Origin: an uncultured Pseudomonadota bacterium
GTDB taxonomy: Bacteria; Pseudomonadota; Gammaproteobacteria; Steroidobacterales; Steroidobacteraceae
NCBI GenBank assembly: GCA_903862885.1
Contig: CAIOZU010000046.1
Span: 1-62,816 of the forward strand
Direction of reading: 5' to 3'
DNA length: 62,816 nt
Shown here piece by piece: positions 1-62,816 of the stretch (position 1 is its first letter; the number at the start of each line of letters is the position of its first letter). Under the pieces are notes generated by a model that searched no databases, was not told the origin of the DNA, and saw only the letters and a list, made by a program, of their open reading frames with translations. Both the position numbers and the translations under genes were made by a program.

Positions 1-75
1 CCACCCGCACCTGAGACGACGGTGGTGCGTTTGACGACGTTGAAGAAAATAAGCGAGACTCAGATCGCTGCGTAA
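1..75 (+). CDS. Possible 3' end of a gene entering from the left
   Basis: Frame 1 is open from the first base to a TAA at 73-75 and would encode 24 residues, ending in Thr-Gln-Ile-Ala-Ala. No other plus-strand frame stays open as long here. The stretch is too short to recognise a family, and an open frame of this length can occur by chance. From base 76 to 370 I see no gene, RNA or clear repeat. Confidence 0.2.
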   Translation, partial: PPAPETTVVRLTTLKKISETQIAA

Positions 76-370
76 CAGACATCAGAGCTGGACCAGTTAA
101 AGCAGGTCGGTCACCCCCACTGAGCACCGATTCAGCAGACTCGGCGCAAATCAGTCCTAGAAAAATCATCGCCCTTAAACAACAACGGTAACCCGCGCAC
201 CTTGGCCAGCGCGTAGCTAAATAGATCGACAAAATTAAGCTCAGCGGGGCGTGAACTGACCGTTAATGCTCTGCGCGACCGCACCGCGCCGACTGTCGTT
301 ACAACCCCTGTTCAACCCGTAACGAACGCACAGCCGATTGAGCAAACGGCGTAATCCACCGACTATCGTT

Positions 371-703
371 TCAGCGATCCACGGGAATGATGCACGCTTT
401 AGTACAAAAGAGCGGCTCAAATGAACATGTATTGGACTGAAATTTCGCGAGCAGCGCATCCAGCGTAGCGGCGTGTGCGGGATCGACCGCCACCTGACAA
501 TGACACGCATCGTCTGGCGCAGCCACCCGCCGCGCTGTGCAGATGGGCGCGCCCGTACCGGTACAGGCCACCTGCGCTTTAATGAGTGCCGCCTGATAGT
601 CCTGACGAATCGCCGTACAGCCGCTGCCACTCGGCTGTGCCATAGCGCACCCCGCTACAGCAACCAGCGCCATCGTCCCTAAAAGAGACGACCACCAACT
701 CAT
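371..703 (-). CDS. Small Cys-rich putative lipoprotein
   Basis: The 110-residue product begins with a signal peptide whose hydrophobic core ends in Val-Ala-Gly-Cys, a plausible lipobox, so it is probably exported and lipid-anchored. The mature part contains about eight further cysteines (including Cys-His-Cys and Phe-Cys-Thr-Lys-Ala-Cys), which suggests disulfides or metal binding in the periplasm. I do not recognise the family. The open frame extends upstream to 802, inside the preceding gene, but the signal peptide starts at the ATG at 701-703, 46 bases after the stop of that gene. The two genes are therefore probably co-transcribed. The function is unknown. Confidence 0.6.
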   Translation of the reverse strand: MSWWSSLLGTMALVAVAGCAMAQPSGSGCTAIRQDYQAALIKAQVACTGTGAPICTARRVAAPDDACHCQVAVDPAHAATLDALLAKFQSNTCSFEPLFCTKACIIPVDR

Positions 704-749
704 GCGAAACCGATGATGGGGAGACGACGCATGCAGCAAAGCGCTTTCA

Positions 750-2714
750 TTACTGAATCGTAAACCCGACGGTCGTGGCGTGCGTCTTAACTCCCTCCAC
801 ACCCGTCACAGTGACCGTAGAAGTGCCCTTAGCGGACGAGGCACCACTGTTTGACTTGGCGTACAGCTTTAAGGTCGTTGAACTGCCGGCATTAATAGAC
901 GAGGACGAGAGTTGACAGCGAGCATTGGTTGGGCAGCCACTCACCGTGAGTTTGACCGTGCCAGAGCCGGATACCACGCTTGTCTGTACCTTTGTACTCT
1001 GACTCGAACCTGAACCATAACTGAAGGTCAGCGTCGTTGGGTTGGTGGAGATGGAGAAGTCTGCTGGCGGTGCTGCCGTGATCGTCACCGGCACCGTGAC
1101 CGCATGACTAGAGCCGCCCGTCTCAGTGCCCGTCACCGTCACACTGTACGCATTGCCGGCCCCGCCCGTACCCCCATTCACCGTGAGAGTCGCACTGTTG
1201 CCGGCGGTGACTGAACTGGGACTGAGTGATGCACTGGCACCCGATGGCAAGTTACTGGTCAAGGCAAGTGCGACCGATGCGGCACTACTGCCGGAGGCCA
1301 CGGCCGTGGAAATCGACGAGGTAACCTTGGCATTTTGCACCACACTCAAGGGGCTCGTGAGTGCAGAGATCGTGAAATCCGGCTTCGCCACCACAGTGAC
1401 CGCGACCGTAATCGAATGAGTCGCCGCGCCCTCAACGCCTGTCATGGTCAGCGTGTAAGGCCCACCGACACTCGCCGTGCCGGCGTTGAAGGTGAGCGTC
1501 GATGAACTGCCCGCAGTGACCGAGGTCGGACTCAATGTGGCTGTGGCCCCTGGCGGCGCACCGCTCACGCTCAAGGCGACGCTCCCACTCGCCCCCGCAG
1601 CGACCGCCGTACTGATGCTCAGCGTACTTGACGTCCCCACGACGACCGACAACGTGCTGGCAGCGGACAATGAAAAATTAGACGGGGCTTGGGACACGAT
1701 GCAACTGCCCGCGGCATTCGACCATTCTTTTTGCACGGTATACGTGATGCTGTCGGCGCCCACCAAGGTGCCCTGTTGCCCATTACAGATGTCACCAATT
1801 TCACCGTTGGTCTGATCGTACCAGGCCATTGGCGGCGCATAACAACATGCCAGACCGACGCCCGGATCCGTCATGGTCTCCACCATCTCATGCGAGGCGA
1901 CCGATGTTTGATTATCAAATATTTTTGCCGAGCCACCGCAGCCTGTCGAGCATATACCCGCATTCAAGTCTGGGTGGACACCGTAGAGCAAATTTACATT
2001 ACTCGAATAAGCGATGGTGCCGTGATACGCACAAAACCCACCGGACGCACAGGAATTACCTGAACCGCTCAGCGAGATGGATGTGCCCTTTGGGAAAAAT
2101 AGAGCGTAATAGGTATTAGCGTAACCCTGCGCGTCGGCGGTCGGCTTGGGCAGAATGCCACTCGCTATCTGCGCCTGTAATTCCGTCTGGATCACGGAGT
2201 CATCAATGGTGCTGCTACTCGCACTCGTGGACGGCGTGATGGTGATGGGGCCGTTCACGGCATTGGTGGTGGTGCGGCCAATCGTTTGACCCGTGCCCGA
2301 GGCCTGCCCACTGGTGTTGTATTCAGATAGCCAATCCACATAGGAACTGTTCAGTGCCTGCGTGTAGAACGAAGTCATGCTGCCTGTCGAAGGACTACCT
2401 GAAAGCTCAGGCAGATAGGTCCCCGTGCCCCACAACACGATGACCACCTGCATATTGGAGACGACCGGTCCACCGTAGTAGTTCAGGTGTGCAGTAGACG
2501 CCGTGCGCGTGACGCTCGCGGAACCTGATGACCGCACCGGATGTACGGGCAAAAAGTGCGGCTTACCTTGCGAACTAAAGAGCGGCGGCTCACCGTTCAC
2601 TGGCGGCGCCGCGAACACTGCCTGGATCCCCGCGAACGCGCACATCATCGCCGCGAGGACTATCGACAGACGGCGGCGTACATGCATCGGTCGACCAATT
2701 TTTAATAGACTCAT
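750..2714 (-). CDS. Secreted EXORDIUM/PHI-1-like protein with Ig-like repeats
   Basis: This 654-residue protein has an N-terminal signal peptide (Arg-Arg-Arg start, hydrophobic stretch, Ala-Phe-Ala cut region). A core of about 300 residues follows, with a YYGGPVVSN motif and an IVLWGTGTYLP motif, as in the plant phosphate-induced/EXORDIUM family and its bacterial relatives. Near residue 275 is SHEMVETMTDP, followed by WYDQTNGEIGDICN. This His-Glu motif looks like a degenerate metallopeptidase site, but enzymatic activity is inference. The C-terminal half holds three repeats of about 95 residues, each with an Ala/Ser/Thr-rich SLSPSSVTAG-type core, probably Ig-like folds for surface display. 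I chose the ATG at 2714 because GGAG lies just upstream. The frame is open to 2747. The exact role, such as cell-wall interaction or protease, is not known. Confidence 0.65.
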   Translation of the reverse strand: MSLLKIGRPMHVRRRLSIVLAAMMCAFAGIQAVFAAPPVNGEPPLFSSQGKPHFLPVHPVRSSGSASVTRTASTAHLNYYGGPVVSNMQVVIVLWGTGTYLPELSGSPSTGSMTSFYTQALNSSYVDWLSEYNTSGQASGTGQTIGRTTTNAVNGPITITPSTSASSSTIDDSVIQTELQAQIASGILPKPTADAQGYANTYYALFFPKGTSISLSGSGNSCASGGFCAYHGTIAYSSNVNLLYGVHPDLNAGICSTGCGGSAKIFDNQTSVASHEMVETMTDPGVGLACCYAPPMAWYDQTNGEIGDICNGQQGTLVGADSITYTVQKEWSNAAGSCIVSQAPSNFSLSAASTLSVVVGTSSTLSISTAVAAGASGSVALSVSGAPPGATATLSPTSVTAGSSSTLTFNAGTASVGGPYTLTMTGVEGAATHSITVAVTVVAKPDFTISALTSPLSVVQNAKVTSSISTAVASGSSAASVALALTSNLPSGASASLSPSSVTAGNSATLTVNGGTGGAGNAYSVTVTGTETGGSSHAVTVPVTITAAPPADFSISTNPTTLTFSYGSGSSQSTKVQTSVVSGSGTVKLTVSGCPTNARCQLSSSSINAGSSTTLKLYAKSNSGASSAKGTSTVTVTGVEGVKTHATTVGFTIQ

Positions 2715-3280
2715 AGAAGCTCCGCACTGACGCCACACAGACAACATTCGTACTCACAAGAATCAAAAACTCGGCAGATCCGCTTAAGCTACAACGACCG
2801 CACCTACGGCGGTCTTCGCCCCTTGGGACATGATCCCACTACGCAAATAGTGTCGCACACTCATTTACGTGTAAATTTTCATTTTATGAAGGTTTTATGT
2901 CTTTTATTTTACATAATTCAATGCGGAGCACTCATGGCACGTGCCCCCTCACACCCTCTCGGTGAGCCCATCACCTGCTCGGTCAGCATAGGCGCCATCA
3001 TCATATAGCCATTCTTTCAAATAAATTGGCCCTGCATTTAAAACACCCGCGGCTCACCGGTTGATACGATCGACCCCCTCATGGGCGGTGATACGCTGAC
3101 AAAGCGACTCCGGGGATGGACAGACTGAATCGGATCATCGATGTGGCGGTGGTCGATGCCTTCCCTTGGGAGGTCGAGCAGTCGGATGACATCACCTGCA
3201 TCGCCCTCTGCCACCGACCTAGGCAAGCGACTGCTCCGACCTAAGAAAGCGCAGGCAGACCCATCAATCGTCCGCCGCAC
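2715..3280. other. Intergenic region with possible gene debris
   Basis: No intact gene is visible. Bases 2860-2930 are AT-rich and may hold promoter elements for the secreted protein on the minus strand. At about 2959-3007 a plus-strand frame reads GEPITCSVSIGA before a stop, which resembles the core strand of a GGDEF domain but is too short to call. A second plus-strand fragment at 3092-3244 is listed separately. Confidence 0.4.
3092..3244 (+). pseudogene. Possible remnant of a SpoIIE/PP2C-type phosphatase C-terminus
   Basis: The open stretch encodes about 50 residues that include VVDAFPWEVEQSDDITCIAL, then stops at TAA 3242-3244. The QSDDIT sequence followed by a hydrophobic strand is the typical last motif of SpoIIE/RsbU-type serine phosphatase domains. 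No start codon or upstream domain is present, and the frame is closed by a stop at about 3089. If the match is real this is a decayed fragment. The motif is short, so chance resemblance cannot be excluded. Confidence 0.3.
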
Positions 3281-3796
3281 CTAGCTGAGCAGATTCAATG
3301 GCTGAGGCAGCGTGGCTAACAAGGCCTCGCTGAAACGCGCGTCCAGATGAAAAAATACCGCGCGCGCCGTCACTGTCGATCGATTCTCCCACGCATGGTC
3401 CGTGCCGCGCTGCACCACCACATCGCCCGAGCGCAGCACCACCTCACTGTCATCTAAGATCAACACCAACTCCCCATCGATCACCACCACATAGTCCAGT
3501 GTTTGCGTACGATGCATCGCGGTACGCTGCCCCCCTTGACTGAGAGGATAGACCTCTAGGATCCGCAGCAAATGCCCGGATGTGGGCATCAAAGTAAACG
3601 GGCTAGTCACCGGATCATCAACGACGCTGGGTCCGAGTTCAGGTACCGGTGAAGCCTCACGCCACAGCTCGTGAAAATCAGCACCGATGGCAGGTCCTTG
3701 CATCGAATGGTTCTGCGGCGGACAGGAATCCGTGAGGATCACAGACTTTCCGCGGGCATCATGACCGGTGACCACGCGACGCGTGATGGTAGACAT
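3281..3796 (-). CDS. Cupin-domain protein
   Basis: The 171-residue protein has a single cupin barrel in its second half: a first motif around HRTQTLDYVVVIDGEL and a second motif with GDVVVQRGTDHAWENRS. The His and Glu/Asp residues could hold a metal ion. Proteins of this layout are often small dioxygenases, isomerases or sensors, and none can be chosen from sequence. Translation starts at the ATG at 3794-3796, preceded by AAGGAG. It is transcribed away from a second cupin gene at 4057, with about 260 bases between them that probably carry both promoters. Its place beside the P450 cluster suggests a part in the same pathway. Confidence 0.75.
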   Translation of the reverse strand: MSTITRRVVTGHDARGKSVILTDSCPPQNHSMQGPAIGADFHELWREASPVPELGPSVVDDPVTSPFTLMPTSGHLLRILEVYPLSQGGQRTAMHRTQTLDYVVVIDGELVLILDDSEVVLRSGDVVVQRGTDHAWENRSTVTARAVFFHLDARFSEALLATLPQPLNLLS

Positions 3797-4056
3797 CCGA
3801 TGGCTCCTTATTCTTTCATTTCGTGGTCACAAGGCTACGCGCTACACGGCCTAGGAGCCACCCGAGCGGTCTGGCGCTCACAAAAACCCCACCGACGCTT
3901 ACCGACACACCACCTCACCCACCGGAGCGCAATCGTATGTCACGTCACTCTGGGGGATTGTGAAGCTGCACTGGGACCGCTTACTATCAAGCCACCCACC
4001 GCTATCGAGTGGAACTCGAGTGGATCCTATTTTTCTGAACGTCCAAGGATGCAACC

Positions 4057-4509
4057 ATGGCACTGCCGCAAGATATTTCACCGGTCAATTCGGAAGCGAT
4101 GGAATCCCTGGTGCGCAGCAACCAAATGGAGTGGGTTGCGCAGACCTTTGACCCACAGCGCTCATTTATGAAGGTGCTTTGGACAGGGCCTGAGAGCGGT
4201 CGCGTCACCCTGCTGTTTAAGTGCCTCAAAGGCGCCACAGTACCCGCACATAAACATCTGGGGGATGCCCACACCTTCGTGCTGAAAGGCAAGCTAGAAG
4301 TACGTGGCACCACCATCGGTCCGGGTGATTATCTCTATGAAGCGAATGGCATGGTGCACCACGCGACAACCGCACTCGAAGACACGGAATATCTATTTAT
4401 CATGCAGGGTGCCGTTTTGTTTTTTGACGATAACCAATTCTTGGGCTATCAGGGCTGGGAAGAATTTCATCGCGTTCGTGAAAAGACGCTCAGCGCGCCG
4501 GCAGCGTGA
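4057..4509 (+). CDS. Cupin protein of the ChrR / dihydroxyacetophenone dioxygenase type
   Basis: The 150-residue protein is a single-domain cupin with the metal-binding pattern AHKHLGDAHTFVLKGKLEVRG, then GDYLYEANGMVHHATT. The His-X-His, the later Glu or Asp and the final His fit a non-haem metal centre. The overall layout resembles 2,4'-dihydroxyacetophenone dioxygenase-like cupins, which cleave C-C bonds next to a ketone, but the substrate here is unknown. An AAGGATG ribosome site precedes the ATG. It is the first gene of a plus-strand operon that continues with a P450, a ferredoxin, a luciferase-like oxidoreductase and an epoxide-hydrolase-like protein, so it probably acts on an intermediate of that pathway. 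Confidence 0.7.
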   Translation: MALPQDISPVNSEAMESLVRSNQMEWVAQTFDPQRSFMKVLWTGPESGRVTLLFKCLKGATVPAHKHLGDAHTFVLKGKLEVRGTTIGPGDYLYEANGMVHHATTALEDTEYLFIMQGAVLFFDDNQFLGYQGWEEFHRVREKTLSAPAA

Positions 4510-4585
4510 TGCGCCGCGCGTCTATCTATACGCGACACCCAGAACCCGCTAGGCTTTCCCTTAGCTATCCCTTGGTAAGGTCAAT

Positions 4586-5770
4586 ATGAACGCCGCCGTT
4601 CCACTCCTGCCCGACGTCGATTTCGCCTACGATGCAGTACCCAACCTGCATGAGTTGCTAGATCAACTGCGACCGTTCGGACCGGTGGTGCGGGTCAAGT
4701 ACCTTGGTGCGCCCGTCTGGTTGATCCTCGCCCATGCGGAGCTTGATAAAGCCTTCAATGATCTGGTGAACTTTGATCCCAGTGACGGCTATCAACTTAT
4801 TTCTGCACCATCCATGGGCCATACCCTGCAAACCATGCGCGGCGAAGAACATCGGATTAATCGCGCCTCGGTCGCAGGACAATTCTTACCCGCCAAAATA
4901 CGCGCCTACGTCGAGTCTCTGATCGATCCCGTTGCTCATGAACTACTCGATCGACTAGAGGGTGAACGTGAGGTGGACTTCGTCGCGCGCTTCACCCGAC
5001 CTTATCCCTTCACCGTCATCACGCGTTTACTGGGTATCCCAGTGAGTGACGAGCCGCAACTACTCGAGTGGGCCGTCAAACTAATCGACTTCCCCTGGGA
5101 TCCAGAAGGCGCGCTGCGCGCTAAATCAGGCTTTGATGGTTATATGTCGGACATCTTAGCCGCAAGACGCCGCGCACCCACCGATGACTTTGTATCGATG
5201 CTGGTCAGAGCCGAGTTTGAAGGGAAAACCCTTGACGACGAACGCATCTTAAGTTTTCTCAGGCTGTTGTTTCCGGCAGGGTCCGACACCACCTACAAGG
5301 CGGCCGGCAGTCTGTTCTCCTGCGTGCTTGCCAAGCCCTCGCTTCGCAAACAAGCAATGGGCAGCACCGCCGATCGCGAAGCCCTGGTATCCGAGGGGCT
5401 CCGCTGGCAAACGCCCACCGCTTTGCTTCCCCGAATGGCCACCGGCGACGCGGTGTTGGGCGATGCCCACATCAAAAAAGGGGAATGGGTGCTGTTTGGC
5501 ATCACCGCGGCCAACAATGATCCGGCGGTCTTTCCGAATCCACGGGCCTTCGATCCCAGCCGCGATCATCGCGCCTTAATCAGCTTTGGCCGGGGCGTGC
5601 ATTTCTGTCTCGGCATGCATCTGGCCAGACGAGAATTGGAGGCGGCACTGCGCGTAGTACTCGCACGCTTCCCAAAGATCCGACTGAAGCCAGGCAGTCC
5701 GATTGACTATATCGGTGGCGTCCTGCGTGGGCCTCAGTCGGTATCGGTTGAACTCTATGGTGAACCCTAA
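4586..5770 (+). CDS. Cytochrome P450 (bacterial soluble class I)
   Basis: The 394-residue protein is a complete bacterial P450. The I-helix oxygen-binding motif AGSDTT lies near residue 231, an ExxR (EGLR) near 270, and the haem loop FGRGVHFCLG near 334-343 with Cys341 as iron ligand. Its length and lack of a membrane anchor fit the soluble three-component systems that hydroxylate terpenoids, steroids or alkanes using a 2Fe-2S ferredoxin. The ferredoxin gene follows only 19 bases downstream and is very likely its redox partner. The stop codon is at 5768-5770, and TAAGGT precedes the ATG at 4586. Substrate specificity cannot be read from the sequence. A second, clearly different P450 lies at 8708-9883. 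Confidence 0.93.
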   Translation: MNAAVPLLPDVDFAYDAVPNLHELLDQLRPFGPVVRVKYLGAPVWLILAHAELDKAFNDLVNFDPSDGYQLISAPSMGHTLQTMRGEEHRINRASVAGQFLPAKIRAYVESLIDPVAHELLDRLEGEREVDFVARFTRPYPFTVITRLLGIPVSDEPQLLEWAVKLIDFPWDPEGALRAKSGFDGYMSDILAARRRAPTDDFVSMLVRAEFEGKTLDDERILSFLRLLFPAGSDTTYKAAGSLFSCVLAKPSLRKQAMGSTADREALVSEGLRWQTPTALLPRMATGDAVLGDAHIKKGEWVLFGITAANNDPAVFPNPRAFDPSRDHRALISFGRGVHFCLGMHLARRELEAALRVVLARFPKIRLKPGSPIDYIGGVLRGPQSVSVELYGEP

Positions 5771-5789
5771 CGTGGACAAAGGCAGGCCC

Positions 5790-6107
5790 ATGCAGATTCA
5801 CTTTATCGATCTCAATGATCAGATACGGGTAGTGGATGGTGAGATCGGCGAGAGTCTGATGCACTGCGCCACACGCCACCAGATTCTCGGCATTTTTGGC
5901 GAGTGCGGTGGTGCATTGGCCTGTGCCACCTGCCACAGCTACCTCACCCCACCGGATGGCCAGAGCCTTGAACCCCCCTCAGCGCAAGAGAGTGCCCTGC
6001 TCGAAGGCTGCCTCGATGTACGCGCCAACAGCCGCTTGACCTGCCAAATCGCTCTGACACCCGCACTCGATGGATTGAAGGTTAAAGTACCCGCGACCCA
6101 AACCTAA
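5790..6107 (+). CDS. 2Fe-2S ferredoxin, putidaredoxin/adrenodoxin type
   Basis: This 105-residue electron carrier has the cluster motif ECGGALACATCH (Cys39, Cys45, Cys48) and a fourth cysteine in RLTCQ near residue 85, the pattern C-x5-C-x2-C...C of vertebrate-type ferredoxins that feed P450s. The frame is open upstream into the P450 gene, but the ATG at 5790 is preceded by AAAGGCAGG and gives the usual family start. It lies directly after the P450 and should transfer electrons from an unseen ferredoxin reductase to that enzyme. No reductase gene is present in the window. Confidence 0.9.
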   Translation: MQIHFIDLNDQIRVVDGEIGESLMHCATRHQILGIFGECGGALACATCHSYLTPPDGQSLEPPSAQESALLEGCLDVRANSRLTCQIALTPALDGLKVKVPATQT

Positions 6108-6136
6108 GCCCCTCCCTCACCCCACGACAGCACGCT

Positions 6137-7030
6137 ATGCATCTCGGTCTCATTCCATTGATGAAACAAGGCTTCACCACCCAACCTGCCTGGGTGCGTC
6201 CGTTCCTACAGATGGTGGAAGCCGCCGGTGTGGAATCGCTGTGGACGGTTGAGCACCCCATCATGGCGGAGCACTATGAGCCGCTTTATCCGTACAGTGA
6301 GGATGGCAAAGCGCCTCTGTTACCCGACACAGAAATGTGCGACCCCCTCGAATGGCTGGCCTTTGCCGCCGGTGTCACCCAAACGGTCAAACTGGGTGTG
6401 GGTGTCATGCTGCTGCCACTGCACTCCCCCGTGATCCTCGCCAAGCGCATCGCTACCCTCGATGCCCTATCCGGCGGACGGATGCATTTAGGTGCTGGCA
6501 TGGGCTGGCAGCGCGAGGAATATGAATCCATCGGCGTCCCCTACGCCGAACGCGGCCGCCGCTTAGATGAGTCGATCGGCGCTTTGCGTGCCTTGTGGAC
6601 ACAATCCCCAGCGAGCTTTAACGGCGAGTTCTATCGCTTCCATCGCGTCCACTCCGACCCAAAACCCGCCCAAGCGGCGGGCGTCCCTATCCTGGTGGGT
6701 GGCTCGAGTGAGCTCGCCGCGCGCCGTGCCGGTCGCATCGGCGATGGATTTTTCCCACACGCCATATCACCCGATGACTTAGCCCATCGCATTGACACCA
6801 TGCGCGCAGCCGCTCGCGAGGCGGGGCGTGATCCGGATGCCATCGATCTCACCTTCTCACCGTGCAGCTGGAAGTTTGGTGCGTCGCTGGATCTGGGCAT
6901 CATGCGCGCCTATGCCGCCCTCGGTATCACCCGACTCATCGCCGTGGCCCATGAGGCGATGAGTACCGACATTAAAGACATCGAGCGCTTTATCAAAACC
7001 TGCCAAGATACGGTACTTGCAAGGCTCTAA
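6137..7030 (+). CDS. Luciferase-like (LLM class) flavin or F420-dependent oxidoreductase
   Basis: The 297-residue TIM-barrel protein has the hallmarks of the bacterial luciferase-like superfamily: an ESLWTVEH motif early, KLGVGVMLLP near residue 80, LDALSGGRMHLGAGMGWQ, and PILVGGSS followed by AARRAGRIGDGF. This last pair is closest to the probable F420-dependent subfamily, but several proteins of this type use FMN, so the cofactor is uncertain. Limonene 1,2-monooxygenase (LimB) belongs to the same superfamily, and the next gene is epoxide-hydrolase-like, so an oxygenation or redox step on a terpenoid-like substrate is plausible. It sits 29 bases after the ferredoxin gene in the same operon. 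Confidence 0.85.
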   Translation: MHLGLIPLMKQGFTTQPAWVRPFLQMVEAAGVESLWTVEHPIMAEHYEPLYPYSEDGKAPLLPDTEMCDPLEWLAFAAGVTQTVKLGVGVMLLPLHSPVILAKRIATLDALSGGRMHLGAGMGWQREEYESIGVPYAERGRRLDESIGALRALWTQSPASFNGEFYRFHRVHSDPKPAQAAGVPILVGGSSELAARRAGRIGDGFFPHAISPDDLAHRIDTMRAAAREAGRDPDAIDLTFSPCSWKFGASLDLGIMRAYAALGITRLIAVAHEAMSTDIKDIERFIKTCQDTVLARL

Positions 7031-7068
7031 GCCAGCCGCCGCGCCCGATCAATCCACGGAGAGAGACG

Positions 7069-7443
7069 ATGCAAGACCCTGAGAGCGTAGTCACGTCGAT
7101 GATCGCCAGCTGTTGCCGCCGCGACATTGATGCGGTGATGACCCATTTTCACAGCGATGCGATCTACCACAACATCCCCCTACCCGCGGTGCAAGGGCAC
7201 CCAGCCATCCGCGCCGTGTTGGCGGGCTTTTTAGACAGTGCGACGGACGTGGATTGGCGCATACACTACACGGCGTCTAACGCAGCGGGCATCGTGATGA
7301 ATGAGCGAACCGATTGCTTTACGCTGCCGGCAGGTCGGCTGGAGCTTCCGGTGATGGGCATCTTTGAGGTGCGAGAGGGACGCATTGCTGCATGGCGTGA
7401 TTATTTTGATATGGCCCCGCTCGCGCCCTTCCTCGGCGGCTAA
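7069..7443 (+). CDS. Limonene-1,2-epoxide-hydrolase-like protein (SnoaL-like fold)
   Basis: The 124-residue protein has the NTF2/SnoaL-like fold pattern and keeps residues typical of limonene-1,2-epoxide hydrolase: Tyr33 and Asn35 in YHNIP, Arg80 and Asp82 in NERTD, and Asp111 in AWRDYFD. In the known enzyme an Asp-Arg-Asp triad with the Tyr and Asn activates water to open an epoxide to a diol. It is shorter at the N-terminus than the Rhodococcus enzyme. GGAGAGAG precedes the ATG. It closes the plus-strand operon, and the next gene converges from the other strand 24 bases away. The likely role is hydrolysis of an epoxide made by the P450 or the LLM enzyme, which is inference. Confidence 0.75.
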   Translation: MQDPESVVTSMIASCCRRDIDAVMTHFHSDAIYHNIPLPAVQGHPAIRAVLAGFLDSATDVDWRIHYTASNAAGIVMNERTDCFTLPAGRLELPVMGIFEVREGRIAAWRDYFDMAPLAPFLGG

Positions 7444-7467
7444 AAAGCGCACCGCCGTCGTACTTTT

Positions 7468-8379
7468 TTAAGGCGCGCTGCGGGCGGCGCTGTCGGCTTC
7501 CCGCTGTGCGGCCGCAAAGGCGTCCCGCGCCATCGCCATCATGTAGCCCGCCTGCACCCACCGATCGCTTTCTTCACACTCTTCACCCGCGGCATTGCGC
7601 CGTGTCTGCGCGTAGTACAGCGGGTACTGCACACCGCCCGCCTCCGCCATAGCCGGCAGTAGCTCCGGCGCAAACGGAATGCGCTCCGTCGCACCAGCGT
7701 GGGCAAGAAAGGCTGAAAAACAGCGGGTCCACAAGCGCCGAAAGTCATCAACAAAGGGCCTGTGATCACGTTCTCCCTCTACCGCGATCTGCACACAGGT
7801 CGGCGAGGCAATGCGCCCGTGCACAAACCGCACCCGGGCAAAAATGGGCTCAAGCGCATCGAGCTTCGCCTTGAAATCCCCATCGTGCAAATCATTACCC
7901 ACGTACCAGTGGGACAGATCAGCAGTGAACCGCAGCTCTGGAAAGCGCGCCACCGCCCCTAAGGTACGACGGATGTCTTGGCTGATCGAACCGCGATGAG
8001 TCTCTAAGAGTAAGGGATGCGAGTGCTTGACACTGGCTTCCAACAAGGCGGCGCAATACTGATCAAGCGCCTGATCGGTCTCAAGGCCAGAGCCTGCAAT
8101 GACCGTAGTCGACTGAAAGCCCAAGGCCCGATGACTGCGCGCTACCTCATCGATCTGTGACAGCGCCGTGATGCGCGCCAATCCGAACGCACTAAAACGC
8201 CCATCGGGGACGGGAGCGGGCCACGGCGACTGCACCGCCTCATAGCCTGACGATTGAAGCACGTCATACAAATTCGCGTGATCTAGACGTGGACCGGAAA
8301 AGAAATCTGGCGCACCCCACAAGTTGATCAAATTAAAACAGGGCAGAAAACGCGATCGCGGATCGATGGCAGCTGCCAT
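7468..8379 (-). CDS. Sugar-phosphate isomerase/epimerase-like TIM-barrel protein
   Basis: The 303-residue protein resembles the xylose-isomerase-like TIM barrels (AP_endonuc_2 fold). Candidate metal ligands sit at strand ends: Glu in LLLETHRGS, Asp and His in TADLSHWY, His in VRFVHGRI and Glu in PFAPELLP. Members are isomerases, epimerases or dehydratases of polyols, and some act on ring-opening products, so the reaction is open. It overlaps the upstream ferredoxin gene by one base (TAATG), so translation is coupled. With the ferredoxin and the P450 it forms a three-gene minus-strand operon. Placing an isomerase-like barrel behind a P450 and its ferredoxin is unusual. Confidence 0.75.
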   Translation of the reverse strand: MAAAIDPRSRFLPCFNLINLWGAPDFFSGPRLDHANLYDVLQSSGYEAVQSPWPAPVPDGRFSAFGLARITALSQIDEVARSHRALGFQSTTVIAGSGLETDQALDQYCAALLEASVKHSHPLLLETHRGSISQDIRRTLGAVARFPELRFTADLSHWYVGNDLHDGDFKAKLDALEPIFARVRFVHGRIASPTCVQIAVEGERDHRPFVDDFRRLWTRCFSAFLAHAGATERIPFAPELLPAMAEAGGVQYPLYYAQTRRNAAGEECEESDRWVQAGYMMAMARDAFAAAQREADSAARSAP

Positions 8380-8696
8380 TAGGCTTCCGGCGGCAAGTGG
8401 ATCACAAGACCCGTCAAGTCGTCAGTGATGCGGATCTGGCAACCCAGTCGACTGTTCGGACGACGCCCCTCTATATTTTCCAACATCGCCCGCTCCTCAT
8501 GACTCGGTGGCGGCAGCCGATCAACCCATGCTGCATCGATGTAGCAGTGACAAGTCCCGCAAGAGAGCATCCCACCGCACATCCCTTCCATGCCGGGAAG
8601 GGAGTTGATCACCGCGCCCTCCATGACGGATTCATGATAATCCGCCGAGATGTCATGCGGGACACCAGTGGCCTCTACGTAAGTCACCTTTGCCAT
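8379..8696 (-). CDS. 2Fe-2S ferredoxin, partner of the second P450
   Basis: This 105-residue ferredoxin has MCGGMLSCGTCHCYI and RLGCQI, giving the C-x5-C-x2-C...C cluster pattern of the putidaredoxin type. It is clearly divergent from the ferredoxin at 5790. GAGGAG lies upstream of the ATG at 8694-8696. The P450 gene ends 11 bases upstream, and the isomerase-like gene starts in its stop codon. It should pass electrons to the P450 encoded just before it. As with the other pair, no reductase is next to it. Confidence 0.9.
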   Translation of the reverse strand: MAKVTYVEATGVPHDISADYHESVMEGAVINSLPGMEGMCGGMLSCGTCHCYIDAAWVDRLPPPSHEERAMLENIEGRRPNSRLGCQIRITDDLTGLVIHLPPEA

Positions 8697-8707
8697 CGAC
8701 TCACTCC

Positions 8708-9883
8708 TCAGCGCGCGGGCACTGTAAAAGAGAGGGGAAGTAAATTGAAGCCATGGACATTCGCCGAATGCACGATGCGGGTATTCGCCTCATCCACCTC
8801 ATAGCGTCCCGTCATCTTAAAGAACTCCTCTAAGGCGATGCGCGACTCCAATCGCGCTAAGGGTGCGCCCAAGCAACTGTGCAACCCATAGCCGAATCCA
8901 ATGTGATCACGCGAGTTTCGGCTAATATCAAACACATCCGGGCGCTCATACTTTCTTTCATCGCGTCCCGCCGAACCGAACAAAACCGCCATCTTGGCGC
9001 CCGCCGGGACCACGCGACCATGCATCTCTACATCCCGCGTGGTGGTTCTGGCTTGTAACTGCACAGAAGAGTCGTAGCGCAAGGTCTCTTCGATGGCAGC
9101 ACCTATCAACGACGGATCGTCTAGCACGTCCTGCAGTACTGCTGGGTGCTTCCACAACTGATACACCGCATTACCCATCAGCTTGGTGGTCGTTTCATGA
9201 CCAGCAAAAGCCAGTAATTGCAGATAGCCCATGGTTTCTAAATGATTGATCCGTCCGCCCTGAAGACCCTCGATCAGATGACTCACGAGATCATCGCTCA
9301 AGGACAGCGTCGAACGTGTTGCGATCACATTCTCGTTGTACTTACCCAGATTAATAAGCCCCTCAATGCCGGCAGCCGTTAGGCCTTGAACACCCTCCTC
9401 GGTATGCACGGCGTCATTGGTCCACTTCATAATCCGCGCGTCGTCCTCAGGTGGATACCCAAGTAACCGGCACATGATCAGCATGGGCAGACGACCTGCA
9501 TAATCGGCAATCATGTCGATGCGACCGCTGCCACGACAGGGTGCAAGAAGCGAGCGCGCGGTGCTTCTAATCAGCTGCTCTAGTTCGGCAATTTTCGCCG
9601 GCTGAAACAGCTCACTCATCACGTGTCGAAGACGCGTGTGATGGGGTGGGTCGGTGGTCATCACGTCGGAGTAGGCGACGTCGTGACGGCCCTGGAGCTC
9701 AATGCCCTTGGCACTGGAGAACACAGAGAAGTTCTTTAAGACCGCCTTACAGTCCTCGAAGCGAGACACCGCCCAGAAGTCATACTTCTCATTGTGATAG
9801 AGCGGTGCTTCATCGCGCAACCGACGATAGATCGGATAGGGATTTTGATGCGTTGCGTAACTGTAGGGATCAAATTCAACCAT
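8708..9883 (-). CDS. Cytochrome P450 (second bacterial soluble type)
   Basis: This 391-residue P450 has the oxygen-binding motif AGHETT near residue 227, an ExxR (ETLR) near 266 and the haem loop FGYGLHSCLG with Cys337. It belongs to a different branch from the P450 at 4586: the threonine motif and the haem loop differ, and the N-terminal YSYATHQNPYPIYRRLRDEA pattern is common in CYP families that hydroxylate steroids, terpenoids or fatty acyl compounds. The frame is open to 9910, but the ATG at 9881-9883 has AGGAGAGG upstream and gives the usual start. It is the first gene of the minus-strand operon and is divergent from the AraC regulator, which probably controls it. Confidence 0.93.
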   Translation of the reverse strand: MVEFDPYSYATHQNPYPIYRRLRDEAPLYHNEKYDFWAVSRFEDCKAVLKNFSVFSSAKGIELQGRHDVAYSDVMTTDPPHHTRLRHVMSELFQPAKIAELEQLIRSTARSLLAPCRGSGRIDMIADYAGRLPMLIMCRLLGYPPEDDARIMKWTNDAVHTEEGVQGLTAAGIEGLINLGKYNENVIATRSTLSLSDDLVSHLIEGLQGGRINHLETMGYLQLLAFAGHETTTKLMGNAVYQLWKHPAVLQDVLDDPSLIGAAIEETLRYDSSVQLQARTTTRDVEMHGRVVPAGAKMAVLFGSAGRDERKYERPDVFDISRNSRDHIGFGYGLHSCLGAPLARLESRIALEEFFKMTGRYEVDEANTRIVHSANVHGFNLLPLSFTVPAR

Positions 9884-10137
9884 CGGACCTCTCCTGTCCA
9901 ACCGCACCAACGGAGTAAAAGGCGGTGGCCAATCGTAGCATAAGACCGACCTCGCACCCCCCCGACCGGTTGCGAGGCAAAGCCACCGACTTTTTTAAAT
10001 GAGCCATCGTCAGCGTACGCGGCGAGCGAGCCTTGGCCGCACCGCAAGCTCAAGGGCCTATCGGGGGTCGCGGGAGGGGTCTTGAGCCCAAATCAAGGGT
10101 CATTGGCCTGTCTCGGCAACCACCCGACGCGTCCGTC

Positions 10138-10166
10138 TTGACACTCGCCGCCAAAACCCGTCTGAT
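10138..10166 (+). promoter_or_regulatory. Candidate sigma-70 promoter of the AraC regulator
   Basis: TTGACA at 10138-10143 is a perfect -35 hexamer. After a 17-base spacer comes TCTGAT at 10161-10166, which matches four of six -10 positions. It lies about 20 bases before the regulator start, in the 300-base region between this gene and the divergent P450 operon. Confidence 0.35.
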
Positions 10167-10185
10167 TCAGGGTCTGATCAGGTGA

Positions 10186-11046
10186 GTGCTGGATATGATG
10201 CACGGTCCTTGGAGCGTATCGGCGGAACTCAAAGCGGCGGATGTGACCGTCCAGCTGAGGGGCTACCATTGGCCAAACCCCAACGAAGTCGTCGTCTGTG
10301 AAGAGCCCACTATCCTTGGACTGAACCTCGGACCGCACCCGGTGGTTGGCGTAGCCCGCTACTGCGTACCGGACCTCACCCACGCTTTTGCGAAACTGGG
10401 CACACTGACATTCATGCCCGCCGGTATCCCCCTGCACACCCGCGGCAATGGTGGAGAACATCGGATCGCTGCCATCTGCTTCGATCCCCAAAGATTTGAA
10501 ACGATCAGCGGGGTACGTGAATGGGACACGAAGCGCCTCGAGCGCTGTATCGACATGCGCGCCCCTGCCGTTGAGCAAAGCGCGCGCCGGTTGGCTCGGG
10601 AAGCTGAGGTACCAGGCTTTGCCAGCGCTTTAATGACCGAGTGTCTCGGACTGTCGCTGATGATCGACATCGCACGCCACCTTCACCCTCGAGAAGTCAT
10701 CGACTCCACCCGCCATCCTCTCTCCAAACAACAACTCGCCACCATCCGCGACCTTCTTGAAGAACCCGATCGTGCAGCGCCAAGGCTCGCTGAGATCGCT
10801 GGCGCCTGTCACATGGGCGTGCGCACCCTGACGCGTGCTTTCCGGCACACGATGGGGATCTCGATCGGCCAGTACGCTGCAGAGATTCGAGTCGCGCGGG
10901 CGCGGGTATTACTGACGAGCACTGATCTGCCCTTAACAACGATCTCTTGGCGTTTAGGTTTTTCGCGCCCCGCGGCTTTCAGCACCGCTTTCCGACGCGT
11001 CACTGGCACCAGCCCGAAGCGCTATCGACTCGATAGCCGCAACTAA
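10186..11046 (+). CDS. AraC-family transcriptional regulator
   Basis: The 286-residue protein ends in a typical AraC/XylS double helix-turn-helix: RLAEIAGACHMGVRTLTRAF for the first helix pair and PLTTISWRLGFSRPAAFSTA, then FRRVTGTSPKRYR. The N-terminal 170 residues form the effector-binding part but show no recognisable domain. The start is probably the GTG at 10186 (AGGTGA nearby) or the ATGs at 10195 and 10198. It is divergent from the P450-ferredoxin-isomerase operon and is probably its activator, responding to the substrate or an intermediate. That assignment rests on position only. Confidence 0.9.
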   Translation: MLDMMHGPWSVSAELKAADVTVQLRGYHWPNPNEVVVCEEPTILGLNLGPHPVVGVARYCVPDLTHAFAKLGTLTFMPAGIPLHTRGNGGEHRIAAICFDPQRFETISGVREWDTKRLERCIDMRAPAVEQSARRLAREAEVPGFASALMTECLGLSLMIDIARHLHPREVIDSTRHPLSKQQLATIRDLLEEPDRAAPRLAEIAGACHMGVRTLTRAFRHTMGISIGQYAAEIRVARARVLLTSTDLPLTTISWRLGFSRPAAFSTAFRRVTGTSPKRYRLDSRN

Positions 11047-11370
11047 ATCCTCGTCTTCGCCGCGGCGCCTCCTCAGTGAGGCTATGCGCAGCCAACCAGC
11101 CACTGCGGCCAGGGGTCCAGCGTACACGGGGCGCGCGCTCCGCCTCCCGTCTCCCCCGCTCACACACAAAGCACAGCCAAAGGAGCCGAGCGCCTTCGCG
11201 TCGAGTCGTTGACGCACCCGACACATAGCCTGAAGCAACCACGCTTACCCTACCTGGCCAATCGCTTATTAACTCTGGCCAACGCAACACCGAGCGACTC
11301 GCACCGATTGAAACGCGCATCCACTCAGTGCTAGATTGACCCAGTCCGCACACTCAGACGGGGAAGCACC
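11047..11370. other. Intergenic region between the AraC regulator and the dehydrogenase
   Basis: These 324 bases hold no convincing gene on either strand. Long antisense frames are low-complexity Arg/Ser-rich shadows. The promoter of the alcohol dehydrogenase should lie near 11310-11360. I see no strong hairpin with a T-run. Confidence 0.4.
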
Positions 11371-12399
11371 ATGTCATCTGCCAACGCCCGCACCCGCCAC
11401 ACGCTCTTTGTTTCAGCGGTTGATCAACTGGTCGTTAAAGAGCGCGCCCTACCTGCGCTTGGCCGTCTGGACGTGTTGATACGCGTCGAAGCCTGTGGCA
11501 TCTGCGGTAGCGATCTTGGCTATCTCGCTGCCGGTGGATTACCGATGACCCGCAATCAACCCTTGGCCATCGGACATGAGTTGGCCGGTATCGTGGAAGC
11601 CGTCGGACCCGATGTCATCGGCATCACACCCGGCGTACGCGTCGTCGTCAATCCCGATGTCAACGGGATTGGCGCAGGCGCCCCTGAAGCGGGGTTCTCT
11701 GACTGGCTGGTCATTCCCAACGCACAGCTTGGACACAATCTCTTACTCGTACCGCATCAGCTTAGCCCAGAGATTGCTGCCTTGACTGAGCCACTCGCCG
11801 TGGGTCTGCATGGAGTCAATCAAGCGCGTATTTCTGCCAGCAGTCAGGTGGTCGTGTTTGGCGTCGGCATGATCGGACTGGGCGCGGTGATCGGGCTCAA
11901 ACGGCGCGGTGTCAAACACATCCTAGCGGTTGATCTAAATGACACGCGCCTCGCCTTGGCACGACGCTATGGGGCGCACGCCACCATCAATCCCGCCCGC
12001 GATGATCTGACGAGTCTTCTTGGCAAAGAACACGGCGTGGGCGAGCGCTATGGATGGCCGGTGGTGGGCACGGATGCTTTTATCGACACGGCCGGATCAG
12101 CCACCCTTCTGCAGAACGCACTGGGTGTAGCAAAAGCACGCGCCCGGGTGGTCATTATCGCGATTCACCAAAAGCCAGTGGCTCTCGACTTGCTCATGCT
12201 GATGGGCAAGGAACTTGAGATTATCGGCTCTTGTTCCTACCCGCAGGAAGAACTCACTGAGGTGCTCAATGCGCTCGCTGCGGGTGAGTTTGATCCCTCT
12301 GCCTTGATCACTCACCGCTTTCCGTTTTCTCAAGTCACCGACGCGTTCGATTGTGCCCGCGCCGGTGGAGATGCCATCAAGGTGATGGTCACTTTTTAA
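11371..12399 (+). CDS. Zinc-dependent alcohol dehydrogenase (MDR superfamily)
   Basis: The 342-residue protein has the medium-chain dehydrogenase layout: catalytic zinc ligands Cys45 (CGICGSD), His69-Glu70 (IGHELAG) and Glu140 (LTEPLAV), then a Rossmann domain with VFGVGMIGLGAV and an acidic VDLND that favours NAD(H). The stretch 93-115, where relatives carry a four-cysteine structural zinc lobe, has no cysteine, so that site is missing. The closest known relatives are butanediol, sorbitol or threonine dehydrogenases, but the substrate is not determined. A GGGGAAG ribosome site precedes the ATG. Its position after the AraC gene suggests oxidation of an alcohol or diol from the P450 pathway. 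Confidence 0.85.
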   Translation: MSSANARTRHTLFVSAVDQLVVKERALPALGRLDVLIRVEACGICGSDLGYLAAGGLPMTRNQPLAIGHELAGIVEAVGPDVIGITPGVRVVVNPDVNGIGAGAPEAGFSDWLVIPNAQLGHNLLLVPHQLSPEIAALTEPLAVGLHGVNQARISASSQVVVFGVGMIGLGAVIGLKRRGVKHILAVDLNDTRLALARRYGAHATINPARDDLTSLLGKEHGVGERYGWPVVGTDAFIDTAGSATLLQNALGVAKARARVVIIAIHQKPVALDLLMLMGKELEIIGSCSYPQEELTEVLNALAAGEFDPSALITHRFPFSQVTDAFDCARAGGDAIKVMVTF

Positions 12400-12418
12400 A
12401 GAAAAAAACCGCGCGATA

Positions 12419-12450
12419 CGCCCCCTCAGGGGCGCTCCGTGCGTAGCGCC
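12419..12450 (-). terminator. Candidate terminator between convergent genes
   Basis: Two overlapping hairpins lie here: CGCCCC/GGGGCG at 12419-12434 with a four-base loop, and GGCGCC-type arms at 12431-12436 and 12445-12450. On the minus strand the first is followed by about ten bases and then a run of seven T. The distance to the T-run is longer than usual, so the call is tentative. Confidence 0.4.
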
Positions 12451-13806
12451 TTACCCGGCAAAGTCATCCAACAGCAAGAAGCCCGTCGGTGCGATGCCAC
12501 CCACTGCATCGGTCACGACTACGGTGTAGATCCCAAAGGCATCGACGGTCAAGGTCACAGGACCGGCGATGACCGTCTTGGTGCCTGGCGCGGTCAGGGT
12601 TAAATCATAAGAGCCGGCAGCGATCTCCTGAAACGCACTAAACCCCTGGAATGGCACATTGGCGAACCAAGGCGTACCCGTGGCCACACCCGCTGCTGGG
12701 GCAGTCAGATACAGATCAACGGACCCACTGCTCAGTGACCCGTGCACAATACGAAGCTTCGCCGCCGTGGCGAGCCGTCGTCGGTTATCCCACGTCGATT
12801 CAGTGACAAAACTGGTCAGACTACCTAAGGCGTACACGGTCCGCTCCTGACCGGCCCATAAGGTGAGCGCTTGAGTGCCGAGTGCGGCAACCCCGGCCGT
12901 TGGCACAAACGAAAAACTATAATCGCCAGGTACCACGGGCAAGTAAGGGGTCGCTTGGGAAAAACCGAGACCGTTGACGATCGGCGTCGTCACCGCCGCA
13001 AGGGTCGCCGTGATGTTCATGGCAGGCACATTCCCCGCAGCATGAACAAATCGCACCTGCGCCGGGGTGTTGACGTCATACACAAGCCCGTTATTACCCC
13101 ACGCATCGACCGCCGCTAACACGATGGGCGATGCGCCTGGCCCTGTGTTTTGCACGGCCGTGATCACTAAGTCCGTGCCGCCCACCAAGGAGATGGTTCC
13201 TGAATCAAAGAGCACCGGTGAGGTGACACCAGCCGGTGTCACGCGGATTTGATAAGAGCCTGAGGGCACATCGAGCGGGCCGATCGCCGCTTGATAGGCC
13301 ACCGACCCACCGCCCAAAGGCTGGCTGGTCGTTAAATCAGCGCCGGGGGCGGTGACGTACACAGACACCGCGGGCGCCTCAGGCGCCGCATGCAGAATCT
13401 GCACCCGCGTGGCGGTCGATGCCACCACCGACAAGGGATGCGGGAAAATATGCGAACTGATATTCGCTGTCACGCCCTCAATCGCAATCACGAAGTCATT
13501 GTCGGCCAGAAAATCAACCGTCTGAGGCCCTAGGACCACAACAGGGCCTGCCGGTGTATTGGCCTGAACCGTGACGGTGTGGGAGCCCGCAGGCAGTGTC
13601 GCCTCGCCTAAGCCATCACCGTAGTTAAGGCAACTGCACCACACTTGGCCGTCAATCAAAACGGTCACCCGCGGCGCATCAGGTGAGGCATGCACCACTT
13701 GAAATCGGGCGGTGGGTGCGGCCGGCGTATCCGAATGATGACTAGAGGAACACGCAGCGAGCAGCAACAGCATGCCCGACACCATCCATCGACCTAACAT
13801 AGACAT
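12451..13806 (-). CDS. DUF4397-domain lipoprotein
   Basis: The 451-residue product has a signal peptide ending in LLLAACSSS, a clear lipobox, so it is a lipoprotein. The mature protein is built from repeated modules starting FQVVHASPDAPRVTVLIDG, VQILHAAPEAPAVSVYV, VRFVHAAGNVPAMNI and LRIVHGSLSSGSVDLYL, which is the DUF4397 pattern of beta-sandwich repeats found in cell-surface proteins. No catalytic motif is visible. The frame is open to 13905, but the signal peptide starts at the ATG at 13804-13806, with AAGGGG upstream. It stands alone between convergent and distant neighbours. A role in surface structure or adhesion is inference. Confidence 0.85.
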   Translation of the reverse strand: MSMLGRWMVSGMLLLLAACSSSHHSDTPAAPTARFQVVHASPDAPRVTVLIDGQVWCSCLNYGDGLGEATLPAGSHTVTVQANTPAGPVVVLGPQTVDFLADNDFVIAIEGVTANISSHIFPHPLSVVASTATRVQILHAAPEAPAVSVYVTAPGADLTTSQPLGGGSVAYQAAIGPLDVPSGSYQIRVTPAGVTSPVLFDSGTISLVGGTDLVITAVQNTGPGASPIVLAAVDAWGNNGLVYDVNTPAQVRFVHAAGNVPAMNITATLAAVTTPIVNGLGFSQATPYLPVVPGDYSFSFVPTAGVAALGTQALTLWAGQERTVYALGSLTSFVTESTWDNRRRLATAAKLRIVHGSLSSGSVDLYLTAPAAGVATGTPWFANVPFQGFSAFQEIAAGSYDLTLTAPGTKTVIAGPVTLTVDAFGIYTVVVTDAVGGIAPTGFLLLDDFAG

Positions 13807-13966
13807 GACGGGCCCCTTAAATACGGCGATAGTGCACAGAGCAAAATCATAAACCAGCCCACGCGGCGGCGACGTCGCCGACCCAAAAACCGCAAACTCG
13901 CCCACACATTTTTAATGAGCGCTTGACCCATCCCTCGCCCCCCGGCGCGAGGCCGACCACCGAGCC

Positions 13967-15487
13967 TTATGAGGCACGCACCGCGTCTCTGTCCTTAAAC
14001 GGCGGTGCGTGCGTGCAACTGCCCACCGGCCGCGGGCAGCCATTGCGACGCGGACAAATGATACTGGCCCGATGACCAACCGCCTCGCCTACCCAATGGA
14101 TATTCAGCACCTGCGACACCGCCCGAATCGCTTGAACCGCCTTGGGTGGAATCTCCCCGTCCCCACTCCCGAGACACGATTGCTCCACCGCGTGAGCAAT
14201 CTCCTCGCCATCAAAACCCTGCGCCTCTAATGCCGGCACCAGATCAACGCCCACCGACAGGACGTGCATCGCATCACTGGCATCTTGTGTTTGCATCGAG
14301 TGGCAGCAGTACAAACGCGAGCGATTCCCATCGTGCATAACGGAGACCTGAGACCGCGGTGTCTGCGCACTGGGATGCGCAGACACCTCCTCATGCAATA
14401 AGCGAAAGACCGCCCACTGCGGACAGGGATCAGAGACTAAAGTCATGTTACCCCAAGGCAGTGGAATACCATTGCCACGGTAGACCGCACGCAGATAGCC
14501 GGGCGGATAGGCGTCAAAGTAGTGCCAATGCCGATAAGGCGACACCGCCGTCATCCGCCGCATCACCACCGCCGCGGTGACACCGAGCTTATGACAGGCC
14601 AACACGCTGTGCGCCTCGCGGCTCAAAAACCGTCGAAACGGCACCCGCGGACACAGCAAAGCCCCGGCAAACACGCTGCATTCAAAGTCACGCCACGCGT
14701 ACAGAACATCCTGCTTTCCCATACCGCCGGCCACGACCACTTCAGGCCCGTCACTCGAACCATGCGCGGTGTGCGCGGAGATCAAGCCATCCCCATCATG
14801 CAATATCTTATGACCCGCAAAGAAGGCCAACTCGTACTTCAGGCGCTCTTCTTGGTGACGCAAGCGCTCATTAATCACAATCGTATGAGGTGGCTCAAAG
14901 CGTGAACGCACCAATGCATCGGTACGGCCATTTAACTCGCCGGTAAACCAGCGGATCTGCAGACCCAGTTTTTTGACAATGTCGAGCAGTCGGGCGGACG
15001 ACAGCGGCATCTCACGCTGGCCTAATTGTTCAGCGGCACGCTCGATATCCGGAAAGTCGTTTTGGTGTGTCTCCTGCCATACGCGAATCAGCAGCTGGGC
15101 AAACTGACGGCCACTGGTGCCGGTTTGACCCAATAATTCCGGGAGCGCATTACGCAAAAGCTCGTGCGAGAACAAAAACGCGGGTTCTAAGGGCATGGCC
15201 TCCAACCCCCCCCGATCAGCTCGCGCGATCACCGGCTCCAAGGGTTCGTTGTCATCCAAAAACCAACGGACCTCCTTGCTGAACACCCCGGCTAACAACT
15301 CCAACATCGCCATCGCCGGCACCCGTCGGCCGTTCTCTACCATGCTGAGGTAGGACACCGACGGCGCGCGCGCCGCATCCACCTGCACACAGCGCGCGGA
15401 GAGCTCCTCCAAGGTCAAGCCATTGCGCTTGCGAAGCGTCTTAAGCTTCGCGCCTAAAAAGTGACCTTGGCGGATGAGACTGACCAT
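13967..15487 (-). CDS. XRE-family ScfR/RamB-type regulator (short-chain fatty acyl regulator)
   Basis: The 506-residue protein starts with an XRE helix-turn-helix (LKTLRKRNGLTLEELSARC, then SYLSMVENGRRVP), continues with an IrrE/ImmA-like middle section and ends in the DUF2083 region with the CPRRNGC motif near residue 480. This is the layout of RamB, PccR and MccR regulators, which sense short-chain acyl-CoA and control glyoxylate, methylcitrate or propionyl-CoA genes. It is divergent from aceK-aceA, so regulation of the glyoxylate shunt is the natural inference. No good ribosome site precedes the ATG, so the transcript may be leaderless. The direct repeats at 15490-15523 directly upstream may be its operator. 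Confidence 0.88.
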   Translation of the reverse strand: MVSLIRQGHFLGAKLKTLRKRNGLTLEELSARCVQVDAARAPSVSYLSMVENGRRVPAMAMLELLAGVFSKEVRWFLDDNEPLEPVIARADRGGLEAMPLEPAFLFSHELLRNALPELLGQTGTSGRQFAQLLIRVWQETHQNDFPDIERAAEQLGQREMPLSSARLLDIVKKLGLQIRWFTGELNGRTDALVRSRFEPPHTIVINERLRHQEERLKYELAFFAGHKILHDGDGLISAHTAHGSSDGPEVVVAGGMGKQDVLYAWRDFECSVFAGALLCPRVPFRRFLSREAHSVLACHKLGVTAAVVMRRMTAVSPYRHWHYFDAYPPGYLRAVYRGNGIPLPWGNMTLVSDPCPQWAVFRLLHEEVSAHPSAQTPRSQVSVMHDGNRSRLYCCHSMQTQDASDAMHVLSVGVDLVPALEAQGFDGEEIAHAVEQSCLGSGDGEIPPKAVQAIRAVSQVLNIHWVGEAVGHRASIICPRRNGCPRPVGSCTHAPPFKDRDAVRAS

Positions 15488-15489
15488 TT

Positions 15490-15523
15490 TGTGAAGTTTA
15501 CAGTGTGAAATTTCGATTGTGAA
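15490..15523. promoter_or_regulatory. Three TGTGAA direct repeats with 14-bp period, candidate operator
   Basis: TGTGAA occurs at 15490-15495, 15504-15509 and 15518-15523, so the copies start exactly 14 bases apart. The array is AT-rich and lies in the gap between the start of the ScfR-type regulator and aceK. RamB/PccR-type regulators are known to bind TTTGCAAA-like direct repeats, and this spacing would place the copies on nearly the same face of the helix only loosely. Binding by the adjacent regulator is inference. Confidence 0.45.
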
Positions 15524-15644
15524 AATATTTAGTGCAATCCCCTAAGATCAGCCCACGGCTGTCCGGTAATCCGCGATTAAGCTATTGTTTTTATTAGTTA
15601 TATTAGTATTTTATCCCTTCGCTGCTTACGCCCCTAGTCACGCT

Positions 15645-17375
15645 ATGCGCACTGAACTGCCGACCGCACCGCCCCAGGCCGATACCCCTCGCCCCCTGCG
15701 AGCGGCGATGCTCATCGCCCATCACTTTGTGGTCTACAACGCCGCCTTCCGGCGTCTGACCGAGCGGGCCGCCCAGTCCTTCATCGATTGCCGTTGGTTA
15801 GAGGCCAGCGCCGATGCCATGGCAAGAATCGAACTCTACGAGCAGCACGTCGCCTACTGCGTACACGCCATCACGCCGGACTTGGCCGAGGCACGAACGG
15901 ACATACGCACCTGGGACCTCATTAAAAAAGCCTACGACCAGCATATCCGCCGCTCGCCTGACAGCGATCTGTTCCGAACATTCTTTAACTCGGTGACTCG
16001 CGACCTCTTCTCCACGGTGGGGGTCAATGCCGATGTCGAATTCTGCACACCCAGCAGCACGCACGGCTCAGGCTCCGTCCCCATGTGCATCTATCCCATT
16101 GGGGGAGCGCTGCAAGGTGCGATCGAAGCGATTCTCAGTCACCTAAGCTTTATCACGACACCCGCGGTGAGATCAGCGGCTGTTCAACAGATCACACTGA
16201 GCATTGGCCGACACTTTCATACTCGCCTGCAAAGTGCCGGACCCGAATGCATCGAAATCATTGACGCCATTTTTTACCGAGGACAGCGTGCCAGCCTCGT
16301 CGGACGTCTGGTGAGTGACAGCACGATCACGCCGCTGGTCATCGAATTTTCAAACTCCGCCCGCGGCATCCGCGTTGAAAACGTCCTGCTGATGCGCCAC
16401 GAAATCGGCCGATTTTTTGGCTTTACGCGCTCTTATTTTCAGGTCGACTTACCGGTCGTGGGGGCTGCGGTTACCCTGTTGCGCTCCTTCATGCCACACA
16501 AGGCAACCGACGAGCTCTACACCGTGCTCGGCCGCGCCAAACAAGGAAAAACCGAGCGTTATTTCACTCTACGCCGTCATCTCTCCCTGTCCATTGACAC
16601 CTTTGTCCATGCACCCGGCCAGCGCGGACTGGTCATGATGGTATTTACCTTACCGTCCCATGATTTGGTGTTTAAAATTATTCGCGATCGCTTTGGGCCA
16701 CCCAAAAACACCTCGCGTGCCGAAGTCATGGCGTGCTACGAATGGGTCTTCCGCCACGAACGCGCCGATCGATTGGTCGATGCTCAGGAATTCCGGCAAC
16801 TGCGCCTACCGGTATCGCGATTCATGCCCTCGCTACTGGAGGAATTGCTCACCGAGGGGAGCGAGACCTGCGTCTTAGATGGTCAAGATCTCATTATCAA
16901 GAGCTGTTACATCGAGCGTCGTCTACGACCCCTTGACGTGTTTCTTCGTGAAGCAGACCCTGCGGCCAGCGAAGCCGCCATCATTGACTACGGTAATGCC
17001 CTGCGTGATTTAGCGGCCAATAATATTTTTCCAGGCGACTTACTGCTGAAGAACTTTGGCGTCACCAAAAGTGGCCGCGTCATCTTTTACGACTATGACG
17101 AATTGTGCGAGGTCACAGACTGCCATTTCCGTGATCCACCGAGTGCCCAATCGGATGAAGAGGACTTAAGCGCAGACCCTTGGTATTACGTTGGCCCGCG
17201 CGATGTCTTTCCGGCGCAATGGCTGCCTTTCCTCGGCATGTCAGACACCCTAAAAGAGGTGTTTCTGCAGCACCACGCAGAGGTGTTAACCGCGCAATGG
17301 TGGCGAGAGCGGCAAAGTGCCGCGGCCAAGATCAGCCCACCCGCCGCACCGGCGCTTGCCACGGCAACCCTATGA
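15645..17375 (+). CDS. aceK: Isocitrate dehydrogenase kinase/phosphatase
   Basis: The 576-residue protein is a full-length AceK, which phosphorylates isocitrate dehydrogenase to divert isocitrate into the glyoxylate shunt and reverses this when needed. Recognisable parts are the N-terminal regulatory region with YNAAFRRLTERA, the ATP-site region around VFTLPSHDLVFKIIRDRFG with PPKN after it, and the conserved ERRLRPLDVFL and PGDLLLKNFGVT segments. The frame extends to a TTG at 15585, but that extension encodes a chance hydrophobic stretch. The ATG at 15645 gives the usual start. It precedes aceA by 80 bases, whereas in enterobacteria aceK follows aceA. Confidence 0.95.
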   Translation: MRTELPTAPPQADTPRPLRAAMLIAHHFVVYNAAFRRLTERAAQSFIDCRWLEASADAMARIELYEQHVAYCVHAITPDLAEARTDIRTWDLIKKAYDQHIRRSPDSDLFRTFFNSVTRDLFSTVGVNADVEFCTPSSTHGSGSVPMCIYPIGGALQGAIEAILSHLSFITTPAVRSAAVQQITLSIGRHFHTRLQSAGPECIEIIDAIFYRGQRASLVGRLVSDSTITPLVIEFSNSARGIRVENVLLMRHEIGRFFGFTRSYFQVDLPVVGAAVTLLRSFMPHKATDELYTVLGRAKQGKTERYFTLRRHLSLSIDTFVHAPGQRGLVMMVFTLPSHDLVFKIIRDRFGPPKNTSRAEVMACYEWVFRHERADRLVDAQEFRQLRLPVSRFMPSLLEELLTEGSETCVLDGQDLIIKSCYIERRLRPLDVFLREADPAASEAAIIDYGNALRDLAANNIFPGDLLLKNFGVTKSGRVIFYDYDELCEVTDCHFRDPPSAQSDEEDLSADPWYYVGPRDVFPAQWLPFLGMSDTLKEVFLQHHAEVLTAQWWRERQSAAAKISPPAAPALATATL

Positions 17376-17455
17376 GTGACCGCAGTGGATGACTTAAACC
17401 ACGGGGACGCCCTTTTTGCTTGTTTTGTCCATTATTGTTTAGGAGTTTTGTCACG

Positions 17456-18760
17456 ATGAATAGATCCGATAAGCCCTCACTGCCGACCAGCGCACAGCTG
17501 ACCCAGATGTGGGCTACTCACCCACGGTGGCGCGGCATTACCCGTCCGTATAGCGCAGACGACGTCGTGCGCCTGCGCGGGACCATTCCCGTTGAGCACT
17601 CGATTGCGCGCATCACCTCTGAAAAGTTATGGGACTATGTGAATCACAAGCCCCTAGTCAATGCACTCGGTGCACTGACCGGCAATCAGGCGTTGCAGCA
17701 GGTGAAAGCGGGCTTGGATGCGATCTATCTGTCCGGCTGGCAAGTCGCGGGTGATGCGAATCGCTCAGGCCACATGTATCCTGACCAATCGCTGTACCCA
17801 GCCGATTCAGTCCCCGATGTCGTCAATCGGATAAATAACACGCTCAGACGCGCCGATGAGATCTCCCATGCGGAGGGGGATGATTCGACTGATTGGCTAA
17901 AGCCGATTGTTGCGGATGCTGAAGCAGGCTTTGGTGGGGTACTGAATGCCTTTGAGTTAATGAAGGGCATGATCGAGTCAGGTGCCGCCGGCGTTCACTT
18001 TGAGGATCAGCTGTCATCTGCTAAAAAATGCGGACATATGGGCGGCAAGGTACTGGTCCCCACCCAAGAGGCGATCCAGAAGTTGGTGGCCGCCCGCTTA
18101 GCAGCCGATGTGTGCAACGTACCCACTGTGCTGATCGCGCGTACCGACGCGGAATCCGCCACCCTCATCACCGCCGACGTCGACAGCCGCGATGTGCCCT
18201 TTATCGACCAAAAGAAAGGCCGCACCACCGAGGGCTTCTTCCACGTGCGTGCAGGCCTCGAACAAGCGATTGCTCGCGGACTGGCCTATGCCCCCTACGC
18301 TGACATGCTGTGGTGCGAAACCGGTCATCCAGATATTGAGGAAGCGCGTCAATTTGCGGATGCCATCCATCGGGTCTATCCAGGCAAACTACTGGCCTAC
18401 AACTGTTCACCCTCTTTTAACTGGAAGCGAAAGTTGGATGATGCCACGATCGCCAAATTCCAAGTCGAGTTGGCGGCCATGGGCTATAAGTTCCAGTTCA
18501 TCACCTTAGCCGGCTTCCACGCGCTCAATTACGCCATGTTCGATTTGGCGCACGGCTACAAAGATCGGCAGATGTCTGCGTATGTGGCCCTACAAGAGGC
18601 CGAGTTTGCCGCGGAAAGTCGCGGTTACACCGCCACCAAGCATCAGCGAGAGGTGGGCGCTGGTTATTTTGATCAGGTCACCCAGACGATCACGGCAGGG
18701 GCGTCATCATTAAGCGCCCTCGTGGGCAGCACGGAGGAGGAACAGTTTCACGCCCCTTGA
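17456..18760 (+). CDS. aceA: Isocitrate lyase
   Basis: The 434-residue enzyme splits isocitrate into succinate and glyoxylate, the first step of the glyoxylate shunt used for growth on acetate or fatty acids. The catalytic loop [18 protein letters not shown] and the metal-binding and substrate residues around [10 protein letters not shown] and HFEDQ are intact. The ATG at 17456 has AGGAG 10 bases upstream, and its start [14 protein letters not shown] fits the family. It follows aceK and is closed by a strong terminator. No malate synthase is present in the window. Confidence 0.97.
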
Positions 18761-18765
18761 TAAAC

Positions 18766-18802
18766 AAAGGGCGCCCCGGTTCATCACCGGGGCGCCCTTT
18801 TA
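18766..18802 (+). terminator. Rho-independent terminator of aceA
   Basis: A perfect 12-base stem (GGGCGCCCCGGT at 18769-18780 and its complement at 18786-18797) with a five-base loop is followed by TTTT. It lies directly after the aceA stop. Confidence 0.9.
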
Positions 18803-18837
18803 ATCACTGCAATCACAGCGCTTGATGTCAGCGCACC

Positions 18838-19869
18838 TCACACACGCTCGGCTGACTTTTCTTTGTCCATCAAGGTCTGCACCCGCCGCCTAAACCGCAG
18901 GGGCGCTGCATCCGTGGCAATATCAATATTCGGTGTCATCGATTCGTCAAAGCCCTGCTGGACTGCATTGAGCACTCGGCGATCCTCCTCAAACGCAAAG
19001 CGCACCCCGTTGGCCATCAGGGTCGACATATGTTCATCGTGCGGCAGCACATTGCGCATCTGAAACCAAAAATAACGCGTCTGCGTCGCATCCACTGGTG
19101 TCAGAAAATTATAAGAGTCCATCACAAAGGCCGCTGGATGTTGAGACGCGTCTGGACCACCGACACCCGCCGGCACCAAGACGGCCTTGATTAAGGCGTT
19201 ACTGGGATAGCGCACTTCATAATGCTGTAGCCGATCGCAGTGGCCCTTAAAGCCCAAGAAAGGCACATACAAGGGCGCGGGCTCAACCGAGCGCATCCAG
19301 CGAGACGCAATCACCCCTTGATCGCTCGCTTGTACCTCAATCGGCGTCGCTTCACAGGCTGTATTGCCAAAGGTGGTCAGATGCACCCAGGCCACATGCG
19401 AAGGATCAAGCAAATTATCAGTCATATACAGGTAATGACAGTTAACCGTCATCGCATCGCCGCGGGTAACACCCCACGAGGGATCGCCCCAGTGCTCGAC
19501 CTCGAAGATCTCGGATTCATTCACGAGCTCTGCAGGCCCCATCCAGATCCACAGCAAGCCATAGCGTGCCACCACCGGGTAGCTGCGAACACGAGCACCC
19601 TTAGGAATGCGATCGGCACACGGCATATGCACGCAGGCACCCGAGCGATCGTAGCGAAGACCGTGGTAGCCGCACATGACGTGATCGCCCTGAATGCTGC
19701 CCATGGATAAGGGCAGCTTTCGGTGCGCACACGCATCCTCAAGTGCCACAGGATTCCCATTGGTCTGTCGATAGAGCACCACCCGCTCATTTAACAGTTT
19801 CACCGGCAGCAACTGATCGGTTAACTCAGCATCCAGTGCCGCCACATACCACGCATTTCGCACAAACAT
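18838..19869 (-). CDS. Rieske non-haem iron oxygenase, VanA-like oxygenase subunit
   Basis: The 343-residue protein starts MFVRNAWYVAALDAEL, typical of vanillate O-demethylase-like (VanA) oxygenases. The Rieske cluster ligands are Cys47, His49, Cys66 and His69 (CAHR...CGYHG). A mononuclear iron site follows with DNLLDPSHVAWVH. Enzymes of this group remove O- or N-methyl groups or hydroxylate aromatic acids, using a separate reductase that is not encoded here. The frame is open to 19989, but the ATG at 19867-19869 has AAAGGTG upstream. It is the last gene of the operon TonB receptor - lyase-like - Rieske - Rieske, 31 bases after the previous stop. Confidence 0.9.
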   Translation of the reverse strand: MFVRNAWYVAALDAELTDQLLPVKLLNERVVLYRQTNGNPVALEDACAHRKLPLSMGSIQGDHVMCGYHGLRYDRSGACVHMPCADRIPKGARVRSYPVVARYGLLWIWMGPAELVNESEIFEVEHWGDPSWGVTRGDAMTVNCHYLYMTDNLLDPSHVAWVHLTTFGNTACEATPIEVQASDQGVIASRWMRSVEPAPLYVPFLGFKGHCDRLQHYEVRYPSNALIKAVLVPAGVGGPDASQHPAAFVMDSYNFLTPVDATQTRYFWFQMRNVLPHDEHMSTLMANGVRFAFEEDRRVLNAVQQGFDESMTPNIDIATDAAPLRFRRRVQTLMDKEKSAERV

Positions 19870-19900
19870 AGCTGACACCTTTAATACCAACCGCCGTGGC

Positions 19901-21034
19901 TCATTCCGTACCGAGCGCGCGACTGATGTACTGCCAAAAATCCCAGATGGTTCCCTCAAACGCATCAGGCGCCAAGGGTCCCGGCACATAGTGACGGCTG
20001 TGCAGTCCGATATGCAGTCGCTCTAATTGCATCCGATCTTCTGCGCTGAATTTCTTACAAAACTCGACATAATCTTTAACTACCGGCGACTGCGGGTCAG
20101 CCGTCATACCCGTCACACCCCAACGGATTCCGACCGTTCCCGTCGTCAGCGGGCGCAGACACATGTACAAGGTAAAGTGCGGACAAAAACCGACGACAAA
20201 ACTCGGGTAGACACAATAAAACACATCCGATCTCTGCTCTTGACGGGTGAGATCCCCACTAAAAGGACCCCGCTCGGGACAATCCGGATGGAAATTGGAT
20301 CGATAACCGGTAAACGCAGGACCGTCCGACAGTTTTTCGCATAAGGCGGTGGGTGTGACCGCATGTAAGGTGGTCGCATGCAAGGGACTTAAGTGGTAAC
20401 CCTCCATGAAGTTCTCGACAAGACTCTTCCAGTTCGTATTCCACACCTCGTCCGCGCAAAACACATGATGCTGCTGCTCGGGATGGTAATTACGAATATG
20501 TGGTATCGCGGCGGCGAGCGTCGGCGCCAATGGTGCGGCTTGCCCATCCAAGTTCACAAACAGATAGCCGTACCACCGCTCTGAGGCCAGGGTGGTCAGG
20601 GCACAGTCTTTCTTTTTAAAGACCTCGCTCTCCACCATCAAGGGTGCGGCCAGCAAGCGACCATCTAAGCCGTAGCTCCACGCGTGATAACTACACACAA
20701 AGCGACTGGCATTCCCAGCGCCCTGCGCCACCGGACTGCCGCGGTGACGACAGACGTTAGAAAACACCCGGATATCACCATCCGCCGATCGCACCACCAA
20801 CAAGGGCTCACCGACCAACTCCGTTGTAAAGTAATCACCCGCCGCGGGCACTTCTCCTTCATGACCAATGCAGATCCACTGGGTACGAAATAACCGGTCG
20901 CGTTCTAGAGCGGCAAAGTCGGGCGAGGTATAAAACTCACCGGACATGGCCCGCGCTTGACTGCGCGCCTGACCTTTAACCGCGGCGAGGCGGGCTAACA
21001 ACTCAGACAGACGGGACGGGGCTTGGCTAGTCAT
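19901..21034 (-). CDS. Rieske dioxygenase alpha subunit, glycine-betaine/carnitine oxygenase-like
   Basis: This 377-residue protein has Rieske ligands Cys95, His97, Cys114 and His117 (CRHRGS...CSYHAWSYG) and a mononuclear iron site in ENFMEGYHLSPLHA with His214 and His219. The ENxxExYHxxxxH form is common in oxygenases acting on quaternary amines such as glycine betaine, stachydrine or carnitine, but also in other ring-hydroxylating enzymes, so the substrate is uncertain. Its ATG at 21032-21034 lies 8 bases inside the lyase-like gene (the sequence ATGACTAG), so the two are translationally coupled. The longer frame to 21262 is a shadow. A reductase partner is not nearby. Confidence 0.88.
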   Translation of the reverse strand: MTSQAPSRLSELLARLAAVKGQARSQARAMSGEFYTSPDFAALERDRLFRTQWICIGHEGEVPAAGDYFTTELVGEPLLVVRSADGDIRVFSNVCRHRGSPVAQGAGNASRFVCSYHAWSYGLDGRLLAAPLMVESEVFKKKDCALTTLASERWYGYLFVNLDGQAAPLAPTLAAAIPHIRNYHPEQQHHVFCADEVWNTNWKSLVENFMEGYHLSPLHATTLHAVTPTALCEKLSDGPAFTGYRSNFHPDCPERGPFSGDLTRQEQRSDVFYCVYPSFVVGFCPHFTLYMCLRPLTTGTVGIRWGVTGMTADPQSPVVKDYVEFCKKFSAEDRMQLERLHIGLHSRHYVPGPLAPDAFEGTIWDFWQYISRALGTE

Positions 21035-22526
21035 GGCCGGCGTCCAATAAACGATCAATAAAGCCGTGCTCCCGTACCGCTGACACAATGGCTCGCATGT
21101 TGAAAACGCGAGTCCCCTCTTCACCAATAGGCAACAGCGGCCGAAGCGTCGCATAGACGTGCCGCGGCCCCTCACCCAAATCGCTTGCGGCAATATCCCG
21201 TCGCGCGATAGCCCACACACCGATCGCCATCTCAAGCGCCACCATCTCCCACGCCAACTCAATCACCCGCTTGGTTTGCGTGACCGATAAGGGCAGCAGG
21301 CTGGTCACATCCTCCACGCTGTCTGCGGTATGCCCAATATAGTGAAGCAGCACCGGACCTGCGGCGGCAAGCAACGAGCCCATGCGTGCAGAACCGATGT
21401 AATTCAGATTCAGGGACAACACCCCGCCATCTGCAGCCCCATCGGCAGCCAGCCCCACCGGCAGTCCGGTAAAGGGGGGCGACTGCAGTTTGAGCGCACG
21501 CTCCATACTTTGAATGGATACTTTAGCGAGGATTTGTCGCAAGGCATCCATCGACACTGCCGGCAGCAACGACACCATGCTTGATGAAGTAAAGAGTTCA
21601 CCGCTGGCTAAATCCACCAGCGGGTTATCAGCCGAGGCGTTGATTTCCCCCTCAAATTGCTTCTCAGTCCAACTCAGCACATCGAACGCCGCACCATGGA
21701 TCTGCGTGATGCTGCGAAAACTGAGAGGGTCTTGTAAGAACCTCGCCTGGTCAGGCTGGTGCAAGCGACTACCAACCAGTGCTTTCGCTAAATTCTTACG
21801 GGAGCGCGCTTGCCCTTCACCATCGTGGCCGGCCGCTGCCTGTGCGTGCGCTCGAAGCCCGCCTCGAATACCCTCAAGCGCAGTCGCCGCAGCAAGTTCA
21901 AAGCCCCGCAGCAAGCGATCCACCTCCACCAATACCAGTGCGCCCGCACCCAAGCCAAAGGCATTGCAATCAATGAGAGAGACCGACTCCTTAGGCGCCA
22001 GATCAAAGCGATCAGCGAAGATCGGCGGCTTCTCATCCAGAGAAAGACCGAGCAGTGCCAAACTTAACTGCGATAAGGGCGTGAGATCGGCCGTACCGTA
22101 GGAGGTGTCATCACGCACCGTCGGCATCTGTGGAGAGGCATAAAGCGCAAGCAAGCGTCGTACCAATTCAGGCCGTACGCCCGTATTCCCTCGGGCCATA
22201 TTATTGATAAGAACCACCAAGCAAGCACGCACCGTACGATCCGAGGCCGCAGGGCCCGGAAAATCGGTAGACTCACTGATGATCATGCGATTACTGAAGT
22301 CGGCTAGATGAGCGTCAGCGACTTCCACATCTTTTTGCGAACCAATACCCGTGTTGGCTCCATAGATGGTGGCGCCGGCGGCTAACTGTCGCTCGACAAT
22401 GGCACGCGAAGCCGCTACCCGTGCCCACGCCGTTGGCGTCAAGTCAACTGCCCCACAGCGACCTGCCAGGTCGGTCACTTGACCGACTGACAAGCCACTG
22501 CCATCAAAGGTGTAAATCACGGACAT
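21027..22526 (-). CDS. Aromatic ammonia-lyase family protein lacking the MIO triad
   Basis: The 499-residue protein has the overall histidine/phenylalanine ammonia-lyase fold signature: YGANTGIGS at 55-63, DLTPLSQLSLALLG near 147, and SADNPLVD at 298-305. Yet the Ala-Ser-Gly triad that cyclises into the MIO cofactor is replaced by Gly-Thr-Ala (144-146), the Tyr of the QDxYSxR motif is Leu268 (QDPLSFR), and the usual LLNG is LIDC. It therefore probably does not use standard MIO chemistry. MIO-independent relatives such as ergothionase remove trimethylamine from a betaine. Whether this protein does something similar is inference. It is the second gene of the operon, 13 bases after the TonB receptor. 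Confidence 0.85.
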   Translation of the reverse strand: MSVIYTFDGSGLSVGQVTDLAGRCGAVDLTPTAWARVAASRAIVERQLAAGATIYGANTGIGSQKDVEVADAHLADFSNRMIISESTDFPGPAASDRTVRACLVVLINNMARGNTGVRPELVRRLLALYASPQMPTVRDDTSYGTADLTPLSQLSLALLGLSLDEKPPIFADRFDLAPKESVSLIDCNAFGLGAGALVLVEVDRLLRGFELAAATALEGIRGGLRAHAQAAAGHDGEGQARSRKNLAKALVGSRLHQPDQARFLQDPLSFRSITQIHGAAFDVLSWTEKQFEGEINASADNPLVDLASGELFTSSSMVSLLPAVSMDALRQILAKVSIQSMERALKLQSPPFTGLPVGLAADGAADGGVLSLNLNYIGSARMGSLLAAAGPVLLHYIGHTADSVEDVTSLLPLSVTQTKRVIELAWEMVALEMAIGVWAIARRDIAASDLGEGPRHVYATLRPLLPIGEEGTRVFNMRAIVSAVREHGFIDRLLDAGHD

Positions 22527-22539
22527 ACGACACCATGCC

Positions 22540-25026
22540 TTAGAACTTGTAACCGATCCGCAAGTTCACAGTCCGCGGACGATTTGGGGTCACTAGGTGC
22601 ACCGTCGTGAACCCATTATTTACGTACAACTGGGCGCGCTTATCGGTCAGATTCTGACCCGCCAGTTCGACACTCCAAGCGCCCTGCTTAACGCCCACGG
22701 ACGCATCATACAGCGTGTAAGGCTCTTGATTCTGGCGTGGCGACTCAAAATTACCCACGTTGATGACCGATGACCACGAATGCGCTGTGTGCGTGGCTCC
22801 GACTTGTAGGTAGGCATTGACGGCACCCACCGGTATTTCATAGCGCGCACGCACATTCCCCTGAAAGGGCGGGCTTTGCGCGAGTGTGCTGCCCACACCG
22901 TCAGTGGGAAACAAAGCCACCGGCACGGTGACCGGTGGATCACCGACTTGACCCAGAATGCTCGGTGAATTCTGTTGGGAACTGCTATTCCATGCAAAAG
23001 AAGACATCAATGTGAGATGCTCGGTCGCATTAAAAATCAGATTGCCTTCCATGCCGCGCACCCGGTAATTGGGTCCATTCGCGACAAAGGTTTGAAAGCC
23101 ATACACGGCGGGTTCAAATATAGACAACTGCACACTTGACCAGTCCTCTTGGTAAATGGCGCCGTCGAACTGTAAGTGATTATTCAGCCAACTGGTCTTC
23201 CAGCCGATTTCTTTGTTTTTCAAAGTGTCCGGCGCGTAGTAAAGCGGGAGCTTAAAGTTGGTGTTAGCGAGTGGCGAGTAGCTCGGCAAGAACCCTTGAC
23301 CACGATTAAAGCCACCGGCTCTGAATCCCTCTGAGTAGGTGGCATAGACCATGACACCCTCCATGGCTTTCCAGCTCAAGTTAAACTTGTTTTTGTGACC
23401 GGTGAAGGTTTTATGCAAGTGCTCAGCATCCAAGTTATGGCCGTCTGGGCATTGCCCCGTTGGCACGCCACGACAGTAATATGCCGAATTAGACGACCCC
23501 AGTTCATAGGTATTAATACTGTAGAGACGCGTCCCCACGGTCAAAGTGACCTGCTTAGGTAATAACTCGTAACTGACCTCACCAAACGCCGCTTTCTGCT
23601 TATATCCGCGTGTGATGTCATCAAAAAAGGTCACCCCGGCCGGTCGAATTGAAGGATCGATGGCGGTACTGCCGGCTGCGGGCGCCTGACCAAAGAATCC
23701 CGCATCGGCCGTCGTGTACTGCCAGTTGGTGACATCCTCAATTTTATAATCTTCGTAGAACAGCCCACCGATCGCGCGTAGCCGCTTATCATCTGGCGTA
23801 CTCACCCGCACTTCATGCGACTGGTGGGTATTGCGCTCGATGTCATACCACACGGAACTTGGCGAGTAACAGTTGTCAGCCCCGGTGGTGGTGCCGGTAT
23901 AAAGACTGGGCCCGTTACACTGATAAGCGGTTCCGTTAATACCCCGTGAGTACGATGTGTAATCTTGCTGCTCATTGACACGGTGATCCAAAAATCCACC
24001 GGTGTACACCACCTTTAAATCACCGATGTGGCCATTGATGGTGAGCGCCGTGTCTTCGAATTTGTCTTTATTGAACGACGGGTTGTATTCCTGCACATTT
24101 AAATCGCCCAATACGGGCGCGTAGGCGTAGGATCCTTCGGCATTAATCTTCTGGTAACTTTGCTGAATCAACACATCCCACGCATCATTGATTTTATACA
24201 GAGCGGATAGACGAACTCCCTTATATTCGCTGGGGTTATACGCTTTGTTAACCAACGATTTATTTGAGAGCGTCTGACTATTAGCCGGCACGACGCCACC
24301 AAAATAATACTGAACACCCGGATCACTCGGTAAGCGCTCAAAGGTGCCCGGGATATTGTGGATATAGCCACCGCGCTTGTCGTCATAGACCACCGCACGA
24401 ACGGCTAAAGCGCCCGCTATCACGGGTAGATTCAACGTGCCCTCAACGCTGTGGCTGGGATCGCCATGTGCGGTCGTTGAGGTACTGACATTCACTGCCC
24501 CCTCTATGGTGTCGAGCTTGGGCTTATTGGTGATGTAACGAATCGCACCCGCCTGAGCACCCGATCCATACAAAGTGCCCTGTGGGCCTTCGAGTACTTC
24601 GATGCGCTCAATATCGGCTGCATACACATCGAGGTTGCGACTCGGCAACTGAGCGGACTGGTCATCTAAGTAGACCGCCACGTTGGGGAAGTTATTGATT
24701 CCTCCACCGCCTTGTGCGCCACCCTGGGTGGTTGACAGACCGCGCATGTAAATCTCATTGATGCCAGGACCCTTGCTGGCACTGCTCACGTTGGGCAGAT
24801 ACTTCACATAATCGTCAAAGGTCTGCACGTTGAGCTGCGAGAGTGTTTCACCGGTGAGCGCCGTGATGGCAATGGGCACATCCTGCAAATTTTCAGCGCG
24901 ACGCGTGGCCGAGACCACGATCTCCTCAATGGCGCCGCTGGCATCAGCGGCCAGGACGCCTTGGGCATACGGCGCGCTCAGTACGGTCGCGATGACATAA
25001 GAGAGTCTTGAATAGCGGCGCATCAT
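22540..25026 (-). CDS. TonB-dependent outer-membrane receptor
   Basis: The 828-residue protein has a signal peptide, an N-terminal plug domain (IEEIVVSATRRAENLQDVPIA at 32-52, RIEVLEGPQGTLYGSGAQAG near 140) and a long beta-barrel that ends in NLRIGYKF with a terminal Phe, all typical of TonB receptors of the iron-complex outer-membrane class used for catabolic substrates in environmental bacteria. AAGGGG precedes the ATG. It is the first gene of the operon with the lyase-like protein and the two Rieske oxygenases, so it probably imports the substrate they process. The substrate is unknown. Confidence 0.95.
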   Translation of the reverse strand: MMRRYSRLSYVIATVLSAPYAQGVLAADASGAIEEIVVSATRRAENLQDVPIAITALTGETLSQLNVQTFDDYVKYLPNVSSASKGPGINEIYMRGLSTTQGGAQGGGGINNFPNVAVYLDDQSAQLPSRNLDVYAADIERIEVLEGPQGTLYGSGAQAGAIRYITNKPKLDTIEGAVNVSTSTTAHGDPSHSVEGTLNLPVIAGALAVRAVVYDDKRGGYIHNIPGTFERLPSDPGVQYYFGGVVPANSQTLSNKSLVNKAYNPSEYKGVRLSALYKINDAWDVLIQQSYQKINAEGSYAYAPVLGDLNVQEYNPSFNKDKFEDTALTINGHIGDLKVVYTGGFLDHRVNEQQDYTSYSRGINGTAYQCNGPSLYTGTTTGADNCYSPSSVWYDIERNTHQSHEVRVSTPDDKRLRAIGGLFYEDYKIEDVTNWQYTTADAGFFGQAPAAGSTAIDPSIRPAGVTFFDDITRGYKQKAAFGEVSYELLPKQVTLTVGTRLYSINTYELGSSNSAYYCRGVPTGQCPDGHNLDAEHLHKTFTGHKNKFNLSWKAMEGVMVYATYSEGFRAGGFNRGQGFLPSYSPLANTNFKLPLYYAPDTLKNKEIGWKTSWLNNHLQFDGAIYQEDWSSVQLSIFEPAVYGFQTFVANGPNYRVRGMEGNLIFNATEHLTLMSSFAWNSSSQQNSPSILGQVGDPPVTVPVALFPTDGVGSTLAQSPPFQGNVRARYEIPVGAVNAYLQVGATHTAHSWSSVINVGNFESPRQNQEPYTLYDASVGVKQGAWSVELAGQNLTDKRAQLYVNNGFTTVHLVTPNRPRTVNLRIGYKF

Positions 25027-25126
25027 CTATCCCCTTGTTTTAAATCAGAATTATTACCAATAGTCGAAAATCTCATTGACCCTCAGTCTACGTCGCGGGC
25101 TGACCCTCGTCTTACAAGTCATTCTG

Positions 25127-25134
25127 TCATATGA
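25127..25134. promoter_or_regulatory. Palindrome in the divergent LysR/TonB promoter region
   Basis: The 167-base gap between the TonB receptor and the LysR gene contains TCATATGA, a perfect palindrome, inside a stretch flanked by ATTCTG and TTAAG. LysR regulators commonly bind an interrupted T-N11-A palindrome in such gaps. The palindrome is short, so this is only a candidate. Confidence 0.2.
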
Positions 25135-25193
25135 TTAAGTTTTGCTAAACTCACAGTCGCCTAGCCCACCGACCTACTGTGCAGCACCACCGG

Positions 25194-26111
25194 ATGAATC
25201 CCTTACCCCCCTTAGCAGCCCTTCGCGCCTTCGAAGCGGTCGGTCGCGCCGGCAGTGTCCGAGAGGCCGCCGCAGAGCTCGCGGTCTCTGCGGGCGCCAT
25301 CACACAGCACATCCATACGCTCGAACGCCATTTGGATCGCCGCTTGGTACAACGCAGCGGTCGAGGCATCGAACTCACCGCACTGGGCAAAATTTATTTA
25401 TCGCATCTCAGCAAAGGCTTCAGTGAACTGCACAAAGCGCAGGAAGCGATCGACAGCGAGAAGCGCTCTAACCACCTCGTTATCAGCACCTTCCCCTCCC
25501 TGGCGAGCAAGTGGCTAGCACCGCTGTTATTTATTTGGAGAAATCAAAACCCACACAGCAGTGTCATGATCAGTGGCGTTCACCCCGAACCCCAACTGGA
25601 TGAAGCGGAAGCCGACTTTCGTGTGTCTTATGGGGAACGACATCGCTACCACCGTCGCTACACCCACCTGTTCACGGACCGCGTCATCGTGGTGGCCAGT
25701 CCCAGCCTCTTGGCGCGCACCGGCCCCCTCCTGACGCCAGCCCACCTACTGACACAGCCCCTTTTATGGGTGGATTGGGGCAACGAATATCTGGCACTGC
25801 CCTCCTGGCAAGATTGGTTCGCTAAAGCCGACGTCGCCTGCAAAACTCTGCACCCGGATTTAGTCTTCTCATTTCCAGCCGCGGCGGTCGATGCCGCCAT
25901 CGAAGGACAAGGCATTGCACTGGTGCAGTATTCTCTGGCGACTAGCGCCTTGGCCTTAGGCTCTCTGGTGCGCGTTCTGCCCCTTGAAATACCGCTCGCA
26001 GAAGCGCACTTTCTGGCGTGGAGCAGCTCCGCGTTAGAGAAACCCTTGGGCGCTGCTTTTCAAACTTGGATCATTAACGAGGCCCGACGCTTTGATACGC
26101 CACTGTACTGA
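25194..26111 (+). CDS. LysR-family transcriptional regulator (GcvA-like)
   Basis: The 305-residue protein has the LysR helix-turn-helix at the N-terminus (LAALRAFEAVGRAGSVREAA, then ELAVSAGAITQHIHTLE) and a substrate-binding domain behind it. The pattern LRAFEAVGR...VSAGAITQHI is closest to the GcvA/TrpI subgroup. A GTG at 25179 gives a longer form, but the ATG at 25194 starts at the normal family position. It is divergent from the TonB-lyase-Rieske operon and is the obvious candidate regulator, with the substrate or a product as ligand. Confidence 0.92.
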   Translation: MNPLPPLAALRAFEAVGRAGSVREAAAELAVSAGAITQHIHTLERHLDRRLVQRSGRGIELTALGKIYLSHLSKGFSELHKAQEAIDSEKRSNHLVISTFPSLASKWLAPLLFIWRNQNPHSSVMISGVHPEPQLDEAEADFRVSYGERHRYHRRYTHLFTDRVIVVASPSLLARTGPLLTPAHLLTQPLLWVDWGNEYLALPSWQDWFAKADVACKTLHPDLVFSFPAAAVDAAIEGQGIALVQYSLATSALALGSLVRVLPLEIPLAEAHFLAWSSSALEKPLGAAFQTWIINEARRFDTPLY

Positions 26112-26151
26112 CTCACTCACCCTCGGCCGCCGGGTTGCTGCGTTCCTCGCG

Positions 26152-27972
26152 ATGAGCCTCCTGGTGTTGTGCACCGCCTGCTCATCCTCCACCGCCGTGA
26201 CCCCAAAGGCGATGGAGCCATCGAGCACACGTTCCATTCAGCAAGGTCTGATCACCGGATTCAGCGATGCACAGGGTGGCCACACGTGGTTGGGCATCCC
26301 CTATGCCGCACCACCGGTGGGCCCGCTGCGCTGGCGCCCACCGCAGCCCGCCAGCGCGTGGAGCGGCATGCACTCCGCACTGCAGGCGGGGCCCGCGTGC
26401 ATCCAGTATGGCTGGCCACTCGGTGGGCTCGGCAAGAACGGCAGTCACCAAGGACAAGAGGATTGCTTGTACCTGAACATCCACGCACCGCACATCGACC
26501 CAGACGCTCTACCGACTACTCGCTTACCCGTCATGGTGTGGATTCATGGGGGTGCGAACACCATCGGTCAAGCCGTTGACTACGACGGGAGCCATCTGGC
26601 CCATAGTCAAAATGTCATTGTGGTGACCCTCAACTATCGGCTCGGTCCGTTTGGTTGGTTCATTCTGCCAAGCGGTGGAACGCCCGATCAGCCACCGCGA
26701 AGCGGGCTCGATGCATCCGGTAATTGGGGGACGCTCGATACCCTCGCCGCACTGCGCTGGGTTCAAGACAATATTGAGGCCTTCGGCGGTGATCGAGGCA
26801 ACGTGACGCTGTTTGGTCAATCGGCGGGTGCGACCAACACACTCGCATTACTGGTATCCCCTTTAAGCGAAGGGCTTTTTCAGCGCGTCATCATCCAAAG
26901 CCTCGGCTTTGGTCTCGCGCCCATGGATCGCATGTCGCATGCCATCGATGACCCGCAACCCGGCACCGAATACAGCAGCACCGAAATTTTACTTAAACTC
27001 CTACAAAGCCAAGGACGTGCCACCGATCGAGCTCAGGCCAAAGCCTTGGTAGCGACATTAAGCAATGATCAGATCGCCGACTTCCTGCGCAGTATCGATC
27101 CCTGGACGCTCTACACCACCTACCACCCATCGACGCTCGCGACCGCCAAATTCCCCACTGTCTTCCAAGACGGCACGGTGATTCGCCAAGGTGATCTGAG
27201 CGACTTATTGGCTGACCCTAAACGCCATCTCGCCGTCCCCGCCATCGTCGGCACCAATCGCGATGAAGCGAAAATGTTCATGGCCTTTGATCCTCGGCTG
27301 GTAGTGACCTTGGCAGGCTTGCCGGTGTGGATCAAGAACTCGGCGGTGTACGAACGAGAATCCCACTATCGAGCCCTTCTTTGGAAAGCCAATGGTGTCG
27401 ATCAATTAGCCGCCGCACTGAACGCGGGTGGCTCGACGACTTACGCCTACCGTTGGGACTGGCGCGAAGAGGGTCGACATTACGGGTTTATTGACGCCAG
27501 TCGCTTAGTCGGTGCCTCGCATGGACTGGAGATTCCTTTCGTGTTCGGCAACTTCACGATCGGATCCTCATCCACACTGCTCTTCAATAAAGATAATGAA
27601 GCGCCTCGCCTACGACTCAGTGAAGCGATGATGAGCTATTGGGGACACTTCGCGCACAGCGGCGATCCCAACCAAGGCAGACACCCCACTGAACCTATCT
27701 GGCCCGCTTGGCAGGCCACCGAACAGGACCCAGCGCTGATGGTGTTTAATACGGACGCTCAGGGTGGCGTCCGCGCCAGCAATGAACGGACGTCTAAAGA
27801 GCAAGTACTTGCCCTCATGGAGGCTGAAGAACCCAACGACCTGAGCGCGTGCCGTATGTTTGTGGCCACTTTTCGTGACCGCTTCAACACCTGGGCCGAC
27901 CAGGTCTGGCCTACCTTCAAACATGGCCTATGCAGTGTCCAGATCAGCGCACGGCGACCTCTACCGCCGTGA
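26152..27972 (+). CDS. Carboxylesterase type B, exported
   Basis: The 606-residue enzyme is an alpha/beta-hydrolase of the cholinesterase/carboxylesterase family. The oxyanion motif WIHGGANTIG, the nucleophile elbow LFGQSAGATN, an acid candidate in GTNRDEAKMF and the histidine segment GASHGLEIPFVF complete the triad. The N-terminus is a signal peptide (LLVLCTACSSS) and may be a lipoprotein signal, though Cys at -3 is not ideal. The ATG at 26152 was chosen over the upstream TTG because it starts the signal peptide. The frame begins inside the end of the LysR gene. It probably hydrolyses esters in the periplasm. The substrate is unknown. Confidence 0.92.
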   Translation: MSLLVLCTACSSSTAVTPKAMEPSSTRSIQQGLITGFSDAQGGHTWLGIPYAAPPVGPLRWRPPQPASAWSGMHSALQAGPACIQYGWPLGGLGKNGSHQGQEDCLYLNIHAPHIDPDALPTTRLPVMVWIHGGANTIGQAVDYDGSHLAHSQNVIVVTLNYRLGPFGWFILPSGGTPDQPPRSGLDASGNWGTLDTLAALRWVQDNIEAFGGDRGNVTLFGQSAGATNTLALLVSPLSEGLFQRVIIQSLGFGLAPMDRMSHAIDDPQPGTEYSSTEILLKLLQSQGRATDRAQAKALVATLSNDQIADFLRSIDPWTLYTTYHPSTLATAKFPTVFQDGTVIRQGDLSDLLADPKRHLAVPAIVGTNRDEAKMFMAFDPRLVVTLAGLPVWIKNSAVYERESHYRALLWKANGVDQLAAALNAGGSTTYAYRWDWREEGRHYGFIDASRLVGASHGLEIPFVFGNFTIGSSSTLLFNKDNEAPRLRLSEAMMSYWGHFAHSGDPNQGRHPTEPIWPAWQATEQDPALMVFNTDAQGGVRASNERTSKEQVLALMEAEEPNDLSACRMFVATFRDRFNTWADQVWPTFKHGLCSVQISARRPLPP

Positions 27973-28021
27973 CAGGACGACTCGAGAGACCTCTCACCCC
28001 TCTGCATCATAGAAGCACAAC

Positions 28022-28747
28022 ATGCACCCATCGCTCTGGTCCCGAATCTGTTATTTTTTTTACATCGACTCCCCACCCGTGTCCGCACACGAAGCGTGGC
28101 GTTCCACGCTCGGTGCCTTTTTAGGTCTTGGGATCACAGGCCTCATACTTCACCACGTGGCATCCGAAAACCTCTGGTTACTGGCGCCCATCGGCGCCAC
28201 CACGGTGTTGGTGTTTCTCATGCCTCACAGCCCCGCCTCCTCCCCGCGGTCTGTGCTGGGCGGCTATCTATTGGCGGCCCTCTCATCAGCGCTCGCAATT
28301 TACTTGATTCCGTATGCACCGATACGCACGGCCGCCGCCGTTGCACTATGCATCTTCTTAATGGCGCGATTCAATTGTGCACATCCGTCCGCGGGTGCCG
28401 CGGCATTACTGCTCTCCGTCGGATCCTCGCACCTCAGCAGCCTCTGGTTATCGTTACTGACTCTCCTCGAGGGCAACATGCTGTTGTTGTTTCTATCTGC
28501 CTGGCTCGTCAACAGGGTCATACTGCAAAGACCGTACCCTTACCATCCAGGAAGCAAGCTAAACAAACCGAGTGTCGCACCCACCGACACCCTAGCGATC
28601 AGCCATAGGGACCTTGACCAAGCGATTCGATCCAGCGACAGCTTTGTGAACGTACAAGAAAATGAACTACTCGAACTGTACGAAAGCGCGCTACAAAATG
28701 CGCGCACCCGCTTGGCCGCACAGACCCGTGCAGGCGGCCCGTCCTAA
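28022..28747 (+). CDS. HPP-family integral membrane protein
   Basis: The 241-residue protein has four or five hydrophobic helices in its first 170 residues and the motif LLAPIGATTVLVFLMPHSP, followed later by NCAHPSAGAAALL, which corresponds to the His-Pro-Pro-Gly region that names the HPP family. Here the second Pro is Ser. A cytoplasmic tail of about 60 residues follows. HPP proteins have been linked to nitrite transport in some cyanobacteria and plants, but the role here is not known. No clear ribosome site precedes the ATG. Confidence 0.8.
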   Translation: MHPSLWSRICYFFYIDSPPVSAHEAWRSTLGAFLGLGITGLILHHVASENLWLLAPIGATTVLVFLMPHSPASSPRSVLGGYLLAALSSALAIYLIPYAPIRTAAAVALCIFLMARFNCAHPSAGAAALLLSVGSSHLSSLWLSLLTLLEGNMLLLFLSAWLVNRVILQRPYPYHPGSKLNKPSVAPTDTLAISHRDLDQAIRSSDSFVNVQENELLELYESALQNARTRLAAQTRAGGPS

Positions 28748-28913
28748 AGAGGCGCGACCTGCCACCACCAGGCGATGGGCGAGGAGACAGCGACCATGCA
28801 CCGGCCCTCGCTGTTCACTGTGCTTTGCGTAAAAACCGATTTGATGCTATTATTTTCAGTGCGTTAAACAGCTATCATTTAGCACAACCTCCTTCATCAG
28901 CACCTAGGTTGAG

Positions 28914-29231
28914 ATGACCCGACTGCGGCATACTGCCCCGATTCTGTTGGCTGCACTCTTCTGGCTTGCCCAGCTGCAAGGGACATGGCACGGCATCAGC
29001 CACCTCGCGGACTTGACGCATGTCCAAAAGCACGTCAACCAAGCGCACACAGCGAGCTGCCTAGACTGCGCGGCACTCGCCCAGGCGGGTGGCGCACCCA
29101 TCGTGGCCACCACCGCCACGCCGCTACTATCACTCACTAACGATCTCTCCTTCATCGTCATCGCGGCCGCCATCCCGACGCTGTTTGGCGCCGCCTATCA
29201 CTCGAGGGCACCACCCGACACGCTGATCTGA
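28914..29231 (+). CDS. Small DUF2946-like membrane or exported protein
   Basis: The 105-residue protein has an N-terminal hydrophobic segment (ILLAALFWLAQL), a His-rich stretch (WHGISHLADLTHVQKHVNQAH), a CLDC pair and a second hydrophobic segment near residue 78. This arrangement is common in small DUF2946-type proteins that sit before metal- or siderophore-linked TonB receptors. The His and Cys residues suggest metal handling, which is inference. The next gene, a TonB receptor, starts 63 bases downstream, so the two are probably one unit. Confidence 0.55.
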   Translation: MTRLRHTAPILLAALFWLAQLQGTWHGISHLADLTHVQKHVNQAHTASCLDCAALAQAGGAPIVATTATPLLSLTNDLSFIVIAAAIPTLFGAAYHSRAPPDTLI

Positions 29232-29294
29232 TAGCGACTGACGGGTTGTGAGAATCACAACCCCCTAGCTGTTTGCTTTCGTTCGGAGTGTACG

Positions 29295-31472
29295 ATGTCA
29301 CGTGTTCCTAATATCCGAGCGGCGATCGCCCTGGCCATCACCGCGTTAACTGTCATGGCGAGTCCCATCGCTGCCTCCCCATTGGAGACCGTGGAGACCA
29401 CCCCAACAGACACACTCGCTGAGATACAAGTGATCGCTAAGCGTCTCAACGAGGCACGCAGCAGCATCCAAACACAAACCGGTGCGTCGACTTACACCAT
29501 TGACGCCGCTGCCTTAGCTGCCACCCCGGGCGGAGACAACTCGCTACTCAATCAAGTCATTCTGCAAGCGCCTGAAGTCACCCAAGACTCCTTTGGTCAG
29601 TTTCATGTGCGTGGCGAACACAATGGCCTACAGTACCGCATCAATGGGATGATCCTGCCCGAAGGCATCGCCGCCTTTGGGCAGTCACTGGATCCGCGAC
29701 TGATCGCTTCGATGAGCTTAATTACCGGCGCGTTACCCGCTGAATACGGCCTTCGCACCGCAGGCATTATCGACATCAGCACAAAAAGCGGAGTATTAGA
29801 TCCCGGTGGCAGCGTGTCGGTGTACGCGGGCAGCCATGGCACGACACAACCCAGTGTCAACTATGGCGGCGGCAGCGGAGCCTTCAGCTACTTCGTGTCA
29901 GGTGATCTATTACACAACGACGTCGGTATTGAGTCCCCCGATGGCAGCGCCACTCCGCTTCATGATCACACCGCGCAAACCCATGCCTTTGCTTACCTAG
30001 AGGACATACTCAACGACAGCAATCGCATCGCCTTAATGGCGGGCAGCTCCGTCGGCACTTTTCAGATTCCTAATCTCCAAGGCAAACAACCGAGTCTCGG
30101 CCTCACGGTCAACGGCACCTCGCTTTACCCAAGCGAACAACTCGATCAGCATCAGCGCGAGGTCACCCAATTTGCGGTCATCAGTTGGCAACACGCCGCA
30201 GGCGCACTGAACGTCCAATCGTCGTGGGTGGCACGCTACTCGAGTCTCACCTTCGTCCCGGACTTACTCGGCGATCTGCTCTATAACGGTCTGGCGCAAC
30301 GTGCCTACAAACAAAACGTCGCTTACGCCGGTCAAAGCGATGGCTCCTACGAATTGAATGACACCCATATGGTGCGCGCCGGCGTCTTTATACAAAGCGA
30401 TCACTCTATGAGCGAGACCCACTCATCCGTGCTCGCCACCAATGATCAAGGGGTGCCACTCACCGACAGGCCCCTGTCTTTGGTCGATCAGAGCTCGCGG
30501 ACGGAAAGTATCTACAGCGCCTATCTGCAGGACGAATGGAAGTTAGCACCCGATCTCACCCTTAACTATGGAGCGCGTTTTGACCAGTTCACCGCCTATA
30601 CCAGCGCCCATCAGCTGAGCCCGCGGCTGAATATGGTCTGGAAGGCATCCACAGAGACCACCCTCCATGCAGGCTACGCACGGTACTTCTCCCCACCTCC
30701 CTTTGAGCTGGTTGGCAGTCAATACCTCGCCCTGTTTAAAAACACCACCCACGCCCCCTCCTCTCTGGTGGCTGATCTGCCACAGCCGGAGCGCGCCCAT
30801 TATTACGACCTCGGCATACAACAAAAAGTGACTCGCGACTTAACGATCGCGTTGGATGCGTACCTTAAGCAATCGACTCAGCTCATTGATGAGGGACAAT
30901 TCGGGGCCCCGATCATCTTGACCCCCTTCAATTATCGCTATGGCAAACAAAAGGGCGTTGAAGCCACGCTCAACTACACCACCCACAATCTCACCGCCTA
31001 CCTCAATCTGGCGATACAAGGCGCGACCGGTAAGGCGATTGATACCTCACAGTTCAATTTCGCGGCGGCGGACTGGTTGTACATCGCGCAGCATGACATC
31101 CACCTAGATCATGAGCAGCAGCACACCGCCTCCGGCGGCGTATCGTATCAATGGCATGACACCCGCTTCAGTGCAGATTTTCTATATGGCTCTGGGCTGC
31201 GCGCGAATCAACCCTTGCCGGTGGGTGAACTCACGCCCTTCGGTGGCGACGGCATTCCCAACGGCCTGAGTCTGCCCGTTTACACGCAGGTCAACGTCGG
31301 GCTATCGCGCCTCCTCCATCCCCAAGGCGCCGGGCCCTTAACCGTGCGCTTGGATGTCATCAATCTATTTGATACCAAATACGCCATCCGTGACGGCACT
31401 GGCGTGGGCGTGGGCGCACCACAATTCGGTCCGCGACGCGGACTGTTCGTGGGCGTATCGTTAGCCTTCTAA
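29295..31472 (+). CDS. TonB-dependent outer-membrane receptor (second)
   Basis: The 725-residue receptor has a signal peptide (IAASPL cut region), a plug domain with LNQVILQAPEVTQDSFGQFH and VRGEHNGLQYRINGMILPEG, and a barrel ending in GLFVGVSLAF. CGGAGTG precedes the ATG. It is preceded by a small His/Cys-containing protein and followed by a cobalamin riboswitch, but the riboswitch lies after its stop, so it does not control this gene. Being next to btuF-btuC-btuD suggests vitamin B12 as cargo, while the small upstream protein points to a metal. The cargo is undecided. Confidence 0.93.
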   Translation: MSRVPNIRAAIALAITALTVMASPIAASPLETVETTPTDTLAEIQVIAKRLNEARSSIQTQTGASTYTIDAAALAATPGGDNSLLNQVILQAPEVTQDSFGQFHVRGEHNGLQYRINGMILPEGIAAFGQSLDPRLIASMSLITGALPAEYGLRTAGIIDISTKSGVLDPGGSVSVYAGSHGTTQPSVNYGGGSGAFSYFVSGDLLHNDVGIESPDGSATPLHDHTAQTHAFAYLEDILNDSNRIALMAGSSVGTFQIPNLQGKQPSLGLTVNGTSLYPSEQLDQHQREVTQFAVISWQHAAGALNVQSSWVARYSSLTFVPDLLGDLLYNGLAQRAYKQNVAYAGQSDGSYELNDTHMVRAGVFIQSDHSMSETHSSVLATNDQGVPLTDRPLSLVDQSSRTESIYSAYLQDEWKLAPDLTLNYGARFDQFTAYTSAHQLSPRLNMVWKASTETTLHAGYARYFSPPPFELVGSQYLALFKNTTHAPSSLVADLPQPERAHYYDLGIQQKVTRDLTIALDAYLKQSTQLIDEGQFGAPIILTPFNYRYGKQKGVEATLNYTTHNLTAYLNLAIQGATGKAIDTSQFNFAAADWLYIAQHDIHLDHEQQHTASGGVSYQWHDTRFSADFLYGSGLRANQPLPVGELTPFGGDGIPNGLSLPVYTQVNVGLSRLLHPQGAGPLTVRLDVINLFDTKYAIRDGTGVGVGAPQFGPRRGLFVGVSLAF

Positions 31473-31596
31473 GATATGAACCCGACCTGAGCGGGTTGAG
31501 CCATCCCCTCAGCCGTCCGTCCGTCCATCCATCAGCCACGGGACGCTCGCTCAGCGCTTGACGAACACGGGAGGTCACCGCACACTGACGGCGTTT

Positions 31597-31780
31597 CAGG
31601 TGCTTGCTAGGCGAATGGCGCTCGCGAGTTAAACGGGAAACTGGTGAGGCCGCAAGGCGAGCCCAGTACTGCCCCCGCAACGGTAAGTGAGTTAGCTCAG
31701 GTCAAATAGCCACTGTGCATGCGCATGGGAAGGCGACCTGAGAGGGACATCCCCACTCACGAGTCCGGAGACCGGCCTGT
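31597..31780 (+). promoter_or_regulatory. Cobalamin riboswitch upstream of btuF
   Basis: The stretch contains the conserved elements of a B12 riboswitch in order: GTTAAACGGGAAAC-GGTG, CAGTACTGCCCCCGCAACGG, the B12 box AGCCACTG at 31708-31715, and GAGTCCGGAGACCGGCCTG at 31761-31779. It lies 130 bases before the btuF start, so it probably represses uptake genes when adenosylcobalamin is bound. I do not see a clean intrinsic terminator before btuF, so sequestration of the ribosome site is more likely. Confidence 0.93.
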
Positions 31781-31911
31781 AAAAGCGCGGCAAGAGTTGC
31801 GGTGGGCAACGTCGATGCGAACATCGGAAGCACGTGGCTCCGTTCGCCCGACCCCACCCTGTCATGCCCTGATTTTTTTATGCGCACGGCGGGTGCGTCA
31901 AGGCGGACGGT

Positions 31912-32823
31912 ATGCGTGCACATCGATCTCAGTGGATCAGCGCCGGTGTCGCCCTGATGGCACTTGCGTGGATGAGCGCTCACACCTTGGCGATGTCGGC
32001 TCCACAGAGCCCCAGCGTGACCGATGATCGCGGACAGGTCATCCACTTTGATAAACCACCACAACGCATCATCACCTTACTGCCCTCTCTCTCGGAGATG
32101 ATCTGCGAACTCGATGCCTGCGATCGGCTAGTGGCCACTGATCGCTATGCGAACTGGCCCGTCCGTGTGCGCACCCTACCCAAGGTGGGCGGCATCGACG
32201 ACACACCCATAGAAGCAGTCATTGCACTGCGACCGGACGTGGTCGTGGCCGCGAGCTCCTCGCGAGCCATCCATCGTCTGGAGGAGCTCGGCATTCGAGT
32301 GGTCGCACTGGAGCCTAAAACATTCGGCGACATCCATCGTGCCTTCATCACCCTAGCGACCCTATTAGGCACACCCGACCAGGGCGCGATTGCATGGCAT
32401 CGCCTCGAGACGCGAATGCAGGCGGCAGCGCTACGGATCCCGGCGAGTGCGCATGGAAAAACCGTGTATTTTGAGGTGTCAGATGCCCCGCATGCCGCGA
32501 GCACGGCGTCTTTTGTGGGTGAGATGCTCGCGCGCTTAGGCTTAGTCAGCGTGGTGCCAGGCCAGCTCGGACCGTTTCCCCAGCTAAACCCTGAGTTTGT
32601 GGTCCGCGTGCAACCGGATCTCATCATGGCGCCTAAAGAGTCCTTAGTCAGCATGCAAGCACGTCCCGGTTGGTCACAGTTAATGGCCTTTCAACACGCA
32701 ATGACCTGCGGGTTCACCACCGAGCAATTTAATATTTTGGTGCGTGCGGGGCCACGACTCGCTGAGGCGGCGGATGACATAGCGCAGTGTGTCACCACCT
32801 TGTACGCACGAAATCCCCCATGA
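31912..32823 (+). CDS. btuF: Cobalamin ABC transporter substrate-binding protein
   Basis: The 303-residue periplasmic protein has a signal peptide and the two-lobed BtuF fold: RIITLLPSLSEMICELDACD, then VGGIDDTPIEAVIALRPDVV and VVALEPKTFGDI. These are typical of B12-binding proteins that hand cobalamin to BtuC-BtuD. The ATG at 31912 has AAGGCGG upstream. The cobalamin riboswitch in front and the overlapping btuC behind make the assignment strong. Its stop overlaps the btuC start by four bases (ATGA). Confidence 0.92.
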   Translation: MRAHRSQWISAGVALMALAWMSAHTLAMSAPQSPSVTDDRGQVIHFDKPPQRIITLLPSLSEMICELDACDRLVATDRYANWPVRVRTLPKVGGIDDTPIEAVIALRPDVVVAASSSRAIHRLEELGIRVVALEPKTFGDIHRAFITLATLLGTPDQGAIAWHRLETRMQAAALRIPASAHGKTVYFEVSDAPHAASTASFVGEMLARLGLVSVVPGQLGPFPQLNPEFVVRVQPDLIMAPKESLVSMQARPGWSQLMAFQHAMTCGFTTEQFNILVRAGPRLAEAADDIAQCVTTLYARNPP

Positions 32824-33857
32824 CCACTCTCTCATCCATCACTCCGCCCAAGAGAACGGTGCGACGCTTTAGCGCGATCCATTTGGCACTTGCCCTCGGA
32901 GTGATCGCGCTGCTGTTGGGGCTCGGCGGGCTGGCGGCCGGCAGCGAAGGCTGGTCCTTTGCGCTGGCTAGAGACTGGTGGTTCATTAGTATGATTCGCG
33001 CGCCGCGTACGATGGGTGCGTTTTTGGCGGGCGGCCTACTCGGTCTCGCTGGCGCCATTGCACAAGGCGTTTTCCGAAATCCACTGGCTGATCCCTATTT
33101 GCTCGGATCCGCCTCAGGCGCCACGTTCGCGATCGTGCTCACTTTATCGGCGGGCAGCGCCTTCGGATTACCGATTGGCATCCTAGGTACTGACTGGTTT
33201 TTGCGACTGGGCTTAGTGGGCGTGGCTTTTCTCGGCGCCTTGGGTGGCATCGCCCTCACCCTCGCCTTAGCACGGGGCGCAAAGCAACCGTCGGTGCTGC
33301 TACTCGGTGGCGTGGTGGTCGGCGTGCTACTGGGTGCCGTCTCTAATCTCCTCATGCTGGTGTCTCCCGAAGCGCTTCGCGGCGCGCAGATTTTTTTATT
33401 GGGCACCACCGGATTTTTAGGTTGGAACAGCGTCTTCCCCTTACTCGCGAGTCTGGCACTGTGTTTACCCACCGCGGTGCGGTTCGCCCGCGTCTTAGAC
33501 GCATTGGTATTAGGTGAAGACACCGCAACCACCTTAGGCATCCGTATTCCGGCGGCACGTTTACTACTGGTGCTGCTACTGGCATTAGCCACCGGCACCG
33601 CGGTGGCAGAAACAGGCCTTGTCGCCTTCGTCGGTCTGGTGGCACCCCACTTGGTGAGGCGCACCGTGATCGTTACCCACGGTGCACTGCTCGCGCTGTC
33701 GGCACTGGCTGGGGGCGTATTATTACTCGCCGCTGATGTCGTGGCACGCAGCGTTCTTGCTCCGCAGGAACTGCCGGTCGGTGTGCTGACCGCCGTCTTC
33801 GGCGGTCTTTATCTATTGATCCTGTTGCATCGGCGCTCCGCCCGTGAGGCGACCTGA
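32820..33857 (+). CDS. btuC: Cobalamin ABC transporter permease (FecCD family)
   Basis: The 345-residue permease has about ten membrane helices and family motifs: RAPRTMGAFLAGGLLGLAGA near residue 60, VFRNPLADPYLLG-SASGA, and GLVAFVGLVAPHLVRR late. It forms the membrane channel for vitamin B12 with the ATPase encoded next. The ATG at 32820 overlaps the btuF stop, and its own stop overlaps the next start by one base (TGATG). An in-frame upstream extension to 32787 is inside btuF. The FecCD family also carries haem and siderophores. The riboswitch makes B12 the best call. Confidence 0.92.
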   Translation: MTTLSSITPPKRTVRRFSAIHLALALGVIALLLGLGGLAAGSEGWSFALARDWWFISMIRAPRTMGAFLAGGLLGLAGAIAQGVFRNPLADPYLLGSASGATFAIVLTLSAGSAFGLPIGILGTDWFLRLGLVGVAFLGALGGIALTLALARGAKQPSVLLLGGVVVGVLLGAVSNLLMLVSPEALRGAQIFLLGTTGFLGWNSVFPLLASLALCLPTAVRFARVLDALVLGEDTATTLGIRIPAARLLLVLLLALATGTAVAETGLVAFVGLVAPHLVRRTVIVTHGALLALSALAGGVLLLAADVVARSVLAPQELPVGVLTAVFGGLYLLILLHRRSAREAT

Positions 33858-34639
33858 TGAGTGCGCCGGTCATTGAAGCAAAAATGCTGAGTGTGCGACG
33901 CGGCACACGGCTAGCAGTCAACCAAGTTTCAGCGGGCTTTTACAAAGGTGTGTGGACCACGATTGTCGGCCCTAATGGGGCCGGCAAAAGTACGCTCGTG
34001 TCTGCGTTGGCAGGTCTGTTATCAGCGCACAGCGGTGAGATTCACTTGGACTCAAAGTCACTCAGACACTGGACCTTAAAAGAACGCGCGCATCGGATGA
34101 CGTGGCTTGGCCAAAGCGGCGCCACCGAAGGCGATTTAGCGGCACACGAAATCGTGCGCCTCGGTCGTCTGCCTCGCTATGGCTTACTGGGTGCACCGAC
34201 CACCACGGATGAGCACGCGATCACAGCCGCATTAGAAGAGACGGAAGCCACTGACTTCGCTGATCGTCGCCTCCGTGAACTCTCAGGCGGTGAACGGCAA
34301 CGCGTGCTGTTAGCGCGGGCATTCGCCGCCCACACGCCTATTCTTCTGATGGATGAACCCACCGTTCACCTCGACGCACCCCATCAAAGACGCCTGATTC
34401 AAAGCTTCAAGCGCCGCGCCCTCGCCGGGTGCTCAGTGATCAGCGTGCTCCATGATCTGACCTTGGCACTGGCCGCTGATCGCTTACTCGTGATGGCGGA
34501 CGGTCGCGTGCACGCCGATGGCGCACCCGAAGACCCTGAGGTTCAAAAGATCCTGATGCGTGTGTTTGACCACGCTTTTACGATTGAGTCGATTGGCCAC
34601 GGTGCTGAGCGACGCTTGGCAGCCGTGCCTCTCTTCTGA
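33857..34639 (+). CDS. btuD: Cobalamin ABC transporter ATP-binding protein
   Basis: The 260-residue ATPase has Walker A GPNGAGKST near residue 38, the signature LSGGERQRVLLARAF and Walker B ILLMDEPTVHLD, then the His switch VLHDLTLAL. It powers the BtuC permease. It overlaps btuC by one base and ends the riboswitch-controlled operon. A GH81 gene follows 91 bases later in the same direction and may be separate. Confidence 0.92.
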   Translation: MSAPVIEAKMLSVRRGTRLAVNQVSAGFYKGVWTTIVGPNGAGKSTLVSALAGLLSAHSGEIHLDSKSLRHWTLKERAHRMTWLGQSGATEGDLAAHEIVRLGRLPRYGLLGAPTTTDEHAITAALEETEATDFADRRLRELSGGERQRVLLARAFAAHTPILLMDEPTVHLDAPHQRRLIQSFKRRALAGCSVISVLHDLTLALAADRLLVMADGRVHADGAPEDPEVQKILMRVFDHAFTIESIGHGAERRLAAVPLF

Positions 34640-34730
34640 GGCCGCCGTCGCGCCACACGACGTTTCTGCCCGCTACCGAAGCAGGCGAAAGCCGCTTACA
34701 CTGGGCATCCTTCCTACCTGATTGCACCGT

Positions 34731-37049
34731 ATGGCACGCGCCCCTGTTCAGCTGATGATGAAATCCGTCGGATGGATGCTGTGCTTGGGCGCGGCACTCT
34801 TTGTATGCGACCACGTCATGGCGCAGGCTGTACCGCGTGAACCACTCGGTTTGGGTGGTTACGAATTTCCTTTGGCGGTCGCACGCCATGCGGGCAGCAC
34901 CTTGCCTCCCCTCGCGAACCCGCCATCGGGCGATCTCGCCGACCAAGCGAAGCCCACCAATCAGTGGTACTCATCGCTGCTCTTTAGCCACGCCCCTGCT
35001 CCGTTGCACGCTCACCCGATGAGCTACCGCGCAGTCCCTGGCGGATTTGAGATATCGAGACCGGTCGGTCATTTACACGTGACACCGAAGGGCCAGCAGG
35101 AAATGCAGTTTAGGCATATCCCGGCCATCACCGTCAGCCCCGACGGCTTCTACGCCGGGGAAGGCCACCTCTCTCAGGTATCGAACTGGCTGGTGGAGGT
35201 GACACTGCCGGGACCCGTGGGCGAGACACTGACCGCTCGTGTCTTGCATGGCAGCCCGTTCAGCTACTTCACCTGCAGTCAGGGCGCAGTGCGCCTCCAC
35301 TTGAGTGAACCCTCGCTTGCACCCAGCACCCTCCCACCGATGCGAGATCCCAAAGTCACGCTGATCACGATCAACGAACAGACCTACGCACTGTTCGTAC
35401 CCACCGGCGCAACGTCCGAGTGGCGTACCCCGACCGATCTGATCTTGCATCTACCGACCGATAGACACTATTTCTCAATTGCCGGTTTGCCCAACCCAGA
35501 CCCCACCACCGTCGCTGACTTCTTGGCGGTGGCTTACGCATTTCCAACCCACACGGAGGTCACCTGGCGCTATGACCAAAGCACAAGCACTGTCACCACG
35601 CAGTTATCCGTACAAACAGAAGCCAAAGAAGGCAACCAGCACCTCACCTTCATGGGTTTATACCCTCACCATTGGAATTATTTAAAAGATAAGCTCCCAT
35701 CAAACTACCAATACGACTCGGTGCGCGGCCCCATTCGTTTGGTAGCCCGCAATGAGATCACTCTGCAACACACCTTTAATGGGCTCCTGCCGCGTTGGCC
35801 GGATCTAGCCGCGCTGGCTGATCAGAGCGTCGTACAGCACTTACTACAAGGCGAGCTGCCACGGACACAAAGCCGCTTCACAGACGGCGAACAAGGCGCG
35901 TACTGGCGCGGGAAGAGCCTCGCCGCCGTCGCCCAAGCAGCCAACGTCGCCGAAGCCGTGGCCCTACCCGAGATCAGCACGTCACTGGTCGGTGTATTAA
36001 GAAAACAGCTCGAGTCGGGCTTAGATGGGCATCATCCGCTTTACTTCGCGCAAGATGTCACTCTTGGCACGATGCTCTCCTTCCCAGAAGAGTACCGCAG
36101 CATCAGCTCGATGAATGACCATCATTTTCATTACGGATACTGGATAGCCGCCGCCGCTCAACTCGCGCTTCGTGATCCGGTGTGGGCAGATCAGAACCAT
36201 TGGGGCGCGCTGATTAATCGCCTGATCGCGGACATTGCCACCCCGGAGCAGGGACGATCCGATTTTCCGCTTCTTCGGCCGTTCGATGTCTATGAGGGCC
36301 ACTCGTGGGCATCCGGCGAAGGCAATCTAGACGCAGGCAACAATCAAGAGTCCTCATCTGAGGCCATCAATGCCTGGGCTGCCATCGTTTTGTGGGCGGA
36401 AGCCACCCACAACACAGCGCTTCGCGATCTCGGCATCTACCTGTACACCACTGAAGTGGCCTCGATACAACAATACTGGTTTGACCTCAATCACCAGGTG
36501 TTTGCCACCGACTTCAGCAGTCCCTTCGCCAGCTTAGTGTTTGGTGGGCAGTACACCAACACCACGTGGTGGACCGCAGAACCCCGTCAAAGCCAAGGCA
36601 TCAACTTATTACCGATCACACCGGCGTCTATTTATCTGGCCGCTGATCCGGCGTACCTCAAGCGCTATGTGGCCCTCATACCCAGCGCCCGCCTCGCGTA
36701 TGAGGCGAAAGGCGCACCCGATGGCAGCGACTCGGATATTTGGCAGGATATTTTCGCAGAAGCCTTGGCTCTCGCCGACCCCAATGCGGCTCTCGCCTCC
36801 TGGCAAAAGAATGGATCCGTGGAATACGGCGAGACGCGCGCACACGCTCTGTATTGGATCCTGAGCTTACGGCAGCTGGGCACACCGGATCTGAGCATCA
36901 CCGCCAACACACCCCTCTACGGGGTCTTTCGTCGCGGCGACCTTCACACGTATGTCGTCTACAATGCGAGCGACACCGCAACCGACATCAGCTTTAGTGA
37001 CGGCAAACATCTCACCGCGCCACCGCATCGCTTGACACAAGCGCACTGA
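34731..37049 (+). CDS. Glycoside hydrolase family 81 endo-beta-1,3-glucanase
   Basis: The 772-residue protein has a signal peptide and the family 81 layout: an N-terminal beta-rich region (PTNQWYSSLLF near residue 63) and a helical catalytic region with NDHHFHYGYWIAAA, YEGHSWASG and NQESSSEAINAWAA, which contains the candidate catalytic acids. Family 81 enzymes cut laminarin-type beta-1,3-glucans of fungi and algae. A TTG at 34722 opens the frame, but the ATG at 34731 is the better start. It acts outside the cytoplasm. It is followed by a convergent peptidase gene, with about 40 bases between. Confidence 0.9.
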   Translation: MARAPVQLMMKSVGWMLCLGAALFVCDHVMAQAVPREPLGLGGYEFPLAVARHAGSTLPPLANPPSGDLADQAKPTNQWYSSLLFSHAPAPLHAHPMSYRAVPGGFEISRPVGHLHVTPKGQQEMQFRHIPAITVSPDGFYAGEGHLSQVSNWLVEVTLPGPVGETLTARVLHGSPFSYFTCSQGAVRLHLSEPSLAPSTLPPMRDPKVTLITINEQTYALFVPTGATSEWRTPTDLILHLPTDRHYFSIAGLPNPDPTTVADFLAVAYAFPTHTEVTWRYDQSTSTVTTQLSVQTEAKEGNQHLTFMGLYPHHWNYLKDKLPSNYQYDSVRGPIRLVARNEITLQHTFNGLLPRWPDLAALADQSVVQHLLQGELPRTQSRFTDGEQGAYWRGKSLAAVAQAANVAEAVALPEISTSLVGVLRKQLESGLDGHHPLYFAQDVTLGTMLSFPEEYRSISSMNDHHFHYGYWIAAAAQLALRDPVWADQNHWGALINRLIADIATPEQGRSDFPLLRPFDVYEGHSWASGEGNLDAGNNQESSSEAINAWAAIVLWAEATHNTALRDLGIYLYTTEVASIQQYWFDLNHQVFATDFSSPFASLVFGGQYTNTTWWTAEPRQSQGINLLPITPASIYLAADPAYLKRYVALIPSARLAYEAKGAPDGSDSDIWQDIFAEALALADPNAALASWQKNGSVEYGETRAHALYWILSLRQLGTPDLSITANTPLYGVFRRGDLHTYVVYNASDTATDISFSDGKHLTAPPHRLTQAH

Positions 37050-37088
37050 TACTTCACCGCCGATGGCAGGGATTCGCCACGGCGCCCC

Positions 37089-39125
37089 TCACCACATCAA
37101 CACGCGATCCGCGGGTGCTCGATACATCCGATCACCGGCCTTGATGGCAAAAGCCTCAAAGAAGCCAGGCTGGTTGGCTACCGTGCCCAATACCCGACAA
37201 CTGGGCATTGAGTGCGGATCCGCTTTAATCAGCTCGATCATAAATTGATCACGCGCCTTATCACGCCACACTTGGGCGAATCCCAAATAAAAGCGCTGCT
37301 CGCCGCTAAAGCCATCCAACGTCGGCGCTGAATGACCCTGTAACGACAACTGATAGGCCTTAAACGCAATCGCAAGACCCGAGTTATCGGCAATATTTTC
37401 ACCCAAAGTCAATTCGCCATTCAGGTGAAAGCCCTTGACGGGCTCAAAGACATTGTACTGATCAACTAACGCCTTTGACTTGGCGGCAAACGACTCATGA
37501 TCAGCCTGTGTCCACCAATCGCGCAAGTTCCCCACCCCATCGTACTGAGCCCCCTGATCATCAAAACCATGACTGATCTCATGGCCAATGACTGACCCAA
37601 TCCCACCGTAATTGACGGCATCATCGGCAGCCGCATTAAAAAACGGCGCCTGCAGTATCGCCGCCGGAAAGACAATTTCGTTTAATTCTGGGTTGTAATA
37701 CGCATTGACGGTCTGCGGATACATACCCCACTCTGAGCGATCAACCGGACTACCGATCTTGGCCAAATTACGCTTTGCCTCAAACTCAGCGCCTCTCATG
37801 ACATTACCCACGAGATCATCTGCTTTAACTTCAAGCGCACTGTAATCCCGCCAATGATCTGGATAACCAATTTTGGTAGTGATGGCTGCAAGCTTCGCAT
37901 GCGCTTCGCGCTTTGTTTCAGCTCCCATCCAGTCAAGCGTATCGATGTCCAAGCGATAGGCGTCGAGCAGGTTTTTAACCAGCGCATCCACGCGTTGCTT
38001 GCTTTCCGGGGGGAAATAGCGCGCTACGTAGGCCTCACCTAAAGCCTCACCCATCATGCGATCAACCAACGACACCCCTCGTTTCCAGCGGATGCGATTC
38101 TCAGGAACACCCTGCAGAGTCGTTCCATAAAATGCGAAGTGGCTATCGACAAACGCTTTCGACAAATAAGGCGCATACGCCGACAACACCTGCCAACGAA
38201 CATACCGTTTCCACACGGGCAGTGGTGTCGAGCGCACTAACGCGCTCAATCCTTTAAAGTAACTTGGCTGACTCATGTTAATCGCGGTGACTTTACCCTG
38301 AAGACCGGCGGCGCCTAAATAAGCTTGCCAGTCAAGTTGAGGCGCGACTTTGCTCAAGTCTTCTGTCTTAATGAGGTTATAGAGCTTCACCGGGTCGCGA
38401 TTTTCTACCTTCGTCCATTGCACTTTTGCAAGCGCCGTTTCTAGCGCAACAATCTGCTTGGCGTCGCGTTTCGCCCGCTCATCCCCTGCTAAGGCCAACA
38501 TCTGCGCGATGTGCGAGACATACTGCGCGCGAATCTTCGTTAAAGTCGCCTCATCGCTTAAGTAATAATCGCGATCCGGGAGACCTAGGCCGTCCTGACT
38601 AATATCATAGAGGTAGCGCGTGGAATCCTTATTATCGAGATGCACGAAGGATGCAAAAGGAACCGTCACCTCAATACGTTGCAGGTGCGCAAATAATTCG
38701 AACAGTTCTGATTTGCTTTTGATCGCATCAATGCGCGATAACTCGGCGGTGAGCGGTGTGAGACCCTTTGCTTCTAGGCTCGCTTCATCCATAAAGCTTT
38801 GGTAGAAAGCGGCGACTTTGTGTGTGTGAGCAGAGCCCTTCCCGTCCGCACCCGACACAGCCTCCTCAATCAAACTCTTTAGCTGCGACTGGGCATCATC
38901 GTAGAGCCGATCAAAAGCGCCGTAGCTTGACTTGTCAGCCGGAATATCCGTGGTGGCGAGCCATTTTCCGTTGACGTAGGCATTGAGATCATCCTGGGGA
39001 CGAACCGAGCCATCGAACTCAGCGACTGAGAGGCCTGACGCCAAGGGCGCGCTGGCGGCGGGCTTAGGCTTAAACAAACCGGCGAGCGACAGCAGAACCA
39101 GACCCACCGCAAGCATTCGCCGCAT
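37089..39125 (-). CDS. M13-family zinc metallopeptidase (neprilysin/PepO-like)
   Basis: The 678-residue protein has a signal peptide and the M13 motifs: the substrate-binding NAYYNPELNEIVFPAAIL, the zinc motif VIGHEISHGFDDQG, and the third zinc ligand in LGENIADNSGL. All catalytic residues are present. Members cleave peptides of up to about 40 residues in the periplasm or outside. TAGGGG precedes the ATG. It lies downstream of the phosphatase-like gene on the same strand, with 83 bases between, and may be co-transcribed. Confidence 0.93.
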   Translation of the reverse strand: MRRMLAVGLVLLSLAGLFKPKPAASAPLASGLSVAEFDGSVRPQDDLNAYVNGKWLATTDIPADKSSYGAFDRLYDDAQSQLKSLIEEAVSGADGKGSAHTHKVAAFYQSFMDEASLEAKGLTPLTAELSRIDAIKSKSELFELFAHLQRIEVTVPFASFVHLDNKDSTRYLYDISQDGLGLPDRDYYLSDEATLTKIRAQYVSHIAQMLALAGDERAKRDAKQIVALETALAKVQWTKVENRDPVKLYNLIKTEDLSKVAPQLDWQAYLGAAGLQGKVTAINMSQPSYFKGLSALVRSTPLPVWKRYVRWQVLSAYAPYLSKAFVDSHFAFYGTTLQGVPENRIRWKRGVSLVDRMMGEALGEAYVARYFPPESKQRVDALVKNLLDAYRLDIDTLDWMGAETKREAHAKLAAITTKIGYPDHWRDYSALEVKADDLVGNVMRGAEFEAKRNLAKIGSPVDRSEWGMYPQTVNAYYNPELNEIVFPAAILQAPFFNAAADDAVNYGGIGSVIGHEISHGFDDQGAQYDGVGNLRDWWTQADHESFAAKSKALVDQYNVFEPVKGFHLNGELTLGENIADNSGLAIAFKAYQLSLQGHSAPTLDGFSGEQRFYLGFAQVWRDKARDQFMIELIKADPHSMPSCRVLGTVANQPGFFEAFAIKAGDRMYRAPADRVLMW

Positions 39126-39208
39126 ATAAAAACCCCTACGAAAAGACCTGACACGATGCCGGCAGCCTAATGGATGCCAGCGCCTTCACGCAAGACCCGC
39201 AACCCCCC

Positions 39209-40330
39209 TCAGGGCGCTTTAAATATAGGCAGAGGGGGCGCCGCCTTGGGCTTAAAGCGCCTAAAATCTCGCCCTAGAACCGCAGCAACGGTCGCTGCGA
39301 TCTGCCCCTGGGTCACTGGCGCGATGTGTGTGCGCTCACCTAAGGCGGGAGTATCAGGGCCCATGACCGCGATCCAGATATTCTCTGAGCCCGGCTCTTT
39401 GACGCCATGCTCACGCCACAACAAAGGGCCACTGCCGCGTCCGTGGTCGGTGGTGATAATGAAGGTCGTCTGATCGCGGTACTGAGGGATGGCCTGCATT
39501 TGCTCCCACAAATCCTTGATGAAGGCATCCGCATGTTGCACCGTTTGCAGCAGGGCATCATAGCGACCAAGATGGGCCCAGTTATCAATGTCGCCATAGC
39601 CCACGAATAGCACGCGCGGGTGGTGCTCCATCAAGCGATCTCTAAGCACCAAATGCACGAAGGAATCCATCGGATCTTCGTCCTCAAGACGCGTGGTCGT
39701 CTCGTACAACTCACGCAGTTGGCGCGCCGCAGGCAAGGTGGCGCTCGGATCCAATAGCGTCTCACCTGATCGAATCAGCAGATGACTACGAGGCTCGTTG
39801 AAGATGTCGTGGAACGATGCCCAGTTACCCACGATCTCGACTTGATCGTGGTAATCAGGCAAGTCATTTAACCACTCAAAGACCGTCGTGTTGGGATTCA
39901 CGCCGAACTCATTCGTACGGATCCGTCGGTCAGCAACCCCGGTCGTGATCTCATTATAACCAGGGTATGAAATCCAAAAAGGGTTGGTGACCACCGCCTG
40001 ACTGCCTAGCCGTCGGTTGCCAAAGAGCTGTCCGTGAGTCGCCACCGTCTCCCACAGAAACGGCATCAGGATGCGCCGCCTCGCGTGCACCTCGTCAGAC
40101 CAAAACTGACTCTTTAACTTAGGTAGTGCAGTCCAGCTTCCACCCGCTTTCTCGTTGCTGATCAACAATGGATCCGCACCGGTGAAGACCTCCTGCCAGC
40201 GCAGACCATCCAGAACAATCAACACCACGTTCTTCGTTTTAAGCTCCTGAGCAAGCGCCGGCAGTGCCAGGCAACAGGCGAGCACCCACCACCCGGACAG
40301 TCGCACAGCCAAGCGCACGCTCAAGCGCAT
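39209..40330 (-). CDS. Alkaline-phosphatase-superfamily (sulfatase-like) hydrolase, exported
   Basis: The 373-residue protein has a signal peptide (ALPALAQ) and the alkaline phosphatase/sulfatase core: VVLIVLDGLRWQEVF with the first metal Asp, a nucleophile region around ISYPGYNEITTG, YGDIDNWAHLGRYD, and FIITTDHGRG with the last Asp-His metal pair. This layout matches exported phosphodiesterase, phosphatase or sulfatase enzymes, and the exact substrate is open. GAGAGG precedes the ATG. Its stop lies 83 bases before the M13 peptidase start on the same strand. Confidence 0.82.
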   Translation of the reverse strand: MRLSVRLAVRLSGWWVLACCLALPALAQELKTKNVVLIVLDGLRWQEVFTGADPLLISNEKAGGSWTALPKLKSQFWSDEVHARRRILMPFLWETVATHGQLFGNRRLGSQAVVTNPFWISYPGYNEITTGVADRRIRTNEFGVNPNTTVFEWLNDLPDYHDQVEIVGNWASFHDIFNEPRSHLLIRSGETLLDPSATLPAARQLRELYETTTRLEDEDPMDSFVHLVLRDRLMEHHPRVLFVGYGDIDNWAHLGRYDALLQTVQHADAFIKDLWEQMQAIPQYRDQTTFIITTDHGRGSGPLLWREHGVKEPGSENIWIAVMGPDTPALGERTHIAPVTQGQIAATVAAVLGRDFRRFKPKAAPPLPIFKAP

Positions 40331-40397
40331 AACAACCTCTCAGGATAGGCATCTCTTGTTGTGCCCCGGGTGTATGACAGATTGACGGCAGGAGCGC

Positions 40398-42464
40398 TCA
40401 ACGACGCGCCTCCCCCGGCGCACTGTATGCACGCGAGCGCCCTCCCAAACCCAGACTCATGCGGCGAAGTTCGGCGATCTCATCGCGCAGCTTGGCGGCC
40501 CCTTCAAACTCCAGATTGCGAGCAAGCTTTTGCATGTCGATCTCAAGTTTCTTGATGCGCTTTACCATTTGCTCGGGGGTCATATCCAGCGGAATCCCCG
40601 CCTCAATGCGCCGTCCCCGCTCATCGGAGGTGCGCGCGCCCTCCATGACATCTTGCACAGCCTTTAAGATACTGCGTGGCGTGATGCCATGCGCTTCGTT
40701 ATAGGCGATCTGCTTTGTCCGGCGTCGACCGGTCTCATCCATCGCTCGGCGCATCGATCCGGTAATCGAATCCGCGTACAGAATGGCTCGGCCGTTGAGA
40801 TTTCGAGCCGCTCTGCCCATGGTCTGGATCAATGCCCCTTCTGAGCGCAAGAAGCCTTCTTTATCAGCATCTAAGATGGCCACCAACGAGACCTCAGGTA
40901 AGTCCAAGCCCTCACGTAATAGGTTAATACCCACCAACACATCAAAGGTCCCCAAGCGCAGATCGCGCAGAATCTCCATGCGCTCGACCGTCTCCACATC
41001 TGAATGCAGATAGCGAACCTTAATCCCATGCTCATGCAGATAATCGGTGAGATCTTCTGACATGCGCTTGGTGAGGGTGGTAATTAATACGCGCTCACCG
41101 CGTGCGACGGTCAAATTAATCTCGGATAACACATCGTCCACTTGCGTGCGCACCGGTCTTACTTCGACCGGTGGATCGACTAAGCCGGTGGGGCGCACCA
41201 CCTGCTCGATGACCGCATCCGTTGAATGGGCATACTCGTAAGGCCCTGGCGTTGCTGACACCAAAATCATCTGCGGCGCCAAACGCTCCCACTCCTCAAA
41301 TCGAAGCGGCCGGTTATCTAGGGCGGATGGCAATCGAAAACCGTAGTTCACCAAGGTTTCTTTACGCGAACGATCGCCTTTATACATGCCTCCGAGTTGT
41401 GGGATCGAGACATGGCTTTCATCCACCACCAACAGCGCCCCCTCAGGGAGATAATCAAACAAACATGGGGGTGGCTCGCCGGGCGCTCGCCCCGAGAGGT
41501 AACGCGAATAGTTTTCAATCCCGGCGCAGTAACCCACCTCGTTCATCATCTCCAAATCAAACATCGTGCGCTGCTCAAGACGCTGCGCCTCGACCAACTT
41601 AGACTGCGCGCGCAACTCCGCCAAGCGCTCACGGAGCTCATCTTTAATGGCATCCAAGGCGCCGACTAGGCGTGCTTTAGGGGTCACATAGTGGCTCGAA
41701 GGATAAATGGTGGCACGCGGCACGGTGCGGGTGATCTCCCCAGTCAGCGGATCAAAATACTGAATCGACTCGATCTCATCATCAAACAAGCGCACCCGCA
41801 CTGCCTCACGCTCGGATTCGGCGGGGAAAATATCGATGACATCCCCACGCACCCGGTAGGTGCCTTGCGATAAATCAATATCATTACGCGTGTATTGCAT
41901 ATCCGTGAGCCGATGCAAGAGCTTGCGCTGATCGATGCGCTCACTGCGCACGAGGTGCAACACCATGGACAGGTAAGCCTGCGGATCACCCAATCCATAG
42001 ATCGCAGAGACGGTCGCTACGATGATGCAGTCTTTGCGCTCTAGCAGCGCCTTGGTCGCTGACAAACGCATCTGCTCGATGTGGTCATTGATAGAAGCGT
42101 CTTTCTCGATAAAGGTATCAGAAGCGGGCACATAGGCCTCTGGCTGATAGTAGTCATAGTAGGAAACAAAGTATTCAACCGCATTATTGGGAAAGAACTC
42201 TTTGAACTCCCCATAGAGCTGCGCCGCCAAGGTCTTGTTGTGCGCCATCACAATCGTCGGACGCTGCACGTGCTCAATCACATTGGCAATGGAGAAGGTC
42301 TTACCGGAGCCTGTGACTCCGAGCAAAGTCTGATAGCGAAGACCAGCGTCTAGGTTTTCAAGCATCTGCGCAATCGCCGCCGGCTGATCGCCCGCCGGCT
42401 GATAGTCAGCCACCAACTCAAAGCGCCGGTGCTCCGCGCTAGGAACCGGGGCGATCAGCGCCAT
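40398..42464 (-). CDS. uvrB: Excinuclease ABC subunit B
   Basis: The 688-residue DNA-repair helicase-like protein loads onto damaged DNA with UvrA and recruits UvrC. It has the Walker [11 protein letters not shown], the beta-hairpin segment [12 protein letters not shown], the DESHV box and a C-terminal UVR motif around [20 protein letters not shown]. The length is normal. AGGATC lies before the ATG. It is divergent from the aminotransferase gene, with about 66 bases between. Confidence 0.98.
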
Positions 42465-42530
42465 TGGAATTGATCCTGGAGTGCATTTACGGGAGAATTC
42501 ACGCTCGTTACCCTGCTCTTGGAAGTCATC

Positions 42531-43712
42531 GTGCCCATTGTCGTGTCAAAGCGCGTCCACCGCATCAAGCCCTCGCCCACCCTCGCCGTGACGGCCCGAG
42601 CCGCGCAACTCAAAGCGGAGGGAAAGGACATTATCGGCCTTGGCGCCGGAGAGCCCGATTTTGACACGCCCGCCCACATTGCAGAGGCCGGAATCGCAGC
42701 GATCCGGGATGGATTTACCCGCTACACCAATGTCGATGGCATCCCGGAACTGAAAGACGCCATTATTGCCAAATTCAAGCGCGACAATGGCCTGAGTTAC
42801 ACCCGTCCGCAGATCTTGGTGTCTGCCGGCGCCAAGCACACCATCTTTAACTTAGTCCTCGCGCTGCTCGATGCCGGTGATGAGGTGATCATCCCGGCCC
42901 CGTACTGGGTTTCCTACCCGGATATGGTGCTGTTAGCGGATGGCGTGCCGGTGATCGTCCACGCGGGCGCGTCTCAAGGCTACAAGATCACCCCACGGCA
43001 ATTAGAGGCCGCCATCACGCCTAAAACGCGCCTAGTCATCCTCAACAGCCCCTCCAACCCCACCGGCGCCGCCTACACGCGTGCGGAGCTGGCCGCTTTA
43101 GGGGCGGTACTGCTCAACCACCCCAAGATCGTCATTGGCACCGATGATATGTACGAGCACATCTGGTGGGGCCCAGAACCGTTTTGTAGCTTGGTCACCG
43201 CCTGCCCTGACTTGATGGATCGCACCGTCACGATCAACGGCGTCTCCAAAAGCTATGCCATGACCGGCTGGCGTATTGGCTACTGTGGGGGGCCGGCCGA
43301 ACTGATCAAGGCCATGGCGACCATTCAGGGCCAATCGACCTCAAATGCCACCTCCATCAGCCAGAAAGCCGCGACCGTCGCGCTCAATGGCAGTCAGCAG
43401 TGTATCGCCGAGATGAACACCGCCTTTAAAGCGCGACATGACTACGTGGTCGCCAGGTTGAACCGCATCCGCGGCGTGTCCTGCTTACCCGGCTTTGGCA
43501 CTTTTTATGCGTTTGCCGATGTGAGCGCGGCCATGAAAAACCTGCAGATTGCCGATGACAATGCCTTCGCAGAACGCCTGATCACCGATGCCTTAGTGGC
43601 GGTGGTGCCCGGCTCTGGCTTTGGGGCCCCAGGTCACATGCGCCTGTCTTTTGCCTGCTCGATGGAAACCCTAGAAAAGGCCCTCGAGCGCATTGCCCGT
43701 CTCCTAGACTAA
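42531..43712 (+). CDS. Class I aspartate aminotransferase (PLP-dependent)
   Basis: The 393-residue enzyme transfers amino groups between aspartate and 2-oxoglutarate, or closely related substrates. It has the aspartate aminotransferase Ib pattern: [19 protein letters not shown] at the start, [28 protein letters not shown] and the PLP lysine in [15 protein letters not shown]. The GTG at 42531, preceded by GGAAG, places the start at the usual family position. A TTG at 42519 and other upstream codons are less likely. Specificity for aspartate is inferred from family similarity. Confidence 0.93.
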
Positions 43713-43862
43713 AAGCGGCCGCCGCCTAGCGCGATCTCAGGGATTTGGGCCCGCCCCCGCATCCAAGAGCCTGGTTTTTAAGCTGAAGACCTTCTTTCCT
43801 TGACTTGCTGCAGCGCGGTCGGGACAATGCGCGGCCTGTTTCAGAGAAGCTTTTTCAGCTGT

Positions 43863-43938
43863 TCCTCGGTAGCTCAGTCGGTAGAGCAAGCGACTGTTAA
43901 TCGCTGGGTCGCAGGTTCGAGTCCTGCCCGGGGAGCCA
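43863..43938 (+). tRNA. tRNA-Asn (anticodon GTT)
   Basis: A 76-base cloverleaf: acceptor arms TCCTCGG (43863-43869) and CCGGGGA (43928-43934), anticodon stem AGCGA/TCGCT with loop CTGTTAA giving anticodon GTT, T-arm GCAGG-TTCGAGT-CCTGC, discriminator G and encoded CCA at 43936-43938. Confidence 0.97.
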
Positions 43939-44296
43939 AATCTCTTTGGCCAACAACACATCTGGCTGAGGGTAACCCCTTGTTACGCTCAATGTGCCAA
44001 CGATTGACACACTTCATGACTCGCAGGCTTACCTCAATGAGGCGGCCTCGCCTCGAGGCACCGATTTTCGCAAATGCCTTTAGGCCATTTGGCCACTCAC
44101 CCGTTTACATCTCACGCAACGCTTCGCTCGCAGGACCAGCGAACGCAGTGATCGGCTTAGCTGAGGCATTCAAGCGGACGCGTCACTCCACTGTCGATCG
44201 CTTGCCTGCTCGAATCATAATCACTGTCGGTGGCGCACCCCGAACCAGCGCCAAACTCTCGAAGTCATTAATCCTGAGTGACAATCATAAAATCAT

Positions 44297-44508
44297 TTAG
44301 CCGCGCGTCGCGCCCACTCTCAAGGTCGTTTCTGGCGTGTTTTTCACGTTATGCCATTGCGCACGAGGGAAGGAAAAATGTGCCATCCGCGCATACATCG
44401 GCGGCTTCTCTTTCACTTATGCGGTTTGCGCGCTGGCGCCCCCGGAAAACACAGCGCCCAAGGTAAAACCCACCAGCGCACACATCGTGTTTGTATCTAT
44501 TTTTTCAT
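44297..44508 (-). pseudogene. Remnant of a small exported protein
   Basis: On the minus strand AAGGA precedes an ATG at 44506-44508. The start reads Met-Lys-Lys and then TAG. If the run of six A had one more base it would continue IDTNTMCALVGFTLG and AVFSGGASAQTA, a textbook signal peptide with an Ala-X-Ala cut site. In that frame a TAA follows directly, then VKEKPPMYARMAHFSFPRAQ and about 20 more codons to TAA at 44297. One frameshift and one nonsense codon therefore separate it from a working gene. I do not firmly recognise the family. Confidence 0.5.
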
Positions 44509-44893
44509 TATAAAATCCTTTTTATAAGTGTGTTGACTTAAACCCCACCTCAACGTATGTCCTTATACGAACTCACGATGTGCGCTTACTCACGCGTTAG
44601 ATAGAGCGTCTCGCTCATCACCGAGGCTTTAACGATATCTCGTCGCAAAAACGCCAACAAAAACACGCACACGCCCGCGCCTGCCGAAATAATTAAGCCA
44701 ATGGGTATTAAAGACGGTCATTACAGTCATTCGGCGCTTTACACCGTCCTGTCGCACAGAGGGTGAGCGCCCGCCACCTGAGGTAAGGTGGGGTGAGCGG
44801 CGTATGAATAAGCCGCCGCCACCCTCCATCCCTTTGCAGTCCCGATGATCACGCGCCTCACTACGTGAACAACAGACAAATGAGTCATGCAAA

Positions 44894-44915
44894 GGCACCG
44901 CCCACAAGCGGCGCC
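44894..44915 (-). terminator. Candidate terminator after the porin
   Basis: On the minus strand an 8-base stem (arms 44908-44915 and 44894-44901, with one wobble pair) and a six-base loop are followed by TTTGC. It lies 20 bases after the porin stop. The T-run is short, so termination strength is uncertain. Confidence 0.5.
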
Positions 44916-44934
44916 TGGACTGCGCGGTCATCGC

Positions 44935-46116
44935 TTAGAATTTATAAAGCACTTCGAGTCCAACTGAGGACTGATTATCAGCCAGATCCGCATACAGGCC
45001 ATCCACGATGAGCGGACTGCGCACGAAGGCTTTCTCGGAACTTAAGTCATACCGAAATTCCAAACGAATCTCAGTTGACTTCACGGGCGAATAGCCATAG
45101 GTGAGGGTCGCCTCCTTCCACTTTTGCGCTAATCCCGAACGATAGCCATCGCGATCATCAAAGTACTCCAAGCGAAGCGACGTCCGCGACTTCTCAGAGA
45201 ACTGGTAGTTGACATAACCGGCAACACCCGTCCAACTGGCGCTGGAGCGAGGATCCGTGGGCAAGCCATTGGCTGTGATGCCCGCTTGCCGTCCCCAATC
45301 CACATTCAGTGACAGCGCCAAGGCATCGGTCAGATTCCAAAGAACCACCGCATCCATCAGATCGCGTTTGCCGATCAGTCCCGTGTCGGTGAGCCCACCG
45401 ACCCGCGCATCGCCAAAGTAGCCTTGCAGACTCAATGCAAAGGCCTTGGAGGGCGTGTATGCCACACCCAATTCCGCCGTCTTTCCAGAGGTGGTGGCCC
45501 GCACATCATCCCAGCCATTATTCACGCCAACAATCCAGTGCAGTTGATCAGATGGCGCATAGGTCACCCGCACCCCGGTATGAGCAAAAGGAATTGCGAA
45601 GCCATATAAGATCGAACGTGAGAAATTCGTATTCAAAGTGGGGTCAATAAACTCAGCGCCTGCGAAGGTCACATAGCGTCCGGCCATCACCAACCAAGAA
45701 CCCTGCGCGTACTGCACGTACGCGGACGGATAGTCAAAGTGTCGCGTGTCGCCAGGATTCGCGGGGTACGGTGCAAACACATTGGGATCTTGCCCGGCAA
45801 TCAAGGTCATCGCATAACCAAAGCCTTCCTTTGGTTGATAAGACAGATTGAGCGCCACCTGGTGCCACATAAAGGCATCCACTTGACTATCAAAGACTCG
45901 ACTCGATGTCCCACTCGACAACAGTCCGAGCCCATTGATGTGTTCATACGACAGATCCACGTAGCCTGAGTAGGTGAACGCGGCGGGCGTATCGACGGCG
46001 AGTATCGATGGCTCCTCCGCATGGCTTGAGACACTCGCACTGACACTTAAGACCAGTGTGGCAAGCGAACGCAACAAACCCCAAGTAGACCGCTGTCTGA
46101 TTGAATGTGCACTCAT
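44935..46116 (-). CDS. OmpL-like beta-barrel porin (porin-2 family)
   Basis: The 393-residue protein has a signal peptide (VSASVSSHAEE) and then alternating beta-strands from FTYSGYVDLSYEHIN to a terminal GLEVLYKF with a final Phe. The middle contains SYQPKEGFGYAMTLIAGQDP, MAGRYVTFAGAEFIDP and ILYGFAIPFAHTGVR, a pattern of the putative OmpL-like beta-barrel porin-2 family. It should form an outer-membrane channel, with cargo unknown. The frame is open to 46233, but the ATG at 46114-46116 with GGAG upstream starts the signal peptide. It stands alone, downstream of purA on the same strand. Confidence 0.85.
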   Translation of the reverse strand: MSAHSIRQRSTWGLLRSLATLVLSVSASVSSHAEEPSILAVDTPAAFTYSGYVDLSYEHINGLGLLSSGTSSRVFDSQVDAFMWHQVALNLSYQPKEGFGYAMTLIAGQDPNVFAPYPANPGDTRHFDYPSAYVQYAQGSWLVMAGRYVTFAGAEFIDPTLNTNFSRSILYGFAIPFAHTGVRVTYAPSDQLHWIVGVNNGWDDVRATTSGKTAELGVAYTPSKAFALSLQGYFGDARVGGLTDTGLIGKRDLMDAVVLWNLTDALALSLNVDWGRQAGITANGLPTDPRSSASWTGVAGYVNYQFSEKSRTSLRLEYFDDRDGYRSGLAQKWKEATLTYGYSPVKSTEIRLEFRYDLSSEKAFVRSPLIVDGLYADLADNQSSVGLEVLYKF

Positions 46117-46273
46117 GTATGAACTCCAGTGGTTCAGCCGCACAAAAAAAGAAAGACCAGCGAGTGCGGCTGTCAGGAGAGCGGGCTGCAACCATCGTGC
46201 CAACTGATTTTGGTGATCAGCAGTGACCCGCAATTGGAATATAAACTATTGTTTTTATTGTATTTTATTTTAA

Positions 46274-46289
46274 CGACGACGCATCGTCG
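46274..46289 (-). terminator. Hairpin between purA and the porin gene
   Basis: CGACGA-CGCA-TCGTCG is a perfect 6-base stem followed on the minus strand by an AT-rich GTTAAAATAAAAT stretch without a T-run. It may end the purA transcript, but it is not a standard terminator. The region 46117-46394 must also hold the porin promoter. Confidence 0.3.
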
Positions 46290-46394
46290 ACGGCACCACG
46301 CCAGGCCGCTATCCCAGTCAACGGCGGTGGGCGCGCGGCGCGTGCCCCCATCCGGTGCGGGCTTGCACCGCGGACACTCCCCCACGGCGAGTAC

Positions 46395-47916
<1,522 letters not shown>

Positions 47917-47951
47917 GGATCAAGCGAGTCCAGAAAAGAGTCAGACTTCAA

Positions 47952-48821
47952 TTACTTAGCTGCCGGGTCGCGGAAGTACTTAAAGAATTGACTGTCCGGC
48001 GAGAGCACCAACACGTCCCCATCGCGACCTAAGGTTTTGCGATACGCCTGTAAGCTCCGATAGAACGCGAAGAACTCGGCATCCTTACCGGTCGAGCTAG
48101 CAAAAATGTTGGCCGATTTGGCGTCGCCCTCACCCCGAATTTTCTCGGCATCGCGCGCCGCCCCCGACAAAATCTCCGTGCGTTGGCGTTCGGCCTCGGC
48201 GCGGATCTTGATCGCCTGCTCTTCACCCTCAGCGCGCAGTTGCGCGGCCTGGCGCGCAAAATCCTGACGCATGCGATTGAACACCGATTCACTGACATCG
48301 TCCGGCAGATCAATGCGTTTCACACGCACATCCACAATAGTGACACCCAACTGCTTGACGCTGTTGCCGGCAAAAGTCAGCACATCACCGATCAGCTCCG
48401 AGCGCTCCGCCGCCACCACCTGCTGAATGGTTCGACGAGCAATCGTTCCCTTCAGGCCGTCTTTAACGATTTCAGCCAAACGCGCCGCCGCCGCGTCTTC
48501 ATGGCCACCGGTTGATCGGTAGTACTGCGCTAAATCCGCGATGCGCCACTTGACATAAAAGTCGACGTTTAAAATCTTGCCTTCGCTGGTCAGGAACTGC
48601 TCAGCGGGATAGTTGCGGGTCATCAAGCGTTTTTCAAACTTTTCGATGCTTTGCAGAAACGGCACCTTAAAATGCAGACCCGGCGCATAGTCATAGCGCA
48701 CCACGCGCCCAAGCTCCAAGTTCAGCGCCGACTCGGTCTCACGGACAATAAACATGCTTTGCGTTAAGCCAATCAGTATCAAGGCCAGCGCGCCAATCAA
48801 CAGCTTCTTAGGGGCGAGCAT
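47952..48821 (-). CDS. hflC: Membrane protease regulator HflC
   Basis: The 289-residue protein has one N-terminal membrane anchor (LIGALALILIGLTQSMFIV) and a SPFH/band-7 domain, followed by a helical region with EGEEQAIKIRAEAERQRTEI. With HflK it forms the large periplasmic cage around FtsH that controls membrane protein turnover. Its ATG overlaps the hflK stop by one base (TAATG), so the two are translated together. Confidence 0.97.
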   Translation of the reverse strand: MLAPKKLLIGALALILIGLTQSMFIVRETESALNLELGRVVRYDYAPGLHFKVPFLQSIEKFEKRLMTRNYPAEQFLTSEGKILNVDFYVKWRIADLAQYYRSTGGHEDAAAARLAEIVKDGLKGTIARRTIQQVVAAERSELIGDVLTFAGNSVKQLGVTIVDVRVKRIDLPDDVSESVFNRMRQDFARQAAQLRAEGEEQAIKIRAEAERQRTEILSGAARDAEKIRGEGDAKSANIFASSTGKDAEFFAFYRSLQAYRKTLGRDGDVLVLSPDSQFFKYFRDPAAK

Positions 48822-49993
48822 TAACGATCTCCTCGGGTGCGGCTGCGCGCGTCGGCGGCCGAGTCGACAGAATCCGCTCGTGAGGGCGATGGGGTCACGT
48901 TCACTTCCGGCAGACCCGGTCCGGCATGCGCAGGCTCGGCGCGCTTTTCCAGCAACTTATCCAATGGCAAATACACCATATTGCCGGTGCCTTTGGTGTC
49001 AATGATGATCTTGCCCGTATTACCGAGCACCGCCTCCACCGTTTCTAGATACAAGCGTTGTCGGGTCACGGCAGGGGCTTTGTCATACGCCGAGGCCAGT
49101 TGCGCAAAGCGTGAGCCCTGACCCTCAGCATCGGCCACAATGCGTTGCCGATAGGCCTCTGCATCCAGCATTTGCTGTTCGGCCGTGCCGCGCGCTCGGG
49201 GCAAAATATTGTTGGAGTAGGTCTCCGCCTCAACGCGCAGGCGCTCCTTATCCTCGCGCGCCTTAATCGCATCTTTCTGCGAAGGGGCCACCGGCTCCGG
49301 CACGTTGACGTCCTGAAGATTAACGCTGATCACCTCTAGCCCTGACTTATAACTGTCTAGGGTTCTTTGAATCAAAAGCTTGGTGCGAAGCGCAATCTCT
49401 TGTCGCCCCTTCTCCAACACGAAGTCGAGCTGGCTTTGACCGATCACCTCACGAATAGCGCTTTCAGATGCCTCACCCAAGGTCTTCTGCGGATCCACCA
49501 AATTAAAGACAAAGGCCTTTGGATCGGCGCGCCGATATTGCACCGCCATATTGATATCAATCAGCGCCGCATCTTGGGTGAGCATGCGCGTGTGATCCGT
49601 GAAACTTTGAAACTCTTGGGTATTCACCAACTGGCGGACCTCAATCGGCCAAGGCAGGCGAAAGTTAAGACCCGAATCTTCAATGCGGACAAAGCGACCA
49701 AACTGGGTGACCACGGCTTTTTCAGCAGGGCCCACCATGTAGGGGCTACCGAACACGAACCACACGCCAATCAGCGCCAAGACCATGACGATGTAGTTAG
49801 GTGCCGCCAAATGAGGGCCTGACGGCGATCCACCCCCATTGGCGCCGCTGGGACGCCCCCCGAGTAGGGCAGCCAGCTGCTTACGCAGCTGGCGCACGAG
49901 CGCGTCGAGATCCAAGGCGCCACCCTCCGGCTTTCGATCCCATGGGTTACGGGGACCCGAATTCTTCTCGCCGCCAGACTCGTTCCAGGACAT
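48821..49993 (-). CDS. hflK: Membrane protease regulator HflK
   Basis: The 390-residue partner of HflC has a Gly/Pro-rich N-terminus (GGEKNSGPRNPWDRKPEGGA), one membrane helix (IVMVLALIGVWFVFG), an SPFH domain starting VGPAEKAVVTQFGRFV, and a C-terminal coil with EAYRQRIVADAEGQGSRFAQ. The frame is open to 50038, but the ATG at 49991-49993 gives the conserved MSWNE start. It lies between hflX and hflC. Confidence 0.97.
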   Translation of the reverse strand: MSWNESGGEKNSGPRNPWDRKPEGGALDLDALVRQLRKQLAALLGGRPSGANGGGSPSGPHLAAPNYIVMVLALIGVWFVFGSPYMVGPAEKAVVTQFGRFVRIEDSGLNFRLPWPIEVRQLVNTQEFQSFTDHTRMLTQDAALIDINMAVQYRRADPKAFVFNLVDPQKTLGEASESAIREVIGQSQLDFVLEKGRQEIALRTKLLIQRTLDSYKSGLEVISVNLQDVNVPEPVAPSQKDAIKAREDKERLRVEAETYSNNILPRARGTAEQQMLDAEAYRQRIVADAEGQGSRFAQLASAYDKAPAVTRQRLYLETVEAVLGNTGKIIIDTKGTGNMVYLPLDKLLEKRAEPAHAGPGLPEVNVTPSPSRADSVDSAADARSRTRGDR

Positions 49994-50041
49994 GGGAATT
50001 TCCAGTATGAAGAGGTTGTGCCGGCTCGGCCGACCCAATAA

Positions 50042-51382
50042 TCAGTGCAAAGACGTCGTCACGGGCATGGATTGTAGGAAGCCATTCACTTCCACACAAG
50101 GTAAGTCGCTCAAAGCGGGCAAATCAATGCCCTCCCGACGGCATAAAGCCTCCAAATCACGCGCAGACAGCTCGACTTCCAAGGTCCAGCCACCCTGCTC
50201 GTTCGGCTGTTCCGATAACACCGCCGCGCGCCTAAACAGCTCCGCCCGGGCTCGCCCATGACGCGGCTCTAGAGACAACGTCCGCCGCACCCAGCTGATC
50301 CCAAAACGTTCTGCTAGGGCGGCTTTTAGCAAGTCGATGCCTTCGCCCGTGGCCGCAGACAACCACACCCGCCTCACCTGACCCTGCGCGTCACGCTCCA
50401 CACGCGGACGCTCACCCATCAGATCGGCTTTGTTATAAACCTCAATGGTAGCTACGTCACCCGCCCCGATACTCCCTAATACCTCGTGCACCTGTCGGAT
50501 GCGCTCACTGCGCTCAGGATCGGCGCAATCGATCACATGCAGATGCACATCCGCCTCGCGCGCTTCCAACAAAGTGGAACGAAACGCAGCAATTAACTCA
50601 TGCGGTAAGTCCCTAACAAAACCTACCGTGTCCGCCAACACCATCTCAGGACAATGCGCCAACTTGAGGCGTCGCACGGTCGGATCCAACGTGGCAAATA
50701 ATTGATCGGCGACATAGCCATCGGCCCCGGTGAGACCATTAAACAGCGTCGATTTGCCGGCGTTCGTGTAACCCACTAACGCGGCGCCTGGTACGGGCAC
50801 TTGTTTGCGTGTGTGGCGCCCGGTGTCGCGTTGCAACGCGAGCTTTTCTAAGCGCCGATTGAGTGTGCGCACACGATTATTGAGCAACCGCCGATCGGTT
50901 TCTAACTGTGTCTCACCTGGACCGCGCAAACCAATACCGCCTTTCTGCCGCTCTAAGTGAGTCCAACCGCGCACTAAGCGAGTCTGTAAATGCTTTAGCT
51001 GCGCTAACTCCACCTGCAGCTTGCCCTCATGGCTACGCGCTCGCTGCGCGAAGATATCTAAAATCAAACCACTCCGATCCAGCACGCGCCGCAGCGTCAG
51101 CTTCTCGAGATTCCGTTCCTGACTCGGACTTAAGGCGTGGTCAACCAAAATCACTTCAGCACCGGCGCTCTCTGCCAGTTGCTTGATCTCCTCCGCCTTG
51201 CCACTGCCCACGAACAGACGCGAGTCCGGTCGTGAGCGCGAACCGGTGACAAAGCCCACGGGAATGGCGCCAGCGGACACCGCCAAGGCCTCAAACTCAC
51301 TCAGCTCAGCCGGGGCGGGATGCGCGCCGATGCCCAAACGCACCAACAGCGCCCGTTCACCGCTTTTGGGGCGTTCAAACAT
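50042..51382 (-). CDS. hflX: Ribosome-associated GTPase HflX
   Basis: The 446-residue GTPase splits or rescues stalled 70S ribosomes. It has the N-terminal HflX domain (VDHALSPSQERNLEKLTLRR, then DRSGLILDIFAQRA) and a G domain with GYTNAGKSTLFN, DTVGFVRDLP and NKAD. It is slightly longer than the E. coli protein, with extra residues at the C-terminus. It sits between hfq and hflK as in most gammaproteobacteria. Confidence 0.97.
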   Translation of the reverse strand: MFERPKSGERALLVRLGIGAHPAPAELSEFEALAVSAGAIPVGFVTGSRSRPDSRLFVGSGKAEEIKQLAESAGAEVILVDHALSPSQERNLEKLTLRRVLDRSGLILDIFAQRARSHEGKLQVELAQLKHLQTRLVRGWTHLERQKGGIGLRGPGETQLETDRRLLNNRVRTLNRRLEKLALQRDTGRHTRKQVPVPGAALVGYTNAGKSTLFNGLTGADGYVADQLFATLDPTVRRLKLAHCPEMVLADTVGFVRDLPHELIAAFRSTLLEAREADVHLHVIDCADPERSERIRQVHEVLGSIGAGDVATIEVYNKADLMGERPRVERDAQGQVRRVWLSAATGEGIDLLKAALAERFGISWVRRTLSLEPRHGRARAELFRRAAVLSEQPNEQGGWTLEVELSARDLEALCRREGIDLPALSDLPCVEVNGFLQSMPVTTSLH

Positions 51383-51418
51383 CCACGACCACCCAGGCTA
51401 TCCGCTGACCGCGATGCC

Positions 51419-51679
51419 TCATTCGCCGCTGGGCTCCTCAATCGTCACCTCATCGCCCTCAGCGCCACTGATGCGGACATTGCGCGCGGGCACGATCGTC
51501 GAAATGGCGTGCTTGTAGACCATTTGACTGACACTGTTTTTCAACAGCACGACAAATTGATCAAACGAATCGATTTGACCCTGCAACTTGATGCCATTCA
51601 CTAGGTAAATAGACACGGGAATCCGATCTTTACGCAGCGCGTTCAAAAAGGGGTCTTGCAGGGATTGGCTTTTGGCCAT
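51419..51679 (-). CDS. hfq: RNA chaperone Hfq
   Basis: The 86-residue Sm-like protein forms hexamers that help small RNAs pair with mRNAs. The Sm1 region ([40 protein letters not shown]) and the Sm2 motif [12 protein letters not shown] are intact. The short acidic tail ([15 protein letters not shown]) is typical. AAGGAG precedes the ATG. It follows miaA and precedes hflX. Confidence 0.98.
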
Positions 51680-51806
51680 CTTCTATCTCCTTGTTTTTAT
51701 TAATCTAACGTCCATCGCCATCTACAGTCACGGCAAACGGCCACCGGTCAGAGAAAGCATCCTTCCTGACATGGGGCCGGGACTCGAAAATGCTAGCACA
51801 CGCGTT

Positions 51807-52748
51807 TTAAATAATTGCCTCGGTAGGCCACCATTGACTGATCTTTGCCGAGAGCGCAGCGATCGTCTGTCCAGTACCGGCAAGCACCGTGTGCGTATCC
51901 GTTTCTGCCCGAAGCCACGTCCCCTGGCGCTTTGCCAATTGTTGGGTGGCTTGGATGGCCGCTTGGCAGGACGCGTCTAGGGGCTGCCCCGTTGTCAGGT
52001 GCTGCCACAGTTGGCGATAACCCACCGCGCGCATCGATGGCAAGGAAGGCTCTAGATCACCACGCGCGTGCAGTCCTGCAACTTCCTGCAAAAACCCATC
52101 GGCCAACATCCCGACAAAGCGATTTGCCAAGGCTTGGTGATGACGGACTCGCTCAGGGGGCGACAAGACGAGCTTCAAATAATGTCCAGCGCTTGCGCCA
52201 CGCAGATCCTGCTGCTGCAACACCGACAGCGGCGTGCCCGTCAATTCAAATACCTCCAAGGCCCGTTGAATGCGCTGTCCATCCATTGGCTGAATCCGCG
52301 CGTACGCCGCCGGATCAATACGTTGCAAGGTGGCATGTAACGCAGGCCATCCTTCGTCAGCGGCGCGTGCACTCAAGCGCGCGCGCACCATCGGATCCGC
52401 AGGCGGCAATTGGGCAAGCCCCGACTGCAGCGCGCGAAAATACAGCATGGTGCCACCCACCAGCAGCGGCATGCGCCCGCGCGCACGAATCTCCCGCATC
52501 ACGCGCGCGATATCCGTCAAAAACGTACCCACTGAATAACGCTCGGTGGGCTCACACACATCAATCAAGTGATGCACCACTCGCTGGCGCAATGCGGCAC
52601 TGGGCTTAGCGGTGCCAATGTCGAGGCCGCGATACACCAAGGCGGAATCGACACTCACCAACTCCACCGGAAACTGCTCCGCTAGTTGCACCGCCGCATC
52701 GGTTTTGCCGGTGCCGGTTGCACCCATGAGCAAAATGGCCGCGGTCAC
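51807..52748 (-). CDS. miaA: tRNA dimethylallyltransferase
   Basis: The 313-residue enzyme adds the isopentenyl group to A37 of tRNAs that read UNN codons. It has the P-loop MGATGTGKTDAAVQLA, the VSVDSALVYRGLDIGTAKP motif, LLVGGTMLYFRAL and RIQRALEVFELTG. It uses a GTG start at 52748, directly adjacent to the mutL stop. A gap of 127 bases to hfq probably carries an hfq promoter. Confidence 0.97.
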   Translation of the reverse strand: MTAAILLMGATGTGKTDAAVQLAEQFPVELVSVDSALVYRGLDIGTAKPSAALRQRVVHHLIDVCEPTERYSVGTFLTDIARVMREIRARGRMPLLVGGTMLYFRALQSGLAQLPPADPMVRARLSARAADEGWPALHATLQRIDPAAYARIQPMDGQRIQRALEVFELTGTPLSVLQQQDLRGASAGHYLKLVLSPPERVRHHQALANRFVGMLADGFLQEVAGLHARGDLEPSLPSMRAVGYRQLWQHLTTGQPLDASCQAAIQATQQLAKRQGTWLRAETDTHTVLAGTGQTIAALSAKISQWWPTEAII

Positions 52749-54566
52749 TCAGCGGCCCCGCAAAAACAGTCGATCAAGCTCAGCGAGACTGAGGCGCACC
52801 CAGGTGGGTCTGCCGTGATTGCACTGATCGGCACGATCCGTGTGCTCCATGGCGCGCAGCAAGGCATTCATCTCAGCCAAACTCAAGCGCCGATGCGCGC
52901 GCACCGCCGCGTGACAAGCGACGGTCGCCAACATCCGATCGTGACGATCACTGACCGACAGGTCATCGCCCCCCTCTGCCCACTCCAACAGTGCATCGCG
53001 CACCAGCCCGCCTAAATCTCTGGACCCAAAGGCCACTGGCATCTCACGCACCGCCAACCGTCCGGGTCCGACTTGATCAAAGACAATGCCAAGTGCCGCT
53101 AAGGCATCTGATTGCTCTAACGCTAAGTCGAGCTCAGCGGCACTCATCTCAATCACCTGCGGGACCAACAGGACCTGACGTGCCGGTCCACCGGTGGCCA
53201 ATGGCTGCTTCAGCTGCTCGTACAGCACCCGCTCGTGGGCGGCATGCATATCGACCAACGCCAAGCCCTCGGCCGTCTCACTTAAAATGTAAATGCCATG
53301 CACTTGCGCCAGCGCATAGCCAAGCGGCGGCACCGGCGCCGGCTCAACCGATCCCTCCGCTACGGCATGCATTCCCTGCGCGCCGGCAGATGCGCCACGT
53401 GCATGCCCCGCGGTGGACTGAACGGTAGGCAGATCACGCCAATCCATCCGCCCACCGACCGTCTCTGCGCTCTGAAAGACAAAACCCCTCGATGTCTGCC
53501 CACTCGGCGGACTAGGGTCAGCGCCTGTGAGTGCCACCGCCGCAATGGGCCCAAAGGCGGCGTGTGAGGGACGCGTATCGGCGAGTACGGTTTCCACCGT
53601 GCGTCGGATCATATCGTGCACGGTCCGGCCATCCCGAAAGCGCACTTCAAGTTTTTGCGGATGGGCATTCACATCCACTCGAGCAGGATCAAGATCAAGA
53701 TACAACACGTAGGCGGGGTGGCGGCCATGAAAGAGCACATCGCGATAACCGGCGCGGATGGCATTGGCCAATAAGCGATCACGCACCGCGCGACCATTGA
53801 CGATCACATACTGCTCATCCGGCTGCGCACGGGAGTAGGTGGGCAAGCCCACCCAGCCGCGCACGGACAGACCCAGTGTTTGATGCTCGACATACAAAGA
53901 GGCGGCCACAAACTCCGCACACACCAATGACGCTAAGCGTCGCTCTTCGCTGCGCCGATCGGTGGCCCCCTCGACCGCCCAGCTTTTGCGGCCGTTGTGA
54001 CTTAACTGAAAGCCAATCGACGGGCGACTGAGTGCTAAGCGCACCAACATGCGAGCAATGTGTTGAAACTCGGTGGCTGCACTGCGCACAAACTTGCGGC
54101 GTGCCGGCACATTAAAGAATAAATCGCGCACCTCTACCGACGTACCGAGCGGATGCGCCACGGGTTTCACCGCTTGTGCTTGCCCGCCGTCCACCTCGAT
54201 CTGCGCCCCATGGGACTCGGCGGCGCATCGTGACGACACACACACCCGCGCGACCGAGGCGATACTAGGAAGCGCTTCGCCACGAAAGCCGAGGCTTGCG
54301 ACCTGCTCTAGATCGTCCATGCTGGCGATCTTGCTGGTGGCGTGCTGCGACATCGCGAGCGGCAAATCTACCGCCGCCATACCACCGCCATCATCACGCA
54401 CCCGAAGCAACGCCACACCGCCTTGCTCAGCCGCCACCTCAATCAGTGACGCACCGGCATCGAGCGCATTTTCCACCAACTCCTTGACCACGGAGGCCGG
54501 ACGCTCAATCACCTCGCCCGCAGCAATTTGATTCACCAAATGGGCAGGTAACACATGAATCGACAT
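52749..54566 (-). CDS. mutL: DNA mismatch repair protein MutL
   Basis: The 605-residue protein links MutS mismatch recognition to strand cleavage. The GHKL ATPase is complete: QIAAGEVIERPASVVKELVE, DDGGGM and ATSKI...GFRGEALPSI. The C-terminal dimerisation domain contains ACHAAVRAHRRLSLAEMNAL. No DQHAxxERxxYE endonuclease motif is evident apart from VDMHAAHERVLYEQL. The frame is open to 54614, but the ATG at 54564-54566 gives the conserved MSIHVLPAHLVNQIA start. Confidence 0.97.
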   Translation of the reverse strand: MSIHVLPAHLVNQIAAGEVIERPASVVKELVENALDAGASLIEVAAEQGGVALLRVRDDGGGMAAVDLPLAMSQHATSKIASMDDLEQVASLGFRGEALPSIASVARVCVSSRCAAESHGAQIEVDGGQAQAVKPVAHPLGTSVEVRDLFFNVPARRKFVRSAATEFQHIARMLVRLALSRPSIGFQLSHNGRKSWAVEGATDRRSEERRLASLVCAEFVAASLYVEHQTLGLSVRGWVGLPTYSRAQPDEQYVIVNGRAVRDRLLANAIRAGYRDVLFHGRHPAYVLYLDLDPARVDVNAHPQKLEVRFRDGRTVHDMIRRTVETVLADTRPSHAAFGPIAAVALTGADPSPPSGQTSRGFVFQSAETVGGRMDWRDLPTVQSTAGHARGASAGAQGMHAVAEGSVEPAPVPPLGYALAQVHGIYILSETAEGLALVDMHAAHERVLYEQLKQPLATGGPARQVLLVPQVIEMSAAELDLALEQSDALAALGIVFDQVGPGRLAVREMPVAFGSRDLGGLVRDALLEWAEGGDDLSVSDRHDRMLATVACHAAVRAHRRLSLAEMNALLRAMEHTDRADQCNHGRPTWVRLSLAELDRLFLRGR

Positions 54567-54652
54567 GCCAGAGCACCGAACGCGACACGGGGCAGGTACT
54601 TTAACAGTTGCCACTGCACCCGGACGGGTGCCTCGGCCACGCCGGGCGTTTT

Positions 54653-55987
54653 TTAAGGGTGTGCCGCTGACACGGCTGACACCTGGGCCAGACGCGACCC
54701 CGGTGGTGCGCTCTCACGGAAGTAGCCTTTGAGCCCAGTCACAATCGCATCAGCAAGCTTTTCCTGGTAACCCACATCGCGCAGTCGGCGCTCTTCTTCC
54801 GGATTGGTGATGTAGGCGGTTTCAATGAGCATCGACGGAATATCGGGGGATTTCAACACCATGAACCCCGCTTTTTGCACCTGCGACTTACGCACTTCGC
54901 CGACTGAATTAAGCTGTTCCACCACTTTCGCCGCCGCCGCCATGCTGGCGCTCATTGCAGCGGACTGCGATAAATCCAACAGCACCGACGCCAACACCCG
55001 ATCTTTACCTTCCAGTGACACGCCCCCCACGAGGTCAGCGGCGTTCTCACGTTCAGCCAACCACTTGGCGGCCTCACTGCTGGCGCCATGCGCCGAGAGC
55101 ACGTACACGGATGCCCCAGCGATCGACCGATCGTTGACGGCATCCGCGTGAATTGACACGAAAAGATCGGCCTGCGCTTGTCGCGCCCGCTGGCTGCGTT
55201 CGCGTAGCGGCACAAACACATCGCTGCTGCGCGTCAGTATGGCATGCATGCCAGGCTCTGCCTCAATGCGCGCCACCAGCACGCGGGCAATAGCTAAAGT
55301 GATGTCTTTTTCATGGGTGCCGTCGCGGCCACTGGCGCCGGGGTCTTCCCCGCCGTGACCGGCATCGACGGCAATCACCACGGCGCGCGTAGCCACGCCA
55401 CGTGACACACGTGACCGATCAACGATAGCGCGCGCCACACTGCGCTCAATGGGCGCAAGCACGGGCGGTGACAGCACGGGCGCGGCCAGCGCAGTAGGCA
55501 CTGGCGCACTGACCGCAGCCACTGGCGCGCTGTCAGAATGCAGCGTCAACAACCAGCGATGATCGCCATCGTGCGAGGTACTGGCCACCGGTATCGGCGC
55601 GCTGTTCACGGCCACCGCGGCGTGACCCTCGATGTGCACAGGCCCCAGCAAATCAAATACCACGCGCAACACACCACCCGGTCGCTGCGCAAGGCGCACG
55701 GCACGCACCAATCCACTGGGAACGATCGGTTGAGCCGTCGATGCGAAGGAACGCACGCCGCTGAAATCCATCACCAACCGATCAGGGTCTGCGAGCCTAA
55801 ACACCTGTGCGACGCTGTCGCCACTGAGCGCAAGCTCCACACGCGTGTCGGCAGCCACACTGTTCACGACAATCGACTTAAGCTCCGACGCCCACAGGGG
55901 CGAAGCCCAAAAAGACAGCGCGCCACCGAGCAGCCCACAGAGGGCCCAGAGACCGCGACGACCGACAGACAGGGGCAGCATAGGCAT
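54653..55987 (-). CDS. amiC: N-acetylmuramoyl-L-alanine amidase with AMIN domain
   Basis: The 444-residue periplasmic enzyme cuts the bond between muramic acid and the stem peptide to separate daughter cells. It has a signal peptide, an AMIN domain (about 35-130) that targets the septum, a linker, and an Amidase_3 domain with zinc ligands in VIAVDAGHGGEDPGASG, DGTHEKDITLAIARV and LFVSIHADAV, plus the catalytic Glu in LIETAYITNPEEE. It has no C-terminal LysM, so it is more AmiC-like, although its place before mutL is that of amiB. An ATG at 55981 is an alternative start. Confidence 0.92.
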   Translation of the reverse strand: MPMLPLSVGRRGLWALCGLLGGALSFWASPLWASELKSIVVNSVAADTRVELALSGDSVAQVFRLADPDRLVMDFSGVRSFASTAQPIVPSGLVRAVRLAQRPGGVLRVVFDLLGPVHIEGHAAVAVNSAPIPVASTSHDGDHRWLLTLHSDSAPVAAVSAPVPTALAAPVLSPPVLAPIERSVARAIVDRSRVSRGVATRAVVIAVDAGHGGEDPGASGRDGTHEKDITLAIARVLVARIEAEPGMHAILTRSSDVFVPLRERSQRARQAQADLFVSIHADAVNDRSIAGASVYVLSAHGASSEAAKWLAERENAADLVGGVSLEGKDRVLASVLLDLSQSAAMSASMAAAAKVVEQLNSVGEVRKSQVQKAGFMVLKSPDIPSMLIETAYITNPEEERRLRDVGYQEKLADAIVTGLKGYFRESAPPGSRLAQVSAVSAAHP

Positions 55988-56050
55988 GCCGCGACTGTAG
56001 CGCTAAAGACTAATAAACTCAATTACAATTAATGACCTACGTCTTAGTTC

Positions 56051-56527
56051 TCACGTTTTTTGTGCGCTCAACTGGGCCAGCACCGCCGCCCCCCGATCAC
56101 TTTGCGCCGTGAGGGTCACGCGTCGCCCCAGCCCCTGATAGGTCAATACCACCGCCACATCCGCTCGCGTGGCCACCTCCGGGATCCGCTCAGGCCACTC
56201 CACTAAGACCCAATGTCCCAAAGCCAGCAATTCCCGAAAGCCCAAGCCCTCAAGATCCGCTTCACCCTGTAGCCGATACCAATCCAAGTGGTGAACGCAT
56301 CGTTCACTGATCGGATAACTCTCAAGCAAACTGTAGGTTGGACTGCGCACCAGTTCAGTGACACCGAGTGCGCGCAACAAAGCGCGCACCCACGTGGTTT
56401 TACCCGCACCCAGCTCGCCCGACAAAGTAATGAACAGCGCGCCGGGATTGACGACACGCAAGGCGTGCGCCATCCAGCCACCCCACTGCTCGGTCGCTGC
56501 CTCATCCGCGAGATGGATGGTTAACAT
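56051..56527 (-). CDS. tsaE: tRNA threonylcarbamoyladenosine biosynthesis ATPase TsaE
   Basis: The 158-residue ATPase supports TsaB-TsaC-TsaD in making t6A37 of ANN-reading tRNAs. The P-loop LSGELGAGKTTWVRALL, the ELVRSPTYSLLESY segment and HHLDWYRLQGEADLEGLG are conserved. It overlaps the nnr gene by seven bases at its start, which implies translational coupling. It precedes the amidase gene, as in E. coli. Confidence 0.95.
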   Translation of the reverse strand: MLTIHLADEAATEQWGGWMAHALRVVNPGALFITLSGELGAGKTTWVRALLRALGVTELVRSPTYSLLESYPISERCVHHLDWYRLQGEADLEGLGFRELLALGHWVLVEWPERIPEVATRADVAVVLTYQGLGRRVTLTAQSDRGAAVLAQLSAQKT

Positions 56528-58020
56528 GCGCTATTCACGCTCGCTTGAATGTGCGCGATCACATCACTGGCGAGTAACCCGCGCTCGGCACCGCGCGCCG
56601 CACGATCGCCCGCGGTCGCGTGCACCCACACACCCACTGCGGCCGCCTGCGCCAAGCTCGCACATGGGTCACGCTGCTGCGCCGCGATGCCCGCAATGAT
56701 TCCGGTCAACACATCGCCCATGCCGGCCACGGCCATGCCGGGGTTACCCCGATCACACACGGCGGCAATATCTCCGGCGCTGGCAATTAAAGTACCTGCA
56801 CCTTTTAAGACCGCCACTCCGCCATAGCGTGCGTGCAACTGATGCACCGCACCTAGGCGATCGGCTTGCACTGCGTCGGTCGTCATCGACAGCAATCGAG
56901 CGGCCTCGGTCGGATGCGGCGTCAAACACCACTGCGCGCGCACCATCGGCTGCAGAGCCAATAAATTAAGCGCATCGGCATCCACCACCAAGGGCGTGTT
57001 ACCCGCGTAACACGCCGCCCACAGTGCCCGTGCCCACACGCTTTGGCCAAGTCCAGGCCCAATCGCCACCACATCGGCCGCCGCTAAAGCCGGCGCCAGA
57101 TCAGCGATGTGTTCTACGCCGATCACCATCAGCTCGGGTTGCGCACAGGCCATAGCCACCGCGTGCTCAGGCAGTGTCGCAATCTGTACCCGCCCCGCCC
57201 CGGCCCGCAATGCCGACAGACCGGCAAGCAGCGCCGCACCCGGCATGCCTGCGCCGCCGCCGATGATCAGTACACGGCCGTGTCGGCCCTTGTGGGCACT
57301 GCGCGCACGCGCCGGTAACAGCGCCTCCCGATCAGCCACTGCAACTCGACGTAACACCGCGGGACACGTGGCAAACAAAGCCTCAGGTAGCTTCAGCCCA
57401 TCCGCCCACAGCGCACCGACATGATCCACTGCGGCACCCAAAAACAGACCCGTTTTTAATGCTAAGAAACTCACGGTGGCGGTGGCACGCACCGCCACAC
57501 CGCGCACCTGACCGGTCTCCGCATCCAAGCCCGAGGGAATATCCAGCGCGTACACCGGCAAGCGCTCCGCATTCGAGCGCGCATTCACCTCGGTAATGAT
57601 GGCGTGGAAGAGCCCTTCAATCGGGCGTCTCAAACCTATCCCAAACAAGGCATCCACCACCAACTCGGTCTGATCCAAGAGTTCAGGCGACCACGGCGTC
57701 AGTACGCCGCCCGCCGCCTGCCACCGTGCCCACATCTCGCTCGCCTCACCGCTGACCGGCACACCGCCCGGCGCACACACCACCACCCTAAGACCCGCAG
57801 CCATTGCCAAACGCGAAAGCTCCACCCCATCCCCACCGTTGTGGCCAGGGCCGCACAGCACCAACAGCTGCTGTGCCACAGGCCATTGACTGCGAAGGCA
57901 CCCAAACGCCCCTAACGCGGCCCGCGCCATGAGTTCGCCGCTCGCCAGCCCCACCGCCGCCGCCTTCTCAAGGCGGCGCACCGAGGCCACGGCGTACACG
58001 GAGCTAGGGAGTCTATCCAT
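56521..58020 (-). CDS. nnr: Bifunctional NAD(P)H-hydrate epimerase / ADP-dependent dehydratase
   Basis: The 499-residue repair enzyme restores damaged NAD(P)H hydrates. The N-terminal YjeF-type epimerase domain (about 1-210) has VLCGPGHNGGDGVELSRLA and DALFGIGLRRPIEGLF. The C-terminal ribokinase-like dehydratase has GRVLIIGGGAGMPGAALLAG and GNPGMAVAGMGDVLTGIIAG. Both halves look intact. The gene is divergent from queG, with 41 bases between, the usual arrangement in Gammaproteobacteria, and overlaps tsaE downstream. Confidence 0.95.
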   Translation of the reverse strand: MDRLPSSVYAVASVRRLEKAAAVGLASGELMARAALGAFGCLRSQWPVAQQLLVLCGPGHNGGDGVELSRLAMAAGLRVVVCAPGGVPVSGEASEMWARWQAAGGVLTPWSPELLDQTELVVDALFGIGLRRPIEGLFHAIITEVNARSNAERLPVYALDIPSGLDAETGQVRGVAVRATATVSFLALKTGLFLGAAVDHVGALWADGLKLPEALFATCPAVLRRVAVADREALLPARARSAHKGRHGRVLIIGGGAGMPGAALLAGLSALRAGAGRVQIATLPEHAVAMACAQPELMVIGVEHIADLAPALAAADVVAIGPGLGQSVWARALWAACYAGNTPLVVDADALNLLALQPMVRAQWCLTPHPTEAARLLSMTTDAVQADRLGAVHQLHARYGGVAVLKGAGTLIASAGDIAAVCDRGNPGMAVAGMGDVLTGIIAGIAAQQRDPCASLAQAAAVGVWVHATAGDRAARGAERGLLASDVIAHIQASVNSAC

Positions 58021-58061
58021 CGGGTGATTATCGCTGAGAAAGGCCCCTTATACTGGCTTGC

Positions 58062-59180
58062 ATGACAGAAGCCGCCGCCTTAGCCACCGAAATCAAACGC
58101 CGAGCGCTGGCGCTTGGCTTTGACGATGTGGGCATCACGGGCATTGACCTCGCGAACGATGAAAAACACCTATTGGCCTGGCTGGCCCGCGGATTTCATG
58201 GGGAGCTGCACTATATGGAGCGCTTCCAAGCGGCCCGCGCTCGTCCCGCCGAGATTACCCCGGGCACCATTCGGGTGATCTCCGTGCGTCTGAATTATTG
58301 GCCGGAGTCCGCAGCGCCGGCATGGCCTACGCTTGCCGATGGCACCCTAGGCTACATCTCACGTTATGCCCTCGGTCGCGACTACCACCGTTTGATGCGT
58401 CATCGCTTACAGACACTCGCTGACCAAATCAAAGCGTGCGTCGGCACCTTAGGTGCGCGCGTGTTTGTGGACAGTGGACCGGTGCTTGAAAAGCCACTGG
58501 CACGCAATGCGGGTCTGGGTTGGATTGGTAAACACACCAATCTGATCCATGCCAAGACCGGTAGTTATTTTTTCTTAGGGGAAATCTATATCGATTACCC
58601 GTTGATGATTGATCAGCCGGCGACTGCGCATTGCGGTAGCTGCGAGGCATGCCTCCCTGCCTGTCCGACGGGTGCGATCGTTGCCCCGTACCAGCTGGAT
58701 GCGAAACGTTGCATCTCATATCTCACGATTGAATTAAAAGGCAGCATCCCAGAATTACTGCGACCGCTGATGGGCAATCGCATTTATGGCTGTGACGATT
58801 GTCAATTGGTGTGCCCATGGAATTCATTTGCAAAAGGCACGCAAGAACCTGGATTCAATCCTCGACTGGATCTCGATGCCCCGCGTCTTACTGCGCTGTT
58901 TCAATGGAGCGAACAAGAGTTTGAAGAGCGCTTAGCGGGCAGCCCCATTCGCCGGATTGGTCATGAACGATGGCTGAGAAATATTGCTGTGGCACTTGGC
59001 AACGCACCCCCCTCCACCGAGGCCCGACAGGCACTGATGGCACGGCGATCGGATCCGTCAGCCCTCGTCCGCGAGCATGTCGAGTGGGCCCTGACTCAGC
59101 AGGATGCCGTCACCGAGTCGCGTGAATCCATCGCACACCAAAGGTGCGCGCTTATTGAGGTAGAGCCCTCAAGTCACTGA
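58062..59180 (+). CDS. queG: Epoxyqueuosine reductase
   Basis: The 372-residue cobalamin-dependent iron-sulfur enzyme performs the last step of queuosine synthesis on tRNA. It has the N-terminal cobalamin domain (ALALGFDDVGITGID, FVDSGPVLEKPLARNAGLGW) and two 4Fe-4S motifs, HCGSCEACLPACPTGAI and CDDCQLVCPWNSF. A HEAT-like C-terminus follows. It needs vitamin B12, which links it to the riboswitch-controlled btuFCD operon in this window. Confidence 0.96.
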   Translation: MTEAAALATEIKRRALALGFDDVGITGIDLANDEKHLLAWLARGFHGELHYMERFQAARARPAEITPGTIRVISVRLNYWPESAAPAWPTLADGTLGYISRYALGRDYHRLMRHRLQTLADQIKACVGTLGARVFVDSGPVLEKPLARNAGLGWIGKHTNLIHAKTGSYFFLGEIYIDYPLMIDQPATAHCGSCEACLPACPTGAIVAPYQLDAKRCISYLTIELKGSIPELLRPLMGNRIYGCDDCQLVCPWNSFAKGTQEPGFNPRLDLDAPRLTALFQWSEQEFEERLAGSPIRRIGHERWLRNIAVALGNAPPSTEARQALMARRSDPSALVREHVEWALTQQDAVTESRESIAHQRCALIEVEPSSH

Positions 59181-59222
59181 TATAAATCACATACTAAGAG
59201 ATGACTCGACTGAGTCGCCGCT

Positions 59223-59246
59223 CCCCCCACTCACCGAGATGGGGGG
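59223..59246. terminator. Hairpin between convergent queG and the kinase gene
   Basis: CCCCCCA and TGGGGGG form a 7-base GC stem with a ten-base loop in the 105-base gap between two converging genes. No T-run follows on either strand, so it may slow polymerase or be chance. Confidence 0.35.
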
Positions 59247-59285
59247 TGGGCACACCGCAAGGCCTGAGCGCACGATCAGCGGCGC

Positions 59286-59960
59286 TTAACCCCGAAAGGG
59301 ATTGAAGTAATGACGACCATGGCGGGGACGGCTGATTTCCGCGACCAGCTGACTGAAATGCGCCTCATTGCCGATGAAATCGACATCCGTGGCATTCACA
59401 ATCAACAAGGGCGATGCGTCATAAACATGAAAGAGACGCGCATAGGCGTCGACCACGCGCTCGAGATACTCGCGCTCCATCCCTTGCTCATAGCGAACGC
59501 CCCGTCGCGCGATGCGCTCTTGCAACACCTCCACCGGCGCTTGCAGGTAGACCACCAGATCAGGCTGTGGTGCATCAATGGCCAGTCGCTCGTACACTTG
59601 TTCATAGAGCGCGTACTCCTCATCGTCCAAGGTCACGCGCGCGAATAGCCGATCTTTTTCTAACAAGAAATCCGCAATTCTCAAGGCTGAAAACAAGTCG
59701 TTTTGTCGAAGCGCCTGCATCTGACGCGCGCGCTGAAATAAAAAATGTAGCTGCGCGGGGAAAGCGCCGGTACGCGGGCTCCGATAGAAGCGCTCTAGAA
59801 ACGGATTCTCTTCTGCTTGCTCAAGCACTAACTCGGCATCAGACAACGCTGCCAAGCGACGCGCTAAACTGGTCTTACCGACCCCTATCGGACCTTCAAT
59901 CACGATATAGCGATGGGCGAAGGCAGGCGCCGTTGCGACCGTTGCTTGCGCGGTATTCAC
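59286..59960 (-). CDS. Deoxynucleoside kinase
   Basis: The 224-residue kinase phosphorylates deoxynucleosides, probably deoxyadenosine or deoxyguanosine. It has the P-loop VIEGPIGVGKTSLARRLA, the ERF segment FLERFY, a DRS-like region LEKDRLFARVTLDD and ERIARRGVRYEQGMEREYLE in the lid. It starts with GTG at 59960. It ends the folK-kinase pair, 10 bases after folK, as in many gammaproteobacteria. Confidence 0.9.
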   Translation of the reverse strand: MNTAQATVATAPAFAHRYIVIEGPIGVGKTSLARRLAALSDAELVLEQAEENPFLERFYRSPRTGAFPAQLHFLFQRARQMQALRQNDLFSALRIADFLLEKDRLFARVTLDDEEYALYEQVYERLAIDAPQPDLVVYLQAPVEVLQERIARRGVRYEQGMEREYLERVVDAYARLFHVYDASPLLIVNATDVDFIGNEAHFSQLVAEISRPRHGRHYFNPFRG

Positions 59961-59970
59961 GTGTTGCTCT

Positions 59971-60462
59971 TCACTGCTCTGACAACCCTTCAGACCCTAG
60001 ACGCGACTTCAGTGTCCGTACCCGACCGTGACCTAGGATCCAAAGATCAGGGGCCACATCGTTTAAAGGATACAGGACGAAGGCACGCTCGTGCAGGCGT
60101 GGATGGGGCACTTGCAAGGTCTCGGTCGCAATCACCTGCGCGCCGAATACCAACAGATCCAAATCAATCCGACGCGGCCCAAAACGCTCCTTGGGCGGCA
60201 CCTTACCGAGCTGCCCTTCGACCCTCTGCAGCGCCTCATGCAGCGCGGTGGCAGAGAGTTGGGTAAGCAACACCACCACCCCATTCAGAAATCGTGGCTG
60301 ATCCTTAGGACCGACCGGATCCGAGCCATAGCGAGGAGACTCCACCACCCACCGGCAGCCAGGGACGGCTCGAAGAGCCTGAGACGCCAGACTCAGCTGC
60401 GTCGGCGGGTCATCTAAATTGCTGCCAAGACCGATGTAGGCAGGCGTCCACACGGGAATCAC
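59971..60462 (-). CDS. folK: 2-amino-4-hydroxy-6-hydroxymethyldihydropteridine pyrophosphokinase
   Basis: The 163-residue enzyme activates the pterin for folate synthesis. It has AYIGLGSNLDDP, FLNGVVVLLTQLSATALHEA, FGPRRIDLDLLVFG with the two metal aspartates, and VPHPRLHERAFVLYPL. It starts with GTG at 60462, overlapping the pcnB stop by four bases (GTGA), so the two are coupled. Confidence 0.96.
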   Translation of the reverse strand: MIPVWTPAYIGLGSNLDDPPTQLSLASQALRAVPGCRWVVESPRYGSDPVGPKDQPRFLNGVVVLLTQLSATALHEALQRVEGQLGKVPPKERFGPRRIDLDLLVFGAQVIATETLQVPHPRLHERAFVLYPLNDVAPDLWILGHGRVRTLKSRLGSEGLSEQ

Positions 60463-61826
60463 TCAGCCGTCGTCTCAGGACCCGGCGCTTGGCCTGGGGG
60501 TCGACGGCGCCGTGGCCGGCGTCGACGACGCGCCCGGGGCGCGCCCCCTTCTTCCTCCGGCAGTGCGGCAGCAGGCGCTAATTGCGCCACGCGCTCTAAA
60601 CGCTCCTCTGCACTCAAGGTCTGGATCTCAGTCCACCACACACCGACTTCGCTGGGCACGAGCCCCGCTTCAACGCGCAATAACAAAAAGTCATACGCCG
60701 CCCTAAAGCGCGGATGCGCCAACAACCCCAACGCGCGTCTGCCATCACGGCGCTCTAAGCGCATCTGCAGCATGAGCATCTCGCGCATAGGTAACGTAAA
60801 GCGCTTAGGAATCGCCACGCGCCTGACTTGGGACATGATGATCGTATCGATTGCATCGATGATCGCGTGACTCTCCGGCATGCCGGCAGCCATGTTATCC
60901 GCCATGCGGCGCATGATCGGCCCATACAGCAACACGGCAAACAGAAAGGTCGGTGTGACCGGCCGATCGGCGGCCACGCGCACATCGGTATTCACTAAAC
61001 CCAACTGCAACACACGCGCACTGCCGCCGTTCGGTTCGCGTTTGAGCTCATCCGCGACCGCAGGAAATAGCTGAGGCAACAAATCAAAATCGACCAGCCG
61101 ATCGAAGGAGGCGACCGCTTGACCTCCCAAAAAGAGCTTCAAACACTCATCAAATAAACGGGCAGCGGGTACATCAGCCAGCAACGTCGCGAGCTCACGC
61201 ATGGGTGCGCGCGTGGCCTCGTGCAGACTGAATCCAAGCTTTCCCGCGAAGCGCGCCGCTCGCAGCATGCGCACCGGATCTTCGCGATAACGCACGGCCG
61301 GGTCACCGATCAAGCGCAACACGCGACCGTGCACGTCCTTCACGCCATCCACGTAATCCCAAATCGAGAAATCGGCGATGTTGTAATAAAGCCCATTGGC
61401 GGTGAAATCCCGTCGCCAAATGTCTTGATCGATTGAACCGTACAGATTGTCTCGAAGGATACGACCACTGTCGTTTTGCACGCGCGCATCATCCAGCTCT
61501 CGATGATCTTCGTCATCCACTTCAGGTGGAGACTCGGCAGCACGGAAGGTCGCCACTTCAATGATCTCGTCGCCGTAATGCACATGCGCCAGACGAAAGC
61601 GTCGGCCAATCAGTCGGCAGTTGCGAAACAGGCGCCTAACCTCTTCAGGGGACGCGTCGGTCACCACGTCAAAATCTTTGGGCGTTACGCCGAGCAACAG
61701 GTCGCGCACACTGCCGCCCACCAAAAAGGCCTGGTAACCGGACTCTTTGAGCCGGTACAGCACTTTAAGGGCTTGTGGGGAAATCTGAGCTCTAGAGATC
61801 GAGTGCTCAGCGCGTGGAATGATCAC
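60459..61826 (-). CDS. pcnB: Poly(A) polymerase I (polynucleotide adenylyltransferase)
   Basis: The 455-residue enzyme adds poly(A) tails that speed RNA decay. The nucleotidyltransferase domain has AFLVGGSVRDLLLGVTPKDF and the catalytic DVVTDA, followed by RRLFRNCRLIGRRFRLAHV, and then RNA-binding helices with RYREDPVRMLRAARFAGKLG. The C-terminus is a basic tail with a long Arg-rich stretch (ARRRRRPRRRRPP). The frame is open through the tRNA-Glu gene to 62015, so the true start is inside. I choose GTG at 61826, which has GAGAGGG upstream and begins VIIPRAEHSIS as in E. coli. GTG at 61901 is possible. Confidence 0.93.
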   Translation of the reverse strand: MIIPRAEHSISRAQISPQALKVLYRLKESGYQAFLVGGSVRDLLLGVTPKDFDVVTDASPEEVRRLFRNCRLIGRRFRLAHVHYGDEIIEVATFRAAESPPEVDDEDHRELDDARVQNDSGRILRDNLYGSIDQDIWRRDFTANGLYYNIADFSIWDYVDGVKDVHGRVLRLIGDPAVRYREDPVRMLRAARFAGKLGFSLHEATRAPMRELATLLADVPAARLFDECLKLFLGGQAVASFDRLVDFDLLPQLFPAVADELKREPNGGSARVLQLGLVNTDVRVAADRPVTPTFLFAVLLYGPIMRRMADNMAAGMPESHAIIDAIDTIIMSQVRRVAIPKRFTLPMREMLMLQMRLERRDGRRALGLLAHPRFRAAYDFLLLRVEAGLVPSEVGVWWTEIQTLSAEERLERVAQLAPAAALPEEEGGAPRARRRRRPRRRRPPGQAPGPETTAE

Positions 61827-61976
61827 AGGGCCCTCTCGCGGGCTTATCGGCAGGTCATTACCATCTATCGCGGCACTTGGGGAAACTGTAATAAGAGGCA
61901 CTCTCGCTTGTCGTTCTAGCCAAGCTTCGTATAATAGCAGGCTACCGTTCGTGGGGGCCTCCCAGAGCGGATCTAC

Positions 61977-62052
61977 GCTCCCATCGTCTAGAGGCCCAGG
62001 ACACAGCCCTCTCAAGGCTGGTACGAGGGTTCGAATCCCTCTGGGAGCGCCA
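61977..62052 (+). tRNA. tRNA-Glu (anticodon CTC)
   Basis: A 76-base cloverleaf: acceptor arms GCTCCCA (61977-61983) and TGGGAGC (62042-62048), anticodon stem CAGCC/GGCTG with loop CTCTCAA giving anticodon CTC (62011-62013), T-arm GAGGG-TTCGAAT-CCCTC, discriminator G and encoded CCA at 62050-62052. It is divergent from pcnB and upstream of the presumed mobile region. Confidence 0.96.
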
Positions 62053-62097
62053 TTTAAATCAACAGCTTACGATTTTAAAAACCATCAAATTCAGCGT

Positions 62098-62116
62098 GTG
62101 GGAATTAGGTGGGAAT
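62098..62116 (+). repeat. Two direct GTGGGAAT repeats beside tRNA-Glu
   Basis: Two identical 8-base copies separated by TAG lie 46 bases after the tRNA. Paired G-rich repeats of this kind are often seen beside attachment sites of integrases that use tRNA 3' ends. The link is inference. Confidence 0.5.
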
Positions 62117-62344
62117 CAAACACCTCGCCCTGTGTCGACTTAACGCTTAAACGAGAGCCCCAGACGTGCTCGGTAACAACTTATCCAGCACTAAGCGGCA
62201 CCAGGCACCACTGCCCACGCATTGGGACACTACCCCGTCAGTGTGCGTGACCCTCAACACGCCCCCCCACCAAGAAAAAACGACAACTTGGCAATGCGCA
62301 TGAATGACGATCGGCTAGACCAGCGGATCACGAACTGACCCAGC

Positions 62345-62367
62345 ATCAAATGACAATGACATTTGAT
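62345..62367. repeat. Perfect inverted repeat ATCAAATG-N7-CATTTGAT
   Basis: Two 8-base arms with a 7-base spacer lie 108 bases before the start of the truncated exported-protein gene. It could be an operator for a dimeric regulator, or a remnant. No T-run follows, so a terminator is unlikely. Confidence 0.5.
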
Positions 62368-62474
62368 CTATGACAGCACCCATTGCACTCGAAAGTTCAC
62401 AATTCAGGTCGCAAGCGAGGTGTAGCCTACGGTCAGAGTAACTAATCCAATAAACCCGTTGCTGGGGAGCAAAC

Positions 62475-62654
62475 ATGTCTAAGAAGAACGGCCTTCACTC
62501 AGCCTCACTACAGTATGCAGTCGGTGCTGCACTTTGCGGCATCTCTGGCATTGCCACTGCGGCACCCGCCATCAAGGCCGTCTACACAACCTACTCAGCC
62601 AGCGGCCTTCCGGCATCTATCAACATCACCGGCACAGGGCGACGTCCCCCCTGA
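62475..62654 (+). pseudogene. Exported-protein gene truncated by an IS3 element
   Basis: GGGGAG precedes an ATG at 62475. The first 55 codons encode a signal peptide (LQYAVGAALCGISGIATAAPA) and then KAVYTTYSASGLPASINITG, the start of a secreted or surface protein seen next to collagen-like or TIG-type repeats. The reading frame then enters foreign sequence and stops at TGA 62652-62654 after 59 residues. The rest of the gene may lie beyond the insertion, outside the window. Confidence 0.6.
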
Positions 62655-62816
62655 AATGAGTCCTGAGGGCATCTAGAGTCTGACGGTTAATATATCTGCT
62701 TTTTTGGTCATTTGTCTCGCGTACTCGGCAGGGGTCATACCGCCAAGTGCTTTCTTCGGTCTTTCCTCGTTATATTCGCATCGCCACGCCTCAATCGTCC
62801 GCTGCGCTTGCGCCAG
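62655..62816 (-). mobile_element. IS3-family element, transposase 3' end (partial)
   Basis: The minus strand encodes the C-terminal 47 residues of an IS3-type OrfB transposase from the window edge to TAG at 62673-62675. It reads RTIEAWRCEYNEERPKKALG, then GMTPAEYARQ, the typical YN-RPH-LG-TP-E-A ending of the DDE transposase. The end of the element is near 62641-62655. The rest lies outside the window, so the exact IS and its inverted repeat cannot be named. Confidence 0.85.

Follow-up and report, generated by a model that had tools for sequence, protein, structure and literature searches.

A PF00221 lyase without the MIO triad, encoded beside two Rieske oxygenases in an uncultured proteobacterium, as a candidate trimethylamine lyase for aromatic betaines

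Ergothionase eliminates trimethylamine by acid/base catalysis, without the MIO prosthetic group, and is, to our knowledge, the sole characterised MIO-free member of the histidine ammonia-lyase (HAL) fold. With this enzyme, trimethylamine-lyase chemistry is already known in kind. One account (PMC13405746) describes ergothionase as lacking MIO and names its products. In the literature searched, which covered few subscription journals, nothing was found on a trimethylamine-releasing hypaphorine lyase or on the conversion of hercynine to urocanate and trimethylamine; among the matches listed for hypaphorine degradation, again with few subscription journals covered, no title or opening part of an abstract pointed to a lyase.

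Here we describe a gene in a 62,816-nucleotide stretch of DNA (the whole of which is termed the window) whose product resembles the ergothionase of Treponema denticola (6s7j, 6s7q). Both proteins belong to PF00221, lack the MIO triad, contain QDPLSFR and share the base Tyr, a Lys at window-lyase position 65, the Arg and Glu405. They are nevertheless 27% identical and fall into separately supported clades, and they differ within the pocket: the ring His and chain residue Lys383 of ergothionase are Glu and Tyr in the window lyase, the GEG loop of ergothionase is GTA, and its Ser at the HAL Asn195 site is Asp. The normal HutH encoded by the same genome (L001) shares the family, Tyr55, Gln265, Arg271 and Glu405 with the window lyase at 23% identity, but HutH has the Ala-Ser-Gly triad, Tyr280 and LLNG, none of which is found in the window lyase. 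The locus comprises the following features, given by position in the window:

18838..19890, minus strand: Rieske oxygenase 2, DdmC-like, with a VanA_C domain (listed among the ORFs from ATG 19989)
19901..21034, minus strand: Rieske oxygenase 1, carnitine-monooxygenase/GbcA-like, with Glu in ENFMEGYH (listed among the ORFs from TTG 21262)
21027..22526, minus strand: MIO-less PF00221 lyase, the main finding (ORF list, Pfam, NCBIfam, alignment)
21714..21734, minus strand: codons of QDPLSFR, residues 265-271, with Leu268 for the MIO-site Tyr (coordinates derived from codon numbers)
22089..22097, minus strand: codons of Gly144-Thr145-Ala146, Ala-Ser-Gly in MIO enzymes (coordinates derived from codon numbers)
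22540..25026, minus strand: TonB-dependent receptor, 13 bp upstream of the lyase (ORF list, Pfam)
25179..26111, plus strand: LysR-type regulator, divergent (ORF list, Pfam, NCBIfam)
26092..27972, plus strand: carboxylesterase (ORF list, Pfam)

An intact lyase gene with altered MIO motifs

The lyase reading frame runs exactly from 21027 to 22526 on the minus strand, starts with ATG, is intact and encodes 499 residues; its product scores 251.5 bits against PF00221 (Pfam gathering cut-off, 27.3). The motifs named in the initial annotation were all found in it: YGANTGIG lies at residues 55-62 and SADNP at 298-302, the MIO loop reads G144-T145-A146 instead of Ala-Ser-Gly, residue 268 is Leu, and the LLNG of MIO enzymes is LIDC (184-187). 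All three MIO motifs are missing from the four orthologs as well. The loop triad is GTA in four of the five copies (the window's counted) and GVA in that of genome G002, and residue 268 aligns as Leu in four copies and as Met in one. The replacement of LLNG by LIDC stands for the window lyase, but its Cys is not conserved, being Asn in the other four orthologs, so that the motif common to all copies is LID[CN]N. The single Ala-Ser-Gly seen in the window lyase, A307-S308-G309, lies past SADNP and distant from the MIO loop; as none of the other four orthologs has it, a displaced MIO triad, named in the initial annotation among the results that would refute its claim, was rejected.

Scores against the NCBIfam hutH models were below their cut-offs (TIGR01225, 167 bits against 539; NF006871, 176 bits against 524), and for the eight matching NCBIfam models of HAL, PAL, TAL and aminomutase the window lyase was far under every cut-off. 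A standard ammonia-lyase was rejected on the NCBIfam scores together with the pocket alignment described below. An anti-phage role was also rejected, no match to PADLOC being obtained at E 0.001. Judged by the motifs lost in all five copies and by the hutH scores, the window lyase is not a MIO ammonia-lyase, in agreement with what had been proposed for it.

The set of intact copies consists of the window lyase and four orthologs (in G002, G004, G395 and, as L040, G1462) with identities to it of 85, 71, 69 and 60%, the highest being that of the G004 copy. A contig scan with the window protein alone as query returned no loci, and a second contig scan returned five, all in MAGs whose titles include palsa and bog: the G004, G395 and G002 copies, L040, and L042, an internally deleted copy that was excluded from alignments and trees. 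Orthologs are rare. A scan of the order (396 genomes) found them in four at E<=1e-40, the own genome included; among 369 genomes of the class the own genome was the sole match at 1e-100; 398 genomes of the phylum yielded the own genome, G677 and G728 at 1e-70; and in the class to which G728 belongs, 337 genomes yielded G728, G677 and G854 at 1e-80, the G854 protein being of the Rhizobium type in the tree. Against the G004 ortholog, the one pair used because the remaining orthologs, when paired with the window lyase, are saturated at synonymous sites, dN/dS is 0.068. A chance pattern and a decaying gene were rejected on this value and on the motif changes kept across copies, as the initial annotation had anticipated. 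Tyr55, Lys65, Gln265, Arg271 and Glu405 are invariant in all five copies.

Family placement and pocket residues

Among solved structures, the best match of the window lyase is T. denticola ergothionase, which ranks above every MIO enzyme both in a profile search (256.9 bits for 6s7j against 185.0 for the best MIO enzyme) and in a single-sequence search (143.5 against 97.7 bits), bearing out the likeness suggested at the outset. In a tree of 31 rows, for which the root was not inferred and from which the long row PF00221_G036 was dropped, support was 100/100 for the window clade and again 100/100 for the window clade with the two sister proteins of G728 and G677. Five ergothionase-type rows (T. 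denticola, Polaromonas, S. meliloti, B. arboris and P. saliphilus) joined the own genome's long proteins L003 and L004 at 100/99, and six rows of the Rhizobium-plasmid type, G854 among them, grouped at 93/95. The eight MIO enzymes had support of 94/91, rising to 100/100 for the group that also takes in three L002-type rows. A union of the window clade with the clade of T. denticola ergothionase received just 49/1. The tree holds at least four MIO-free groups, one of them made up of the window clade and the G728 and G677 sisters.

Pocket residues were compared across 31 rows: five of the window clade, two of the Ert/Hut type, five of the ergothionase type, six of the Rhizobium type, L003 and L004 (two), three of the L002 type and eight MIO enzymes. 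Tyr55 and Arg271 are present in 31 of 31. At the HAL Tyr280 site, where the window lyase has Leu268, Tyr is found in 8/8 MIO rows and 0/23 others (His83, Asn195 and Tyr280 are numbered as in HAL). Lys65 is shared by the window clade and the Ert/Hut and ergothionase types (12/12 rows) and is absent from the MIO (0/8), Rhizobium-type (0/6), L002-type (0/3) and L003/L004 (0/2) rows. The window lyase has the ergothionase set (no MIO triad, QDPLSFR, and Tyr/Lys/Glu), the roles of these last three residues in ergothionase being in part presumed and in part deduced by us.

Outside this set, the pocket differs from that of T. denticola ergothionase at sites 85, 186, 317 and 376. The site of T. denticola Lys383 (chain numbering, 6s7j) is Lys in 4/5 ergothionase-type rows, the ergothionase-like row of S. 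meliloti being without it, and in 6/6 of the Rhizobium type, but in 0/5 window-clade and 0/2 Ert/Hut-type rows; Tyr376 is found in 5/5 window-clade rows. At the HAL Asn195 site, Asp is seen in the window clade only. The HAL His83 site, a ring contact, is Glu85 throughout the window clade (5/5) and His in G728, G677 and all five ergothionase-type rows. We take the place of ring selectivity to be the Ser-His pair of HALs, which is also visible in the HutH rows. PMC9002059 reports that residues at the HAL His83 place govern substrate choice and that TAL His89Phe turns a preference for Tyr into one for Phe. Taken together, the change of the ring His to Glu and the missing second ergothionase Lys argue against ergothioneine as the substrate.

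The own genome encodes five PF00221 proteins, namely the normal HutH and four without Ala-Ser-Gly, the window lyase counted. L003 and L004 have N-termini that resemble signal peptides by eye, and L003 also shows Glu at the HAL His83 site, within a gapped stretch. The L002 type, with an SVGYLSH loop, was found in six of 18 genomes tested, including all five with the window lyase. In the own genome (G000) and in G004 it adjoins a DAO+GCV_T protein and an MttB-family protein, the latter scoring 640 bits against Pfam MTTB and 307 against the trimethylamine methyltransferase model (cut-off, 525); in G395, G1462 and G1463 it has other neighbours, some folate-like by eye, rather than these two. All five MIO-free plasmid proteins examined are annotated as histidine ammonia-lyase, a label that is probably wrong.

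Operon and Rieske partners

On the minus strand, the order is TonB receptor, 13 bp, lyase, an 8-bp overlap, Rieske 1 and Rieske 2, with LysR divergent and followed by the esterase. The overlap between the lyase stop and the ATG of Rieske 1 (ATGACTAG) is likewise found with the 85% ortholog in G004 (L031), where the gene order is identical, esterase included; the remaining clusters in the comparison (L030, L034, L040, L070 and L078) showed no carboxylesterase. In the L040 cluster of G1462, the lyase is accompanied by LysR, TonB, the two Rieskes and an MFS transporter; the G395 cluster is rearranged and contains the TonB gene, the Rieske pair, LysR, the lyase and an MFS-like gene. In G002, the lyase and the Rieske pair lie apart. 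The lyase is grouped with an L002-type lyase, an MFS-like gene and a TonB receptor that is 24% identical to that of the window, while the TonB receptor found with the Rieske pair is closer to the latter (52%); the pair is also accompanied by a further MFS-like gene, a DAO+GCV_T oxidoreductase and a class III dehydrogenase of the formaldehyde pathway, which at 625 bits exceeds the TIGR02818 cut-off of 544. The DAO+GCV_T protein of G002 is dimethylglycine-dehydrogenase-like; DAO+GCV_T proteins score under all NCBIfam cut-offs listed.

Rieske 1 is present in all five lyase-bearing genomes. Of 217 genomes of the family, eight have it at E<=1e-100, and among these eight no window-type lyase was found in G007, G014 or G1463: G007 and G014 carry the Rieske pair, in G007 beside a normal HutH, and in G1463 (82% complete) Rieske 1 has an internal stop. 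The nearest solved match of Rieske 1 is the carnitine monooxygenase CntA (E 5e-33), in an alignment limited to residues 33-221, and ring-hydroxylating dioxygenases are not far behind, benzene dioxygenase being next (E 7e-29). ENFMEGYH of Rieske 1 aligns with DNYMECYH of CntA, the bridging Glu being common to both and Asp in benzene dioxygenase; this Glu, between the Rieske and iron sites, is presumably significant for quaternary-amine Rieskes. In NCBIfam the best match is GbcA (NF058607), at 136 bits well under the cut-off of 670. Rieske 2 is nearest to 7qwt and dicamba O-demethylase. The combination of TonB, lyase, carnitine-monooxygenase-like Rieske, DdmC-like Rieske and LysR suggests a quaternary-amine substrate, and betaines of this kind are also suggested by the genes that surround the lyases of the window clade and of the two sisters.

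Candidate substrates and alternative reactions

On the evidence of relatives, pocket and neighbouring genes, we tentatively favour a reading whose chances we judge close to balanced, in which the window lyase is a MIO-independent trimethylamine lyase for an aromatic or heteroaromatic betaine other than ergothioneine. The TonB receptor would import a quaternary amino-acid betaine whose side chain is aromatic or heteroaromatic, again not ergothioneine. Arg271 would hold the substrate carboxylate, Tyr55, aided by Lys65 and Glu405, would abstract the beta proton, and trimethylamine, a good leaving group, would depart to give an aryl-acrylate; full alkylation of the substrate nitrogen would remove the need for an electrophilic cofactor. 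The ring-selectivity site, occupied by Ser84-Glu85, would bind a ring donor, for instance the OH of a phenol or the NH of an indole. Oxidation or demethylation of this substrate, or of a related methylated one, would fall to the two Rieske oxygenases. Several observations weigh against this reading: the Tyr at the site of the second ergothionase Lys, the 49/1 support for a joint clade with T. denticola ergothionase, the Rieske pairs of G007 and G014 and the Rieske 1 of G1463 in genomes where no window-type lyase was found, the partial CntA alignment and low GbcA score of Rieske 1, the NCBIfam scores of the DAO+GCV_T proteins, and the other neighbours of the L002 type in G395, G1462 and G1463. 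N-demethylating Rieskes next to a trimethylamine lyase would also seem superfluous if they shared its substrate; the lyase and the Rieskes may serve related ones. A narrower proposal, which we regard as possible though held with less confidence, is that the substrate is a non-imidazole aromatic betaine (e.g. tyrosine, DOPA or tryptophan betaine, of fungi or plants), with a Ser-Glu selectivity pair replacing Ser-His, and that in these uncultured proteobacteria the enzyme works together with uptake by TonB and a pair of Rieske demethylases.

Elimination of trimethylamine from an imidazole betaine, be it ergothioneine, its sulfonate or hercynine, appears rather unlikely, although ergothionase is the nearest solved relative and the sisters point in this direction. 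The G728 lyase (40% identity) shares with the window lyase a GSQK motif and an insert, GGV..LN, but keeps the ring His and has a GAS-D loop (Ala-Ser without Gly). It adjoins the ergothioneine-utilisation genes ErtD (784 bits, cut-off 600) and ErtE (586, cut-off 520); around it lie hydantoin-propionate genes, a UbiD gene and a gene for the binding protein of an ABC transporter, where the window has TonB and Rieskes. The G728 ErtE protein scores slightly higher against a general Zn-hydrolase model. The G677 lyase (36% identity) follows HutH and HutU in a hut operon, having one base in common with the HutU end, and it is a fair guess that it forms urocanate from hercynine; hutU is likewise followed by a gene of the ergothionase type on a plasmid of P. 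saliphilus. With its sisters beside Ert and Hut genes, the wider group can sit where trimethylated histidines are broken down, and the Rieske pair beside HutH in G007 would fit this too. The window clade, by contrast, has no such position and a different pocket, with Glu for the ring-contact His in all five rows and Asp at the HAL Asn195 site, and no Ert or urocanase match was obtained in NCBIfam for the window lyase or its five neighbours. One urocanase was counted in each of six genomes searched, G728 and G677 included (in the own genome, on another contig), which is only weak evidence against ergothioneine because G728 has ErtD and ErtE yet one urocanase.

We consider it improbable that the lyase expels some other group (a partly demethylated amine, a sulfonium or an aryl ether) from an alpha-substituted carboxylate, independently of MIO. 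The four pocket differences from T. denticola ergothionase would allow for it, and the DdmC-like, O-demethylase-type partner could mean a methoxy-aromatic substrate, but the carnitine-monooxygenase-like Rieske 1 and the DAO+GCV_T protein of G002 fit N-methyl groups better. It is very doubtful that the protein is a paralog that has lost catalysis and serves in binding or regulation: several family residues are replaced, but the five invariant residues, the dN/dS of 0.068 and the translational overlap with Rieske 1 speak for a working enzyme. Least credible is an ammonia-lyase that builds MIO from an unusual triad, since the loop triad has no Ser and the Tyr280-site Tyr is confined to the MIO rows, even though the PF00221 fold, base Tyr and Arg are kept.

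The initial annotation had found a new elimination chemistry plausible. The evidence does not support a need for one, as ergothionase is already MIO-independent and the residues kept in the window lyase fit it; what holds of that interpretation is an enzyme that is MIO-free, related to ergothionase and set among genes that suggest a betaine substrate, and the novelty lies in the subfamily and operon, which look new, and probably in the substrate. The window clade and its two sisters form a MIO-free group with its own operon type and pocket. If the window lyase is indeed a trimethylamine lyase for an aromatic betaine, it would provide a path from aromatic betaines to trimethylamine and aryl-acrylates and would extend the known sources of trimethylamine.

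MIO-less PF00221 proteins elsewhere in the same genome

The genome that carries the window encodes further PF00221 proteins without the Ala-Ser-Gly (MIO) triad:

L003 1312-3213, G000:C53, MIO-less PF00221 protein, 633 aa
L004 1315-3144, G000:C36, MIO-less PF00221 protein, 609 aa
L008 7186-8688, G000:C37, PF00221 protein without MIO, SVGYLSH loop
L008 9878-11452 and 11523-13931, G000:C37, adjoining MttB-family protein and DAO+GCV_T oxidoreductase

The two long proteins share the motif QDPESLR and a GE[GA]D loop, and cluster with the ergothionase-type rows in the tree. Their N-termini resemble signal peptides by eye, and they are possibly exported lyases. In the tree, the SVGYLSH-loop proteins form a second MIO-less subfamily, which clusters with MIO enzymes.

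Cluster variants, sister lyases and other window genes

Sister lyases were found in two further genomes:

L044 5447-10179, G677:C72, hut operon: normal HutH, HutU, then MIO-less lyase
L043 9322-12196, G728:C2, MIO-less lyase, then UbiD decarboxylase

The lyase downstream of HutU is a candidate hercynine lyase. At the second locus, 7 bp separate lyase and decarboxylase, and ErtD and ErtE lie nearby.

In G007:C11 (L078 5794-10943), the Rieske pair and LysR adjoin a normal HutH in place of the MIO-less lyase, and a bog MAG carries a window-lyase copy with an internal deletion (L042 9863-10666). Within the window, a DUF3612 HTH regulator, AceK and isocitrate lyase lie side by side (13967-18760), a grouping related to the glyoxylate shunt. 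The LysR gene 3' end overlaps the start of a carboxylesterase ORF by 20 bp (26092-26111), with the ORF start, as listed, being TTG.

Plasmid proteins annotated as histidine ammonia-lyase

All five plasmid proteins at L045-L049 are annotated as histidine ammonia-lyase. Because Ala-Ser-Gly is absent from every one (GAA or GAG instead) and an ornithine cyclodeaminase-family gene lies at most two genes away at four of the five loci, this annotation is probably wrong.
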